Shown here: piece after piece, positions 1-64,000 of the stretch
Layout: the number at the start of each line of letters is the position of its first letter
How positions within the stretch are numbered: position 1 is the first letter of the stretch
Source of the DNA: Ulva prolifera
Lineage: Eukaryota; Chlorophyta; Ulvophyceae; Ulvales; Ulvaceae
Direction: 5' to 3'
DNA length: 64,000 bases
NCBI GenBank assembly: GCA_023078555.1
Contig: CM041201.1
Location: 5,463,172 to 5,527,171 of the forward strand
Program-made: the position numbers and the translations under genes
Notes under the pieces: generated by a model
Databases searched by the model: none
What the model was told of the DNA's origin: nothing
What the model saw: only the letters and a program-made list of their open reading frames with translations

Positions 1-393
1 AATCACAGTAATTGACCAGATGTCCCTTGGTTCTATCTGTGCGGTATGTGTGCCGACTGGCCCAGCCAAATGTGCACACAAAGGGCAGTAACATTTCAGC
101 TGATCGACAAACCCTGAACTGAACAGTTGCTCCGATTGGGGCTCGCCACAAGTCTTCTCATGAAAGGTCTTGTGTGATGCTCCCGCCATCTCAAAATAGT
201 ATGGTGCCTCCACACGAACGCCACGCATGTTACCGCTGAAACTGCCGCTATGATGTGTTCGACAGCGCCACACAGCGCTCGGGCTACATGTAGAATTGTG
301 AACGCTCGAGCCCATAAGCAATAGGGTACTGCTGAAAACGTCACAGCGACGTGCCTTGGCACAGCAATCTTTGTTGCCGCTTCATGCCTTAGT
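1..393. other. No gene recognised
   Basis: This is the stretch downstream of the 3' end of the first gene, which is on the minus strand. Only short unconvincing reading frames are present. It probably holds that gene's 3' UTR and intergenic DNA. Confidence 0.4.
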
Positions 394-3300
394 TCAGCGT
401 GAGACTGATATCCCGTTTTGTGACGCTAGCGCCGCCTCTAATTCTTTGACCCGATGCAACAGAGCACTCTCACGTGACGTGTCTGCTGCCGCCGCTGTCC
501 CAGCACGATTGCCACCACTCCCGTTTCCATTGGCAGCCGCTTCAGTCATCCCAAACTCGGCGCTGGCGCCATCTAAAGCCACAGATAGGTCTTGTAGAAG
601 GTCATCGATGTCCTCAATCCCCGCAGAAATCCTGACAAGATCATCCGGCAGCCCGCGTGCGGCGCGAACCTCAGGTGGGATTGAAGCGTGGCTCATGTAG
701 CATGGCATAGATATCAGACTGCTGACCGAACCGAACGACACTGTGATGCTGAACAGCTGTGTCTTCTCAACAATGTACTTGCTAATGGCGACATCTCCCG
801 TTGTGAATGACAGCAGAGCCCCTCCAGAGGTGGCCTGACGGGCATTTAGAGCCGCGTCCGCAGTACCTGGCAAATTTGCATAGTTGACCTGCTTCACGAG
901 AGGATGAGCTGCTAGGAACCGCGCGATCTCTTCTGCATTTTTCACAGCAGCATCCATCCGCAATTTCATTGTTTTCATTCCACGTAGAGCAAGCCAGCAC
1001 TCAAACGGAGGAAGTGCAGTTCCCTCCGCATTTTGAAAGAAGTAAACCCTGTGACAATGCTTCAATTTACTGCCCAAATTGGTGGAGACGGCAACGCACC
1101 CAGGTTTTCCGCAGAACACTGGTGATGCGGTTGACCTTCCCAGGACGCACATGCAGCAAACGGCAGGTGCGTGTTCTTGATAGATATACGCACACAACAC
1201 CAATTTGCAGCATATTTACCAAGAAAACACATACCGATTTGCCAGATCTACGTCCTTGAATGCCAGGATGCCGCCAGTCACGTCAGAGTGCCCGCCAACA
1301 AACTTAGTGGCAGACACCATACTGATGTCAGCTCCAAGCTCTAGGGGCTTCTGAAATATCGGTGTCATGATGCTGTTGTCCACCATCACAATTGCACCGT
1401 TGGCATGCGCAATGTCTGTCAATGCCTTGAGGTCACAGACCTGCATTGTATGTCAACTGCAGTGAGTGTGGTCCAGGGTGGGGATGATTTGATAGACGTC
1501 GCCGGACCAGACAAAGTCTGAAGGCACACCCGCATGCGAGGATTAGTCGGAGACTCTAAAATCACCAGCTTGGTTTTCTTGGGGACAAATGCGCGCTTGA
1601 AGGCATTTAGGTCTGTGTGATCCACATTAGACACCTCAATTCCAAGATCTGGGGCCACTGACCCAAGCAAACGCGACGTACCGCCATAGATATCATCACC
1701 TGCCAGGATGTGCTCACCTGCAATTTTAGTCATATAATACATAGCAGAGGTACATGAAGACAGCTGCAGCAAGAAGGCCTTTGCATGAGACGTGTCATCA
1801 CATTTGTAAGTGCCTGTGTCGATTTGGTCTCGGTGATACCATCGTGAGTCCAGGAAGCCATGTACTCCGAGGATTGGGGAATCTTAGACCGAAAAGCAGA
1901 GTGTACATGCATGGAAATTGTCAAGGCAGCTCACACCTGCCTTGACCAAACGGACAGCAGCGTTTATCGCTGCCATGCCCGTTACAAAAGCAAGTGAGCC
2001 CTCGCCGCCCTCCAATTCAGCCATGTTGCGTTCCAGAATTGCCCGTGTCGGATTGCCACTGCGTGTGTAGTCATATGGCCCACCTTGAGTAGCGCCTGGC
2101 TGCTTGAATGTTGCAGTCTGATAAATGGGCGCTGACATCGACATGGCCGGGTCAGAAACTCCATCGTCCGCAGGGCTGGGATGCACGAGACGTGTCGAGA
2201 CTCCCCACGTGTCTTTGCCCATCAACGGGGCATTCCCTGGTGCAGATGAAGCAATTTTTTCAAGCCCTTGCAGGAGTTTGGCTTCAACATGGATCTGACC
2301 TGAGGCAGCCGCAGCCGCCGCTTTCGCCGCGGAGCGCTCACCGGGCAGCAGAATTTCATCGACACCTGGCTGCCGTGCAGCTGACTTAACGCGATCGAGC
2401 ACAGCCTGGGCACGTCTAGCAAATGTGCCTGGTTCCTACATGTCGGACTGCTGTTGGCTCAAGTTGTCAAGAGGCTGGGAAATGAAGCTTGAGGCAAGTT
2501 TGATGCCAACTTTCAGTGTGGCACCACTCAAATGTGGCTCACTTTATGAGAACTTGGCCCTACAAGCATTATTGGAAATGTCAACAGCCCACCTGTAGCA
2601 GCGAGGGGTCGATTGCAATCATCAGGTTGCCCCAGCTCTTTTCCTCCATCTTATCAGCAACTGCAGCACCTACCAGTGGCCCAGCCAGCAGTTCCACGAA
2701 GAGTGCCAGAGCAGAACCCTTGTATGACCCGTCAAAAACCTTGAGGGCACCACCCGAAAGGACCGCATTGGGATCAGTGGTGTCGTGGCCCACCGAATCC
2801 ATGGCAACTCCAGGGGGGAGCTGTGCTCCTGCCGTCTTCGCCTCAAGCACACCAAACCATGCATAGGCTGCAGTGGCCATGTCCATTGTCACGGGGCCGT
2901 CCGCAGCAGGCACAGAAATGCATATCGGATTTGTCCCAAAAATTGCTTGCTTGGACCCTGCAAAATAATCGTTGAAATGGTGGAAATGGGCAGGGCACGC
3001 TCACAACTGCACGCAGCAGACGCAACAGGCAGTACGGCGCAGCCGCCAGCTGCAATGCGCGTTGTATCGCACCTGCTGGCGCTACAAACTCAGGTGACTG
3101 TGCAAGCACTACGCCAATCAGGCCTTGCTCTGCAAGTTTCTCGGCATAGTAGGCCAAGCAGCCCGTTGATGTATATGTATTGTTGGTACCTATGATGCCA
3201 AAACCGTGCTCCAGGCATTTTGCTGCAACCATTTCACGTGCTTTGCTGAGCACAAGCATCCCCGCATCGCCGTTACCGTTGATAATTGCCGACAAACGCG

Positions 3301-3872
3301 ATTCACGCTCGACCACAATTGGCCCGGCACCTTTAGCCCGATTCATGCCCCCTGACGTGATCTTGATGATCCCTTGATTGTTCTCACGTAGTTGTGCATA
3401 CATCATCACCTACAGTCAAGGCTCGGCTGCGCCAAGGCTGAATGAATCTGGAGACTGGCTGATGTGGCGCTGCAGCATCATGGTAGGTGCAAAACAATTG
3501 TCGTTGCGCCGCCATCATCAAATACCCACCGCTACTCTCATGCCATGCCAGGCGTGTGTTGCGTGTAGTTTGGTGCTGTTCAGATCCCGGGCAATGCGGT
3601 GGCTACTCGCGTACCTCCGTCAGGACGGATGCCTCGTCACGTGTGTAGCCCAAGGTCTGCAATGACGCCATGCACAGCCCGTTCAGCTCCTCAACGCTGA
3701 CTTGTGTGGTAGCCCTCATCATAACGGAATTGCGGCCTGTGTTTTTCAGTTGAATACTTCCTGGGCGGTCGGGCTGGGGGTCCGTGTGCGACACCAGCTG
3801 CACGGTAAAAGCGGGCCTCGCCACAGGGCTGCGTAGCCCATAAGACAATGCTACTGTGCGTAGTGGCGTCAT
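394..3872 (-). CDS. Fused Ldh2-family dehydrogenase :: cystathionine beta-lyase, 7 exons, 835 aa
   Basis: Exons on the minus strand: 3872-3615, 3409-3073, 2957-2593, 2435-1937, 1717-1530, 1440-1235, 1048-394. All six introns are GT-AG and every phase closes, giving 836 codons including the stop. Residues 1 to about 50 are Arg/Ser-rich with few acids, like an organelle presequence. Residues about 55-390 match the malate/L-lactate/ureidoglycolate dehydrogenase (Ldh2) family: the segment TNPICISVPAADGP, the MDMAT motif, and the family's C-terminal GVDEILLPGER at residues 344-354. Residues about 398-800 match plant cystathionine beta-lyase (cystathionine to homocysteine, pyruvate and ammonia): YQTATFKQP, DYTRSGNPTR, VDNSIM with Asp570, and the PLP lysine Lys595 in SATKF. 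A short heptad-like tail follows. Exon 4 carries both the Ldh2 C-terminus and the lyase N-terminus, so the join does not depend on guessing an intron. The usual HDSHG motif of Ldh2 enzymes reads ENNQG (residues 95-99), so the substrate of the first half is uncertain. Starting at the ATG at 3872 is a choice; the family match begins about 55 residues in. Confidence 0.85.
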
Positions 3873-6040
3873 GACGGGCTAAAACTCGGTATTCTGTACT
3901 ACAGGCGCTCAGTAGCTCCACCCACTGACCATGTAGGCAACACCGTCAGCACAGCAGCAGAGATCGGATGATGGAAGACACAAACTCTATTCAGCACATC
4001 AGCTTGCCCATATATTCTACAACGGCTGCATGACAACCCGACATGTGGCATGGTGCAATTGCACTGCTGCACACCTCCGCATGCATGAAAAAGTTGCACG
4101 CCGCACGCGCACAGCGGTGCACAGCTGACATGACACTAGAGCTGATACGGAACAAAGGCAGGCTCATAGATTCCGCAACCCGCGAGCCTCAGCAAGCCAC
4201 ATATACTCTAAAATCCCGTGGATCACTGTTGTCGTTACATTCGTGAGGATCAGGCGTTAGCAGTGGCACTGTTTGCCAGCGGGAGCTGCAATGCTCGTCG
4301 CGGCTTGTCCCAGCTGGTGCAGGGCTTCAGGGATACGTTTTGCTGAGTGCATGATGCGCATGTGTTGGGCTGGATGCACCAAATGACGATGCAGTACAAG
4401 TCACACGAGCTCTGGCCAATGCATGACAGAACGAAAAGAATTGCATAGCATCGCAATCATAGACACTGATTTCAACGACGCACAAATCACATGAACCAAA
4501 AACGACCCAAATAGCAGCCTAGAGCAGATGACCATCAAAGGCTGTCCTCCACAAGCAAAACTCCTTCAACAGAGCAGTTGCAACTCGTCCACCGGCTCAG
4601 AGAACCCAGAGGTGACATGATCCCAGCACGATCGGGTGATAGCGGTTCACGTTTCTGTGTATAAGTATCTTAAAGATGGCCACGTGATATTGGTCGATCC
4701 CCAATTGGCTTCGTCCAGCCTATGGAAGTCGTTGGTTTCTTGTCCGCTTCTTTTAGCAGAATTTATCGGTCGCTGTATGAAGAATTTTTCTTGTGGACCT
4801 GAAATGTGGTCTGGCGTTGGGGGACGCTGTGGCCAGCACTGCCCATCTGTGACATGCTGGTGGTGTGTGCCGCAGACACCTTTCCCTGGGCAGCCACGCG
4901 CGGCGAAGATCGTTGTGGTGTACTCTGTATGTAGGTGGGCTGCGCGCTGGGGCAGCTGTGGACGGATATATTGGTCTTCCTGGCCTCGGGTGTGAAGGCC
5001 ATGGCTCATGGCCGGTGCCGGTCATGATACCGGGAAGTTTGCGTATTAGCCCTGCGCAGGTGCTTCCATGTCTGCGATGATGCATTGCACCCTGAAGGAA
5101 AAAATGATGTCTGCAGGTTTCGTTCTGGAATAAATTAAAATCTTTTAGTCGCGTGACATTTCTCAATGCAACAGACGTGCGGTGAGGTAGGGCTGCAGCC
5201 GCCATGCTTGGTATGGATATGGCTGAGGCAAAGTCCCACGTACGCAGGGGCTATCAAAACACGTCTGTGATACATCGACCTACAATTTTCGAAGAAATGC
5301 ATACGCCGGCACTACCAACTTGTCCTGTACACCCGGGCGTGCAAGGCCCTGATGCTACTGTTCAGCGTGCTCCCCCTTAGGACCTGCAACGCCACCCAGT
5401 AGGGCATCGTTGGAGATGCCGTGTCCTCGGCTATGATCCGGCTTTGGAGCTTCATCAATGCCAATGCACCACTATCATGCTGGTGCCACATGCACATATT
5501 GGCCTTATGTGGGAAATTAAATGACTTCACAAGCCGGGTGTTCAGCACTTTATGTTGTTACAACACTAGGATGATACAATCATCTGCTGACAGTATGTGT
5601 ATGTAGAAGTTGTGCTGCATGGTCGGGTAGTTAAGCTTATTCAATGTGGAAGTGATACACACATCATCTCATCGTAAATACACAGACAGCACGGCGTGAA
5701 TGCCACGCATCAAAATTTCACACAGTGTGCATATATTCCCGCGCAATTATGTTGCAAAAGGCAACACCAACAAAGGGACGTGGCCGCCAGTATGATGGCT
5801 GACCGGTCAATGTTGTGGCGATCAGACCCCGCAAGGTCAGCCTCAGGTCAGCCAACAGATTGACAACAGCTGCAAGGTGCTGCTGTGAGCAACGTTGTGT
5901 CTCGCAGCACAAGATTTAGCGCACTACCGCTATCAGATGGCACAGCCTTCGACCCCCACATTGCCATTAGAAATCCAGACTGCAGCATCGTTCCGGCACA
6001 CAACCACACCCTTTTGCTATCATCGTATTTCCCGAACGCG
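3873..6040. other. Long interval with no assigned gene
   Basis: The interval lies between the 5' end of the fusion gene and the 3' end of the epimerase-like gene, both on the minus strand. Short overlapping frames occur on both strands at 4636-5205, but none resembles a family I know. The segment just above 3872 should hold the fusion gene's promoter, and the segment just below 6041 the 3' UTR of the next gene. An unrecognised gene near 4750-5200 cannot be excluded. Confidence 0.35.
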
Positions 6041-7553
6041 TTATTCATGCTTTGCATACCAATCTTGACCTCCAGTGGCCTTCATGAACTGATGGAAACT
6101 ACTATATTTGGGGGTCCATTGCAGTTTGTCTTGACTTGCCTTGCTGTCAACTATCTTTCCTGGTGCTGAAGGGGCACCAGTAAACTTTACATCGCCTTTA
6201 AATGGTCCATACTCAGTACACACGTCCATCATCTCCTGAAACGTCAACGGATTGTTATCACCACCGATCAAAACCTCCTTCCTGAATGGTCCTGCAGAAG
6301 AGCCCTCCAGAACCTGCATACAGCTTATGTGCTTGCGACATTCACACAAAAATCGGCCGCTAGAAGATCGATCCGAGGTGCCACATCAGGTCACCAACAG
6401 TGTCAGCGCATGTTGGCTTAGAATCACTCACCGAGATCACCATGCTTGCTGCGTCTTCGTAGTGAATTAAATTGATGATACTCCCACCATCCCGCTCAAC
6501 TGTTCCCTTCCTGATGAAGAATGTGTGAGCTCCACGCTGTGCGTGATACAAGCCAACTAGACGGATAACGTTGCCACCGGCCTCTAGAACAGCTTCTTCG
6601 GCTGTGCGCATCTTCCTGATACGATCAGAGTGATCTATGGGCAAGACCGGACTATCTTCGCGGCAGATGCCCTCAGGCACATCATAGACACCAATGCTGC
6701 TGGTGAACACAAGGGAGCCCGATCCATCCCAGAGGTTAGCAGCTTTAGCAACCTACATGTTGTTCTGATATGTTGGAACGCCAGGTATCAGGTCGGCGGG
6801 ATGGCTGAATGACGCCAACATACAACGAGCATGTCAAGCATACAGGACAACAATCATACATGAGCTTTTGACAGATGCCAGCGTTTGTTCACGGGCTCAA
6901 AAGGTTGCAATACTATCCAGGCTTCAGATCTGTTCAGGCCGAGTTGTGTGTCGATGAAGGTGCTGCAGATGCTGCAACACTTGTTTGTAGTTTATGAAAG
7001 TTGCCGTAGTTGCAGATCAGCTGGTGAATGCTTCCCATGCGCTTCAGTGTATTTTTATTTGCACATCCATGAAGTGGTACATCTCAGAAGACTGCTTATG
7101 TTTTTCACAGCGTTGCGGGCACACCTCGACAGCATAGTCATCACTCCCAGACGGGGGAGCGGCAATCACCACGTTGGGGAAGGTACTGTCATCAACCGCA
7201 TCATTTGTACGAAGATTAAATCCCATGTTGGCCAGCCTGGATGCATACAACAACATGGGGTACTGTCACATGCAATGGATGCCACTGAAGCTGGCTTTGT
7301 TAGCCATCCAGCGTGCTCACCTCTCATGATTGTTTGATGTGTTTGTCTGCCCAAGGATAGTAGCGTCTGCATGCTTGTCTTTCCAGAGCTTTCCCACGAG
7401 ACCACCGAGGACCCCTGGACCCACAATCAGCAGATCCTGGGGCAAAGAAGGGCACCGCCATCGCATTCGCCGCATGGTTGGCCGCACTGTCTGCGACTTT
7501 CTGCTAGACTTTGCCGATATGACAGCATTAGAAGGAGGCGATGTTCGAAGCAT
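6041..7553 (-). CDS. Plastid-type NAD(P)-binding Rossmann epimerase-like protein, 4 exons, 312 aa
   Basis: Exons on the minus strand: 7553-7321, 7236-7125, 6752-6432, 6313-6041. All junctions are GT-AG and the phases close to 313 codons including the stop. The N-terminal ~37 residues are rich in Ser, Arg and Thr and almost free of acids, as expected for a plastid transit peptide. A glycine-rich dinucleotide loop, VGPGVLGG, lies at about residues 44-51. It is followed by APPSGSDDYA, a TSS segment, LVGLYHAQRGAH and NLIHYEDAAS. This order matches the plant protein encoded by At1g19690 (extended SDR, YeeZ-like) nearly motif for motif. The catalytic chemistry of that plant family is not firmly established as far as I know, so no reaction is assigned. 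The start was chosen as the first ATG after an upstream in-frame stop. The gene faces the same way as the fusion gene but is 2.2 kb upstream of it. Confidence 0.85.
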
Positions 7554-8964
7554 GGCTAAGCACACTGCTCCACCAAGTCCGCGGAAAGTCAAAGGGTCGG
7601 CGTAGCCTACACTGTCCTTGAAACCACAAAGCTATCAGATCGAAAAGCATACATCGGAACAACATTGACTATAACATGTATCTAAGCCAGGTATGTACCC
7701 AAAATGGAGTTTGCGACTAGCAGTATATAAGCACGAGATCTTGTCGTGAAGTGACATTTACCGCGCGCGGCATGTGCAGTCGAGAGTTGTGCTTATGGCT
7801 ACCAGCTGCATGTGGAAAGGAGCGTGCAGCGCGATGGTAACGGATTCGCAGTGTATCATTCACGACTGTGCTCAATAGCAAGCTGACCACGATCGTGAAG
7901 ACAGGTCGTGTTGGCCTGTCAAGACTGGGCGTCGCAATTTGCCTAAGAGTTTGGGTCTCAAGGCCATGGCAGCCACTCTCGAGAGAGTTTCTGCCCCAGG
8001 CAGCCGAATTCCGTGATCCAGGTGCTTCTTGACCGTTCCAGACCGCACCATCGGCTTCATTCTTGCCTCTAGATGTATGGTTCGGCCTGACTGGTGAGAC
8101 ATAGGCAAGCTTTCGATACAGTACCATTGTACATTTCATGACGCTTGCACGTAATGTGGCCAGTCGAGCACTAACCGGCGTCAACGTAGTAGTTGTTGTT
8201 CAGGACGCTGATGACGATGCACAGGGCGCTACTGAGAGTCAATTGGTCGCGTTGGGAGCGCCGAGTGGTCATTGCTTGAGGTCCGGCCAGAACAACGTCT
8301 GAACTCATATCGCTATACTGCTAAAACTTCAGAAGGCTCAACATCGCTTACGATTCAGGATCCAATGGATATCGAGAGTACGTGTGGCTGCACTCGTAGT
8401 GGTTCTCGCGCGGCTCCTATTTTCGCAACAAAACGCCATAGAATCGTTCTCGTATGTTTGCAGGCAGCTCCAGATGCAGAAGTTTCTGATCAGGTCTGGG
8501 CCAGGTAGTGTGCAGAGTCGGCGTCTTTCGTGCAAGTGCGGCCTGAACTTCGAATTGATAATCCCGCATCACACGATTTGCAGGACTCATGCAATGGACC
8601 TTCAGATTTGTACAACATCATTTGGCATCAGATACTTCCTTTTTACATCGATTTTGGGTCTTCAGGAATAGTCGTTTGAAGTTGACATAGACAGCATCCG
8701 TGTCGCCTGGGGCAAGCAGCCTTGAACTGCTCGCGGAAAATTCCCTGCTGGATGAAAAATTCTTTCGTTGAATCTGGCCGCAAGAAGTTGTTGAACTCTT
8801 GTCGTCCACAGCGGCTTGCCTCGCCAGGCTCTGAGGCCATCGCTTCACCTCTTCGGCCTGTCACAGAACGCTAGGCAATTACTGGCATCCGAGCATAATA
8901 TCAAGGACGTGTGCATGCTCAGATACATGCATGATCAGGGTTAGTAAATGCGGATACTGCGCAG
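7554..8964. other. Interval with possible 5' exon of the BRCT gene
   Basis: The right half contains plus-strand coding-like stretches, for example an acidic segment reading VQDADDDAQGATESQ near 8200-8280. This could be an early exon of the BRCT gene that follows, but I could not fix its splice sites. A minus-strand frame at 7717-8184 has a hydrophobic stretch but no family match. The promoter of the epimerase-like gene should lie just above 7553. Confidence 0.3.
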
Positions 8965-12343
<3,379 letters not shown>

Positions 12344-12425
12344 AAGTCGAAACCCCAGGGGATGATGCATGAGTGGATTGTGTGCATCTTTGTGATGAAG
12401 ATTTACATGAAATTCTTGACTGCAG

Positions 12426-12427
<2 letters not shown>

Positions 12428-12485
<58 letters not shown>
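12428..12485. repeat. GT dinucleotide array between convergent genes
   Basis: About 28 GT units lie in the 184-bp gap between the 3' end of the BRCT gene (12343) and that of the SecY-like gene (12528). Confidence 0.95.
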
Positions 12486-12488
<3 letters not shown>

Positions 12489-12527
12489 AATTTTTTTTGG
12501 TTGCAAGGCTCTGCATTGTACACTTGC

Positions 12528-14406
12528 TCACGATTTGTTCAAAAACGGTTGAAACTGTCTCGTCATAACGGTATTTGTCCGTGACTCTTGTACTGAACGT
12601 TCCACCTGTATGCGGTTTCCCCGTGTTAATTCAATGGGCACACTGGGAGAAATCGTGTAAAAAGGAAACAAGCGTACCGTCCGGAAGCTCTGAGTCACGG
12701 TGCTGATGACAATCAGAATTTCAATGACTGACATTTGCACCCCAGCAACAGAGGTCAGAAATTTATCTGCCACTCTTGACGATGCAAACAGCAAGAAGAG
12801 AGCCAGTGCGCCTAGCAGCCTGAGGAATATCAGCGATGCAACCAGAATCTCCCGTGTCTCCTCCCCTTGTGTAATGCCTGGAATCGTCAATTGCATCTGC
12901 AGTGAATTCGACCTGAGCAGATCATCGACCATAGCGTCCACAACTCTCAGTAGTTGTGAAAAAATGACGAGGCATGTGCCAATGCCGTCGAATTCGGTGC
13001 ACTTGCACGTGAAACATTCGATGCCCTTGGCCTTGACTATTTGCATGACTTATAAGGTGCCTTACAACTCCGCATGTAGCATTCTTTAAAAGCGCACGTC
13101 ACGGAGAGACGAGGAATAAGATGAAGCTGTCGGGCCAATGTCAACAACACTTCCTGCAACGATTGTCACTGCGACTACAGCATTGACCACTTGCATCGAC
13201 CACCCGGCAAAGATGGTTCCAAGCCAGTGTGCAGCGATGAACACCTGCAAAACCACAATACATAGAACTGTGGGTCCCCACCGACGGCACTTGCTGCAGC
13301 TGAGATCAGAACTGCAATAATAGCCTTTGAACCTCGTACCATAGTGCTGTGTGGGCAAAGAACAACAGGCAAACGAGGAGTTTCCAAATCGTTGCCATCA
13401 TTCCCTATACGAGCTGACGCCAAAGGTACGAAATGCTTCAGGTTTGACACTATCACACACCCGGCTGTCAATGAAATTACAACGGCAGCACACTGTACAG
13501 CATGTCCACCGGAGAGACACGCCTGTGCCCCCTGCCACTGCGTCTGCATACCTGCATGCGATGATGTCAAAGTAATTAATGCCTTCGTTCACATCATCAT
13601 CAAGTCAGCTGAGGGCTTCTCAATTCGCGAAACATTCATGCAGGGGTGGGCGCACGTGATGCAATAAGAACCATGTAGATGAAGCCTATCCCCTGCCCCA
13701 ATCCAAATCTTGTCAGCATATCCGAGAACATGTGGACCATGGCGCTGCCAGCCACGAGAGAAGTCGACAGGCTCCAGAAGTCCTTTTGCCCAACAACACC
13801 GTGCATGATCAAGTGTCTCACAGAAACTGCTGCCAGAGCAAACGAAATTATTGTGCCTAGGATGGTGGAGATAAATAGAGAAGCTGCTCGACCATACGAT
13901 GTCTGTGCTTGCTCTTGAGACATTTGATACCTTTCGGGCAATGGCAGCCTCCGCCATCCCACCGTTGCAGTCAACAGTTGAATAAATATAGAGGCCTCTA
14001 CGTACGGAACAATGCCTAACATGAAGACATGCAACAGGGGGGTCGCCTGTGTACTACACGCTGCCACGGAGGTATTCATCACCATCTGCGAGACATGAGT
14101 CGGCAGCGATCGGAGATCTGCTGCACATAGAGGAACAGACTCCCCAACGACTATCATGAACAATCCAAGAACGTTAAAGCACAACCTCTTTGCAATCAAG
14201 CCGGCTGAAGCGAGTGATCGCCAAGCACTGCTCACATCGACGTGGTGACCAAACGGCGATGGAGCGGCACAGCATAGCCAACGTCCCCCATGGGATGCTT
14301 TGATTAAACCATCATCAGCAGTGATTACGCGTCTACGTGAAGAGCTATGCGCACAGCCTCTAGCTGCCAATTTCAAACGCGGGCTACATTTTATTGTATG
14401 CGGCAT
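12528..14406 (-). CDS. SecY-like plastid protein translocase subunit (SCY2-like), ~560 aa
   Basis: Exon 1 (14406-13656) starts at an ATG with an Arg/Ser/Ala-rich N-terminus that looks like a transit peptide. It then encodes a SecY transmembrane segment (AKRLCFNVLGLFMIVVGESVPL region), the family motif FMLGIVPYVEASIFIQLL, and FGLGQGIGF. Exon 2 starts at 13551 and joins in phase. Exon 3 covers about 13244-13098. Exon 4 covers about 13046-12528 and includes the C-terminal pair of membrane segments (LRLLGALALFLLFA and SVIEILIVISTV). The boundaries of exons 2-3 and 3-4 are not fully settled because the best donors are weak. Sequence order and length fit SecY. Divergence from the canonical plastid SCY1 suggests the second, envelope/thylakoid SCY2 type. 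That subtype call is inference. Confidence 0.68.
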
Positions 14407-15749
14407 GGTACCACGAACGCATGGCGGGCAGAGAGCTGCTCAACAATTGCGTGACAATGCGCCTGCGTTCACCGTCCTTCTTGTCACTGTTCTTCTGTTA
14501 AAGAGCGGTGAAAACCAGGGACCCAACCGAGCCCCGGCACGTACGTCCGAATGCATGACAATCAGCACACGTATGCACCAGTCTAACTAGCCAATCAAAA
14601 GCCCTGTGAAATGCATCCACAACAGGTTTGTTCAAGCGAACTTGCTGCAAGCCAAGGCTGCTGCCCAATCAAATGCAACGCGTGCGCCTCTGCTGATCTT
14701 TGAGAGCCGTGTTGTGACGGTGCTGAGCATGAGTCGAAAAGTGCGAACAGCCACTGGCCCTATGCATGAAGTCCCAGGAATATTTCCAGCTGTGCTACAG
14801 TAGTTCATTCAAGCCTGCGTCTACAGACCAAGTGCACGAGCCATTCTCTGCGTTTCGGATCGGCCGTCAGCTTCCGCTCTGGCGTGTTCCCAACATGTGT
14901 GCTGTCATACACAGTAGCCAGCAGTAACTAGTAGTCTGTTATATTGCCCGGCCGTGCTTGGTGCAGCGTGTACTTTGACCTGGATTCAGCTGGTTTGTGC
15001 ATTGCGCACGCGGTGTGAGGTGGCCCTTCATCAGTAGGTGCACGAAAGTGTTCCTAGCCTAGAACAAACATTCAGATCCGGATGTATTGTGCATTGCAAG
15101 CGAATCGCGGCTCGCTGCGATTCAGCGTATAGCAAGAACAGACCCATGCACGAACAAATCAGGGCAGCAACCCGCTGCAGCTGCGCGCCATTGCCAACGG
15201 TCAAATGAATCAGCAGAGGCAAAAACAGCCACCTCTCGCTGGCATGCGAGCGGTGGCGAGCGCCAGGCAGTGAGCTGTCAGCGAGCGCCAGGCAGTGAGC
15301 TGTTGCGTGCACATGGGTATTGGCGAGCTGATGCTATCTGGGCTTGGAAGCGGGTGAATTGGACAGCTTGGTGGTCATTGTGGTTGCGTATCAAGTTCAG
15401 TGCCGCGGCGTCGAGCGGTCACCGAGCCCGACATGTTCGGATGGCAGCACCAAGAAGCCAAGCCCGACGCAACGGATTGCTACAGATGAGCGCCGTGTCG
15501 CGAGCTGGAAGGCTGCTGTTTTTGATAGGCTTCGATATGCTCGTCAAGCGTTCAGAAGATGTGCCTGTCGCGCGCTTGATGGAAACAGTGATTGCGAAAG
15601 CTTTGACACAGACGACCGCACGAGTAGCTGCTGTCAAGTCTTTGTAACCCTCCTGGTGATCGGTGGCGGCGGCCGGCAACGCTGTCTATGTTAAAAAGCG
15701 ATTCTCCTGGGGGGCCTAGGCTTGGAACACTAACGAATTGGCACAGTCA
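14407..15749. other. Interval with no assigned gene
   Basis: The part just above 14406 should carry the SecY-like gene's promoter. A plus-strand frame at 15087-15647 (186 aa, Arg/Ala/Ser-rich) has no recognisable domain and contains a short tandem duplication. I do not call it a gene. Confidence 0.35.
15256..15303. repeat. Two-copy 25-bp tandem repeat
   Basis: The block GCGAGCGCCAGGCAGTGAGC plus TGT occurs at 15256-15278 and again at 15281-15303, a 25-bp period with no mismatch in the shared 23 bp. Confidence 0.85.
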
Positions 15750-16590
15750 TACCGTAATAAATGTAAAGGTTCGTTGCGGGCCAGGTGAGACAAGACGCGG
15801 GAACAATTGTTTTTAATTTCGGGGCATTCGATTTTGGCGTGAACGGGACAGACAGGCGATTCATTGTTTTTCAGTTCGTCGCGCGCATGCATTGCGGGAC
15901 TGGACAAGCCACATTTATTCTTTTAGCAGTCGTCGTACTGGCATCACGTGGCTTGGTCAGTTCGCTGCTGACATCTGCGTACTCCCTATGAGCGAGTCTA
16001 GTGAATACATTGATGTCACATCAGACGACGAACCAGTTAGGAAGGTGCCGAAATTAATTACTAGCTACTTCAAGAAATTTGATGCCAATGATCCCAAGCA
16101 AGTGGCTGAAAAGGCAGCGCGAGAGCGCAAAGACGCACAGCGTACACAGCTCAATCGTTCGGAAGGGATGCTTGCACGGGCGGAGGCGCAGCTACGAAAA
16201 GTTTTAACTAATTGAAAATGATAGCCTCGACATGGAGGCTGATGACACGCCAATTGACGACGAGGAGAGGCGGTTGACAGGGCCTGTGATGGATGTGTAG
16301 CACAGCAGCTTGCGTTATTATACAAGTCGCCAAGCGCCAGCTGCCCTGAGTAGACGGGACACATGCCATTTAAAATTTATACTGCCGCTGTCGTGTTGTA
16401 GTTGCAAGCGCCAGGACAGTACATATTGTTTTGCACTTCGTCGCGCCAGCGACGAGAAGCCGGGACAAGGCGAAACTATTTTAGTCAATTTCGTCGCTGC
16501 GGTCGCCTACGGGACGGGATTTTGCATTAATTTCGTCGCTCTGGGATCTGGACGGACAAATTCCAACGAACCTTTACATTTATTACGGTA
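15750..16590. mobile_element. 841-bp TIR DNA transposon, non-autonomous
   Basis: The ends are perfect 27-bp inverted repeats at 15750-15776 (starting TACCGTAATAAATG) and 16564-16590 (ending CATTTATTACGGTA). The outermost TA on each side may be the target duplication, which would fit a Tc1/mariner/pogo-like or other TA-targeting superfamily. Subterminal copies of a TTCGTCGC-type motif occur near 15875, 16436, 16489 and 16527, as expected for transposase-binding sites. There is no transposase catalytic domain. The interior holds only a short charged reading frame. I do not recognise the family. Confidence 0.78.
15988..16215 (+). pseudogene. Charged ORF remnant inside the TIR element
   Basis: A 75-residue frame starts MSESSEYIDVTSDDEP and ends in an amphipathic Arg/Ala/Glu-rich segment. 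In another frame, immediately downstream to about 16300, the reading continues as an acidic stretch with MEADDTPIDDEE. A one-base shift therefore probably breaks what was one longer N-terminal region. The segment KLITSYFKKF resembles a PCNA-interacting (PIP) box core (I-x-x-Y-F) but lacks the leading Gln. Function is unknown; an N-terminal piece of a lost transposase is my inference. Confidence 0.4.
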
Positions 16591-17875
16591 GGTGCAAACG
16601 CGTGGCTTGTACGAAGACAGACTGCCCAGCATGGTGGGGCACCTTTTCGATGTTTCACATGCCTGTGTGACGGGAGGGAGGCACCCTTAGAAATGACCCC
16701 ACCAGCCGGCAGCAACGACACCTAACCCGAACGCACACCAGAACTGGAGCATGCCCGTGGGCTATGCACAATGCAAGCACCATCCTCACGCACAACATAC
16801 ACAGCCAAACGCCCTTGCCCGCATTCATACCCACACCCATGCACATTCCACACACTCACATCCATATGCACGCACCGCACGTGGCCAAATGCACCCACAG
16901 GCGCAGCAGTAGACCCAGCGAACCCCAGGCACTGGACACCACCCGCTGTAGCAGCTTGCGCAGGGCTCGGCCATCACCCAGAAGCCATACAGCAGCTCCT
17001 GAAGCTGGCCTGCAGCCTGCTGAGCCACCGCCCTGGTGGGGGGGCCGGCAGGCAGCCGCCTAGATGCAAGTGCATTTCTATCAGCGGCGGGGAGTGCCGG
17101 ACCCTAGCGGTCGGCAGCCACCCGAAGCGTGCTGGGTGGGGGGTGGGAGGGGGGTCAGGCTAGAGGGCGTGTCAGATACGAGGTAGGTGTGGTGCGTGTG
17201 ATGCTACAGCATCTCATAGCAATGTAGCCTGCCGGGAGATGCGCAGCAGTACCGTCGCATGCATGTGTGGCACACGTACAGGCATGCTCCTGCGCCAAAT
17301 TCTGAAAGCCCATTTACTTCTCAGCATGCCATCCTCTCAAGTTTTTTTCTACAGCGTTTGAGCAGATGGCTTGCAGCTCTTGGGGCTGCAAGTCAAGAAG
17401 CATGGACTTGCTGTTGAGATTTGATGAAGCAAACATCGTCAACGGCCATACTTCGAGTAATTGACTCAAATGCATGAGCAACAGATACATGGTTCTTCTA
17501 GCCTTTCGACAACAGCTCTGGGCAACACAGTAAGGGCCTCTTGCACATCATAATCACGATCGTTTGCATCGCGCTTTCATGTCGCCAGGCTTTACTGATG
17601 ACATCAAAGCGAATGGAAAGGCGATATGATGTCAATAGGGTTGTGGACACAGCATGTAGGATTGGTGTCCAGCCATTTGTTGCAAGTTTGTCCATGATGT
17701 GCTGGGATCATCCCTCAATCGACTGACATCTACGCCTCAGCAAATTCAAGGAGGAACAGCACAGACACGATTTCGGAGGGATGCAACGTAGATCCCTGAG
17801 ATTGTTTTACAGACCCGGAGTCGGGGACAAAAATGTCCCTGCACTTGAGACAATGCCGAACAGTATCAGGGCAAT
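16591..17875. other. C-rich/G-rich intergenic block, no gene
   Basis: Between about 16,730 and 17,170 the plus strand is first strongly C-rich with CACAC/CATCC runs and then G-rich, unlike the flanks. A plus-strand frame across it includes PRHWTPPAVAACAGLGHHPEA but no domain I know. The block may be an old insertion. The rest, up to the ankyrin gene's stop at 17876, shows nothing clear. Confidence 0.35.
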
Positions 17876-20332
17876 CTAGCTTGCTCGACTGGGAAGCCTG
17901 CCTTGCGCCCAAAGAAGGGTAATAACAATACCAGCAACCGCAATTTGCTGCAGTAATCTCAACAGAGTCTGGTGCCACACTCTTGGCTGTCGCTGCAGTG
18001 CAGCTGAGTCGTCGCCAAAGTCATAGTCAGCATCACTCTCCCACCCAATGCTTGCTTTGGATTCCCGGCACACCCTGGGCGGTGCGGGTTGTATCTCTGA
18101 TTCACCCATCTTGGGCACGTTCGCCAAGGTCCCCGCATCATGCATGTCTTCTGCCCCTTCATCGTTAGCCATTGGGTTGCACATTGCATCGATCGCCTCC
18201 TCGATCTTTGAGTCCAACGCAGCAGACATACCTGCAGGGCGTTGACAATTACATTGAGGTGACTCCACAGCATAGAAATGCTTTGCAGAATACTGCATGA
18301 CTTAAAGTGCACAACTACTTTGACCGATTCAGTAGGTAAAGCACTCTACTGTTCACCTTGCTAGTGTTCTGAGAAATCATGGCATTGAGGCTATACTCTC
18401 TCAACAAGCATGGCAGCAAGCAAGTCCGGGCAAGCTGAAAACCAAGCCATCCCATACCAGCTGCTCGCTGCACATCTTGATGGTCCCATGGCCGCAGCAC
18501 CTCTGATAGATTGAACTGGCCTCCGCCATGCAATGACAGTACATCGCGGAGGCCACGCAATTTGTTCAAACATGCCAGCGCCTGTTGGTCGCGCACAAGG
18601 GGGCCTTTATGTGGGTCTTGAATCACAGCGTCAACCATCTTACGCACGCATGAATCCTGCATTGCCTCTTGAAACCTCTCGTCACGCCGCAGGCACCCCT
18701 CGGCAGCCACACGGTTGATATCAAGGGTGACCTTGTGGACCTGCAGTGCGTGGGTGTTATGAGCTGGCGAATCAACATCGATGCGGCATGCTGCCTATCA
18801 TAGGGACGAATACCTGCTCTAGGCATCGTCTAGATCTGAGAGACAGGGCCGATAGACCATAAATATCTTGAGGCTTAAGTTTGGCCCAAACCTTGACACG
18901 GTGCACTTGATCGCTTGCAGGGACTGACTGCATGATAGCTGCAACATGTGCTGGGCAGGTCGCTGCCTGCAGGCGCGCAGCTACGCTTAAACTGACATCT
19001 TGATATTCGATGTACTCTTCCCTGCCTCTAGTCACAACTGCATTGACGTGGTTCTTGGGAGGCTTCCCGCCAAATCCGGTGCCAAGTAGGGTGTTCCTCA
19101 AAACTGATCCTTTGGGTGTAAGTAGAATTTGCATTTTGTGTAAAGTGCCTTTGTCAACCTCAGCCACAGCATGTTTAAGCTCGGGGGTTGCCTCTGCTGA
19201 CTGTAGCATAGACCATGGAGTTCGGCCTGCTGTGTCCCTGCAGCATTGTATGGCATGTGAACACCACTCACATGCACTGCATTGGCGGCTTCATTCTCAA
19301 TCTTCGATTACACTAGTACGCTGGGTACAATGATTGAGTGCTGAGATCGGGTCATTGTGGTCATGTTGATTCACCTGCGCAGGAGCTGTCAACAAAAACA
19401 TGGGTAGTGGTATTCACACTTGGCTGAGGTGTCTGCGCCAACACCAATGAGCATCTCTAGTCCAGCCACACTAAAATTTCCAGCCAGGATCATGCAGTGC
19501 AAAGCTGTCAGCTGCTCCGTATTTTCCTGGTTGTTGATTAAGTCACTTGCGACAGACTCAGAATGGCGCAGCAACCAATCCAATAGGTGGGTGTGGCCGG
19601 CGGCGGCGGCTACGTGACAAATCGTGTAGCCACCATTCATCCGCAATGCATCATCATCATCTGGCACAGCGATTCTCGATCTCTCTAGTGCTTCGCATAC
19701 ATCAGTGTGGCCTCGAAAGGCTGCCTCGCCTGAACGGTGTGTTTCTGAGATCCGCATGAGATGTATCAATACAACAATGCAAAGCTGGAGCAAAATATCA
19801 CAGAAGCGCCTCGCCATTGAAGTACGTACACAGAAACCAAGGCAAAAAATTAAACCGCATGAAACAGAATGCATATACCACCCCGGGGATATGTCACTTC
19901 ACTTGCATTTGTGCCATTGCACTTCAGCAATTCGAGCACATCCATATCTGGTGCAGGCGGGATCTCACCAAAGGGAGTCAGGTCCCATTGATTGCGCAAA
20001 TTGATTTTGGCCCCGAGTTTAACCAGCCGGCGTGCAGCAGCAGCGGCGCCGCCCCTGGCTGCAAGATGTAGTGCTGTGCAATCTGTGCCATCACATGCAT
20101 CTAGCCACGCTGACTTCAACACTAGGAATGACACGATTGATTCGTGATCATGCAATGCTGCATAGTGGATGGGTGTTCTGCCAAGCACATCCTCCGCGTC
20201 CATGTCCACGCCTTTGCTGTGCAACAGCTGAAGGACTTCCAGCTCTCCTTTTGCTGCTGCGAAGTGTGCACCATTTCGTTTGTCTTTGTCCATCACATAC
20301 GGCTGCACACTATCACCGAGGAGATCGTTCAC
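17876..20332 (-). CDS. Ankyrin-repeat protein with C-terminal membrane segment (5' end unresolved)
   Basis: Exons read on the minus strand: 20332 to about 19902, about 19752 to about 19400, 19237-18814, 18740-18357, 18292-17876. Junction phases agree. The first two exons encode about five ankyrin repeats, for example RNGAHFAAAKGELEVLQLLH, GRTPIHYAALHDHESIV, TALHLAARGGAAAAARRLV and YTICHVAAAAGHTHLLDWLL. A last partial repeat, AGRTPWSMLQ, is completed across an intron. The next ~270 residues have no family I can name. The C-terminal exon is acidic and ends with one hydrophobic span (IAVAGIVITLLWA), suggesting a tail-anchored or single-pass protein with the ankyrins exposed to the cytosol. The frame stays open to about 20,455, so one or more 5' exons with the true start are missing from this model. 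Confidence 0.7.
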
Positions 20333-21230
20333 CTGCACAATGCCAAGTTGACCGAGTCTGAAAGGCCAACCAGCTGTCACAAAAGGTACACGACAGCACA
20401 GCTGCGACAGGTCTGACAGTTGGTTCACAGATGATGCTGGACCCGTTATACGCACAGATAAATGTGTGTTGATCCCATAGGTGGACTACTTGTACAATGC
20501 ATGTTTCTCAGCGACCATGCGGGTACATATTTTGCTTTGCGGACGCACGTCATCCAGGAGACCACGAGCGCATGCTAGCAAGAATAAATCTTTCTGTTCT
20601 CTGTCTGACATGTTTCAGTGTTAGCGCTACAAGAGCGGGGCAACGCCGAAACAACAAGTTTATTGATGTCTAGTTGTCACTCGCACAATACAACAACGTT
20701 GAATAACTACATGATCGTGAAACCATTTTCCACCTCCTTATACAGAAATTGATTCCACTAGATTATAATATTCTTGCACGGGAGAACATCAGACGAAGCC
20801 AAACTGCCCGGAGAGTGGTGCGTGAAAATGGCGCGCGAGAAAGGTCGAGCCGAGTTTGCTTGAGGCTTCACACATCGGAACATCCTACAGTCTGATTCAA
20901 CAGCAACATATGTGCGTAGATACTGCGAGTCGCCAATGTGATCAACCTCTCAACTCAAGTTCGCGAGAAAGATTTGGGATCGCTGCATGTGTCTACAGGC
21001 ACCACACCCAGGGAAGTACGGCAGATTCGCAACGGGCTGCAGCCCTGTCAATGCATTCGGACACAGAAACGTTGGCGGATGACTAGATGTAATGGCCTGT
21101 GTCACTGACCGATACCGTGAGACTCGTAAGACTGCATGGTGATTCATTTGTCCCTTACCAACGACTCGGGACTGCCGTCCACCGCAAGCGCTACACCTCG
21201 TGCGTTGACGTGAATCGGATAGGGGCAGAC
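20333..21230. other. Divergent interval upstream of ankyrin and thermospermine synthase genes
   Basis: It should contain missing 5' exon(s) and promoter of the minus-strand ankyrin gene and the promoter of the plus-strand synthase gene. No motif is distinctive enough to call. Confidence 0.35.
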
Positions 21231-22890
21231 ATGGGTGAGCAAGGCAGCCGTAGAATATGGGTATGTTCTAGGCATCCTACCAATTCGTGTATGGAATGCA
21301 CACGTGGGCACGGCCCACTGCAGGAGCCGCCCAGTTCAGAGGCGTCAGTGGAGGTCCAGCTGAATGGTCATTCTGCAAAATCTCTCATACAGAAACTCGG
21401 CAGAAATTCAGATTTTTTGTATGGCACAAGTTTGACTTGACGTCGTATTGCTTTCGCCTGTAGCTCGAAGAAGACATATCTGAGCACCTGCGGTGGTCGA
21501 TCAGCCTGAAGAGCATTATCAATGCCGGCATGAGCGAATTCCAAGCCTATGAACTTGTTGACTCATATCAATTCGGCAAGGTGTGACTAGATGCTGTCGA
21601 CTCTCAACATGATGTGTAGACATGTGCCAGCCAGTGCCAATATGTGTAGATGTCTGTGTGAACAGGAACCCTGCCGCTTTGCAGTTGCTGATGCTTGATG
21701 GGAAGCTTCAAAGTGCCGAGAAAGACGAGCGAGCATACCACGAGTGCCTTGTGCAGCCAGCTATGCTTCACCATCCAAACCCACGCCATGTGTTCATCTG
21801 CGGAGGTTGCAATTCCACTTCCACTGTGCGTTTGATGACCTGCATCTCATCAGGCATAGACACTTGTCCTCTGATCACTTGCTGAAACTTTCTTCGCGTG
21901 GCAGGTGGGGAAGGCGCAACTGCTCGCGAAGTCCTGAGACATGCAACTGTGGAAAAATGTGTCATGGTGGACATTGATGAAGCTGTTTGCAATTTCTGCA
22001 GAGAGAATCTTGAAATCAACAGGCCCGCATTTGAGTGCGCTCCCGTTGCACACTCTCCACTGCACTGACAGTTGCACCTTGCATGCATGTCCCGGGCAGT
22101 GTGCAGCGCCTGAACACTCTGAGTGCGTGCCAGTCATTGACAATTCAATCTGTGGCTACGTTCACGTTGTGTTCTGCTCCTTACCTGATAGCAAAATTTA
22201 TTTTCATTTGTGTTGGGGGCAGTGTTCATGTGGATCCTGGATACACAGTGACATGTACTGCCCTTCAGGGACCCACGCCTGCAACTCATTTGTGATGATG
22301 CACGCAAACAGCTGGAGCAGTATCCTGGCACATTTGATGTCATTATTGGAGACTTGGCAGATCCTGTCTTTGGGGGGCCTTGCTATCAGTTGTACACAGA
22401 CGATTTTTACAAGAACGTGGTCATGAAGAAATTGAATGCGGGGGGTATATTCGTGACTCAAAGTGGACCCTGCGGCGTCCTGACTTCACATGAGGTTTTC
22501 ACGCCCATACACAACACCCTGAAGTCAAGTTTTCCGAAGGTGGTCCCATACTGTTGTCACATCCCCGCATTTGCGGATGAATGGGTACGACCTCATCACT
22601 CAGCCTTTTTTCTTCGCACGTCACATGCCCTACCACAATGCCTGTACGCCCGTATGCAGGGTTGGAACATCGCTTTTAAAGATCCAGCTCCAATTTTGTC
22701 AGGCACAGACATGGACAAAGGTATAGCAGACAAGGTCGGGGACAGCATGTGGTTCCTGGACGGTTGCACATGGCAGCGCATATGCTCTCTCCCAAAACCC
22801 GTTCGTCAGACCATTGAACAAGAACAGCATATACTTTCAGTAGACAATCCCAAGTTTATTCATGGCCAAGGTGTAAAATCTCTTGTGTGA
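21231..22890 (+). CDS. ACL5: Thermospermine synthase, ACL5 type, 6 exons, 314 aa
   Basis: Exons: 21231-21260, 21464-21580, 21685-21805, 21905-22034, 22269-22584, 22660-22890. All are GT-AG and all phases close to 315 codons including the stop. The family is aminopropyltransferases, which transfer an aminopropyl group from decarboxylated S-adenosylmethionine; the ACL5 branch makes thermospermine from spermidine. Seen motifs are EEDISEHLRWS, MLDGKLQSAEKDE near residue 52, YHECLVQPA, HPNPR, the GGGEG cofactor loop near residue 89, VMVDID, IIGDLADP (spermidine synthases usually have a D-S-S-D-P-type motif here) and GPCYQLYT. The start is the only in-frame ATG of the first 30-bp exon. That short first exon is the least certain part. 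The gene converges on the E2 gene. Confidence 0.88.
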
Positions 22891-23375
22891 CGGGATGATG
22901 TGTGATTTGTCATCAGTGTTGCTGTGTGCAAGGAATCAAGTGTCAAAATGTTGGCATGAGTGGCACTGAAATCCGGATCTCAGGTCTGCTGCACTTCGCA
23001 CTATTCTTGCATGCCCTAATAAGATGCAGGGAAGCATGATTGCTTGGAGTGGCTACATCCAACACCTTCATGGTGCACAATGGCGACGATAAAACGCTCA
23101 TCTGCACCTGTGACACCACGGCATGTGCTTGCCGACTTCTGTGATGACTTCTGCTTGGCAGGCACTGTGGACTACGTGATACACCTGACTCTCGGTTACA
23201 ATGGTCAATGCTTTGACGTTGCTGGAAAGCAAACGTAAAACAGTTGGCAGCTCCTGTATGCATGAGATGCTCCCACGAATCCTAGTAAAACTCATATCGC
23301 CCTCGCAAAGAAAGCCACACTGATGCAGACATGCACTCATCGGCATGAGAGGTGCAGGTCCTGGCGGTACTCACC

Positions 23376-23520
23376 TCAGATGTCCAACAACAACCTGCGG
23401 GGATCCTCAATAACATCTTTTATGCGTCGAAGGAAAGTCACAGCCTGCAGCAACAACACAAATGTAGTACCATGGCCACACACATGTGCCCAGAATTCGC
23501 AGAGCATCAGCAACACAGTC

Positions 23521-23573
<53 letters not shown>

Positions 23574-25507
23574 CACGTCCATCGATAAGGCGGTGATCAT
23601 AACTGAGAGCCACATACATCATCGGCCGTGGCATGATCACTCCATCAACAACCATTGGCCTCTGCTGGATGCTGTGCATACCCAGTATAGCTGACTGCGG
23701 GGGATTGATGATTGGGGTTGAAAGCAATGATCCGTAAACACCACCGTTGGAAATAGTGAATGTGCCCCCTGCCATGTCATCAATGCCGAGAGTTCCATCT
23801 CGAGCCTTCTTGCCTAGCGCTACTATTTCCTATACGCAAAGAGATCGCAATGGTACAAGCACCTGCAAGGTAAAATGAAATACCCTGGGGTGATGGCGAG
23901 CCTAGAGCACCGCACCTTCTCCACATCAGCAAAGCGCATTTTATGTACATCCCGTATTACAGGGACAACAAGCCCCTTCGGAGTTGCAACTGCAATGGAT
24001 ATGTCCACATAGTCGCGATGCACCGTCTCATTGTTGTCAATTACACCATTGACAGCTGGTACCATCTCCAAAGCACTCGAGGCAGCCTTGGCAAATGCGG
24101 ACATAAAACCAAGTTTCACTCCATGAGCCTCCAGGAAAGCATCTTTATACTTGGAACGCATTGCCATAATGTTGGTCATGTCGATCTCATTGAACGTTGT
24201 CAGCATTGCATACCTGTGCAAACCCTAGCGATGAACCAAGATGCAATGTGACACACATGTTCGCTTCACATCAACATTATGAGATGATATGAGATCCAAC
24301 AGCAACCTCGCTCTCGTTGCTATTTGCATGTCAAGAGTTCGATTCACGCAGAGTACATTTGGCACCGCACGTATTCTGAGCATCCTTGAGACGGTCTGCC
24401 ACGCGCAGACGCAGACGGGACATCTTTACACGCCTTTCTCCACGCTCTGCGGATGCAGGGGTACGTTGCGGACCTCCTGAAGGGCCTGAAAGAGCTGATG
24501 ATGCAGGTGCCGCTTCAGGCGCAGGTGGTGGGGCCGGCTTTGGAACAGCTTCCTCTTTAACCACGCTAGCCTGGAATCAGCAAAGCAGATCTTGCATTTC
24601 GACATTTTTGCTGGACAGCTGTTCACACATTGAACCACATCATTGAAACAGATTTGCTCAAAGATGGACGCACATGCTGTGCACTGGTCCCGCCAGCTGC
24701 TTCCACAGCTGCCACATCATCATCAACAACTCCAACCACCTGGTTCACCTCCACTTCCTGGCCTTCCGAAATCTGCAACGATTTCAAAGCACCAGGCTTC
24801 GAGCCTGTGTACCTCATGTCAATCGTGACCTTGTCAGTTTCTATCTGTGCCACAATGTCATCAGTCTGCACAATAGTGCCTGCAAGCCACGGAGGACCTC
24901 TCCGTAGAACTGCCTTTCTGTGCAAATAGACGTCCCAGAACAGGTTGCAGGTGAGCAGCATATTCAGCTGACACACGACAGGCACTTTCTCGAAGTGGCT
25001 CCTTCGATGAGCTCAAAACTCAGCCGAAGCATGTCTCACCTTCTTTTTTCAGGATAGCCGCGACTACGCCGGTCGTAATGGAGTCGCCCATTGACGGAAC
25101 TGTGATACTGACTTCTGCCATTGCCGGGATTCCGACGTGGATGCATCTTAACGTCAAATCCGATGACAGCCCAGGCACGATCTGTCGTGTTTTCCGTGCG
25201 GCCTTGCACCTGCGACCAATTTACCACATCACGAACCACTCTGAGACACGACACCGTGAGCTGATCCGTTGACGCACCCGGCAGCACTATTCTTGCATAA
25301 AAGTGTCCATGATGAGAAGTCATATCGCAGAGCTGATAAAGATCCGAAGCTGCGAATGCCGCCATGACGGGGACTATTCTGCATGAACTTCTCGTCAGCG
25401 CCGGCCTTGGGCCACATCTTGTTGCATGGCTGAACATGATTATCATAACGTACAACTACGCCAAATATACAATTTAGACTGCGCCTTGCGGCATTGAACA
25501 CGGACAT
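23376..25507 (-). CDS. Dihydrolipoamide succinyltransferase, E2 of 2-oxoglutarate dehydrogenase, 8 exons, 451 aa
   Basis: Exons on the minus strand: 25507-25454, 25378-25278, 25209-25040, 24879-24674, 24570-24371, 24213-23916, 23829-23572, 23444-23376. Splice sites are GT-AG throughout and the phases close to 452 codons including the stop. The Arg-rich N-terminus starting [12 protein letters not shown] looks like a mitochondrial presequence. The lipoyl domain holds ETDKVTID with the lipoylated lysine at about Lys125. A Pro/Ala linker follows, and no peripheral-subunit-binding domain is visible, as in the animal and plant OGDH E2. The catalytic domain has [45 protein letters not shown] and DHRLIDGRE with catalytic His422 and Asp426. 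The enzyme transfers the succinyl group to CoA in the TCA cycle. Intron 7 begins with a GT array that merges with its 5' splice site. Confidence 0.92.
23526..23571. repeat. CA/GT array abutting a splice donor
   Basis: About 23 CA units on the plus strand are GT units on the coding strand of the E2 gene. The first GT of the array, at 23571-23570, is the splice donor of intron 7, directly after the GAG codon that ends the exon. Confidence 0.93.
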
Positions 25508-26365
25508 CAGACAAGTCAGCCTGGTCTCTCGAGCCCAACAGCTTGCAAAGCGGTTGCCTGCGCAGCGATGTTCTGCAAATCACGCAGACTTCACGCCCAG
25601 CGACGCCGGGACAATGACATGGATGATTGTTTGAACAAATCACGATTTACTGTTCGTGTACGGCAGTGGCACACGCTAAGATTCATGCTTCTGCGAAAGA
25701 AATATGCATCCATATCATGCATGGTGTCAATGTGCCGGCGAGCCGCGACGCATATGCTATGTGGCATATCCCATGTATGGCCACCACATTGCGCGCTTCG
25801 AAGTAGACTATTTGACACGGGTTGTATACTGCAGGATCATGGTCTGGATTCCTCAACGTGACAAGTGTCGTTGCGTGGATACCCGACGCAGTTCTTATAC
25901 AAGAACATAGATCAAGTGCACCAAAGGTGCTCCTCCTCAACTTTGGCGAGTTTAAGCGCTTCCTGTTCTTCACATAGATAAGTTATTGACCTGATCAATT
26001 TTGTGAAGGAAACGCCAGCAGGGGGGCGATGGGTTGCGCACTCAGTACCTTGTTCGCTGCAATCCCCAGTTTGCCATTGATGTCGTTGTAGTGTGGCTGG
26101 GGTGACGCGCTCGGACATGTTGGCAATAATGTCAGTGGCAGACAAGAACACATCGCAAGTGCATGGTCCAGGGTAGCGCAGTGTTCAGGACTGTTCGGCA
26201 CATCCCTAAATGGCGACTGCACTAGCATGTCGCATGTTGGCACGGTGTGGTGTCAGGGGTTACACCTTACCAGGCCATTTGAAAGCAAATCGTGCGGTTC
26301 AAAGACGGGACACGCACGAATTGTGCACTGCATGCGGTTGGATGACCTGGTCTGACAATGACGTA
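25508..26365. other. Interval with no assigned gene
   Basis: The interval lies between the 5' end of the E2 gene and the 3' end of the glycosyltransferase gene, both minus strand. Only short frames occur, with no family match. It presumably carries the E2 promoter and the glycosyltransferase 3' UTR. Confidence 0.4.
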
Positions 26366-29300
26366 TCAAGCAGCCGTTGCTGCATTCATTCCAGGGAACT
26401 GAGACATTCGTGAGGTCAAAACGACGTCACTGTCCCGGGTATCATCTTTGCCAGGAAGTGGACCCATGAGCTCCAAAATGTTGAGAGAGCTGTCTTCGGC
26501 CAGAAATTGCCCACATGAAGTGGGAGCCCCATCTGGTCGCAATTCAGAGTATGTGAAGTTTCCCACCGCTGTGTCTTCTAGCTTGCGCAATGTCGCATCT
26601 TCTGACTGCCGCAGTGAACTTCGCCGTGGCAGGCTCTGTGCAAGCCGTGGTGCATCCTGCCGAATCAGCAACTGCAAGCCACACCGTCCATCAAACACAA
26701 CAGCTCAGCATGATCTGATGCAAAGCAGGAGTGAGTAGCAGGGGTTTTGCCACTGAGCGTGATGGAGCACAATCGATTCACCTGAAAGAAGCATGGCTCA
26801 TAAGCTGATGATTGAGCCATAGTGCCAACGATACTGCTAACAGCACAAATGGTCTCCTTAACGCACTTGAAGGCACTGAAATCTGTGATCCCAGAACTTT
26901 ATGACAATGCACCATAAATTTGTGATGATCTGCATAGCATGATCCAGTTCCATGGCAGCGACAACAGAACGGACCGAAGGAGCGTAGATACGCTGCACGA
27001 GCCCTTTGGCACGAAGACTGGAGATGGCAGATGGATTGTCCCACACCAAGCGCTCCCTGAACATCTGCCGTAGTTCTGCGTCAGTCTTCAAGGATGCGGC
27101 CACAAAAGCCTCTTGATCAAACACCAACCAAAAGCAGCGCTTGGAGTCCACCAAGGTGGGTGCACATTCACAACGATCTCTCCGAGAAACCAGATCCGAT
27201 AATCTGCGAACAGCTCCATATCATGGCAAAATTGACATATCTACCCATGCTGCATGCCTATAAACAGCCCTTGAACAACAATTGACAATAATGCTACACA
27301 TTGGGATCAATGTTACGCCACCATAAAACCAGTGCCTGTATCAATGCGACACTCTGTTTAGCATGCAGAATTGTATGTTAGGCTTGTGGTATAGCTCGGC
27401 CTCGGTGAGCCTATTCTGATGAAGTGCCATACCGGTTGTATGTGTAATGAAGCACTCCTGCCTGAGGATGGGTGTATGTCTCATGGCTGCCATTGTAGCT
27501 TTGCCAGCGATGGGCACCATGTGATCTCAAACCAGGCAAAACACGCGCCAAGCTCTTGCCATTGCTGTAAGCCACAAAATAGTTCGGATTGCCATGTGAT
27601 ATCTCTTTGTAGTGCTGCATCATAGGTGTCCTATCAATATGATCCACTGCGACCTTGAACAGTGTCACCTCCTTTGCTGGATCCACAACATTCTCATGCT
27701 CCGGGAGAGCTTCGTAATTTGGAAACATTACAGAGTGCACCTGCAAGTATGTGGGTCTTGCATCGACACGTTCGGCATGTGGACATGCAGGTGCAGCCGT
27801 CCATGGGCAGTGATCTGTTTGGGGCAGGATGGTGCCCCTGTCTGCTCTGTGATAAGGAAGAGGTTGTGCCCGACATATGGCATGACGAAAGGAAGCAAAG
27901 CTGCCCTTGTGGCCATCAAAATCCAAAGCATGAAAATCTTCATGTGTGGCTGAAGCACACCCCAATTCAGCCAAACAGGAGCTAATTGTAGCAAGAGCGC
28001 ACCTCGTTGGACACTGAACCCAGCACCTCATGCATTGAGAAGCTTGGGCTACTAGCAGGGTAGAGTAGCTCATCTGTGTCAATGTGCCCTATCCATGCTG
28101 CGCCATCCACTCGCGCCTGGTTGATAGCAACTGCAATACACTCATGTGATCACAGCACTGCAGATGCGCACGTCTGTGTCTGATACCAGAGGCGCAAAGG
28201 GGCACACAAAATGTCCAATACAGCACCGTTTTCAAATGTGCTTGACAGTACCAGAATCATGTACAGGTCGATACTGACGCCTACCCAGAAATCTTCACTG
28301 GAAAAGCTAGAACAAGCCACCCAGATTCTGTGGTAGAAATGCAATATAGAAAGAGTTTTGAGGAATTGGAATGGGGCACAAACTCCTCGAGTCTCCTACA
28401 CGATCACACCTGCCATGTTTATGCTTTGCTTCACAAAAAGCTCCCCGTTGCACGGCTGGCCAAAAAACTTCGAAAGCCAGTGCTCGTGATGTGAACGGTC
28501 GTGATCATGCCACCATTGGAGCTTTTGATTACGCAGAAAAACCTGCACCAGGTTGTCTTGACTTCCAACAGGTGCTGATGAACTTGGCCAGATCTCGTTC
28601 ATTGCAAGACGCAGTCCTAAGAGAGCCTCACGGAGGTGAACCGCATCAGATAGAACGGACAACACACGCGAGTTCAGCAGTCGACACCTTGACCCCAACG
28701 AGCGCCCTCAGCGCATCAACCACATCCGGATCCTGAGCGTGACCTTCAACGAAAAAGTAGAACAGCGAAAAACCAAGCAGCTGGTGATATCGTATCCACT
28801 GCATAATCCTGGGTAGAGGCTCGTTTGTTGAGCATGTGATGGCCAACAGTGGCAGATGCGCTGGACACCATGTCTGTATTGCACCCGGGTAATCCTCATC
28901 TAATGCCCCAGCCTGATTGCCATCATGTGCTATTCCCATGCGACGTGATGGTGGCCCCGATAGCTCATGTCCTGGCAGCTGTCCAGATACCTCTGCTGAT
29001 GACGGGTGCAGTACTTGTGGGGGTTCGGTCATCTGCAACATCATAATGCATGCACGTAAGCAGACACCCAAGATCACCAGCTACTTGAACAAATCACAAG
29101 TTATCACAGACACATTCACGCTTCTGGCAGCTTATGATTGGAGACTATGATTCAGACAGACCATGTGTTTCACATCGCCAAACGGGAAGAATGCGTCATG
29201 CCAGAAACATTTACGACTATGTATATATATATACATGTACCTGACACTTAGCAGCACACCAAATGCAAGTACTGGCATCATAGATTTGGCATCGCTGCAA

Positions 29301-29587
29301 AGATGTCGCAACACGTCGGATTGCGACAGCAACGCAATTGCGCAACGAGCACAATAACGCGCACGGGTGCAAGCAAGAGCATGCAGCAGCTTTGATCAAC
29401 GCTACATTTTCCCAAGATAGCAATGTGCATGCAAAATTACCACTGTGATTAGACGTTTAACACGGTCCACAAAGAACAAAGGTCGGGGGTTCAGGACCTG
29501 GCACAACGCGGCGTAGAGAGCGATGAGCAGCAGCGTCGCAGCTGTTGCGATCATGGCTTGCATGCTCATGCTTGCTGCTCCTTTCAT
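26366..29587 (-). CDS. Golgi-type glycosyltransferase, GT92/DUF23-like, 7 exons, 567 aa
   Basis: Exons on the minus strand: 29587-29441, 29032-28688, 28542-28410, 28130-28003, 27740-27433, 27203-26867, 26671-26366. All six introns are GT-AG and in phase. A hydrophobic N-terminal segment (about residues 12-30) after a short N-tail fits a type II signal anchor, which would place the catalytic domain in the Golgi lumen. The catalytic part has LPLLAITCSTNEPLPRIMQW, YHQLLGFSLFYFFVEG, QPCNGELFVKQS and a D-x-D in HIDTDELLYP at about residues 224-233. It also has LHYTYNRLSDLVSRRDRC and a Cys-rich region. These match plant proteins of the GT92/DUF23 type. Donor and acceptor sugars are not known from sequence. 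The last exon has no family match and rests on phase and splice motifs only. The gene is divergent from NSUN5. Confidence 0.82.
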
Positions 29588-30293
29588 TTGTGTGCCTATT
29601 CCGCAAACATGATGCTCACATCGAATTCATCATATCGGCATCCACCCGATCAGCAGGCCGGATCGCTGCACTCAAAATCTATGCCGTGACAATACACAGT
29701 GCCAGACTTCTACCACCATGCCACCTGTTCAGGCGTACACTGGCAAAATTGACATGCTCAGGCGTATATGGCTCGAACGATACTACATCGCACGATCATC
29801 ATGACACTCGGCGATGAACATACCACGAACTGCATGATGCTAAGCCAGGTACTCTGTCATCACCATAGACACAAGTAGCCGCGTAGCGTGACCAGTGTCG
29901 CGGGGACGTGCGATGCGTGGACAGCGGAGGCAAATCGTTTCGATGTAATGCATGAACAGTGCACCACTTCCGAGCGTGTGTTGGCAACACCTGTGGCTTG
30001 AAAAACCATACAGCTTGACAACGCCATATCAATATCGGTGTGAGGCGCAGTAGGCACTGCTGTAGGCTTAATTCATGCTGTGCATCGTTTAGTCCCACAT
30101 CGTGCTGTGCTATCCCATGGACCTGCTGCAGCGATTCGTAAAGTGCATGCTAGTCTGACGCCACGGATATCAGCAGGCGTTGTGGTATCTTTGTTCAGGA
30201 CAAGGATAAGCTTCCAATCGTTGAAGCGCACGCATCACAACCCGACGGCACGGAAGCTGTGCTCTATTCGTTGTGACCAGGTATTACATTAGA
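29588..30293. other. Divergent promoter interval between glycosyltransferase and NSUN5
   Basis: These 706 bp separate two divergent start codons and should hold both promoters. No TATA or regulatory motif was certain enough to call. A TA-rich run at 29222-29232 lies just outside, in the glycosyltransferase's first intron. Confidence 0.4.
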
Positions 30294-32450
30294 ATGAAGA
30301 AACGAAAAAGGGGCATCCTCGGCCCACCGGCACATCAGAAAAGGCTCAAGGGCAGTCCGCCCCCCGAAGGCAGGCGATTCGCCGCCGCAGGCTCACGTGC
30401 TTCCCGGACGGCTCAGGGATGCATAATTAAGTCACAATTGCAGCAGCAGTGCTCGGTGATCGTGGGTAAGCTGTTGTGCGCGGCAAAGACTGGTGCCTCA
30501 GGGGGAACGGTGAAAGGCCTGTGCCTGGCCCCCCACATACTGCATAAACGAGCTGTATACGCTGTTGTATGTGAGACTCTGAAGCACGCTCCATTGCTAA
30601 CCAAGATCCTTGACTCGAGCGGATTTCTGAACGTGCATCCTTGGGTGCGCACAAGTGCCAGCTTTGTTCTGTCCGTCTGCACTCCTGTGATGTTGTGAAG
30701 AACCGCATATCATCAAGTGCGTTACAGATCCACATTGGAGCGGCTCTAGTGCTTCTATACGATCACCTCCTGGGACAAGGGGTCAAGGCTCATGGGAAAG
30801 TGGAGCGGGCTGTGTTGTCATATTCTGTTGCTTTCAAGCAACAGGAAGAACAGCTTCTGGCGGCACACCCTGGCGCTGTTTCATTGTCCGAACTTATTCC
30901 TCAGGAACAGCAGCACAAAGGTGATGAGACGCAGTCACAGGCATGTCGGTACATCCGATGCAATACAATTGTGACAACAACCAAAGACGTTGTCAGACGG
31001 CTGCATCAGCCGCCGTCTTCATGGTCATCAAGGCACCAGCACCACACTGCGGTGGAAGACATTCATCATGAGCCGGGCATGCCAACCGTGTTGGCGGTGC
31101 CTGTAGGTGTGATTGTTTATGATCACCCAATGGTCACAGCCGGACAAGTGGTTATACAGGTGCTTTATTGGCCTTTTTTTGTGATATGTGTTCACACTGG
31201 TGGTATAGCAACAGAAATTTTCTGCATTCCATCCTTAATACCTGTTTTGCAGTGATGATGTGTTGATCCAATTGTGATGTCCAGGTTTAGCTGTGTGATG
31301 CAGGGACGCTCATCGTGCATGCCAGCACATGCCCTATCACCTCAGCCAGGGTGGACCATCTTGGATTGCTGTGCTGCCCCAGGAAACAAGACAACGCAAA
31401 TTGCTGCAATGGTTGGTAAAAAAGGCACTGTCATAGCATGCGAAAAAGATCAAGCACGCTGTGAACTGCTTCGACGTACTGTTGCTCGGTGTCAAGCTTC
31501 AAATGTGCAGGTCACTCACCAGGTGAGTCTACAAGGTTCTGAGTAAAACGAACCTCTCTGCAGCATTAGTCCTGATGATGGGCATCCAACATCGGCTTGC
31601 AGATGCATGTTGTGTTGCTTTGCATCATCAATGGGAAGGGTTGAGTTAGCAGCATCTGCACGTGGTGTTTGCTTTAGTTTACCCCTTCAACATTAAGCAG
31701 ATGTCTTCATGGGGTTTCCTTTGATCTCGTCTTGCCCTGCCAAGTTCATGGTATTCAAATCTGAGGATGCCAGTTCGTGGATAGGCATACAGATGCTTTG
31801 CATCGCAAGGTCTTGCGCACCACAGCCTTGCGGACCAATGTCACTTTCCCACACCGATTTGGCTGCAGCCGTGCACAGCGTGCAGGCCGATGGCTCATAT
31901 CTCACACTGTAACTTTATTATGCAGGATTTTTTGAAAGTTGATCCACACTCCAAAGATTTTATGGGCGTTCAGGCGATCCTTTTGGACCCATCTTGCAGC
32001 GGATCTGGAACGATGAGTTCGCGAATGGATTATTTGATACCTCAAAGTGTGGGCCAGCCAGATGTCGTCACAGTAGACGCTCTGCACAATTCCAGTGATT
32101 TCCCGGGGCCAATCAGCAGTGGTACCAAACGCGTCAAGTCGCTGGCCTCTTTCCAAACACGTGCACTGCAACATGCACTGTCCTTTCCTAATGTTCGCCG
32201 GGTGGTGTATTCAACGTGTAGTGTGTACGTAGAAGAGAATGAGAATGTGATTGCAGCAGTGATGCCTGACGCGGAAGCTGCGGGGTTGTATCTGGATCAT
32301 GCGTTACCTTTTTGGCACAGACGCGGCTTGTCGGCATTGTTTCCATGGGCCGAAAAAGTCGTACGAGTGCATCCTGAGTTGGACGGCGGTGATGGATTCT
32401 TTGTTGCTGTCTTTCAACGCAACAGTTGCAATCCTGACTGGTCCACTTGA
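30294..32450 (+). CDS. NSUN5: rRNA cytosine-C5 methyltransferase NSUN5/Rcm1, 4 exons, 508 aa
   Basis: Exons: 30294-30644, 30728-31159, 31304-31522, 31926-32450. All splice junctions fall in phase 0 and the frame closes to 509 codons including the stop. The N-terminus is very basic (MKKRKRG), as expected for a nucleolar protein. Family segments are KGLCLAPHILHKRAVYAVVCETLKH, CRYIRCNTI, the SAM motif LDCCAAPGNKT at residues 281-291, motif IV DPSCSGSG with Cys358, and motif VI TCSVYVEENE with Cys432. These two cysteines are the conserved pair used in catalysis and product release in NOP2/Sun enzymes. NSUN5 methylates one cytosine in large-subunit rRNA. The gene converges on the TPR7-like gene with a 234-bp gap. 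Confidence 0.92.
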
Positions 32451-32684
32451 TTTGAACATGCTGGTTGCAGTTCTACCGACTGACTTGTAACGAAAATGTA
32501 AAGCCTTAATCGCTGTCAACACGTCTGCAACCTGCTTGGTGTGCTACTTCCTGCCTCCGTTATTAATACGCGGAAACGCACACAATCAATAGTCATGCAG
32601 TGCATTACATTGCCACATGGGACTATTCTTGCACAATCACAAGAGTATCCAGAGAACACGGTGTATGTCGGCAGCATAATCAGA

Positions 32685-34828
32685 TCACATAATGCCAATG
32701 AACCTCAGGGCGACTGCAACCACGAGCAGCACTACTGAGACGAGGGCAACTGGATTTTTCAATAACCACTCAGTAACACAGAGAACCTTGGCCCGAGCTT
32801 GTGCCAGTACTGAGATGCCACCTAGCAGCACGCCCATGACTCGATCATCTGCGCCTTTCATCTGCTGAGCCATGCGGCGCGCGTCTTCATCTGTCATGTT
32901 GGGCTTGTTCATCTTCATCAAATTAGCCAGCTGCCCTTCATCCATCTGCTTCATCATGCTGATAGCTTGCTTCATGGCTTTTGGATCCTTCAGCATATCA
33001 GCCATACCCCCCACATCCATGGCAGCTTTTTTGCCAGCACCAGCTTGTACAGGAAAAGGGGGAGAAGAGGTCTGGTTTGTAGAAGAGGCCATCTCTTGCA
33101 TACGCTGCAACTCTTGTGGAGTCATGCTTTTCATCAGCTCCGCAGATTGCTGCATTGTAGAAATGATGAACTGAAGGTTGTAGCTGGCCTTGACCAACAC
33201 ATGGAGCACTTCAGCTGCCCCAGGAGCTCACCACAATTCATGACCATTGAGAAGTGCAGACGCACTTGAACTCAGATTTGATCACAGCACTATGTACTGC
33301 TTTGCGACGAGGTCATGGTGTTGGGGAAAAGTCAAACAGCGCATGGGTAGAGCATTGGGACCGTCCAGCTTGGTCAGATTTGGGCACGTCATGAGGTTCA
33401 GGCTGAAGCAGAGTGATGCAGAGGTTCAACAATCTAAATCTAAAGCCACAACATGCAAGACGAACAAATTCACACTGCAAGAGTTTCAAAAATCATTTTG
33501 AGATCTGGAAGTTCAGGGGACAAACCTTCAACAGTTCAGGACTAATGGCGGCACCAGGAGGCATCATGCCAGAATCTGCAGCCGCTTTGGCCATGAGTTC
33601 TATTTGCTCTGGGCTCATGTTCCGCATCATGTCAACTGCAACAGCAGGATTCATGGATGCTGCACCGGCAGCTCCAAATGCATGACTTGGACCTGCTCCG
33701 CTGCTGTGAAGCTGTTCGCTCATTGCCATCATGTCATTGAGTTGCTTTGGGTCCATCCCGCGCATCATCTCTGCCATCTGCACACCTAAATTGGTGATAT
33801 AAGCTCATCACGTGTTGGGGAATGTTGTGCCACGCTGCATGCTATGCCGCACACACACCTGTTTCGCCATTTTGCCATCCATTTCGGGCATTCCTGCGGC
33901 CTTTGCTGAGTGACGGAGATTCTCTTCTGACATATTGCACATAGCATCCAGCCGTGCCCGAGAAGCATCATCGCTGCGATTCCCTAGTGTTGAATCAGAA
34001 TTGATGCCCGGTGGCGCACTAGCCATGGTAGACTGCCCTGGCACATGGGTGTCTGAGAGGACTTCCTCAATAGTCACACTACCATCATTATATGACAGTG
34101 GGGCAGGCTCAGAGGCATCAGGGTACTCTTCAAGACCCCTGTTTGCTTCTGCCAGTTTCGCCTCGATCAGAGCCTGTTGTGCAGTGTCATCCAACGGGCA
34201 TAATTGTGATGCCTGCTGCAAATCCTGAACAGAGAATCTATAATCTCTCAGGCCTAAACGTGCTTGCCCCCGCCTGTAGAGAGCTTTGAGGTTTGGACCG
34301 CCTGCAAGCGAGGAGTGGGTGTGGCTTGATTACTTGCGCTGCACACATTCATGCGTTTCTGGTGATCACCACATCTTGTGCAACGGTCAGTGTCAGCACA
34401 AGGGTACACAGGGAGACCGCACGCATGAGCACTTGCGAGCAAATCTTCTCACAGTCAAGCCACTGTTCAAGTTTTAAATGACAGATCGCCTTGTTCAGTT
34501 CACAGCTTGTTATCAGTGATAGCGCTTCTTCACATGATTGCTCAGCAAGGTTTTCCAAAGCTTTGTCGTACTTCACCAAGGCACTAGCATGGTTGCCTGC
34601 TTTATGTAGAGCATTTCCATCCTCTTTGAGCGCACGGGCGCCAGACAAATGGTATGCAGCTTGGCTAGACTGTGAAGCTGCCCCAGGTGAGCCACCAATT
34701 CCCATGTTCGAGACCATACGCTGCATATGTTCCATCTGATCGGGTGACATTTGGCTCACCATCTGTCTCATATTTGCCATTTGCTCTGGACTCATATTGC
34801 GCATCATATTCTGAGCTTGTTCCATCAT
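32685..34828 (-). CDS. OEP61/TPR7-like TPR chaperone receptor with C-terminal anchor, 4 exons, ~526 aa
   Basis: Exons on the minus strand: 34828-34408, 34301-33859, 33777-33526, 33149-32685. The phases close. The N-terminus repeats Met-rich units of the type MSPEQMANMRQMVSQMSPDQMEHM. A TPR block follows (ARALKEDGNALHKAGNHASALVKYDKAL, then LKALYRRGQARLGLRDY), which contains Lys and Arg positions like a carboxylate clamp for Hsp70/Hsp90 tails. Further Met-rich helical repeats come next (MRNMSPEQIELM, MTPQELQRMQEM), and the protein ends in one hydrophobic span (VALVSVVLLVVAVALRFIGIM). This layout matches Arabidopsis OEP61/TPR7, a tail-anchored receptor at the ER Sec translocon or plastid envelope. 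The frame is open further upstream to 34978, so the start may lie in another exon. The first donor is a weak GTACCC site chosen by phase. Confidence 0.8.
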
Positions 34829-35667
34829 CTGCACTGAGTGCACAATCTCAGCGTTGCCAAAGCTAGTCTTTGTGCCAGCAAGGTTGCATATCGTGTGCAC
34901 ATGGCGCATGCGGTGTACGTGCGGTGAGCCATACAGTCCAAGGTCACCACCGCGTCGAGCAAGCCAAGACTTTGACATGATGCGAACGTATATGGCATTG
35001 CTTCAGTAGGCTGCACACTTGAGGATTCATGGTGTCGCTTCTGTCAAAATTCACGATATCTGGGGCGCAGCGCCGGGGCAATGAAAAGGCACAGAAGAGC
35101 AGAAGTAATGATAATAGCTAGAAACCTGTGATAAAAAAATATATTGCAATTTCTTCACGTGTGTTCAGATGCCAGACCAACACAACTGTCCGACAAGGCG
35201 AAAAGGTGTGAATTTATGGTGGGCATCGACGAGATGACAAGGAGGCACTACGATTCGACCATGGAGACGTTACAACGATGGAGACAGTTGCACGCGAACT
35301 GAGATCACATGAGCCGAGGGCGTCGACTTGCTGAAGCGCTTTGTGCTGCGGTGTGGATCAAGAGTCAAGACGAATGCATGCTGGATGATGTTCGTCTGCA
35401 CACTGCAGGTCATGAACTATACACAGACAAGCCAATCTAAGTGGAAGAATCATGCCACATGCTTTCAAAGCTTATGTCTCGATCGCTTTGCATCAATTGG
35501 GCCTGAATCGTACATTACAGCAGCTAGGGCCCCACTTCAACATTTCACAACCGCAAAAAAAACACGGCCGCAAGCCACTGACGAGCTGGTGAGTGGCGAC
35601 AGCAGCACTCAAAAACTTTCTCAAACAAAAAGTGGCTTGTACATGTCCGCCAGGCTATGACACACTT
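34829..35667. other. Interval with no assigned gene
   Basis: The left end may include a 5' exon of the TPR protein. Plus-strand frames at 35328-35660 show no domain. The right end is the 3' flank of the SOD gene. Confidence 0.4.
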
Positions 35668-37979
35668 TTACTTGCCCTTCCGCTGTGCTTCGTCATATCT
35701 GGCAGCCGCATCTTCCCAGTTGATGACGTTCCAAATGGCTTTGAGATAGTTCGGCCTAACATTCTTATACTGCAACAGCAATAGACACTGTAAATCAACC
35801 GACTATTGAGAGTTTCGCTTTGCAGTGAAATAGGCATGCGCCAGTAATCCGCACCTGCAGATAGTATGCATGCTCCCATACATCAATGCCGAGAATAGGA
35901 TCCAATCCCTGCACATTCCCAAATTGTTGGTGTCCCCAGCACATCTTGAATAGCAACATCATACCCAGCTTTGACAAGCAAGAAGTCAATGTCCGATTCA
36001 CTACTTTGCTTCAGAGCGGATGGCACATAAATAGACTTCCGGGCTTCTACTGACCAGGGCCAAATTGTCAACCAGATGAACCTGAAAAGATACGACCGAC
36101 ATCGTCAAGTGACACAGACGACGCACTGGTGCAACATGAGCCACAGTATCCTGATTAGCAGAGGTTATAATCGCCAGCCGTCCAGTCTCACGTTTGCACG
36201 CCAACCAGCCCCAGCCTGAGCCCTGCAGCCGCAGTCATATTGCACATCTGAGCACCCGCAGTGACCACCTTGAGTGTGTGCACGGCAGTAAATCAGATAA
36301 ATGTGAGAAATGTCTATCACACTGTTGTGATTCCAGCAGACATCCAGCGGAGGGAATTGGTTTTGCGGTGCTATCAACAGCAAATCTGCGTCCGCACATG
36401 ATACCCAACAGCATTGCATCAGCAACAATTTTCAGACAAATTTGGCTTGCAGTTCAAACGGTTTTGTCAGTGGCCAAGATTATGCTACTGAAAGATGGCA
36501 CGCGATGCTGTCGCAAGTGCACCAGTCATCAACCTCCCATAGCATGCTCACATAGCATGCACTGTACAGAAGTGTGATTACCCCGTAGCAGCTTCGACTC
36601 GATACATTAGAATGCAAGATTATCTGTCTCAAAGCCATGATAGAGCAAGTGCTGGTCTCGAATTGGGTGAGACCATAACTTGGTGCCAGTACTTCTCTGT
36701 CACGCGAGCTTGTTCAAACTGGGCTGAGGCGCGGCAGCTGCATGCACAAAGCTGTACAGGGTGGGATGTATGGACGATGTCATGTGGCATTGCGTTTGGG
36801 GACGAAAGAAAATCACCCTCGGTAAGAAGCCGAAGTTGAAAGGCCGATCATGCATGTTGTGGGTGAATTGTGTTGCGTGTCCTATCTCGAGACAGCAACA
36901 AGTTTTTTTAGACGCTAATGGCTAGAGTGAAAGTGGAATGCAAATCCATGGGCAGGCAGATTTAGGTGTTGTGGGTACTATGAAAAGATTCACTTTCCCT
37001 CAACAACCCAGTATAAATCAGACCGCCAAATTTGTTCAACACGCTGCAGACAAGGTCCTGCAAAAAGGTACCACATAAGATTGCAATTTGTTGGACATGG
37101 CATAGATCTGCTGCTACCCGCTAGACGATGCTCGAATCGAGCCAACTAGTCCAAGCTTAGTGTAGCCATACGCATGGCCATCCTGACGGCCCAGGTATGC
37201 ATACCGGCACTGTAACAATGACGCCGTGAACACGCACCTGGACCGCAGCGGATTCAGCCGACAGCTTGGATTGCAATTGCTCCATGCTTCCGAAATCACG
37301 CTTGATTGCGTCAAGAAGATTGCCTGAGCAAGGATGTGCATCCTGCATCCGTTGTTGAAGCACTTTGTGCACATGCCCCTTGTGCATGTGCCCGGCTCGA
37401 CCAGACTGGTGTAAGGGCATCGATCACAATTCGGACACACCGTGACAAATATTTCATCATGGCTGATGCTTACGCACCTTTGCAGGACAGAGATTCTTCC
37501 AGAAAATTGAGTGATTCAAGTGCCCTGCAAACAGCGCATATCTGTCTACAGTTTATAGGGGTGCGTCACAATGGTTGCTCATCACGATTAATTTCTCACA
37601 TTCAGATCTATCCAGTGGAACAGATTTGGCACATCGGTGAAGATCGCGCGAAGATAGGTGAGATAGGGCGGTCAAAAACCGAACCTCCACCGTTGAAATG
37701 TAGCGCGCTGCTGATCTTCGGGGCAGAAACAGCATCTTGCCGGCTTTCCGATTCCACCCATTGTTCTAGGGCTTTGTTGTAGTTGGTGACATACGCCTGG
37801 TGATGCTTGCTGTGGTGAAGCTCCATGATCTCAGCGGAGATATACGGCTCGAGAGCCGAGTACTCATAAGGAAGATCAGGTAGAGTCACAGCATCAGCGC
37901 CTGCGGGAAATGTTGAAGCTGCACGACTTACCGATTGGCGCCATAAGGTGGTACAGCGTGACAGGAGAGCGTGAACCAT
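35668..37979 (-). CDS. Mitochondrial manganese superoxide dismutase, 6 exons, 232 aa
   Basis: Exons on the minus strand: 37979-37685, 37524-37478, 37342-37238, 36222-36127, 35908-35855, 35769-35668. All are GT-AG and in phase. About 28 N-terminal residues ([21 protein letters not shown]...) form a basic amphipathic presequence typical of mitochondria. Mature motifs are [49 protein letters not shown] and [19 protein letters not shown]. The four metal ligands are His55, His103, Asp190 and His194. Gln173 in SANQD is the position that marks Mn rather than Fe enzymes. The protein converts superoxide to oxygen and hydrogen peroxide in the matrix. The intron at 36223-37237 is about 1 kb, the longest in the gene. 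The gene is divergent from TAF9 over 419 bp. Confidence 0.93.
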
Positions 37980-38398
37980 GGCAGTTGCACAGCCAGATGC
38001 ACACACAACAGTGCTCCCGCAACGGATGACTATGATGCACCTGCGCAACGAAAAGTTGAGGTAGTGGCGCCTACCGTATACTTATTATGGCTGTTCAGGT
38101 GCGGTCTCGCAAGGCTGCTGGCTCTCGGATAACGGGTACGCATGCATTCCACGTCCTCTGTGACAGAAATGCGCTGTCGCGGATCTCCGTCAGCCGAACA
38201 ACCAGCAGCAGACGAATCGCCAGACACAGTAAGTGCGATCTTCATCAAAGATTAGTATCCCCAGGCGCATAGTGTAGAGAAGCGTGCGCCCAGGTCATCT
38301 CCAAGGTGGCATTGAACCGGCTGGCAATGTTATTGCAAACTGATCGCGTCAGACGGCACCATGTGATTTCGTAAAGACTCTGAGCTTCTTTCGGTGCC
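37980..38398. other. Divergent promoter interval between MnSOD and TAF9
   Basis: This 419-bp interval separates two outward-facing start codons and must contain both promoters. No specific element is called. Confidence 0.5.
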
Positions 38399-39337
38399 AT
38401 GTCTTCGCCGGGAAAGTCAGGAACAACGTCATCGCGGCAGCCAACACCAAAAGCTGCTAAAGGCAGTACGTCAGGCAACAATGTTGACGATTTGCCGCGA
38501 CCTCACGTGTATGCATCAATACAGAAGCTCATCGAGAGTGTGGTGCGCGAGTTTCAGTATTGCTGGCAGACAGTGCGCCTAAGTTTTGATGGCACAAACT
38601 TCCACGGGGTCACCTCGAAACCCATGGGCAGGGTTTTGAGGAGTATGAGCCTCAAGTTGCAGACATGATTGTCGATTTCATATATTCGTATACTACGGAT
38701 GTTTTAAGAGATGCACAAGCGTTCGGGGATGCTGCTGGACAAGCCCAGGGAAAGGTCAACCTCGCCGATGTGGAGCTGGCAATTCATTCGCGCGCGGACA
38801 TGAGCTTTGCTCAATCCCCCAATCTCGAGGTGAGTTCGCTTCATCGTCCTCAAAAAATTTTGGGGAGATATCCTGCCAAATGGATACCGTCGGAAGCATG
38901 GCAGGACACTAATGGTGCAGGCACTTTTCGCGAACTCAGACCGCGTTAACTCTCAAAGTCTTCCCGACATCATCAATGCACCTGGTCTACCTCTTCCCCC
39001 AACCAACACCTTGCTGACAGCAAATGCACAGTTTCGTCGGGATGGAGATGACCCTTCCACAATAGCAGGAAGCGCTGTGCCTGCAGAACCTGTTGTCCCA
39101 GTACCATCGGGTGTGCCTCTGCCAGCCGGAGCACCTGAAGTTCGCTATACAGTGCCTGTGGTATCAGCGATGGACACAGATATGCGCGATGGTCCAGAGC
39201 AAGCCCCTAAGGTTGCACCTGTGCCTACTGTGCATTCAGCTGCGGACATCGGGGCACCGGGGCATGAACATCAAGTCGAGGCTTTGCATGATGAGGTGGA
39301 TGTTGTAGATGATGTTCCGTTCATACCACCACCTTGA
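38399..39337 (+). CDS. TAF9: TFIID subunit TAF9, 3 exons, ~252 aa
   Basis: Exons: 38399 to 38542 (or 38539), 38632-38829, 38921-39337. The junctions are phase 0. After a Ser/Pro/Lys-rich N-tail the protein has the TAF9 histone-fold region: LPRPHVYASIQKLIES, GFEEYEPQVADMIVDFIYSY, TTDVLRDAQAFGDAAG, and VNLADVELAIHSRADMSFAQSP. This is followed by the short conserved extension LPDIINAPGLPLPP. TAF9 pairs with TAF6 in TFIID and SAGA-type complexes at core promoters. The last ~80 residues are Pro/Val/Asp-rich and apparently disordered. Two alternative donors three bases apart differ only by one Val residue. Confidence 0.9.
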
Positions 39338-40312
39338 GCATGAAGTTGTCACGCTTGCCACGCTCTTTTCGACCATGATGTAACACTCGTTTACTCAATG
39401 TGGCAAATGCCTCAGACATTTAGTGTTCCATTTAGGATCTGCTGATGCTCTTCGAGTCAAGGATGTGACAGATGCATGGGCGTCGCTCATCGCTGTGGTG
39501 CCTATGATGACGTTTAAGCAGAGCGTGTAGTGTTATCAAAACACAGAAAGGCAGAGTCACACCAGAAGACACGAAATATGCAAAACGTCTGCTCCTTGTG
39601 TTCTGTTCAGCGCCGTAATACCTGGACCTCTGCACCTGCCGATTGGTCTCGCGCCAAGAGTACCGCATTGGCTACAGGCTGCCTTAGAATATTCTGTCTC
39701 GGTAGAGAGCGTTGTTGTCGCTTACATGAGTCACACGTGTTTCTATGCAAACACATCTGTGCTAATGTGTGACTACCGATTGGTAAACTCTCCATACAAG
39801 ATTTATATGAATCATACTGCTTATTTGCTCCCACTGTTATAAACTGTTCGAGGATCCAATGGCTTCGGCGATCTGTAAAGTTCATTCATCATGCGGAAAA
39901 TGGTAGATCATGAACATGGTGTTAGTCGCGCACTTGATCGTGCCAACACAATTTGAAACGAGTCAAACGTCGGCATACCAACAATTAGAAATACCATGTA
40001 ATGTAATGCTATTCTCGGCAATCGCGCACTAACAAGTCATGTTCAACACGTTCAACACATGTGGATTGTGTACATGTCAGTTGGAGGCGTTCAGACATCT
40101 GCTTCCCGAAGCCGCGACGCCGCAGCCACGATCTGCACACAAACGAAACAATTAAATCAAACTCCCGTCGGCAATTTGTATTCCGGCATACATTTGATAC
40201 TCCCACACGCACAGTCAGCCTGGCGGCTAACCATCCATTTGTAGTCACAACGGAAAGAGGCCGGGCAACGCGTTGCAACGGGCCGTTCCTAGGAATCCGT
40301 ACGCAATATCTC
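39338..40312. other. Interval with no assigned gene
   Basis: It lies downstream of TAF9. Short frames only on both strands. No feature could be supported. Confidence 0.4.
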
Positions 40313-40948
40313 TCACTCATGCATGGCACTAGGCCGGGTACGAGCACGCACCACAGCCCTGCCGGTGATGCCAGCCAAAGATCGAAGCCCCATACGAAGC
40401 ACAAGAGCATTCCCCTTGCACAACGCCACACTCAACCGGCGCAGAGCATTCGTCACAAACAAAGCACGCTTCACCGTACCACACCGAGACGCGAACGTCG
40501 CCAGCTGATTCAAGTGATCCATAGCTGGCTGTCCCAAGCGACCATGCGTCTCATGCGACAACGTCACAAAGCTATATGTATCAGGGTCGTGCAAGCGATA
40601 AGCATTGCGTTTCTGCACGTCCCGCAATAGGTATCAGCACAGGGGGTTCACAACCGACACATCCCCTATGCACAAAGCGTCACCTGGCGGCATAAACATG
40701 ATGTCCCCCAGTTTCTCCTGGGCCACCGCCCTGGGCACCCACTCCAGCGCCGTCGCCTGCGCGGCAGCGGCCTGCTCCCCAGGCCCCGCCGCATCCTGGC
40801 CACTCGGTGCCGCTGCCGCCGCCAGCGCCGCCGCCTGCGCTGCGTCCGGCGCATGGCGCCCCATCTCGGCGCTGTGTCCGGCATTGGCATCGGCGACCAT
40901 ATTCATGCATGCATGGATTGATGAGCACAAACATGTCCAGTACAGCAC
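40313..40948 (-). pseudogene. Decayed retroelement-type C-terminal fragment
   Basis: Two minus-strand pieces in different frames read consecutively. The first (40948-40634) is Ala-rich and ends LGDIMFMPPGDALCIGDVSVVNP. The second (40627-40313) continues AYRLHDPDTYSFVTLSHETHGRLGQPAMDHLNQLA and ALRRLSVALCKGNALVLR. This order is typical of the C-terminal region of retroelement polyproteins that are common as fragments in green algal genomes. The stop and frame change between the pieces and the lack of any upstream polymerase show it is a dead fragment. The exact superfamily is not certain. Confidence 0.5.
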
Positions 40949-42007
40949 GACACTATAGCGCGCTAGGCCGACTCCGGCTCCCTGCGCTTGTCGACGCTGT
41001 TTAGCACTTCGGCGCTGCCAGCCTTAACAAGGGATGTTGCATCCACGATGTTGCACCCACGACACCCCTTTTTAGCGAGGGGTGTCGTGGGTGCAATCCA
41101 ATTGTTGGGATCCGGCCTCTTGTTTCAGAGTCAAAATCGGGGTATTCCAAGTCCTCCATACACTACGAATATGCCTTGCATTCTCCGCTTTCACGCAACA
41201 CCAATCTCTGCTGCCGGTCTTGCCCCTTGAAGCTGCCGTCGGCGACGCAAGGCCCATCGAATCCTAGTCATCCTCCACATCGAGGTACTTTCCAGCACCA
41301 TGAAGCTCTCCCCCTCTCTCAAAAATTGTGCGGGTTGATGGGCAAGGCTGCTGTGCGCATCATTGGCGAGTTGGGGGTGGTGACGCGCTTATAGTCATGC
41401 GGAGGTGCATGCTAATGTAGGGCTGGTCATCTTGCGTGAGCGGGAACCGCACTATACTTCGCGGCATAAGATCCCGGTCCTTTCGGATGGGGTGTGTGCA
41501 TATGTGTGGTGCTGTTGCAGTGTTGTTGGGTGTGTGACAACTGATTCAAAAGACATTTATGTTGTTTGTTTGTCTAAGCCTCGTCAGTCCATTTCGAAAT
41601 TTTGGCACATCCGCCTTGGATCTTCAACGAACTGAACTGCAAAAATTGCTTTTGTCAAATAGTTCACATCGGAAGTTTGCAAAGGATGTGGGACGCGGAT
41701 ACATCTGGAAGCATCTCCACATCATCCCCAGGTGTGTGGGTGGTGTGCGTCTGGGGAACGGACTATTTGTATACGAATTCGCCGTCGCTTATGCCAGTGT
41801 CAAGAATACATGAAAGCAACTACACATGAACAAACCTGATTTCAGAACATCTTACAAACCCTACAGGGCCTAGGTTTAACACGCAACGGTCATGTCTCAG
41901 TTGCTCACATACGCCACTTACTGCACGTCATGCGAGCGGTATACACTAGTGTGTACCCCGCGCAATCATGCTGGAGTGAGTGTATGAGATCCCTTATCAA
42001 TCATGCA
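40949..42007. other. Interval with no gene; contains a perfect hairpin
   Basis: This is the flank between the decayed fragment and the first Copia element. It has short frames without recognisable domains and the palindrome at 41051-41096. Confidence 0.4.
41051..41096. repeat. Perfect 19-bp inverted repeat with 8-nt loop
   Basis: The left arm at 41051-41069 reads TTGCACCCACGACACCCCT. The right arm at 41078-41096 is its exact reverse complement, and the loop is TTTTAGCG. The left arm also continues a local duplication, since GATGTTGCA(C/T)CCACGA occurs twice around 41033-41062. Confidence 0.92.
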
Positions 42008-42012
42008 TGCAC

Positions 42013-42039
42013 TGTTAGAAAGTCACTCTATCTGTCAGG
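42013..42039 (-). repeat. Inverted LTR (U5) terminus at the left end of the Copia copy
   Basis: The sequence starting TGTTAGAAAGTCACTCTATC is the reverse complement of about 47389-47415, the end of the 3' LTR. The match stops at 42039, where gag-coding sequence begins. Confidence 0.9.
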
Positions 42040-45000
42040 CCTGGGCCTACCTTACTGCCAAGTATAGGCCCAGCACCGAAGCCGAGATCCACAGGTTGTG
42101 GAGCCGGTTTAATTCTTTGTCACAGAACAATAGAGATGTCGCGTCTTATTGTGGTGATGTTATGAGTGTGTACACTCAACTGGAGGCACTAGGTGCCGAT
42201 GTGGGCCAGCGATGGCTCAGACTCAAACTGTTAGAGGTGGGGGAGGAGTTCAATGCCGTGCGCGGCGAAGTTCTTCACTCCTCCCCTCATGTCATAATTT
42301 CACGTTTGACCGAACATGCCGATTTGCTGAAGCAACAGCGGCAGCTGCAGGCTAGGTCTGGGGCGCCCGCGGGCAAACCAGGCCAAGGCTGGCGAAAGCA
42401 ACCCCGTGGTGATGGTCCTGTGGTCGCCGCTCTTGGGGCTGGCCAGGCTCCTCGCGAGGAGACCAGGACCTGTTTCTTCTGCAAGAAGAAGGGACATTTG
42501 CGTGCGAACTGCCCCCAACGCAAGCAGGCTGCGGCCAAAGATGTGTGTGCGGTTGAGATGCCTGAGCAATATCCAATGCCTGACGCGTCTCTGCCATGGA
42601 ACATTATTGTAGATAGTGGGTCGGACATGCACATAGTAGGGAATCGTGAAATGTTCACTGAGTACGGTCCGTGTCAGAAAGTTGCCAATCTCGCGGGACC
42701 TGGGCAGCTTTCTATCATGGGCAGGGGAACCATTTTGGTGAACCTGGGTACTTACGTGGATAAGCATGGTCAAAACCATCCGTTAGATGTCGAGATCCCT
42801 GGTGTATACTATGCTCCTGAATGTCCGTACAACCTGCTTAGTACAATGTGTCTTAGACACGAACAAATGTTCCTAGACACGCGTAGAAATGTGTTGTATG
42901 TCCCGGGTCTTGGTGACATGGCCACCGACGTAGAGGATGACGTCAAATGTCAGGAACTAGATGTTGATGGTCACCCTGTGTTTGCGTTCAAAATGGCTGT
43001 GGAAACTAAGCCCATTCTCGTCGGTGGGCCTGTCAATAGGGGGGTGGTCTGGTCTAACCAGAGCAGTCCGACCTGCATGGTCGCGGACCAGCAACAATGG
43101 CATCATGTGGCAGTCGCGGCTGTTGATCTTGCGCGCCCCAATGCTGGGGGAGCCGAGGTCCCACATGATGCGTATTTGCTGAACCCTGCTTTTATAGCAC
43201 ATTTGTCTTTTCACCAGTCGAACTGGGTGCTCAAGCGTATGCAGTCGAACGCTGAGTTTTATGGTGGTTTGAATTTGAGTGTCGATTCCGAACCTTTCGG
43301 AAATAGATGTCATGGCTGCAGAATTGGCAAAGTACCTGCGGGTAAATTCTCTGCCAATGACCGTGAGCTCATGGGCCAGGCGAAATACCCTGGCGAGCAA
43401 CTGCATGCCGATCTAGCTGGTCCTGTCACTCCAGTAGGAATTGGGGGTGTGAAATATGTCTTGTTTGTGATGTGTGCTTTTACTCGTTATACTTTCGTGG
43501 TCGGTCTGCGCAAAAAGAGTGAGGCTGCGGCCATGATCTCTTATATCATAGAGCGCATTAGGGTAAATGTGGTGAAGCCAGGTGAACCGGGTGTGCGCAT
43601 CCTTCACACAGACAAAGGGGGAGAGTTTATGGTCGAGGCCTTAAAGCTCTACCTCCAACGTCGCGGCATCACTCACCGCACTACCCCCACAGCTGATCAT
43701 CGCTGTAATGGCATGATCGAGCGGAGGATAGGAGTCGCCTTTGAGGCACTCCGTGCTGTGCTGCTTGCGAGTGGCCTCCCTCTGTTCCTGTGGATTGAAT
43801 GCCTTGCCAGTGTTGTCCATGGTCACAATCTGACGCCGTGTTCGGCGCTGTACCATGACAAGCTGGCACGTATCCTGAAATCCCAGAAAGCTCAGATGGC
43901 CATAAACGCTGCGGCGGACGTGGCTGAGGCTGAAAAGGGTCAAGGAAAGCGCATGAAAAAGGCCGAGCGCGACAAGTTGAAAGAGGAGGAGCAACGCAAG
44001 TATAAATTGCTTGCAAGTACTGAGTTAGATGAGTTTCTAGTGCGGTCGTGTGATAAGGATATAATTCCTTATATGTCTTTTTTCAGGGACACCTCCGTTG
44101 AGGTGTTCCAGGATTTGCTGCAGCAGCAGCGTCCATGGGGGGTTGAGGTGTATGCATATCCCAGGGATGACAAGCTGCGGAAGTTGTCCCCTAGGGGTGT
44201 GTTAGCACATTGGGTCGGGGCTGGGCTGGGCCCCAGCATGCAGCGTGTGTACGCCCAGGATGTTCCTGGGGGTAGGGTGTTTGTTGTGCGCCAGATCATG
44301 TGCACTGCGGATCAGATGATCCGCCACGTACGTAAGTACGATGCGTCCGCCGTCGTGGACAAAAGAGAGCCTGCGGAGTTTGCGAACTCCTACACGGTTG
44401 TCTTTGAGGGGGATAACGAGGGTGAACGTGTGACAGACAGCGATGTTCCTAATTTCCTGTCTGACCACACATATGATGGGGGAGTGCTGCGCCGTCTGCG
44501 TGACCAGCTCCACACCCCCCCTGGGCACGGTAGGGTTCCTGTCATGGACATGACGTTCCGACAAGACAACCCGGAGCCAAACCCCACGGCATATTCACCT
44601 CGGCTTGGGTATGGCGACTCTGCGGAGATAATTCGGCGTGACCCTGCTCGGGACACACCGGAAATAGCCAGAGCAGCTCTGCATCGCACGCGTGCGATGT
44701 CCAGGGCTGCAGCCCATCCTGACGTCATCCCCCCTCCCCGTGCACGTGGTGAACTGCGTCATTTGGAGGCTGGTCCCTCGCGCACAACTCGTTATGTGCC
44801 CACACGTGCTGCTGCATTGCACGACCCAGGTGTAGACGTTGCGTTCCCCGTTCCTGTGTCTGTCAGTGCGTCTGATGACGACATGGAGGAGGATGACGAC
44901 AGTCCTGGCATCTATGATGACGACGATGAACAGCGCATGGACTACACCGTCTCAGATGATGAAAGAGCTGCGGCTCATCAGAATCTGGAGGCTCAGCGGG

Positions 45001-47051
45001 TCCGCTCAGGGAGTAATTCGGCTGCGGCCTCGGCATCTGGCGCGGGGGCAGTTGCTCCGCCCCTGCGAGGAGCAGAGGCGCCGAGGCCTTTCTGGGAGGA
45101 CGAGCCAGATGAGGTGGAGACCGGGTCCGAATTAGGGGGAGAGGGCCCGGACCCCTCAGCCGCTGTCGGGGTTGATTTGCCTGACGAGGTGAGGGCCATT
45201 CCAGCCGCCTTGCCCCGCATAAAAATCAATCCCCTTGTACGCAGACGCCTTGTTCCATTGGCTGCGGATGTAGCAGCTGTGCATATGAATGAGCCTGCGG
45301 GCTCTAATGCTAGTAGTGAAACAGTTGTTGCTGCTATTGAAGTTTCAGCTCGCAGCCAGGACACATCAGCCGCGGCTGACTGTGGAGTGTCCTGTGCAGG
45401 CCTGAAGCCTCAGCATGTGGAGTCTGGTGAGCAGCAGAGTGTTCAGCGTCGTGGGTCGCGCCGAGCAGCTGCCGCCAGGAAGCAGAAGGCCTCCTCCGAC
45501 CCTGATATGCCTTCTATGAAGGAAGGACTTGCGGGTCCGGACAGGGATGCATGGCTGCGCGCCATGCAGGAGGAGGTAGATGCACTGGGTGAGCACGGAA
45601 CCTTCGGGTTGTGCTATCTGCCTGCGGGCAAACGGGCTATCTCGGGCAAATGGGTGCTCAAGATCAAGCGTGGGCCCGCGGGGGAGATTCAGCGCTACAA
45701 GGCACGCTATGTAGCGCGGGGTTTTTCTCAGGTAGAGGGTGTAGACTTTTTTGAGACTTGGTCACCTGTTGGGAGCTATGCGACACTTCGTGTGTTGCTG
45801 TCAGTTGCTGCTCAGGCAGATTTAGAAATTAGACACATAGATATACAGTGTGCTTTTCTGAATGGTGAGCTGGAGGAGGAAGTGTTCGTTGAACAGCCCC
45901 CGTACTTCACTGACGGGACAGCACGTGTATGGAGATTGCATAAAACCCTGTATGGCCTGAAGCAAGCTGCTCGCGAGTGGCATAAAGCTTTAATAAAGGT
46001 CTTAGCAGAGATGGGATTTGTGTGCGCACAAAGTGATCCCGGACTGTATGTTAGAACATCTGGTCTATGTTTTATTTTTCTGTGGGTCGACGACTTGTTC
46101 ATATTCAGCGGCACTGCGGGGCTGCAAGAACTTGTCGACATAATTCTCACAAAATTTGAAGGCAGAGACCTGGGTGAACTAGCATGGGCACTTGGCACTG
46201 AGATCATGCGTGATCGTAAGGCCAAGACAATCACCATGACACAGCGAAACAAAATCCAGAGCCTGCTTGAAAAGTATAGTATGTCTGATTGTCGAAAGTC
46301 TCCCACTCCGTTAGTGCCGCGGCAACAACTGAGGAGTGTGAAAGAGCACCCGGACCTGGAGAAAGCCAGTGCTGCTGAGCATTCCAGGTTCATGAGTGCT
46401 GTAGGAAGCATCCAGTACATTGCAGGAGTGACACGACCTGACCTCAGCTACGTGGCACATGCCCTGGCCCGGCACATGTCCAGTAGTCTGAAGGAACATT
46501 GGTTGGCTGTGCAACACGTTCTGAGATACCTGCAGTCCACAAAGAATTTAGGAATACAATTTGTAGGCTCTGTGGGGCATGGGTGCCTGTTAGAAGCTTT
46601 TTCTGATGCAGATTTTGCGAACTCTGCTGATTTGAAGAGTGTATCTGGTATGGTTCTTCGAGTGTATGGGAACTGTGTTCTCTGGCGCTCGAAGAAACAG
46701 AGTATAGTGGCAGGGGATACAACAGAGGCTGAGCTCATTGCGATGAGTGCAACAGCCAACGAGCTGATGTGGGTGAAGCAGTTGCTTCTCGACCTAAAGC
46801 TCGTCCCGTATAAGCCAACTCTGTGGGGTGATAATAAAAGTGCCAATATCTTGGCAGTAAATGCTGTGTCCTCTGACAGATCCAAGCACATTCGTGTGCG
46901 GCACTTGCGAGTGCGGGAATATGTCCAGATGGATGAACTTGAGGTAGCATGGGTGGGCACTGTGGATCAGTTAGCGGATGTGTTTACTAAAGTGCTGCCC
47001 GGACCTGCTTTAATAGAAGTTCGTAATAAACTCCAGCTAGTGGAGACTTAG
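42039..47051 (+). CDS. Copia Gag-Pol polyprotein, N-terminally truncated, about 1670 aa
   Basis: The frame is open to the stop at 47051 but begins inside gag. Compared with the full copy at 48770-54328 it lacks about 175 N-terminal residues. Domains in order are: gag helices; a CCHC knuckle (CFFCKKKGHLRANC) near 42474; an aspartic protease with DSGSDMH; an integrase with an HHCC zinc region and the DDE core (LHADLAGP, LHTDKGGEF, GMIERRIGVAFE); a reverse transcriptase with FLWVDDLFIF; and an RNase H with SDADFANSAD and WGDNKSA. This domain order defines the Copia superfamily. No stop interrupts it, but without its 5' LTR, primer site and gag start the copy cannot be expressed normally. Confidence 0.9.
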   Translation, partial: AWAYLTAKYRPSTEAEIHRLWSRFNSLSQNNRDVASYCGDVMSVYTQLEALGADVGQRWLRLKLLEVGEEFNAVRGEVLHSSPHVIISRLTEHADLLKQQRQLQARSGAPAGKPGQGWRKQPRGDGPVVAALGAGQAPREETRTCFFCKKKGHLRANCPQRKQAAAKDVCAVEMPEQYPMPDASLPWNIIVDSGSDMHIVGNREMFTEYGPCQKVANLAGPGQLSIMGRGTILVNLGTYVDKHGQNHPLDVEIPGVYYAPECPYNLLSTMCLRHEQMFLDTRRNVLYVPGLGDMATDVEDDVKCQELDVDGHPVFAFKMAVETKPILVGGPVNRGVVWSNQSSPTCMVADQQQWHHVAVAAVDLARPNAGGAEVPHDAYLLNPAFIAHLSFHQSNWVLKRMQSNAEFYGGLNLSVDSEPFGNRCHGCRIGKVPAGKFSANDRELMGQAKYPGEQLHADLAGPVTPVGIGGVKYVLFVMCAFTRYTFVVGLRKKSEAAAMISYIIERIRVNVVKPGEPGVRILHTDKGGEFMVEALKLYLQRRGITHRTTPTADHRCNGMIERRIGVAFEALRAVLLASGLPLFLWIECLASVVHGHNLTPCSALYHDKLARILKSQKAQMAINAAADVAEAEKGQGKRMKKAERDKLKEEEQRKYKLLASTELDEFLVRSCDKDIIPYMSFFRDTSVEVFQDLLQQQRPWGVEVYAYPRDDKLRKLSPRGVLAHWVGAGLGPSMQRVYAQDVPGGRVFVVRQIMCTADQMIRHVRKYDASAVVDKREPAEFANSYTVVFEGDNEGERVTDSDVPNFLSDHTYDGGVLRRLRDQLHTPPGHGRVPVMDMTFRQDNPEPNPTAYSPRLGYGDSAEIIRRDPARDTPEIARAALHRTRAMSRAAAHPDVIPPPRARGELRHLEAGPSRTTRYVPTRAAALHDPGVDVAFPVPVSVSASDDDMEEDDDSPGIYDDDDEQRMDYTVSDDERAAAHQNLEAQRVRSGSNSAAASASGAGAVAPPLRGAEAPRPFWEDEPDEVETGSELGGEGPDPSAAVGVDLPDEVRAIPAALPRIKINPLVRRRLVPLAADVAAVHMNEPAGSNASSETVVAAIEVSARSQDTSAAADCGVSCAGLKPQHVESGEQQSVQRRGSRRAAAARKQKASSDPDMPSMKEGLAGPDRDAWLRAMQEEVDALGEHGTFGLCYLPAGKRAISGKWVLKIKRGPAGEIQRYKARYVARGFSQVEGVDFFETWSPVGSYATLRVLLSVAAQADLEIRHIDIQCAFLNGELEEEVFVEQPPYFTDGTARVWRLHKTLYGLKQAAREWHKALIKVLAEMGFVCAQSDPGLYVRTSGLCFIFLWVDDLFIFSGTAGLQELVDIILTKFEGRDLGELAWALGTEIMRDRKAKTITMTQRNKIQSLLEKYSMSDCRKSPTPLVPRQQLRSVKEHPDLEKASAAEHSRFMSAVGSIQYIAGVTRPDLSYVAHALARHMSSSLKEHWLAVQHVLRYLQSTKNLGIQFVGSVGHGCLLEAFSDADFANSADLKSVSGMVLRVYGNCVLWRSKKQSIVAGDTTEAELIAMSATANELMWVKQLLLDLKLVPYKPTLWGDNKSANILAVNAVSSDRSKHIRVRHLRVREYVQMDELEVAWVGTVDQLADVFTKVLPGPALIEVRNKLQLVET

Positions 47052-47068
47052 CAGGGTTTATGGGGGAG

Positions 47069-47415
47069 TGTCACAATGCATGAGCCTGCGGGCAGCAGCG
47101 TGGTGACAGGTGCATCCATGCACGATCTGCGGATCACGTGCAGGGGTAAGCCGCCAGCCAGGATCGTATCGAGGTATCGAGAGAGATCCTGCGAGGGTTT
47201 CCCGGCGTGACCCTCGAGTGTTTGTAGTGTGCATATATTGCAGTGCACACTAAGAGCTGTAACCATTCTCTTTACTGTTTCACGGTACTAGCTGTACCCT
47301 GTCTCCTCCCGCATTCCTTGGTTCTACCTCTGTGCGCAGCAGGTATGGAATGCTGACTACTTGACCTGACCTAAGACTGCGTGTCTGACCTGACAGATAG
47401 AGTGACTTTCTAACA
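47069..47415 (+). repeat. 3' LTR of the first Copia copy, 347 bp
   Basis: It begins TGTCACAATGCATG right after the purine tract and ends CTTTCTAACA, with TG...CA ends. It is clearly related to the LTRs at 47824, 48407 and 54635 but differs at many positions, so it belongs to an older or separate subfamily. Confidence 0.9.
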
Positions 47416-47466
47416 TGCACAATAGTCTACATCCAAGATATGCGTAAGCAAATCCTTGTGTAGAAC

Positions 47467-47595
47467 ACATTGTTACTGCACTGCGCCGGCATTGTGACGG
47501 CTTGTTCACGAGAAGATGTGCTAGAAACGTAAGCATGAACCTGCTGTCAGCGGGGTCTACACGGTCTGACGTTCAGACCTGCCCTCATACTGCCC
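47467..47595. repeat. Split direct repeat A1 (left terminus of DIRS element)
   Basis: These 129 bp begin ACATTGTTACTGCACTGCGC and end CATACTGCCC. They read the same as A2 at 55142-55270. Confidence 0.92.
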
Positions 47596-48313
47596 GGGCG
47601 GCGGGCGGGAAGGGCCAGTATGACGCCGGCGGCGCCGCAGCTGTGAACAAGCTCGCCAATTGAAACCGCTCATGTAAATCACAAACCCAGCAGTACAAAC
47701 TACTGCCTTCTGCTTGCATGCCTGCTGCAGCCGGTGTGCACCGCTCTTGGTCGTAATTGCCGTGCTGTGGAGCTTCCAGGCCGCGCCTTCGAATGGATCC
47801 GGCTGCGCAGCTCATCCTGCCACTGTCACAATGCATGAGCCTGCGGGCAGCAGTGTGGTGACAGGTGCACCCATGCACGGACGATCCGCGGATCCAGTGC
47901 AGGGGTAAGCCGCCAGCCGAGATTGTCTCGATGTAGTGAGAGAGATCCCGTGAGGGTTTCCCGCCGTAACCTTGTGTGTTCAGTGTGCATATAAGCATGT
48001 GCACACTGAGATCTGTAACCTTTCTCTTTACTGTTTCACGGTATTAGCACTCTCCTTTCAGCATCTCTCGGTTCTACCTCTGTGCGCAGCAGGTACGAGA
48101 TGCTGGCTGTCCTGATCTGACTTGAACGAGGACTGCGCGTCCGCCCTGCACAATTAATAGCTTTTCTGACAGCCACCCCCACCTACCTGGTGGACCTGGA
48201 AAGCTCCAGTGACGACGAGGCTATCCTTCCTGCTGTCCCTGCAACCACAGCTCCGGCCCCCTCCGTTTCGGCTGCTCCAACCAGCGTTAGTGATCGCCAG
48301 GGCGGTGGGCGGG
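47596..48313 (+). other. Short internal segment between A1 and B1, with solo LTR inside
   Basis: After removing the solo LTR and one copy of its target duplication, about 365 bp remain. The right part can be read on the plus strand as a small acidic/proline-rich peptide (VDLESSSDDEA, then PATTAPAPSVSA) that runs into B1. It may be a remnant of a gag-like frame or a non-coding spacer. Confidence 0.5.
47824..48171 (+). repeat. Solo Copia LTR, 348 bp, with 5-bp target duplication
   Basis: It starts TGTCACAATGCATGAGCCTG and ends CTTTTCTGACA. It is flanked by GCCAC on both sides (47819-47823 and 48172-48176). No internal Copia sequence is attached, so it arose by LTR-LTR recombination of a full insertion. 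It is close to the LTRs of the young element at 48407-54980 but on the opposite strand and not identical. Confidence 0.93.
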
Positions 48314-48406
48314 TGCGATCCTATTTGAACGGTTGACAGCCGTCAACTCTTGTATCAATGAGAATACAGCGTGCCTGTACAGCAAGTCAGCCCAGCATTG
48401 TGCAGG
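48314..48406. repeat. Left part of split direct repeat B1
   Basis: It begins TGCGATCCTATTTGAACGG and matches the first 93 bp of B2 at 60568. The repeat is cut by the young Copia element and resumes at 54986. Confidence 0.92.
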
Positions 48407-48752
48407 TGTCAGAAAAGCTATCTATGTACAGGGGCGGACGCGCAGTCCTCATTCAGATCAGGTCAGGACAGCCAACATCTCATACCTGCTGCGCACAGAG
48501 GTAGAACCGAGAGATGTTGAGAGGAGAGTGCTAATACCGTGAAACAGTAAAGAGAATGGTTACAGATCTCAGTGTGCACATGCTTATATGCACACTGAAC
48601 ACTCAAGGTTACGGCGGGAAACCCTCGCACGATCTCTCTCACTACATCGAGACAATCCTAACTGGCGGCTTACCCCTACACTGGATCCGCGGATCGTCCG
48701 TGCATGGGTGCACCTGTCACCACTGCTGCCCGCAGGCTCATGCATTGTGACA
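48407..48752 (-). repeat. 3' LTR of the young Copia element
   Basis: On the minus strand it runs TGTCACAATGCATG to TTTTCTGACA. It reads identical to the LTR at 54635-54980. Confidence 0.95.
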
Positions 48753-48764
48753 CTCCCCCATAAA
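48753..48764 (-). other. Polypurine tract of the young Copia element
   Basis: On the minus strand TTTATGGGGGAG lies directly before the 3' LTR. It would prime plus-strand DNA synthesis. The same tract precedes the LTR of the first Copia copy. Confidence 0.8.
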
Positions 48765-48769
48765 CCCTG

Positions 48770-51700
48770 CTAAGTCTCCACTAGCTGGAGTTTATTACGA
48801 ACTTCTAACAAAGCAGGTCCGGGCAGCACTTTAGTAAACACATCTGCTAACTGGTCAACAGTGCCCACCCATGCTACCTTAAGTTCATCCATCTGGACAT
48901 ATTCCCGCACTCGCAAGTGCCGCACACGAATGTGCTTGGATCTGTCAGTGGACACAGCATTCACAGCCAAGATATTGGCACTCTTATTGTCACCCCACAG
49001 AGTCGGCTTGTGTGGGACGAGTTTCAGATCGAGAAGCAACTGCTTTACCCACATCAACTCGTTGGCTGTTGCACTCATCGCGATGAGTTCAGCCTCTGTT
49101 GTATCCCCAGCCACTATACTCTGTTTCTTCGAACGCCAGAGAACACAGTTCCCATGCACCCGAATAACCATACCAGACACGCTTTTCAGATCAGCAGAGT
49201 TCGCAAAATCTGCATCTGAATAAGCCTCTAACAAACACCCATGTCCCTCAGAGCCTATAAACTTTATTCCTAAATTCTTTGTGGACTGCAGGTATCTCAG
49301 AACATGTTGCACGGCAGACCAATGTTCCTTTAAACTACTAGACATATGCCGGGCCAGGGCATGTGCCACATAGCTCAGGTCAGGTCGTGTCACTCCTGCA
49401 ATATACTGGATGCTTCCTACAGCACTCATGAACCTGGAATGCTCAGCAGCACTGGCTTTCTCCAGGTCAGGATGCTCTTTCGCACTCCTTAGTTGTTGCC
49501 GCGGCACTAAGGGAGTGGGAGATTTACGACAGTCAGACATACTGTACTTTTCAAGTAAGTTTCGAATTTTGTTTCGTTGTGTCATGATGATTGTTTTGGC
49601 CTTGCGATCACGCATGATCTCTGTGCCAAGTGCCCATGCAAGTTCACCTAAATCTCTGCCCTCAAATTTCGTGAGAATGATGTCGACAAGTTCTTGTAAC
49701 CCCGCAGAGCTACTAAATATGAACAAGTCATCGACCCATAAGAAAATAAAGCAGCGACCAGATGTTCTGACATACAGTCCGGGATCACTTTGTGCGCACA
49801 CAAATCCCATCTCAGCTAAGACCTTGATTAAAGCTTTATGCCACTCGCGAGCAGCTTGCTTCAGGCCATACAGGGTTTTATGCAATCTCCAGACACGTGC
49901 TGTCCCGTCAGTGAAGAACGGGGGCTGTTCAACGAACACTTCTTCTTCTAGCTCACCATTCAGAAAAGCGCACTGAATGTCTATGTGTCTAATCTCTAAG
50001 TCTTCCTGAGCAGCAACTGACAGCAACACACGCAGTGTCGCATAACTACCGACAGGAGACCAAGTCTCAAAAAAGTCTATACCTTCTACCTGAGAAAAAC
50101 CACGAGCTACATATCGTGCCTTATACCGCTGAACCTCGCCAGCAGGCCCACGCTTGATCTTGAGCACCCATTTGCCCGAGATAGCCCGTTTGCCCGCAGG
50201 CAGATAGCACAACCCGAAGGTTCCGTGCTCACCCAGTGCATCTACCTCCTCCTGCATGGCGCGCAGCCATGCATCCCTGTCCGGACCCGCAAGTCCTTCC
50301 TTCATAGAAGGCATATCAGGGTCGGAGGAGGCCTTCTGCTTCCTGGCGGCAGCTGCTCGGCGCGACCCACGACGCTGAACACTCTGCTGCTCACCAGACT
50401 CCACATGCTGAGGCTTCAGGCCTGCACAGGACACTCCACAGTCAGCCGCGGCTGATGTGTCCTGGCTACAAGCTGAAACTTCAATAGCAGCAACAACTGT
50501 TTCACTACTAGCATTAGAGCCCGCAGGCTCATTCATATGCACAGCTGCTACATCCGCAGCCAATGGAACAAGGCGTCTGCGTACAAGAGGATTGATTTTA
50601 ATACGAGGTAAGGCAGCTGGAATGGCCCTCACCTCGTCAGGCAAATCAACCCCAACTGCGGCTGAGGGGTCCGGATCCTCTCCCCCTAATTCGGACCCGG
50701 TCTCCACCTCATCTGGCTCATCCTCCCAGAAGGGCCTCGGCGCCTCAGCTCCTCGCAAGGGCTGAGCAACTGCCCCCGCGCCAGATGCTGAGGCCGCTGC
50801 CGAATTACTCCCGGAACGGACCCGCTGAGCCTCCAGATTCTGATGAGCCGCAGCTCTTTCATCATCTGAGACGGTGTAGTCCATGCGCTGTTCGTCATCG
50901 TCGTCATAGATGCCATGGCTGTCATCATCGGACGGATCCTCCATGTCGTCATCAGACGCACTGACAGACATTGGAATGGGGAACGCAACTTCTACACCAG
51001 GGTCGTGCAACACAGCATTGCGCGTGACAACATACCGCGCGGTGCGAGAGGGCGTGGCGACAGGATGATGCACTTCGCCGTGAACACGAGGGGGGGCAGG
51101 GACGGCAGGGTGAGCAGCAGCTCTGGACATTGCACGCGTGCGGTGCAAAGCTGCTCTGGCTATTTCCGGCGTTGCCCTAGCAGGGTCACGTCGGATTATC
51201 TCCGCAGAGGAGCCAGCTCCAAATCGTGGAGAGTACGCAGTAGGATCAGGGTCAGGGTTGTCCTGCCGGAATGTCATTTCCATGACAGGGACCCTACCAT
51301 GACCAGGGGGGGTGTGAAGCTGGTCACGCAGACGGCGCAACACTCCCCCATCATACGTGTGCTCTGCCGCGAAAGGAGGGACATCGGCGTCAGTCACACG
51401 CTCACCCTCATCGTCCCCCTCGAAAGCAACCGTATAGGAGTTCGCAAACTCCTTAGGTTCCCTTTTGTCCACAACGGCGGACGCATCGTACTTGCGTACG
51501 TGCCGGATCATCTGATCCGCAGTGCACATCACCTGACGCACAACAAAAACCCTACCCCCAGGAACATCCTGGGCGTACACACGCTGCATGCTGGGGCCTA
51601 ACCCGGCACCGACCCAGTATGCAGGCACACCCCGCGGGGACAACTTCCGCAGCTTGTCATCCCTAGGGTATGCATACACTTCAACCCCCCATGGACGCTG

Positions 51701-54328
51701 CTGCCGCAGCAGATCTTGGAACACCTCGACGGAGGTGTCTCTGAAAAAGGCCATATAAGGAATGATATCCTTATCACAAGACCGCACTAAAAACTCATCT
51801 AATTCTGTCGTCGCAAGCAACTTGTACTTGCGTTTCTCCTCATCCCTCAACTTATCGCGCTCGGCCTTTTTCATGCGCTTACCTTTCCCCAGGCTCTTCT
51901 CAGCTTCGTCAACGTCCGCAGACGCATTGACAGCATGCTGAGCTTTCAGGCCCTTGAGGATGCTCGCCAGTTTGTCATGGTACAATGCCGACGACGGCGT
52001 GAGATTGTGACCATGGACAACACTGGCGAGGCATTCTATCCACAGGAACAGAGGCAGGCCGCTCGCGAGCAGCGCAGCACGGAGTGACTCAAAGGCCACT
52101 CCGATCCTCCTCTCGATCATGCCATTACAGCGATGAGCGGCTGTGGGGGTCAAGCGGTGAGTGATGCCACGACGCTGGAGGTAGAGCTTTAAGGCCGCGA
52201 CCATAAACTCTCCCCCTTTGTCGGTGTGTAGGATGCGCACACCCGGTTCACCTGGCTTCACCACATTCACCCGAATGCGTTCGATAATATAAGAGATCAT
52301 GGCCGCAGCCTCACTCTTTTTGCGCAGACCTACCACGAAAGTATAACGGGTAAAGGCACACATCACAAACAAAACATATTTCACACCACCAATTCCTACT
52401 GGAGAGACAGGACCAGCTAAATCGGCGTGCAGTTGCTCACCAGGCCACTTGGCCTGGCCCATGAGCGCACGATCATTGGCGGAAAACTTGCCCGCAGGCA
52501 CCTTGCCAATTCTGCAGCCGTGACACCGATTCCCCAGCGGCTCGGAATCGACATCCAGATTCAAATGACCATAAAATTCACTGTTGGACTGCATTCGTTT
52601 TAGGACCCAATTTGACTGGTGAAAAGACAAATGCGCTAGAAAAGCAGGTTCCAGCAAGTATGCATCATATGGAACCTCAGCTCCCCCAGCATTGGGTCGC
52701 TTCAGGTCAATGGCCGCAACCGCCATATGATGCCACTGCTGTTGATCCTCAATAACTGAGGTCGGACTGCTCTGGTTAGACCAGACTACCCCCCTATTGA
52801 CAGGCGCACCGACAAGAATGGGTTTGGTCTCTACTGCCATTTTGAATGCAAAGACAGGGTGACCATCCATATCTAGTTCCTGATATTTGGCATCGTCCTC
52901 TATGTCGGTAGCCATATCACCCAGACCAGGGACATATAACACATTCCTACGCGTGTCTAGGAACATCTGCTCTGATCTAAGACCCATCGTGCTGAGCAGG
53001 TTGTACGGACATTCGGGAGCATAGTAAACACCAGGGATTTCCACATCCAGTGGGTGCGTGTTCCCATGCTTGTCCACATAAGTACCCAGGTTCACCTGAA
53101 TGGTTCCCCTACCCATGATAGAAAGCTGCCCTGGTCCCGCGAGATTGGCAACTTTCTGACATGGGCCGTACTCAGTAAACATTTCCCGATTTCCTACTAT
53201 ATGCATGTCCGACCCACTATCAACAATGATGTTCCACGGCATGGACGCGTCCGGCTGTGGATACTTGGCAGGCATTTCAATAGTGCAAACATCTCTGGCC
53301 GCAGCCTGTTTGCGTTGGGGGCAGTTCGCACGCAAGTGTCCCTTCTTCTTGCAGAAGAAACAGGTCCTGGTCTCCTCGCGAGGAGCCTGGCCAGCTGCGA
53401 GAGCAGCGACCACAGGACCGTCACCACGGGGCTGCTTGCGCCAGCCATGGCCTGGTTTGCCCGCGGGCGCCCCAGACCTAGCCTGCAGCGACCGCTGTTG
53501 TTTGAGCAAATCAGCATGCTCAGTTAAACGCGATATTATCACATGAGGGGAGGAGTGTTGAACTTCGCCGCGCACAGCGTTGAACTCCTCCCCCACCTCT
53601 AACAGTTTCAATCGTAGCCATCGCTGGCCCACATCGGCACCTAGTGCCTCCAGTTGAGTGTAAACACTCATCACTTCACCACAGTATGTCGCAACATCTT
53701 TATTGTGTTGTGATAAAGAATTAAACCGACTCCACAGTCTGTGGATTTCGGCTTCAGTGCTAGGTCTGTACTTGGCAGTCAAGTAAGACCATGCTTCACA
53801 CAAGTGTGACATGCGATAGACAGTCGTCCTATCCGCGTCAGGCAAAGACATTAGGACCTGTGTCCTCGCCCTAGCATGAACACGCTGTTCGTCCGCAGAC
53901 GGTGCGTGCTGCAACAAATGATCTAACTCGAACTGACCTAACCATAAAAAAACTTTCTGTTCGTACGCAACGAAACTTTCAGTCTTGTAATTCCAATCAG
54001 GCAATTTCCCTTTAGTCAAATCAGGTTCGCTACGTCCCCGAGACGCGCGCAGCGCCTCGGTTAACGTCTCGAGTGATATGAGTGACTCAGTGTGACCAGG
54101 ATCGTTCACAACATGAGAGGAAAAAGGCACCTGCTGACTGCTCTGCCCAGTGTGGGAAGAGGGTGGTGGCCGGACAATTCGGCCGCCCCGGAGCAACATA
54201 CCCGCAGGCTGTTCTCCGTCAGGGAGCTGCTGGTCAGCGTCCCTGTCGACGAGAGGCTGCTGGTCAGCATCGTCACGCCTCTCTTCGCGAAGAGAATTGG
54301 CGTTGGAGTTTGCGTTCGAGAGAGACAT
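48770..54328 (-). CDS. Copia Gag-Pol polyprotein, intact, 1852 aa
   Basis: A single open frame holds, at approximate residue positions: gag (1-310, with WSYLTAKYRPSTEAEIHRLW near 175-195); a CCHC knuckle CFFCKKKGHLRANC (about 321-334); aspartic protease VDSGSDMHIVG (about 366-376); integrase zinc region with HLSFHQ and CHGCRIGK; the DDE core (LHADLAGP about 634, LHTDKGG about 701, MIERRIGVAFE about 737); an acidic variable linker; reverse transcriptase (WVLKIKRGPAGE about 1388, FLWVDDLFIF about 1530); and RNase H (SDADFANSAD about 1704, TTEAELIAMS, WGDNKSA about 1778). The catalytic residues of protease, integrase, RT and RNase H are all present. The start used is the ATG at 54326-54328 region in the context MSLSNANSN, about 300 bp inside the 5' LTR. 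Confidence 0.94.
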   Translation of the reverse strand: MSLSNANSNANSLREERRDDADQQPLVDRDADQQLPDGEQPAGMLLRGGRIVRPPPSSHTGQSSQQVPFSSHVVNDPGHTESLISLETLTEALRASRGRSEPDLTKGKLPDWNYKTESFVAYEQKVFLWLGQFELDHLLQHAPSADEQRVHARARTQVLMSLPDADRTTVYRMSHLCEAWSYLTAKYRPSTEAEIHRLWSRFNSLSQHNKDVATYCGEVMSVYTQLEALGADVGQRWLRLKLLEVGEEFNAVRGEVQHSSPHVIISRLTEHADLLKQQRSLQARSGAPAGKPGHGWRKQPRGDGPVVAALAAGQAPREETRTCFFCKKKGHLRANCPQRKQAAARDVCTIEMPAKYPQPDASMPWNIIVDSGSDMHIVGNREMFTEYGPCQKVANLAGPGQLSIMGRGTIQVNLGTYVDKHGNTHPLDVEIPGVYYAPECPYNLLSTMGLRSEQMFLDTRRNVLYVPGLGDMATDIEDDAKYQELDMDGHPVFAFKMAVETKPILVGAPVNRGVVWSNQSSPTSVIEDQQQWHHMAVAAIDLKRPNAGGAEVPYDAYLLEPAFLAHLSFHQSNWVLKRMQSNSEFYGHLNLDVDSEPLGNRCHGCRIGKVPAGKFSANDRALMGQAKWPGEQLHADLAGPVSPVGIGGVKYVLFVMCAFTRYTFVVGLRKKSEAAAMISYIIERIRVNVVKPGEPGVRILHTDKGGEFMVAALKLYLQRRGITHRLTPTAAHRCNGMIERRIGVAFESLRAALLASGLPLFLWIECLASVVHGHNLTPSSALYHDKLASILKGLKAQHAVNASADVDEAEKSLGKGKRMKKAERDKLRDEEKRKYKLLATTELDEFLVRSCDKDIIPYMAFFRDTSVEVFQDLLRQQRPWGVEVYAYPRDDKLRKLSPRGVPAYWVGAGLGPSMQRVYAQDVPGGRVFVVRQVMCTADQMIRHVRKYDASAVVDKREPKEFANSYTVAFEGDDEGERVTDADVPPFAAEHTYDGGVLRRLRDQLHTPPGHGRVPVMEMTFRQDNPDPDPTAYSPRFGAGSSAEIIRRDPARATPEIARAALHRTRAMSRAAAHPAVPAPPRVHGEVHHPVATPSRTARYVVTRNAVLHDPGVEVAFPIPMSVSASDDDMEDPSDDDSHGIYDDDDEQRMDYTVSDDERAAAHQNLEAQRVRSGSNSAAASASGAGAVAQPLRGAEAPRPFWEDEPDEVETGSELGGEDPDPSAAVGVDLPDEVRAIPAALPRIKINPLVRRRLVPLAADVAAVHMNEPAGSNASSETVVAAIEVSACSQDTSAAADCGVSCAGLKPQHVESGEQQSVQRRGSRRAAAARKQKASSDPDMPSMKEGLAGPDRDAWLRAMQEEVDALGEHGTFGLCYLPAGKRAISGKWVLKIKRGPAGEVQRYKARYVARGFSQVEGIDFFETWSPVGSYATLRVLLSVAAQEDLEIRHIDIQCAFLNGELEEEVFVEQPPFFTDGTARVWRLHKTLYGLKQAAREWHKALIKVLAEMGFVCAQSDPGLYVRTSGRCFIFLWVDDLFIFSSSAGLQELVDIILTKFEGRDLGELAWALGTEIMRDRKAKTIIMTQRNKIRNLLEKYSMSDCRKSPTPLVPRQQLRSAKEHPDLEKASAAEHSRFMSAVGSIQYIAGVTRPDLSYVAHALARHMSSSLKEHWSAVQHVLRYLQSTKNLGIKFIGSEGHGCLLEAYSDADFANSADLKSVSGMVIRVHGNCVLWRSKKQSIVAGDTTEAELIAMSATANELMWVKQLLLDLKLVPHKPTLWGDNKSANILAVNAVSTDRSKHIRVRHLRVREYVQMDELKVAWVGTVDQLADVFTKVLPGPALLEVRNKLQLVET

Positions 54329-54620
54329 CCTGCATCAGGACAGATGGTTGTTTGTCGCGCGCAGCAACTAACCAGTGGGATTGCTCGCAAGCAAACAGGT
54401 TGAGAAAACAAGCGAACGCGTTCGCTTTTCTCAGCGCTGATCATTAAAACAAGCTTCTCGAATTGTGTCTAACAACAATATACTACGAGAGAGCTAAATG
54501 ATTCCTGCGCTTTTGACCGCAGTCTGAGCGCCGGCGGAACAGTGGAATGCCCGCCGTGTCTGCGCGCAGACATTGGCCGACGGCTTTCCTGAACAAGACC
54601 ATAAACAGACATAACGCTAA

Positions 54621-54634
54621 CATCACCGATACCA
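54621..54634 (-). other. Primer binding site, initiator-tRNA-Met-like
   Basis: On the minus strand TGGTATCGGTGATG follows the 5' LTR with no gap. The first seven bases, TGGTATC, match the usual complement of the initiator methionine tRNA 3' end used by many Copia elements. Beyond that the match is weaker. Confidence 0.55.
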
Positions 54635-54980
54635 TGTCAGAAAAGCTATCTATGTACAGGGGCGGACGCGCAGTCCTCATTCAGATCAGGTCAGGACAGC
54701 CAACATCTCATACCTGCTGCGCACAGAGGTAGAACCGAGAGATGTTGAGAGGAGAGTGCTAATACCGTGAAACAGTAAAGAGAATGGTTACAGATCTCAG
54801 TGTGCACATGCTTATATGCACACTGAACACTCAAGGTTACGGCGGGAAACCCTCGCACGATCTCTCTCACTACATCGAGACAATCCTAACTGGCGGCTTA
54901 CCCCTACACTGGATCCGCGGATCGTCCGTGCATGGGTGCACCTGTCACCACTGCTGCCCGCAGGCTCATGCATTGTGACA
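54635..54980 (-). repeat. 5' LTR of the young Copia element
   Basis: The 346 bp read identical to 48407-48752, with TG...CA ends. GCAGG duplication follows at 54981. Confidence 0.95.
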
Positions 54981-54985
54981 GCAGG

Positions 54986-55141
54986 CTGTTCGCTACTTGT
55001 CTGTTCTATGCTCAGCACGCTGTCTGCGCTTTCTTGCTGGTTCGTTTCTCGTGCAGCGAGCCGCTGTTCGTCTGCCCCTGTCACCACCTCAGCAATTTGT
55101 CGCAGCTCATTCTTTTGCTTTGCATCATTACAGTGAAGAAG
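54986..55141. repeat. Right part of split direct repeat B1
   Basis: It begins CTGTTCGCTACTTGTCTGTT and ends CAGTGAAGAAG. It matches the rest of B2 with a few substitutions and touches A2 directly. Confidence 0.92.
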
Positions 55142-55270
55142 ACATTGTTACTGCACTGCGCCGGCATTGTGACGGCTTGTTCACGAGAAGATGTGCTAGA
55201 AACGTAAGCATGAACCTGCTGTCAGCGGGGTCTACACGGTCTGACGTTCAGACCTGCCCTCATACTGCCC
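55142..55270. repeat. Split direct repeat A2
   Basis: The 129 bp read the same as A1 (47467-47595). Its position right after B1 gives the internal B-A junction that corresponds to a closed-circle form of the element. Confidence 0.92.
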
Positions 55271-55315
55271 AGCTCCTCGCTTACGTTCCCATTCTTCTCG
55301 CAACAATATGTTGCA

Positions 55316-56530
55316 ATGCAGCGTGCGCGTGTGGAGCACCTGTCGCTGCGGCATTTCGGGCGGTCGACGCCCGACCTACGCAAAGCCGGGGCCCCGCGCG
55401 GACTGACCCAGGCCGAGCAGGAGGCAGCGCTTTCTGGCGCTGTGCGCGGCCACATCGCCGATGAGCGTGCGCTGCTGCGCGGCGCCCGCACCGTGGCGAA
55501 CATCGACCGGGCGCACCGAGAGTTCAGCGACTTTCTGCTACAGTGGCGCACCAACGCTGCCGGCCAATGGGCCACATGCACGCCCGAGCTGGTGTTGGTC
55601 TACCTCCGCGATGTCGTGTCTCAACGCACCGGTCGGGACGGTGCCGAGCTTACCGCCTCCACGTTGAGGCAGCTAGTGTCGAACCTCAGCATGTGCTTCT
55701 GCAAGATCGGCCGCAGCGAACCATGGGATGAGTTAGACCACAGAGGGAATCCCGCTGCCAGCAGCCTGGTGCGCAACCACGTTGAGATGGCCGAGCGGCG
55801 CCAGCACGCGAACGGCGTGCGCGAGCGCAGCGCTGTGCCGGTGACCCTAGGAGTTGTGGGACAGTTGTTGCGCCATTTAGACGCCTGCGAAACCGCAGCG
55901 GGCGCGCAGCCTTCTGTCCTGGAACAGTTGCGTTGCGCCCGAGACGCTGCTTTATTAGCGCTGCTGTGGCACAGCGGCCGGCGCGGTGCGGATCTGTTGC
56001 GGCTGGGCTGGCACCACGTGTACGCACAGGGCACTCGTCCCGTGGACAGTTCCCCGATTCTCAGTTACTGGCGGGAGGGGTTCGGTGCTGCGGAGCTGCC
56101 GAGCGGCATACTGCTCACCCTTGACGAGCTGAAGAATGCGAAGCGGCTGCGACCCCTATCCGTAGAGGTGACTACAGAGCCTATCGCTACGGCAGAGTTA
56201 TGTGCGGTCAGGCGCTTGCGGCATTTGCTCAATCTGCAGCGTCGCCACGGCGAGCCCGAGGGGCAGCCCGTTTTCTGTAGTTATGCAACCGTCAATCCGC
56301 CACGAACGGCTCTGACCACATCCGGATTCGCTAACCGTTTTGACCGCTTTGCTACCGCTGCTCTACCCAGCTCGGGGCCCCAGGTGTACACTGTGCATGG
56401 ACTGCGCCGCGGTCGCATGCAGCATGAGCGAGAGGCTGGCGGCTCTGTGCCGGACATCATGCAGCTAGCTGGGTTGAGCACTGAATCTGTAGCCCACATG
56501 TATTTGGATCCGGGACGGCATCTAGGTTAG
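55316..56530 (+). CDS. Tyrosine recombinase of the DIRS/Kangaroo-type element, 404 aa, intact
   Basis: The N-terminal half is a helical core-binding region (ERALLRGARTVANIDRAHREF). The C-terminal half has the lambda-integrase-type catalytic set: Arg222/Arg223 in WHSGRRGADLLRLGW, His361-x-x-Arg364 in YTVHGLRRGRMQHE, and the nucleophile Tyr396 in SVAHMYLDPGRH. It would cut and rejoin DNA at the B-A junction and the target. The frame is uninterrupted from the ATG shortly after A2 to the stop. It is much more GC-rich than the host genes. It lies antisense to the RT/RNase H reading of the same element, with a 130-bp gap between their 3' ends (tail-to-tail). Confidence 0.9.
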   Translation: MQRARVEHLSLRHFGRSTPDLRKAGAPRGLTQAEQEAALSGAVRGHIADERALLRGARTVANIDRAHREFSDFLLQWRTNAAGQWATCTPELVLVYLRDVVSQRTGRDGAELTASTLRQLVSNLSMCFCKIGRSEPWDELDHRGNPAASSLVRNHVEMAERRQHANGVRERSAVPVTLGVVGQLLRHLDACETAAGAQPSVLEQLRCARDAALLALLWHSGRRGADLLRLGWHHVYAQGTRPVDSSPILSYWREGFGAAELPSGILLTLDELKNAKRLRPLSVEVTTEPIATAELCAVRRLRHLLNLQRRHGEPEGQPVFCSYATVNPPRTALTTSGFANRFDRFATAALPSSGPQVYTVHGLRRGRMQHEREAGGSVPDIMQLAGLSTESVAHMYLDPGRHLG

Positions 56531-56660
56531 CAGGGCTGCGGTGGTAAGGATGTGCTCACACTGCTCTCTTGCAGAATATGCAGTCGCCCAGGCCAGGGGC
56601 CATGCAGTGCTTATGTGCATAGCGTGTGTCAATTGTAATCAACCTACATCCTTACACCCA

Positions 56661-58867
56661 TTAGGCCTCAGGCCATCGGACGTGGACTGCCTGCATGGGC
56701 ACCTTCCATCCACTCACTGCGGTCTGCGCCGGCACTCGGCTAGTAGGCTGCACCATCACACTGTGTGGTCCCGTCAGCTGCCTTTGGTGCACGATCGGCA
56801 GTCCGTGCAGCAATGTGGTGACCTCCGCCGACACTCGCCGCGGCAGTACCACTATCGCCTGTGTGCGCTCTGTTTCCACTTTCCGCAGCATATTCAACAG
56901 CATAGACACTGGCGGGAACAGCCACAACAGCGGACGACCAGGTTTGTGGTGACCAGCCCGGTGGAGCCACGCATCCCATGTCTGCGCCATGCCGTCCACC
57001 GCAACACACCGCCGGCGCCCATTGTACATGTCACTGAAATACACGTCGCACATGTGCGCCTGCGCACTGGCCAGGCAATCGACGGCCGGCGTTCTCATGT
57101 CAGCAAACAGTTGCTCCTGTGCCATGCGCTGTGAGAAGCGCCAGTCTGTTTTATCCTCCCATTTCGACAACGCATCCGCGCCACGCAGCGCTGCATGCTC
57201 TCGCGGCACCCACACAAACGACAGATCGACGCCAGCCTGCCACGCTCGCACGTGCAGCCCACAAACCTCCACAAAAATCTCGCCCATCCCTCGCATACGC
57301 ACGCAGCACGCGTACGCTGCGTGCGAGTCCGTCCATATCTGAACCTGCATGCCCTTTTTCCGCTTGCCACCTGCAGCCAATCCTTGCATGGCCACTCTGA
57401 AGCCCCGAACCTCCCGCAGCGTACCAGACAGTCCGGCCCGTATTTCCTCTGCCCTCATGTCCGCTACCATGGTCCACTCTTGACGCCCGGACAAGAGCCC
57501 CCCGAACGCCTTCTCACTGGCATCACACGCCAATACTAGGCGGTTTGCTGCACTCGCAGGCATTTTCTTTGCCAAAGCAGCGTCTGCATTCAACTCTAGC
57601 ACGGGTGCGGCCGCCTGCATCGGCCTCCCATTCAAATGCTCGAGGTGTGCGCTCATAAGTTCCGCCCACACGCTCCACCATACTACGCAACCGCGCTAGC
57701 TTCCGCTCAGGTACTCTCAATTCACTGCGGCTCCAGTCAACAAACAAACCCGGAAACTGTTGCTGCCGCATTGGCCAAAGCTTACACTTGGCTGTAGCAT
57801 GCACAAATCCCAGGGCAGCCTCCGCCCACACTGTTGCACCAGCGGCTATAGCAGCTCCGTTCCGCATGCGATGCACTGTTGCTGCATCATCCACCAACGC
57901 CGTCAGCGCATGCCCCTATGACCTAGTCCACTCCTGAGCGCACTGCATGACCAGCGTCCACACATACGGGGCTTGCGAGAGCCCGAACGGCAGGCAGCAA
58001 AACACATAACATTGATTGTCCATCTGGAACCCCAATAGCGGCCACAGATGAGCCGCCAGGGGAACATGGTGATAGCCCGCTTTGAGGTCCCACGTGGCCA
58101 TAAATGCGTTCGGCTCGCCTAATTGCACTCAGTCTGCTAATGTTTCGAACGAAAACGGCATGTATGCGAGCCACGGATTCACGTTCCGCGCATCCAAGAT
58201 CAATCGCGGCTTACCTTCAGCGTGCCTGGCCACCGCCAGCGCCAGTACCACTGGTGGGCGACAATTTCGAAATGGCCACAGAAGCACAGAACCCCTACGA
58301 ACATTCGCCCTTATTTCCTGGCGTGCAAAGCATTCGTCCTCTCCCGCTTCCAGCCTATTCGAAAACACCACAGGCGGCGGCTTGGCCCGTGCCAGCATCA
58401 TGTCTATCTCTCCATTGCGCAACCCTGCCTGCCTCAACGCAGACCTCACACCATTCACACGCTTGTCATGTCTCGGAACCGCACACTTTCCAGCTCCTTG
58501 AGGGTCACAAACCAGGGAATCCCGTGACCCAGCACAACACATCTCTCCAGTGCGCAGGCCTGCCCAGGGCTGCGCGCACAGCCCCCCACACCCGAATATA
58601 CCGACAGTTGGCCCCCACATATGCTACTCTCCGGGCGCATTCTGCGCTGTAGTGCAGCCGCGTACGCATGCTCTGTGCCCACTGCGTCCGGCAGACCCAA
58701 CGGCCCGCTTCAAACACATCTACCATCACCTGCAGCCATAGGCCCACGTCGGCCGCCTCCGCACTCCAGCCGCTCTGCACGCCGGTCGCTTCCCAGTCCT
58801 GCGGTGACGGGGAGAACGGTGGAGCCGTAGTGATCCACCTGTTGCGATCAGCGCGATCGACACGCAC
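56661..58867 (-). pseudogene. Reverse transcriptase / RNase H of the DIRS element, broken
   Basis: On the minus strand the reading passes through several frames. The N-terminal part (58867-58505) leads into RT with KPRLILDARNVNPWLAY, ATWDLKAGYHHVPL, CCLPFGLSQAPYVWT and a VDD active-site box (LVDDAATVH). RNase H follows with LACDASEKAFGGLLSG, IWTDSHAAYA and PREHAALRGADALSKWED, and then a DIRS-typical tail, LLWLFPPVSMLLNMLRKVETERTQAIVVLP. In-frame stops occur at 58131-58129 (TGA) and 57918-57916 (TAG). One-base frame changes occur near 57670, between RT and RNase H, and probably near 58515. The active-site residues survive, but this copy cannot make the full protein, unless some changes are programmed frameshifts. 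Confidence 0.85.
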
Positions 58868-59008
58868 TGCTCAGCCCGGCTCCAGCTCGTAATCGGCTGC
58901 TGCGGCCACCTGATCACCGGCGAAGGAATGTGACTCCAGCTTGGAATGCTGCGTTCTCCGGGGAGCAGTCGCCGTTGCGCGGCCTGTATTTTTGCAGCGC
59001 TTTCCCGT

Positions 59009-59420
59009 GCGGTCAGCAGGGGCAGCAGCGAGCAGCGGGTCCAGCAGCGGGGTCAGCAGCGGGTCAGCAGCAGGTCAGCAGCGGGTCAGCAGCAGCAGGG
59101 TCAGCAGCAGGGTCAGCAGCGGGTCAGCAGCAGCGTCAGCAGCAGCAGGGTCAGCAGCAGGGTCAGCAGCAGGGTCAGCAGCAGGTCATCAGCAGGTCAG
59201 CAGCGGGTCAGCAGCAGGTCAGCAGCAGGGTCAGCAGCGGGTCAGCAGCAGGTCAGCAGCAGGTTCAGCAGCAGGGTCAGCAGCAGGGTCAGCAGCAGGT
59301 CAGCAGCAGGGTCCGCAGCGGGGGCAGGAGCAGGGTCAGCATCGGTTCAGCAGCAGGGTCAGCAGCAGGTAAGCAGCAGGGTCAGCAGCGGGCCAGTAGC
59401 GGGGTCAGCAGCGGGCTGTG
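59009..59420. repeat. GTCAGCAGCAG-type tandem array
   Basis: The array consists of variable 9-15-bp units built from GGTCAGCAGC(A/G)G, repeated about 35 times with many length changes. A looser continuation occurs to about 59,700 (GGTCAGCAGCAGGTCAGCAAC and similar). It sits between the start of the RT region and the right end of the element. No unit has CRISPR-like repeat/spacer structure. Confidence 0.9.
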
Positions 59421-59699
59421 GGCTCTGTTTTAATGTGGCCTTTGTGTGTGGCTCCGGATGCGAATCTTTTATTGTGTGTGTGTCTATTCCCGTTCACTGT
59501 AACACAGCAGTAGGTTAGCGGAGATCCAGCAGCGAAGCAGCAGTGGGTCAGCAGAAGGTTAGCAGTGGAGCAGCAGCAGGTCAGTAGCCGTTGACAGCGG
59601 GTCGGCAGTGGGTCAGCAACAGGGCAGCAGCAGTTGACAACGAATCAGCAATGGGTCAGCAGCAGGTCAGCAACAGTTGACAGGGAGTCAGCAGTATCT

Positions 59700-60567
59700 C
59701 TAGAGATACGTCAGCAGCAGGTCAGCGGGACGGCAACAGGGTAGCTTGCAGGTCAGCGGCGGGCCAGGAACAGGCAGCAGTACAGTGGTGAGGTGATTTT
59801 TCGTTAAGGTGAGGCGATGTGTGCGGGTGCATTGATTGTGGGTTAGCAGAGGGCGAGCAGCAGGTCTGCGACAGGCAGCAGCAGAGCTGCAGGCAGCGTG
59901 GTGTGCAGCCGTCCACCAGGAGCGCTCACAACGCACATGAGTGGACTGTCTGCGTTGCACCGAAGATGTCCCGATGCGTTTGTCACTGTCGGCAGCGGTG
60001 AGCAGGAAACGAGTGGAAAAGAGCGCGGCGCACCACTGCCGGCTTCTCGGGGCATGAGGAGTCACATCTTGGATGCTCTGCCCGACTCGGAACGGCTTTT
60101 CTCGCGACGAGTTGGTCTCCGGCGTGCGCGGCTCGTCGGGAGTCGCAGCGGGTTGGTCAATGACTTCCAATTCTCAGATGACCAGCTGCCCTGGCTACTG
60201 CTGAGCCTCTCCTCATCTTTCTCCTCGTCAAATTTGCGCCAGCGCTGTGTCGGGTTCGTAGGCCCGCTGCTCCGAGTCCATCAGAGCGAGGTCGTCCACG
60301 TCTCTCCCAGCCATCTCGGAACCAGCAGAAGCTAGCAGCACCAGCGTGGTCGGAATGGTGCGCACGAGCCCACTGAAGCGGATCCGTGCCAGTCTGACGT
60401 CTTTCGCTGCCGTCTCTAGAGAAGATCTTTGTACTGGTCGACGCGAATCGGCTCGAAAGCAATGAGCGCGCTGTTTGCATCAATCGACAGCTGTGGCACG
60501 AAGAATGTATGTGGCTCCAGCTTCGCGGCGCTAGGTAGGCGTGGGTCCAGCATCCCCGATCAGTGTC
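59700..60567 (-). other. Possible gag remnant of the DIRS element
   Basis: Minus-strand frames here include a Pro/Thr/Arg-rich stretch (DQPAATPDEPRTPETNSSREKP) and, in another frame, a charged stretch (RWRKFDEEKDEERLSSSQGS). The position upstream of RT and the composition fit a gag-like region broken by frame changes. No nucleocapsid motif is visible, so the assignment is tentative. Confidence 0.4.
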
Positions 60568-60817
60568 TGCGATCCTATTTGAACGGTTGACAGCCGTCAA
60601 CTCTTGTATCAATGAGAATACAGCGTGCCTGTACAGCAAGTCAGCCGAGCATTGTGCAGGCTGTTCGCTACTTGTCTGTTCCATGCTCAGCACGCTGTCT
60701 GCGCTTTCTTGCTGGTTCGTTTCTCGTGCAGCGAGCCGCTGTTCGTCTGCCCCTGTCACCACCTCAGCAATCTGTCGCTGCTCATTCTTTTGCTTTGCAT
60801 CATTACAGTGAAGAAGA
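60568..60817. repeat. Split direct repeat B2 (right terminus of DIRS element)
   Basis: About 250 bp from TGCGATCCTATTTGAACGG to CAGTGAAGAAGA. It equals B1 without the Copia insertion and differs from it at a few bases, such as CCGAG for CCCAG near 60647. Host sequence begins at TGTCGGTATC. Confidence 0.92.
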
Positions 60818-61320
60818 TGTCGGTATCATATGTCATCTATCTTCAATATCCGCATGTTTTGCGTAATATAACCCGACCAAAGCACACAGACAGTTGGGGT
60901 TAGATGTGTGGTGTGGCATTTATCCTCAACCTCCAATGTCTGCTGAGTGGAGGCTGATCCGGCTGCTCACAATGGTCTAGCATGAGTCTGTTTCAATTGT
61001 CCCACATCACTACAATCTTCGAACTGCATTTGCATACAGGTTGCCAAGAAAATCATACAAGTTGCTGATTGAATCTCGGCCACCGATACTGCCTTGACCT
61101 GTAGCCCCGAGAGGAGGCAAATATATGGAGTGCTGTTTGCAGCTGATGTATATGCCGTAAGCAAACCATCGGCACACCTCACAAGCAACCTCGCATGAAA
61201 CATGACTCTATGCGCCAATTGGGCCGATCAAATGATGCTGTGCCATGACTATCTAGCACTACCACCAAACTACACCCAAGCGGAAATTTGTGTTCTATCC
61301 GTCCATCCCATAGTACTCAT
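60818..61320. other. Host flank, no gene recognised
   Basis: The interval lies between the right end of the DIRS element and the 3' end of the Mpv17-family gene. Short frames only; the right part is probably 3' UTR. Confidence 0.4.
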
Positions 61321-62040
61321 CTAGTTACCAATTCTAGAAAGCATGCACGTCCATCCTACAGCGACGATGTTGATGAAAATGATTCGATACTGAATTGGTA
61401 TCAAGAAAAAGTTGACCGCCTGCGCGGCAGGCCATAATCGCCATCCCGCTAGTGTGGTTGGGACCAGCTTTTCTGACACCTCGGCAGGAATGCGATCAGG
61501 CGTGCCTCGCAATGACTGAGTCCATGCGAAGAACGTCATTGTCCCAATTGGAGAATTGATCAACTGATCGGCAGCCACCTTCGATGCAACAGCGACTGGG
61601 TGGGTGGGGTTCTTCGGCATGATAAACTGCAAATCAGACATTGCTCTGTAAAGCATACATGAATACTGGTCAGGTACGGCCTTTGACAGGAATTCCAGCA
61701 CAATATTAACGCCCGACTGCTCAAGATTGCAGTGAGCCATGCGTACCTTCTCTAACCAGTGGAAGAAAACGTGCATCTGGGGTGCTGCGATCAAAGCGCC
61801 AAATAGTGCCATGCGGACGGTCCGCAACGGGTCAATGCCGTCAAACATGGAAGCTTGTCTAATGGTGATGCCATCTGTGGTAATGGGCACACTTGGGGGA
61901 CGGCTGATTGACTGGGCTACGACATCGCCAATGGCGAACCCGACCAGACATGTCGCGCACTTGGTGGCTAGCGGATGATTTTGAGCTGCACGCTCATATC
62001 GCCGGAGATAGCTGGTGGACTTCGCGAGAATCTGTGCCAT
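61321..62040 (-). CDS. Mpv17/PMP22-family membrane protein, 2 exons, 199 aa
   Basis: Probable exons on the minus strand are 62040-61747 and 61626-61321. The intervening 120 bp has GT-AG ends but is a multiple of three with no stop, so an unspliced 239-aa frame is also possible. The N-terminal YLRRYERAAQNHPLATKCATCLVGFAIGDVVAQ contains the family's opening pattern of a short helix, Asn-His-Pro and a Gly-Asp-x-x-x-Gln membrane segment. RTVRMALFGALIAAPQMHVFFHWLE and the C-terminal LAGWRLWPAAQAVNFFLIPIQYRI match the conserved W-x-x-W-P-x-x-Q-x-x-N-F signature. Members are four-helix proteins of the peroxisomal or inner mitochondrial membrane, or of plastids. The extra ~40 residues of the unspliced form do not match the family, so splicing is favoured. 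Confidence 0.85.
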   Translation of the reverse strand: MAQILAKSTSYLRRYERAAQNHPLATKCATCLVGFAIGDVVAQSISRPPSVPITTDGITIRQASMFDGIDPLRTVRMALFGALIAAPQMHVFFHWLEKVRMAHCNLEQSGVNIVLEFLSKAVPDQYSCMLYRAMSDLQFIMPKNPTHPVAVASKVAADQLINSPIGTMTFFAWTQSLRGTPDRIPAEVSEKLVPTTLAGWRLWPAAQAVNFFLIPIQYRIIFINIVAVGWTCMLSRIGN

Positions 62041-64000
62041 TTGTATGCAGGCGGGCGAGGCTCACGTGTCGACACTGCAGCTGTACCTGCAGCTCACACC
62101 ATGGCTGCCATATTTGCCAGAGGCCCCACATATGATCAATAGTGTCAGATCATCAATTTCAATTCAATGTTTTCAGCTGCGTAATCGTTCATCGTGGATT
62201 GCAGGGAGCGGGGGGTGGACCATTTCCGCGTGGCACGCTCCGTGATATCCGATACGCACGGTTCCTGTGACCGGATTATCAGCGGAATACATTGCATCCA
62301 TTGTCGGTCGTAACAAACATGCGTATCTGAGCACAGTTATGCCTCCGATGAGGTATCATCAGACACATCAGTCTATTCAGGACGGGCCGTCGAACCAGAT
62401 TAGGCGGGACTAACGCCAAGGGCAGCGCACGGCAGCCCTAGCATTGACCAGAGAGCGCTGTCTGTAAAACAACAGGTTGAACAAGTGAAGAGCAGACATT
62501 GACGCAGCGCATCCCACGTTGAGCACGACGCACATCGCAAGGTCAGCTGATCAAACGTACAGCAACAATTTGAAGCAGGAAATATACTTCACAGTTCAAG
62601 CACAACAATGAATGTTGTCGCATCTTAATGCTTGATTTAAGGTGCTGCTCCCATTGCAATACACCGCGGAGAGTGTTGCTCCGGCTCTGATCTGGCCTCG
62701 CCGAACCCCCAGACAGCGCGCAGACGAAGCACACCTGTTTTATCCTCACGACGGCCGTTTCACTTGGGCTCCTGCAAACCAAAGGTATGGTGCTGCTAAT
62801 TTACAGGCAGGTGCGAGATTTCAAGGTGCGATGGGACGGAGCACCAGCGATCAAACGTACTTGCACACTCTAGATTAACTCGGTGGCGAAGTAGTTTCTG
62901 GTGCCAGAATTTGGCGGAGGGCTCGCATTTGTATTCACGAGTCATCTGTGGCTCTGTCACCATCCTGCAGATGTCGTGTGGTAAGCACTGCTGGATCCAT
63001 GCATTTTACGATTGCTTTTGGCGCCACCGTGGACCGCGTCCTGATAGGTGGTGCAAATCAAAATAATTTTGGTCATACCCGAGAACTATCTCGAGATGGG
63101 AACACGGCCCCGCATCATAATCAAGTAGTGTACGATAACCGCGTGCCCCTTGTGGTGTTACTCCTCGACGAGGGCGGCGTGCCGTGTAGTCAATGTTTCC
63201 CGCTATTGGGTTTCCCGGGTACACACCAGACACTGCAGCACAATGCATGCAAATCGGCCGCAGGCCAGGCCAGCTGGTCTGGTCAGACCACCACAAGCCA
63301 CACTGCTGCGACACCGCTGCTGCCGCCTGAATGTCCCAAACACACTCCATTGCATGATTGCTGCTGAACCTAGATTTGGCGTCGGCAGCGGCATCGATGC
63401 AACCATGCAAGCGATCGTGCACGAATGCATCAGGACTGTCGTTCCAAATAGCCGCTGCTATGCGTGATTATATTGCATCAAATATGTCGTGTGCACATGA
63501 TGTATGATCGGATTCACTCACATGGTACGAAGCATGCCATCTCTGTTCTGAGCTCGACTTCCGTGCGCGCGATTCGTCGTACCTTCCGATCGCCGGAAAT
63601 ATAAACATTTTCGACAGGTACACCACAGACGCTGTTCAGTTTATTGCTGTCGCGATGCTTGCACACATAGGTTCCATTGTGCACGTGTGTGAGTCAGGCG
63701 GTCCCAGTAGAGAGCGAAGCATTGCCCATGACCCTGCATCCGAATTGCATTCTGTGGAGCATTTTAGGAAAGACCATTGCTGCTTGTACTAGGAATGTAT
63801 GATATCACATTTTGCAGTGGTGCTGTATCTACTACAATTGCTTCCACCTGAGCGGTGTGCGACCCACAGTTACGGGCTGCGATCGTTTTACTAGTTTTCC
63901 CTGTCACAATGATGCATCTGGTTGACCTGTTCACCGAGAAGATTTGCAATGTTTGAGGACGGATTCAGTAACACTTGTGCACGTAACTTGTTGCACCTCT
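62041..64000. other. Right-end host DNA, no gene assigned
   Basis: The part just above 62040 should contain the Mpv17-family promoter. Overlapping frames on both strands at 62,948-63,470 are open for over 130 codons, but neither translation resembles a known family. An exon of a gene running out of the window is possible. Confidence 0.35.

Follow-up and report, generated by a model that had tools for sequence, protein, structure and literature searches.

A green-algal fusion of a histidine-free Ldh2 domain with a cystathionine beta-lyase-type domain in Ulva prolifera

Are an Ldh2-type dehydrogenase and a cystathionine beta-lyase encoded here as one protein and, if so, what does the Ldh2 half do there? 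The question is raised by a locus on the minus strand, from 3872 to 394, of a 64,000-nucleotide stretch of Ulva prolifera DNA (the window), where a first-pass annotation had joined seven exons with matched phases into a protein of 835 residues. Recomputing the gene model reproduced it: the exon coordinates are correct, the open reading frame has 836 codons including one terminal stop, and all six introns have GT..AG ends and matching phases (0, 1, 0, 1, 0 and 2), in agreement with the phase 0 that had been given for the intron before the junction exon. The window as a whole yielded no tRNA and no Rfam family at the gathering level; at 11771-11866 it carries a perfect (CA)48 dinucleotide repeat.

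A single gene for both domains

The gene is laid out as follows.

3615..3872, minus strand: exon 1, predicted N-terminal extension (about 51 residues), then the beginning of the Ldh2 domain, with residue 52 at 3719
3073..3409, minus strand: exon 2, Ldh2 domain, carrying the Q98, K102 and S167 codons
3376-3374 (Q98), 3364-3362 (K102) and 3169-3167 (S167), minus strand: exon 2 codons at the places of AllD His44, Arg48 and His116
2593..2957, minus strand: exon 3, Ldh2 domain with cofactor positions T207, P209, D224 and K278
1937..2435, minus strand: exon 4 (the junction exon), Ldh2 C-terminus with cofactor position G352, linker and lyase start
2262 and 2189, minus strand: end of the Ldh2 Pfam match and start of the lyase Pfam match, both in exon 4; the linker is residues 379-396
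1530..1717, minus strand: exon 5, lyase domain
1235..1440, minus strand: exon 6, lyase domain with the SATK lysine K595 (1305-1303), aligned with Arabidopsis cystathionine beta-lyase
394..1048, minus strand: exon 7, C-terminal part of the lyase (Pfam match to 574), the tail with its short heptad-like motif, and the stop codon

The two domains meet inside exon 4, a single open frame that runs from Ldh2 sequence (EPGTF...GVDEILLPGER) unbroken into the lyase, with the junction peptides as first described; the preceding intron (2592-2436), if retained, adds five stops. Both Pfam matches are close to full length: PF02615 (Ldh_2) covers residues 58-378 and profile positions 1-332 of 333, at 255.7 bits against a cut-off of 38.8, and PF01053 (Cys_Met_Meta_PP) covers residues 403-776 and profile positions 4-380 of 381, at 429.7 bits against a cut-off of 27. 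The closest protein among the matches listed, Ulva mutabilis UM036_0014 (P0001; 86% identity over 94% of the query), has the same architecture. Its alignment to residues 52-835 is gapless on both sides until the last three, extra, residues of P0001, and because all six introns fall inside this gapless alignment, all six are supported by it. The locus is confirmed as one gene encoding one protein with both domains, and the joined state is conserved.

Two other possibilities were considered and set aside. Separate translation of the lyase from Met392 is contradicted by U. mutabilis, which has Ile at the aligned position, and a recent bacterial transfer of one half is contradicted by the presence of introns in both halves and by their similar GC3 (0.557 vs 0.541).

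Identity between the two Ulva proteins reaches 88.4% in the Ldh2 half (289/327) and 90.0% in the lyase half (351/390), with 3/18 in the linker and 26/49 in the tail, which at the sequence level is the pattern of two conserved domains with a free linker. Across the fusions within a coverage limit (24/31), mean identity to P0001 is 56.8% for Ldh2 and 61.7% for the lyase; the seven rows left out of these means include P0069 and P0070, whose Ldh2 halves are 41% and 39% identical and whose lyase halves are 59% identical. By these alignments, both halves are similarly conserved. The predicted N-terminal extension, which appears targeting-like by eye, is absent from the U. mutabilis model. At the other end, the tail (residues 777-835, window 573-397) carries the short heptad-like motif. 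A loose pattern for it matches 50 of 76 fused proteins and 7 of 15 selected unfused algal ones within their final 90 residues, and none of the 33 rows P0088-P0120, mostly from land plants, within their final 60.

Active sites of the two halves

The best solved relative of the lyase half is Arabidopsis cystathionine beta-lyase (PDB 1IBJ; 459.7 bits, the next scoring 320.5), a single-domain lyase of 464 residues, whereas the Ulva protein is such a lyase joined to Ldh2. The stretches YDYTRSGNPTR, SATKF and VRISAGIED match this proven plant enzyme, and the PLP-site residues agree between the two. Among 52 NCBIfam families TIGR01329 scores best, but its 474 bits lie below the equivalog cut-off of 487.5, and for this reason the half is called beta-lyase-type and not a proven equivalog. 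A six-frame search of the genome (88.9 Mb, 44 contigs), of a kind that may miss eukaryotic genes, found one other PF01053 gene, a 475-residue single open frame on contig 8 (L001 1237-2664) whose protein is closest to 1I41 (561.1 bits; next 300.5), which we take to be a plant cystathionine gamma-synthase structure. Since that gene is a cystathionine gamma-synthase, the fused gene is the only beta-lyase candidate found. The plant-type gamma-synthase is without introns in its 475 codons, as against six introns in the fused gene. The available part of the review PMC9426629 gives the products of cystathionine beta-lyase as homocysteine, ammonia and pyruvate, and the lyase half presumably does the same in the plastid, with no second enzyme of this kind in the cell.

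The Ldh2 half is less conventional. It is homologous over its full length to AllD, YiaK, HcxB, ComC (2X06) and DpkA, members of the Ldh2/L-sulfolactate dehydrogenase-like family, to which 13 PDB sequences match. For E. coli AllD, the available part of a crystallographic and mutational study (PMC3527362) gives His44 and His116 as invariant in its family alignment and suggests that each family member uses one of these two in catalysis; AllD H116A and R48A were without detectable activity, and H44A lowered kcat about 32-fold (1.76 vs 57.06 per second). In contrast, a MAFFT alignment places Gln98, Ser167 and Lys102 of the Ulva protein at AllD His44, His116 and Arg48, a pairing with which HMMER alignments agree (the query with 2X06 and 3UOE, and the subfamily profile with AllD), so that neither histidine position holds a histidine. 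The cofactor residues are kept: AllD Thr156, Pro158, Asp174, Lys224 and Gly306 correspond to T207, P209, D224, K278 and G352. The earlier description of two complete enzymes thus stands as regards length, both domains being full length, but not as regards the Ldh2 active site, where AllD's two histidines and arginine are missing. Because these catalytic residues are replaced, the half should not be called a lactate or malate dehydrogenase. The change was unexpected, was missed on first reading and is new here.

The replacement extends well beyond Ulva. Where the residue is present, Gln occurs in 56/63, Ser in 63/69 and Lys in 59/63 of the 76 fused proteins, and in 118/118, 119/119 and 118/118, respectively, of 119 single relatives; the cofactor residues of the fused proteins are similarly constant (Thr 67/71, Pro 71/71, Asp 73/73, Lys 74/74, Gly 72/76). 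Over eight positions (AllD 44, 48, 116, 156, 158, 174, 224 and 306), the signature QKSTPDKG is found in 50 of the 76 fused proteins, 14 of the other 26 being gapped, and in 111 of the 119 single relatives, and HRHTPDKG in 18 of 24 other Ldh2 loci, hand-picked from the 62 loci L026-L087. This shared signature argues against decay in Ulva and for an alternative site that a subfamily has conserved. None of the PDB family members that were aligned, a subset of the 13 that includes YiaK and HcxB, has the Gln-Lys-Ser pattern. Free-standing Ldh2 proteins of the "NNQG" type, from bacteria and from the stramenopile algae Ectocarpus and Chrysoparadoxa, have the same three residues at about 45-53% identity and, unlike the Ulva protein, no attached lyase. 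The bacteria with this histidine-free subfamily include Chloroflexota, Verrucomicrobiota and Patescibacteria-type organisms.

There are exceptions on both sides of this rule. Two of the 24 comparison loci, L041 (part of the outgroup in the quick Ldh2 tree) and L048, lie outside the NNQG subfamily and also lack both histidines, which shows that the histidine rule has exceptions there too. Among the fused proteins, three from Trebouxia have N, K and G at AllD positions 44, 48 and 116, P0058 has H, M and S, and P0069-P0071 have S, E, S or S, E, P and have lost the GTNP motif. P0069, P0070, P0071 and P0058 combine a degenerate Ldh2 half (GTNP changed to SASP or GANP) with a seemingly intact lyase half; because a degenerate half is still joined in these proteins, catalysis by the Ldh2 half does not seem to be needed in every case. 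The genome search revealed no second Ldh_2 gene in U. prolifera.

Spread and history of the fusion

The architecture is not unique to U. prolifera but, judged by homologous sequences, common to many green algae. Both domains are present in 76 of the best 120 of 429 homologues (P0001-P0074, P0077 and P0078), and a profile search added two further fused proteins, P0259 and P0265 (best 120 of 957). Every listed fused match whose organism name can be read comes from a green alga; the named sources comprise Ulva mutabilis, Raphidocelis, Astrephomene, Volvox africanus, Gonium, Haematococcus, Chlamydomonas incerta, Cymbomonas, Myrmecia, Trebouxia, Pseudoscourfieldia and Coccomyxa elongata, together with entries labelled Mesvir1 (a JGI model) and Tetstr1, which we read as Mesostigma viride and Tetraselmis striata. 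Lyases without Ldh2 among the matches listed come from Ostreococcus tauri, Chlorella vulgaris, Micractinium, Bryopsis, Pedinophyceae sp. and land plants; since the candidates of both searches were the proteins sharing most words, absence from these lists proves little. Four fused entries derive from MMETSP transcripts (P0004, P0013, P0016, P0043) and another, P0027, has a TSA-style name, so the joined reading frame is present in RNA-based data from relatives. Gene models without cDNA carry a general risk that annotation or assembly has merged two adjacent genes, and nothing specific points that way here; with the junction inside one exon, the gapless U. mutabilis alignment, and the joined protein in dozens of entries, some of them transcript-derived, such an artefact is in practice excluded.

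The statement that no fusion of these two families had been described holds for the literature searched, where the titles and the beginnings of abstracts (few subscription papers being covered) do not mention it, and where the available part of PMC9426629, a review of plant sulfur enzymes that includes Chlamydomonas, describes the lyase without a fusion; the accessible portions of PMC13034625, PMC5695019 and PMC1413533 contain nothing that alters the picture. It does not hold for public databases, which already contain the joined protein under names that include cystathionine beta-lyase, and for that reason we regard the fusion as unremarked rather than unseen. It is real, conserved and, as far as we have searched, unremarked, and it is less singular than was first thought.

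How the present distribution arose can be approached from the trees of both halves. A careful lyase tree was built from 49 of the 103 rows, probable truncations, near-copies and others having been removed. It rejects a single clade of fused rows (p-AU 2e-11), and its well-supported branches require the state to have changed at least five times; the tree of all 103 rows requires at least 11 changes. Some of the "unfused" models are probably truncated (P0240, which lies beside P0014; P0253, beside P0003; the partial P0084; and P0245, P0246 and P0247, which begin at the lyase itself), and these were removed from the careful tree. Gain and loss are indistinguishable from the tree counts and the deep branches are weakly supported; the simplest reading of the sequences would be one old green-algal fusion, followed by several losses or fissions.

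The Ldh2 trees offer a candidate for such a fission. In the careful tree (48 of 97 rows, His-type, degenerate and many other rows having been removed), eight of the 11 single-domain proteins P0124-P0134 nest inside the fused proteins beside the P0012 type, with support of 85/87, below the starred level; in the quick tree all 11 lie among the fused rows. The careful tree also rejects a fused-only group (p-AU 0.006, the group having been defined with a first tree already in view). On the lyase side, the unfused Ostreococcus-type lyases form the sister group of this P0012 type (100/99), and this parallel placing in both trees suggests that the fusion split there and that both pieces were kept, their origin from the same species being presumed. 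P0124-P0134 are, by this placement, a likely fission product. The N-termini of P0124 and P0125 look targeting-like by eye. A metagenomic lyase, P0249, has lost the Ldh2 core and retains 34 N-terminal residues that resemble the Ldh2 N-terminus (E 3e-4); it could be a snapshot of domain loss or a faulty gene model. Several verrucomicrobial or verrucomicrobial-like NNQG-type Ldh2 proteins (P0141, P0146, P0153, L019) fall among or beside the algal ones in both the quick and the careful Ldh2 tree, possibly through a transfer in one direction or the other.

What the Ldh2 half may do

Our overall reading, which we hold to be probable though far from certain, is that of a single protein in which a histidine-free Ldh2 domain of the NAD(P)H-binding type is followed first by a variable linker and then by a complete cystathionine beta-lyase-type PLP domain, and of an old green-algal fusion that has been repeatedly split or lost. 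We infer a functional Ldh2 half that binds NAD(P)H, since its conservation is close to that of the lyase and it seems to persist after fission in one lineage.

Pyruvate from cystathionine beta-lyase arises via 2-aminoacrylate and 2-iminopropanoate. We suggest, tentatively and with appreciable doubt, that the substrate which the Ldh2 half reduces is the three-carbon product of the lyase, a 2-imino or 2-oxo acid, with Gln98, Ser167 and Lys102 standing in for AllD His44, His116 and Arg48. The lyase half would release homocysteine, ammonia and pyruvate, the last via 2-iminopropanoate, and the Ldh2 half would reduce the released three-carbon product with NAD(P)H. The lack of a histidine acid could suit an imine that is already protonated, and Lys102 could bind the carboxylate or donate a proton. 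Disposal of pyruvate by the fusion, proposed when the gene was first annotated, is a possible role of this putative kind. A plain need for pyruvate reduction is made less compelling by the separate enzyme of Chlamydomonas chloroplasts, the pyruvate reductase Cr-LDH1, which the available part of PMC4722173 describes as NADH-dependent, with no activity found with NADPH. A simple pyruvate reductase is also disfavoured because the Ldh2 half is degenerate in a few fused proteins and because several green algae are listed with the lyase alone. A more elaborate form of the same proposal, to which we give a low probability, is that the histidine-free reductase receives its substrate, 2-iminopropanoate or pyruvate, directly from the lyase site and reduces it with NADPH, an arrangement that would have coupled early green-plant methionine synthesis to plastid redox and would later have been dropped by land plants and several algae.

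Bacterial gene neighbourhoods bear on whether the Ldh2 substrate is related to the lyase at all. Close relatives of the queries are rare, occurring in 1/286, 5/298 and 5/277 genomes with the E-values chosen and the seed genomes included. The NNQ motif is present at 16 of 17 bacterial loci, the match at L012 being partial, and among the 30 neighbouring open reading frames (the nearest ones, at part of the loci), five of which lack any Pfam family, no methionine or cysteine gene was found. A xylose-isomerase-like TIM-barrel gene lies directly upstream of an NNQN-type Ldh2 at L016, L018, L021 and L106, and no other neighbour is shared among the 17 loci. With no methionine or cysteine gene and so little shared, we do not derive a function from these neighbourhoods. 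It is conceivable nonetheless, if doubtful, that the Ldh2 half acts on a substrate unrelated to the lyase product and that the fusion serves joint expression and plastid import; the lack of sulfur-amino-acid genes at these loci, the xylose-isomerase-like neighbour at four of them, and the lyases without Ldh2 listed for several green algae and for land plants are all in keeping with this idea, whereas the persistence of the union across very distant green algae counts against it.

A somewhat less likely explanation is that the Ldh2 half binds its cofactor without catalysis and serves the lyase as a regulator or scaffold, for instance as a sensor of plastid NADPH. The replacement of both histidines and the essential arginine beside retained cofactor residues would fit such a role, as would P0069-P0071, in which even the GTNP motif is lost and the domain stays joined; it is harder to reconcile with the near-invariance of Gln, Ser and Lys in the 119 aligned single relatives, which have no lyase to regulate. 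That the Ldh2 half is the MTOB reductase of the DMSP pathway is very unlikely, since the fusion occurs equally in freshwater Volvox, Gonium and Raphidocelis, which to our knowledge are not known as DMSP producers.

Whatever its substrate, the NNQG subfamily departs from the proposal that Ldh2 enzymes act through a conserved histidine, and the fusion could serve as a marker with which to follow repeated loss and fission among the green algae. If reduction of the lyase product by the Ldh2 half proves true, the NNQG catalytic arrangement would be one undescribed for Ldh2 enzymes in the literature examined. If our overall reading is right, many green algae make homocysteine with a lyase that is permanently tied to a redox domain, a connection that none of the papers found in our literature search discusses.
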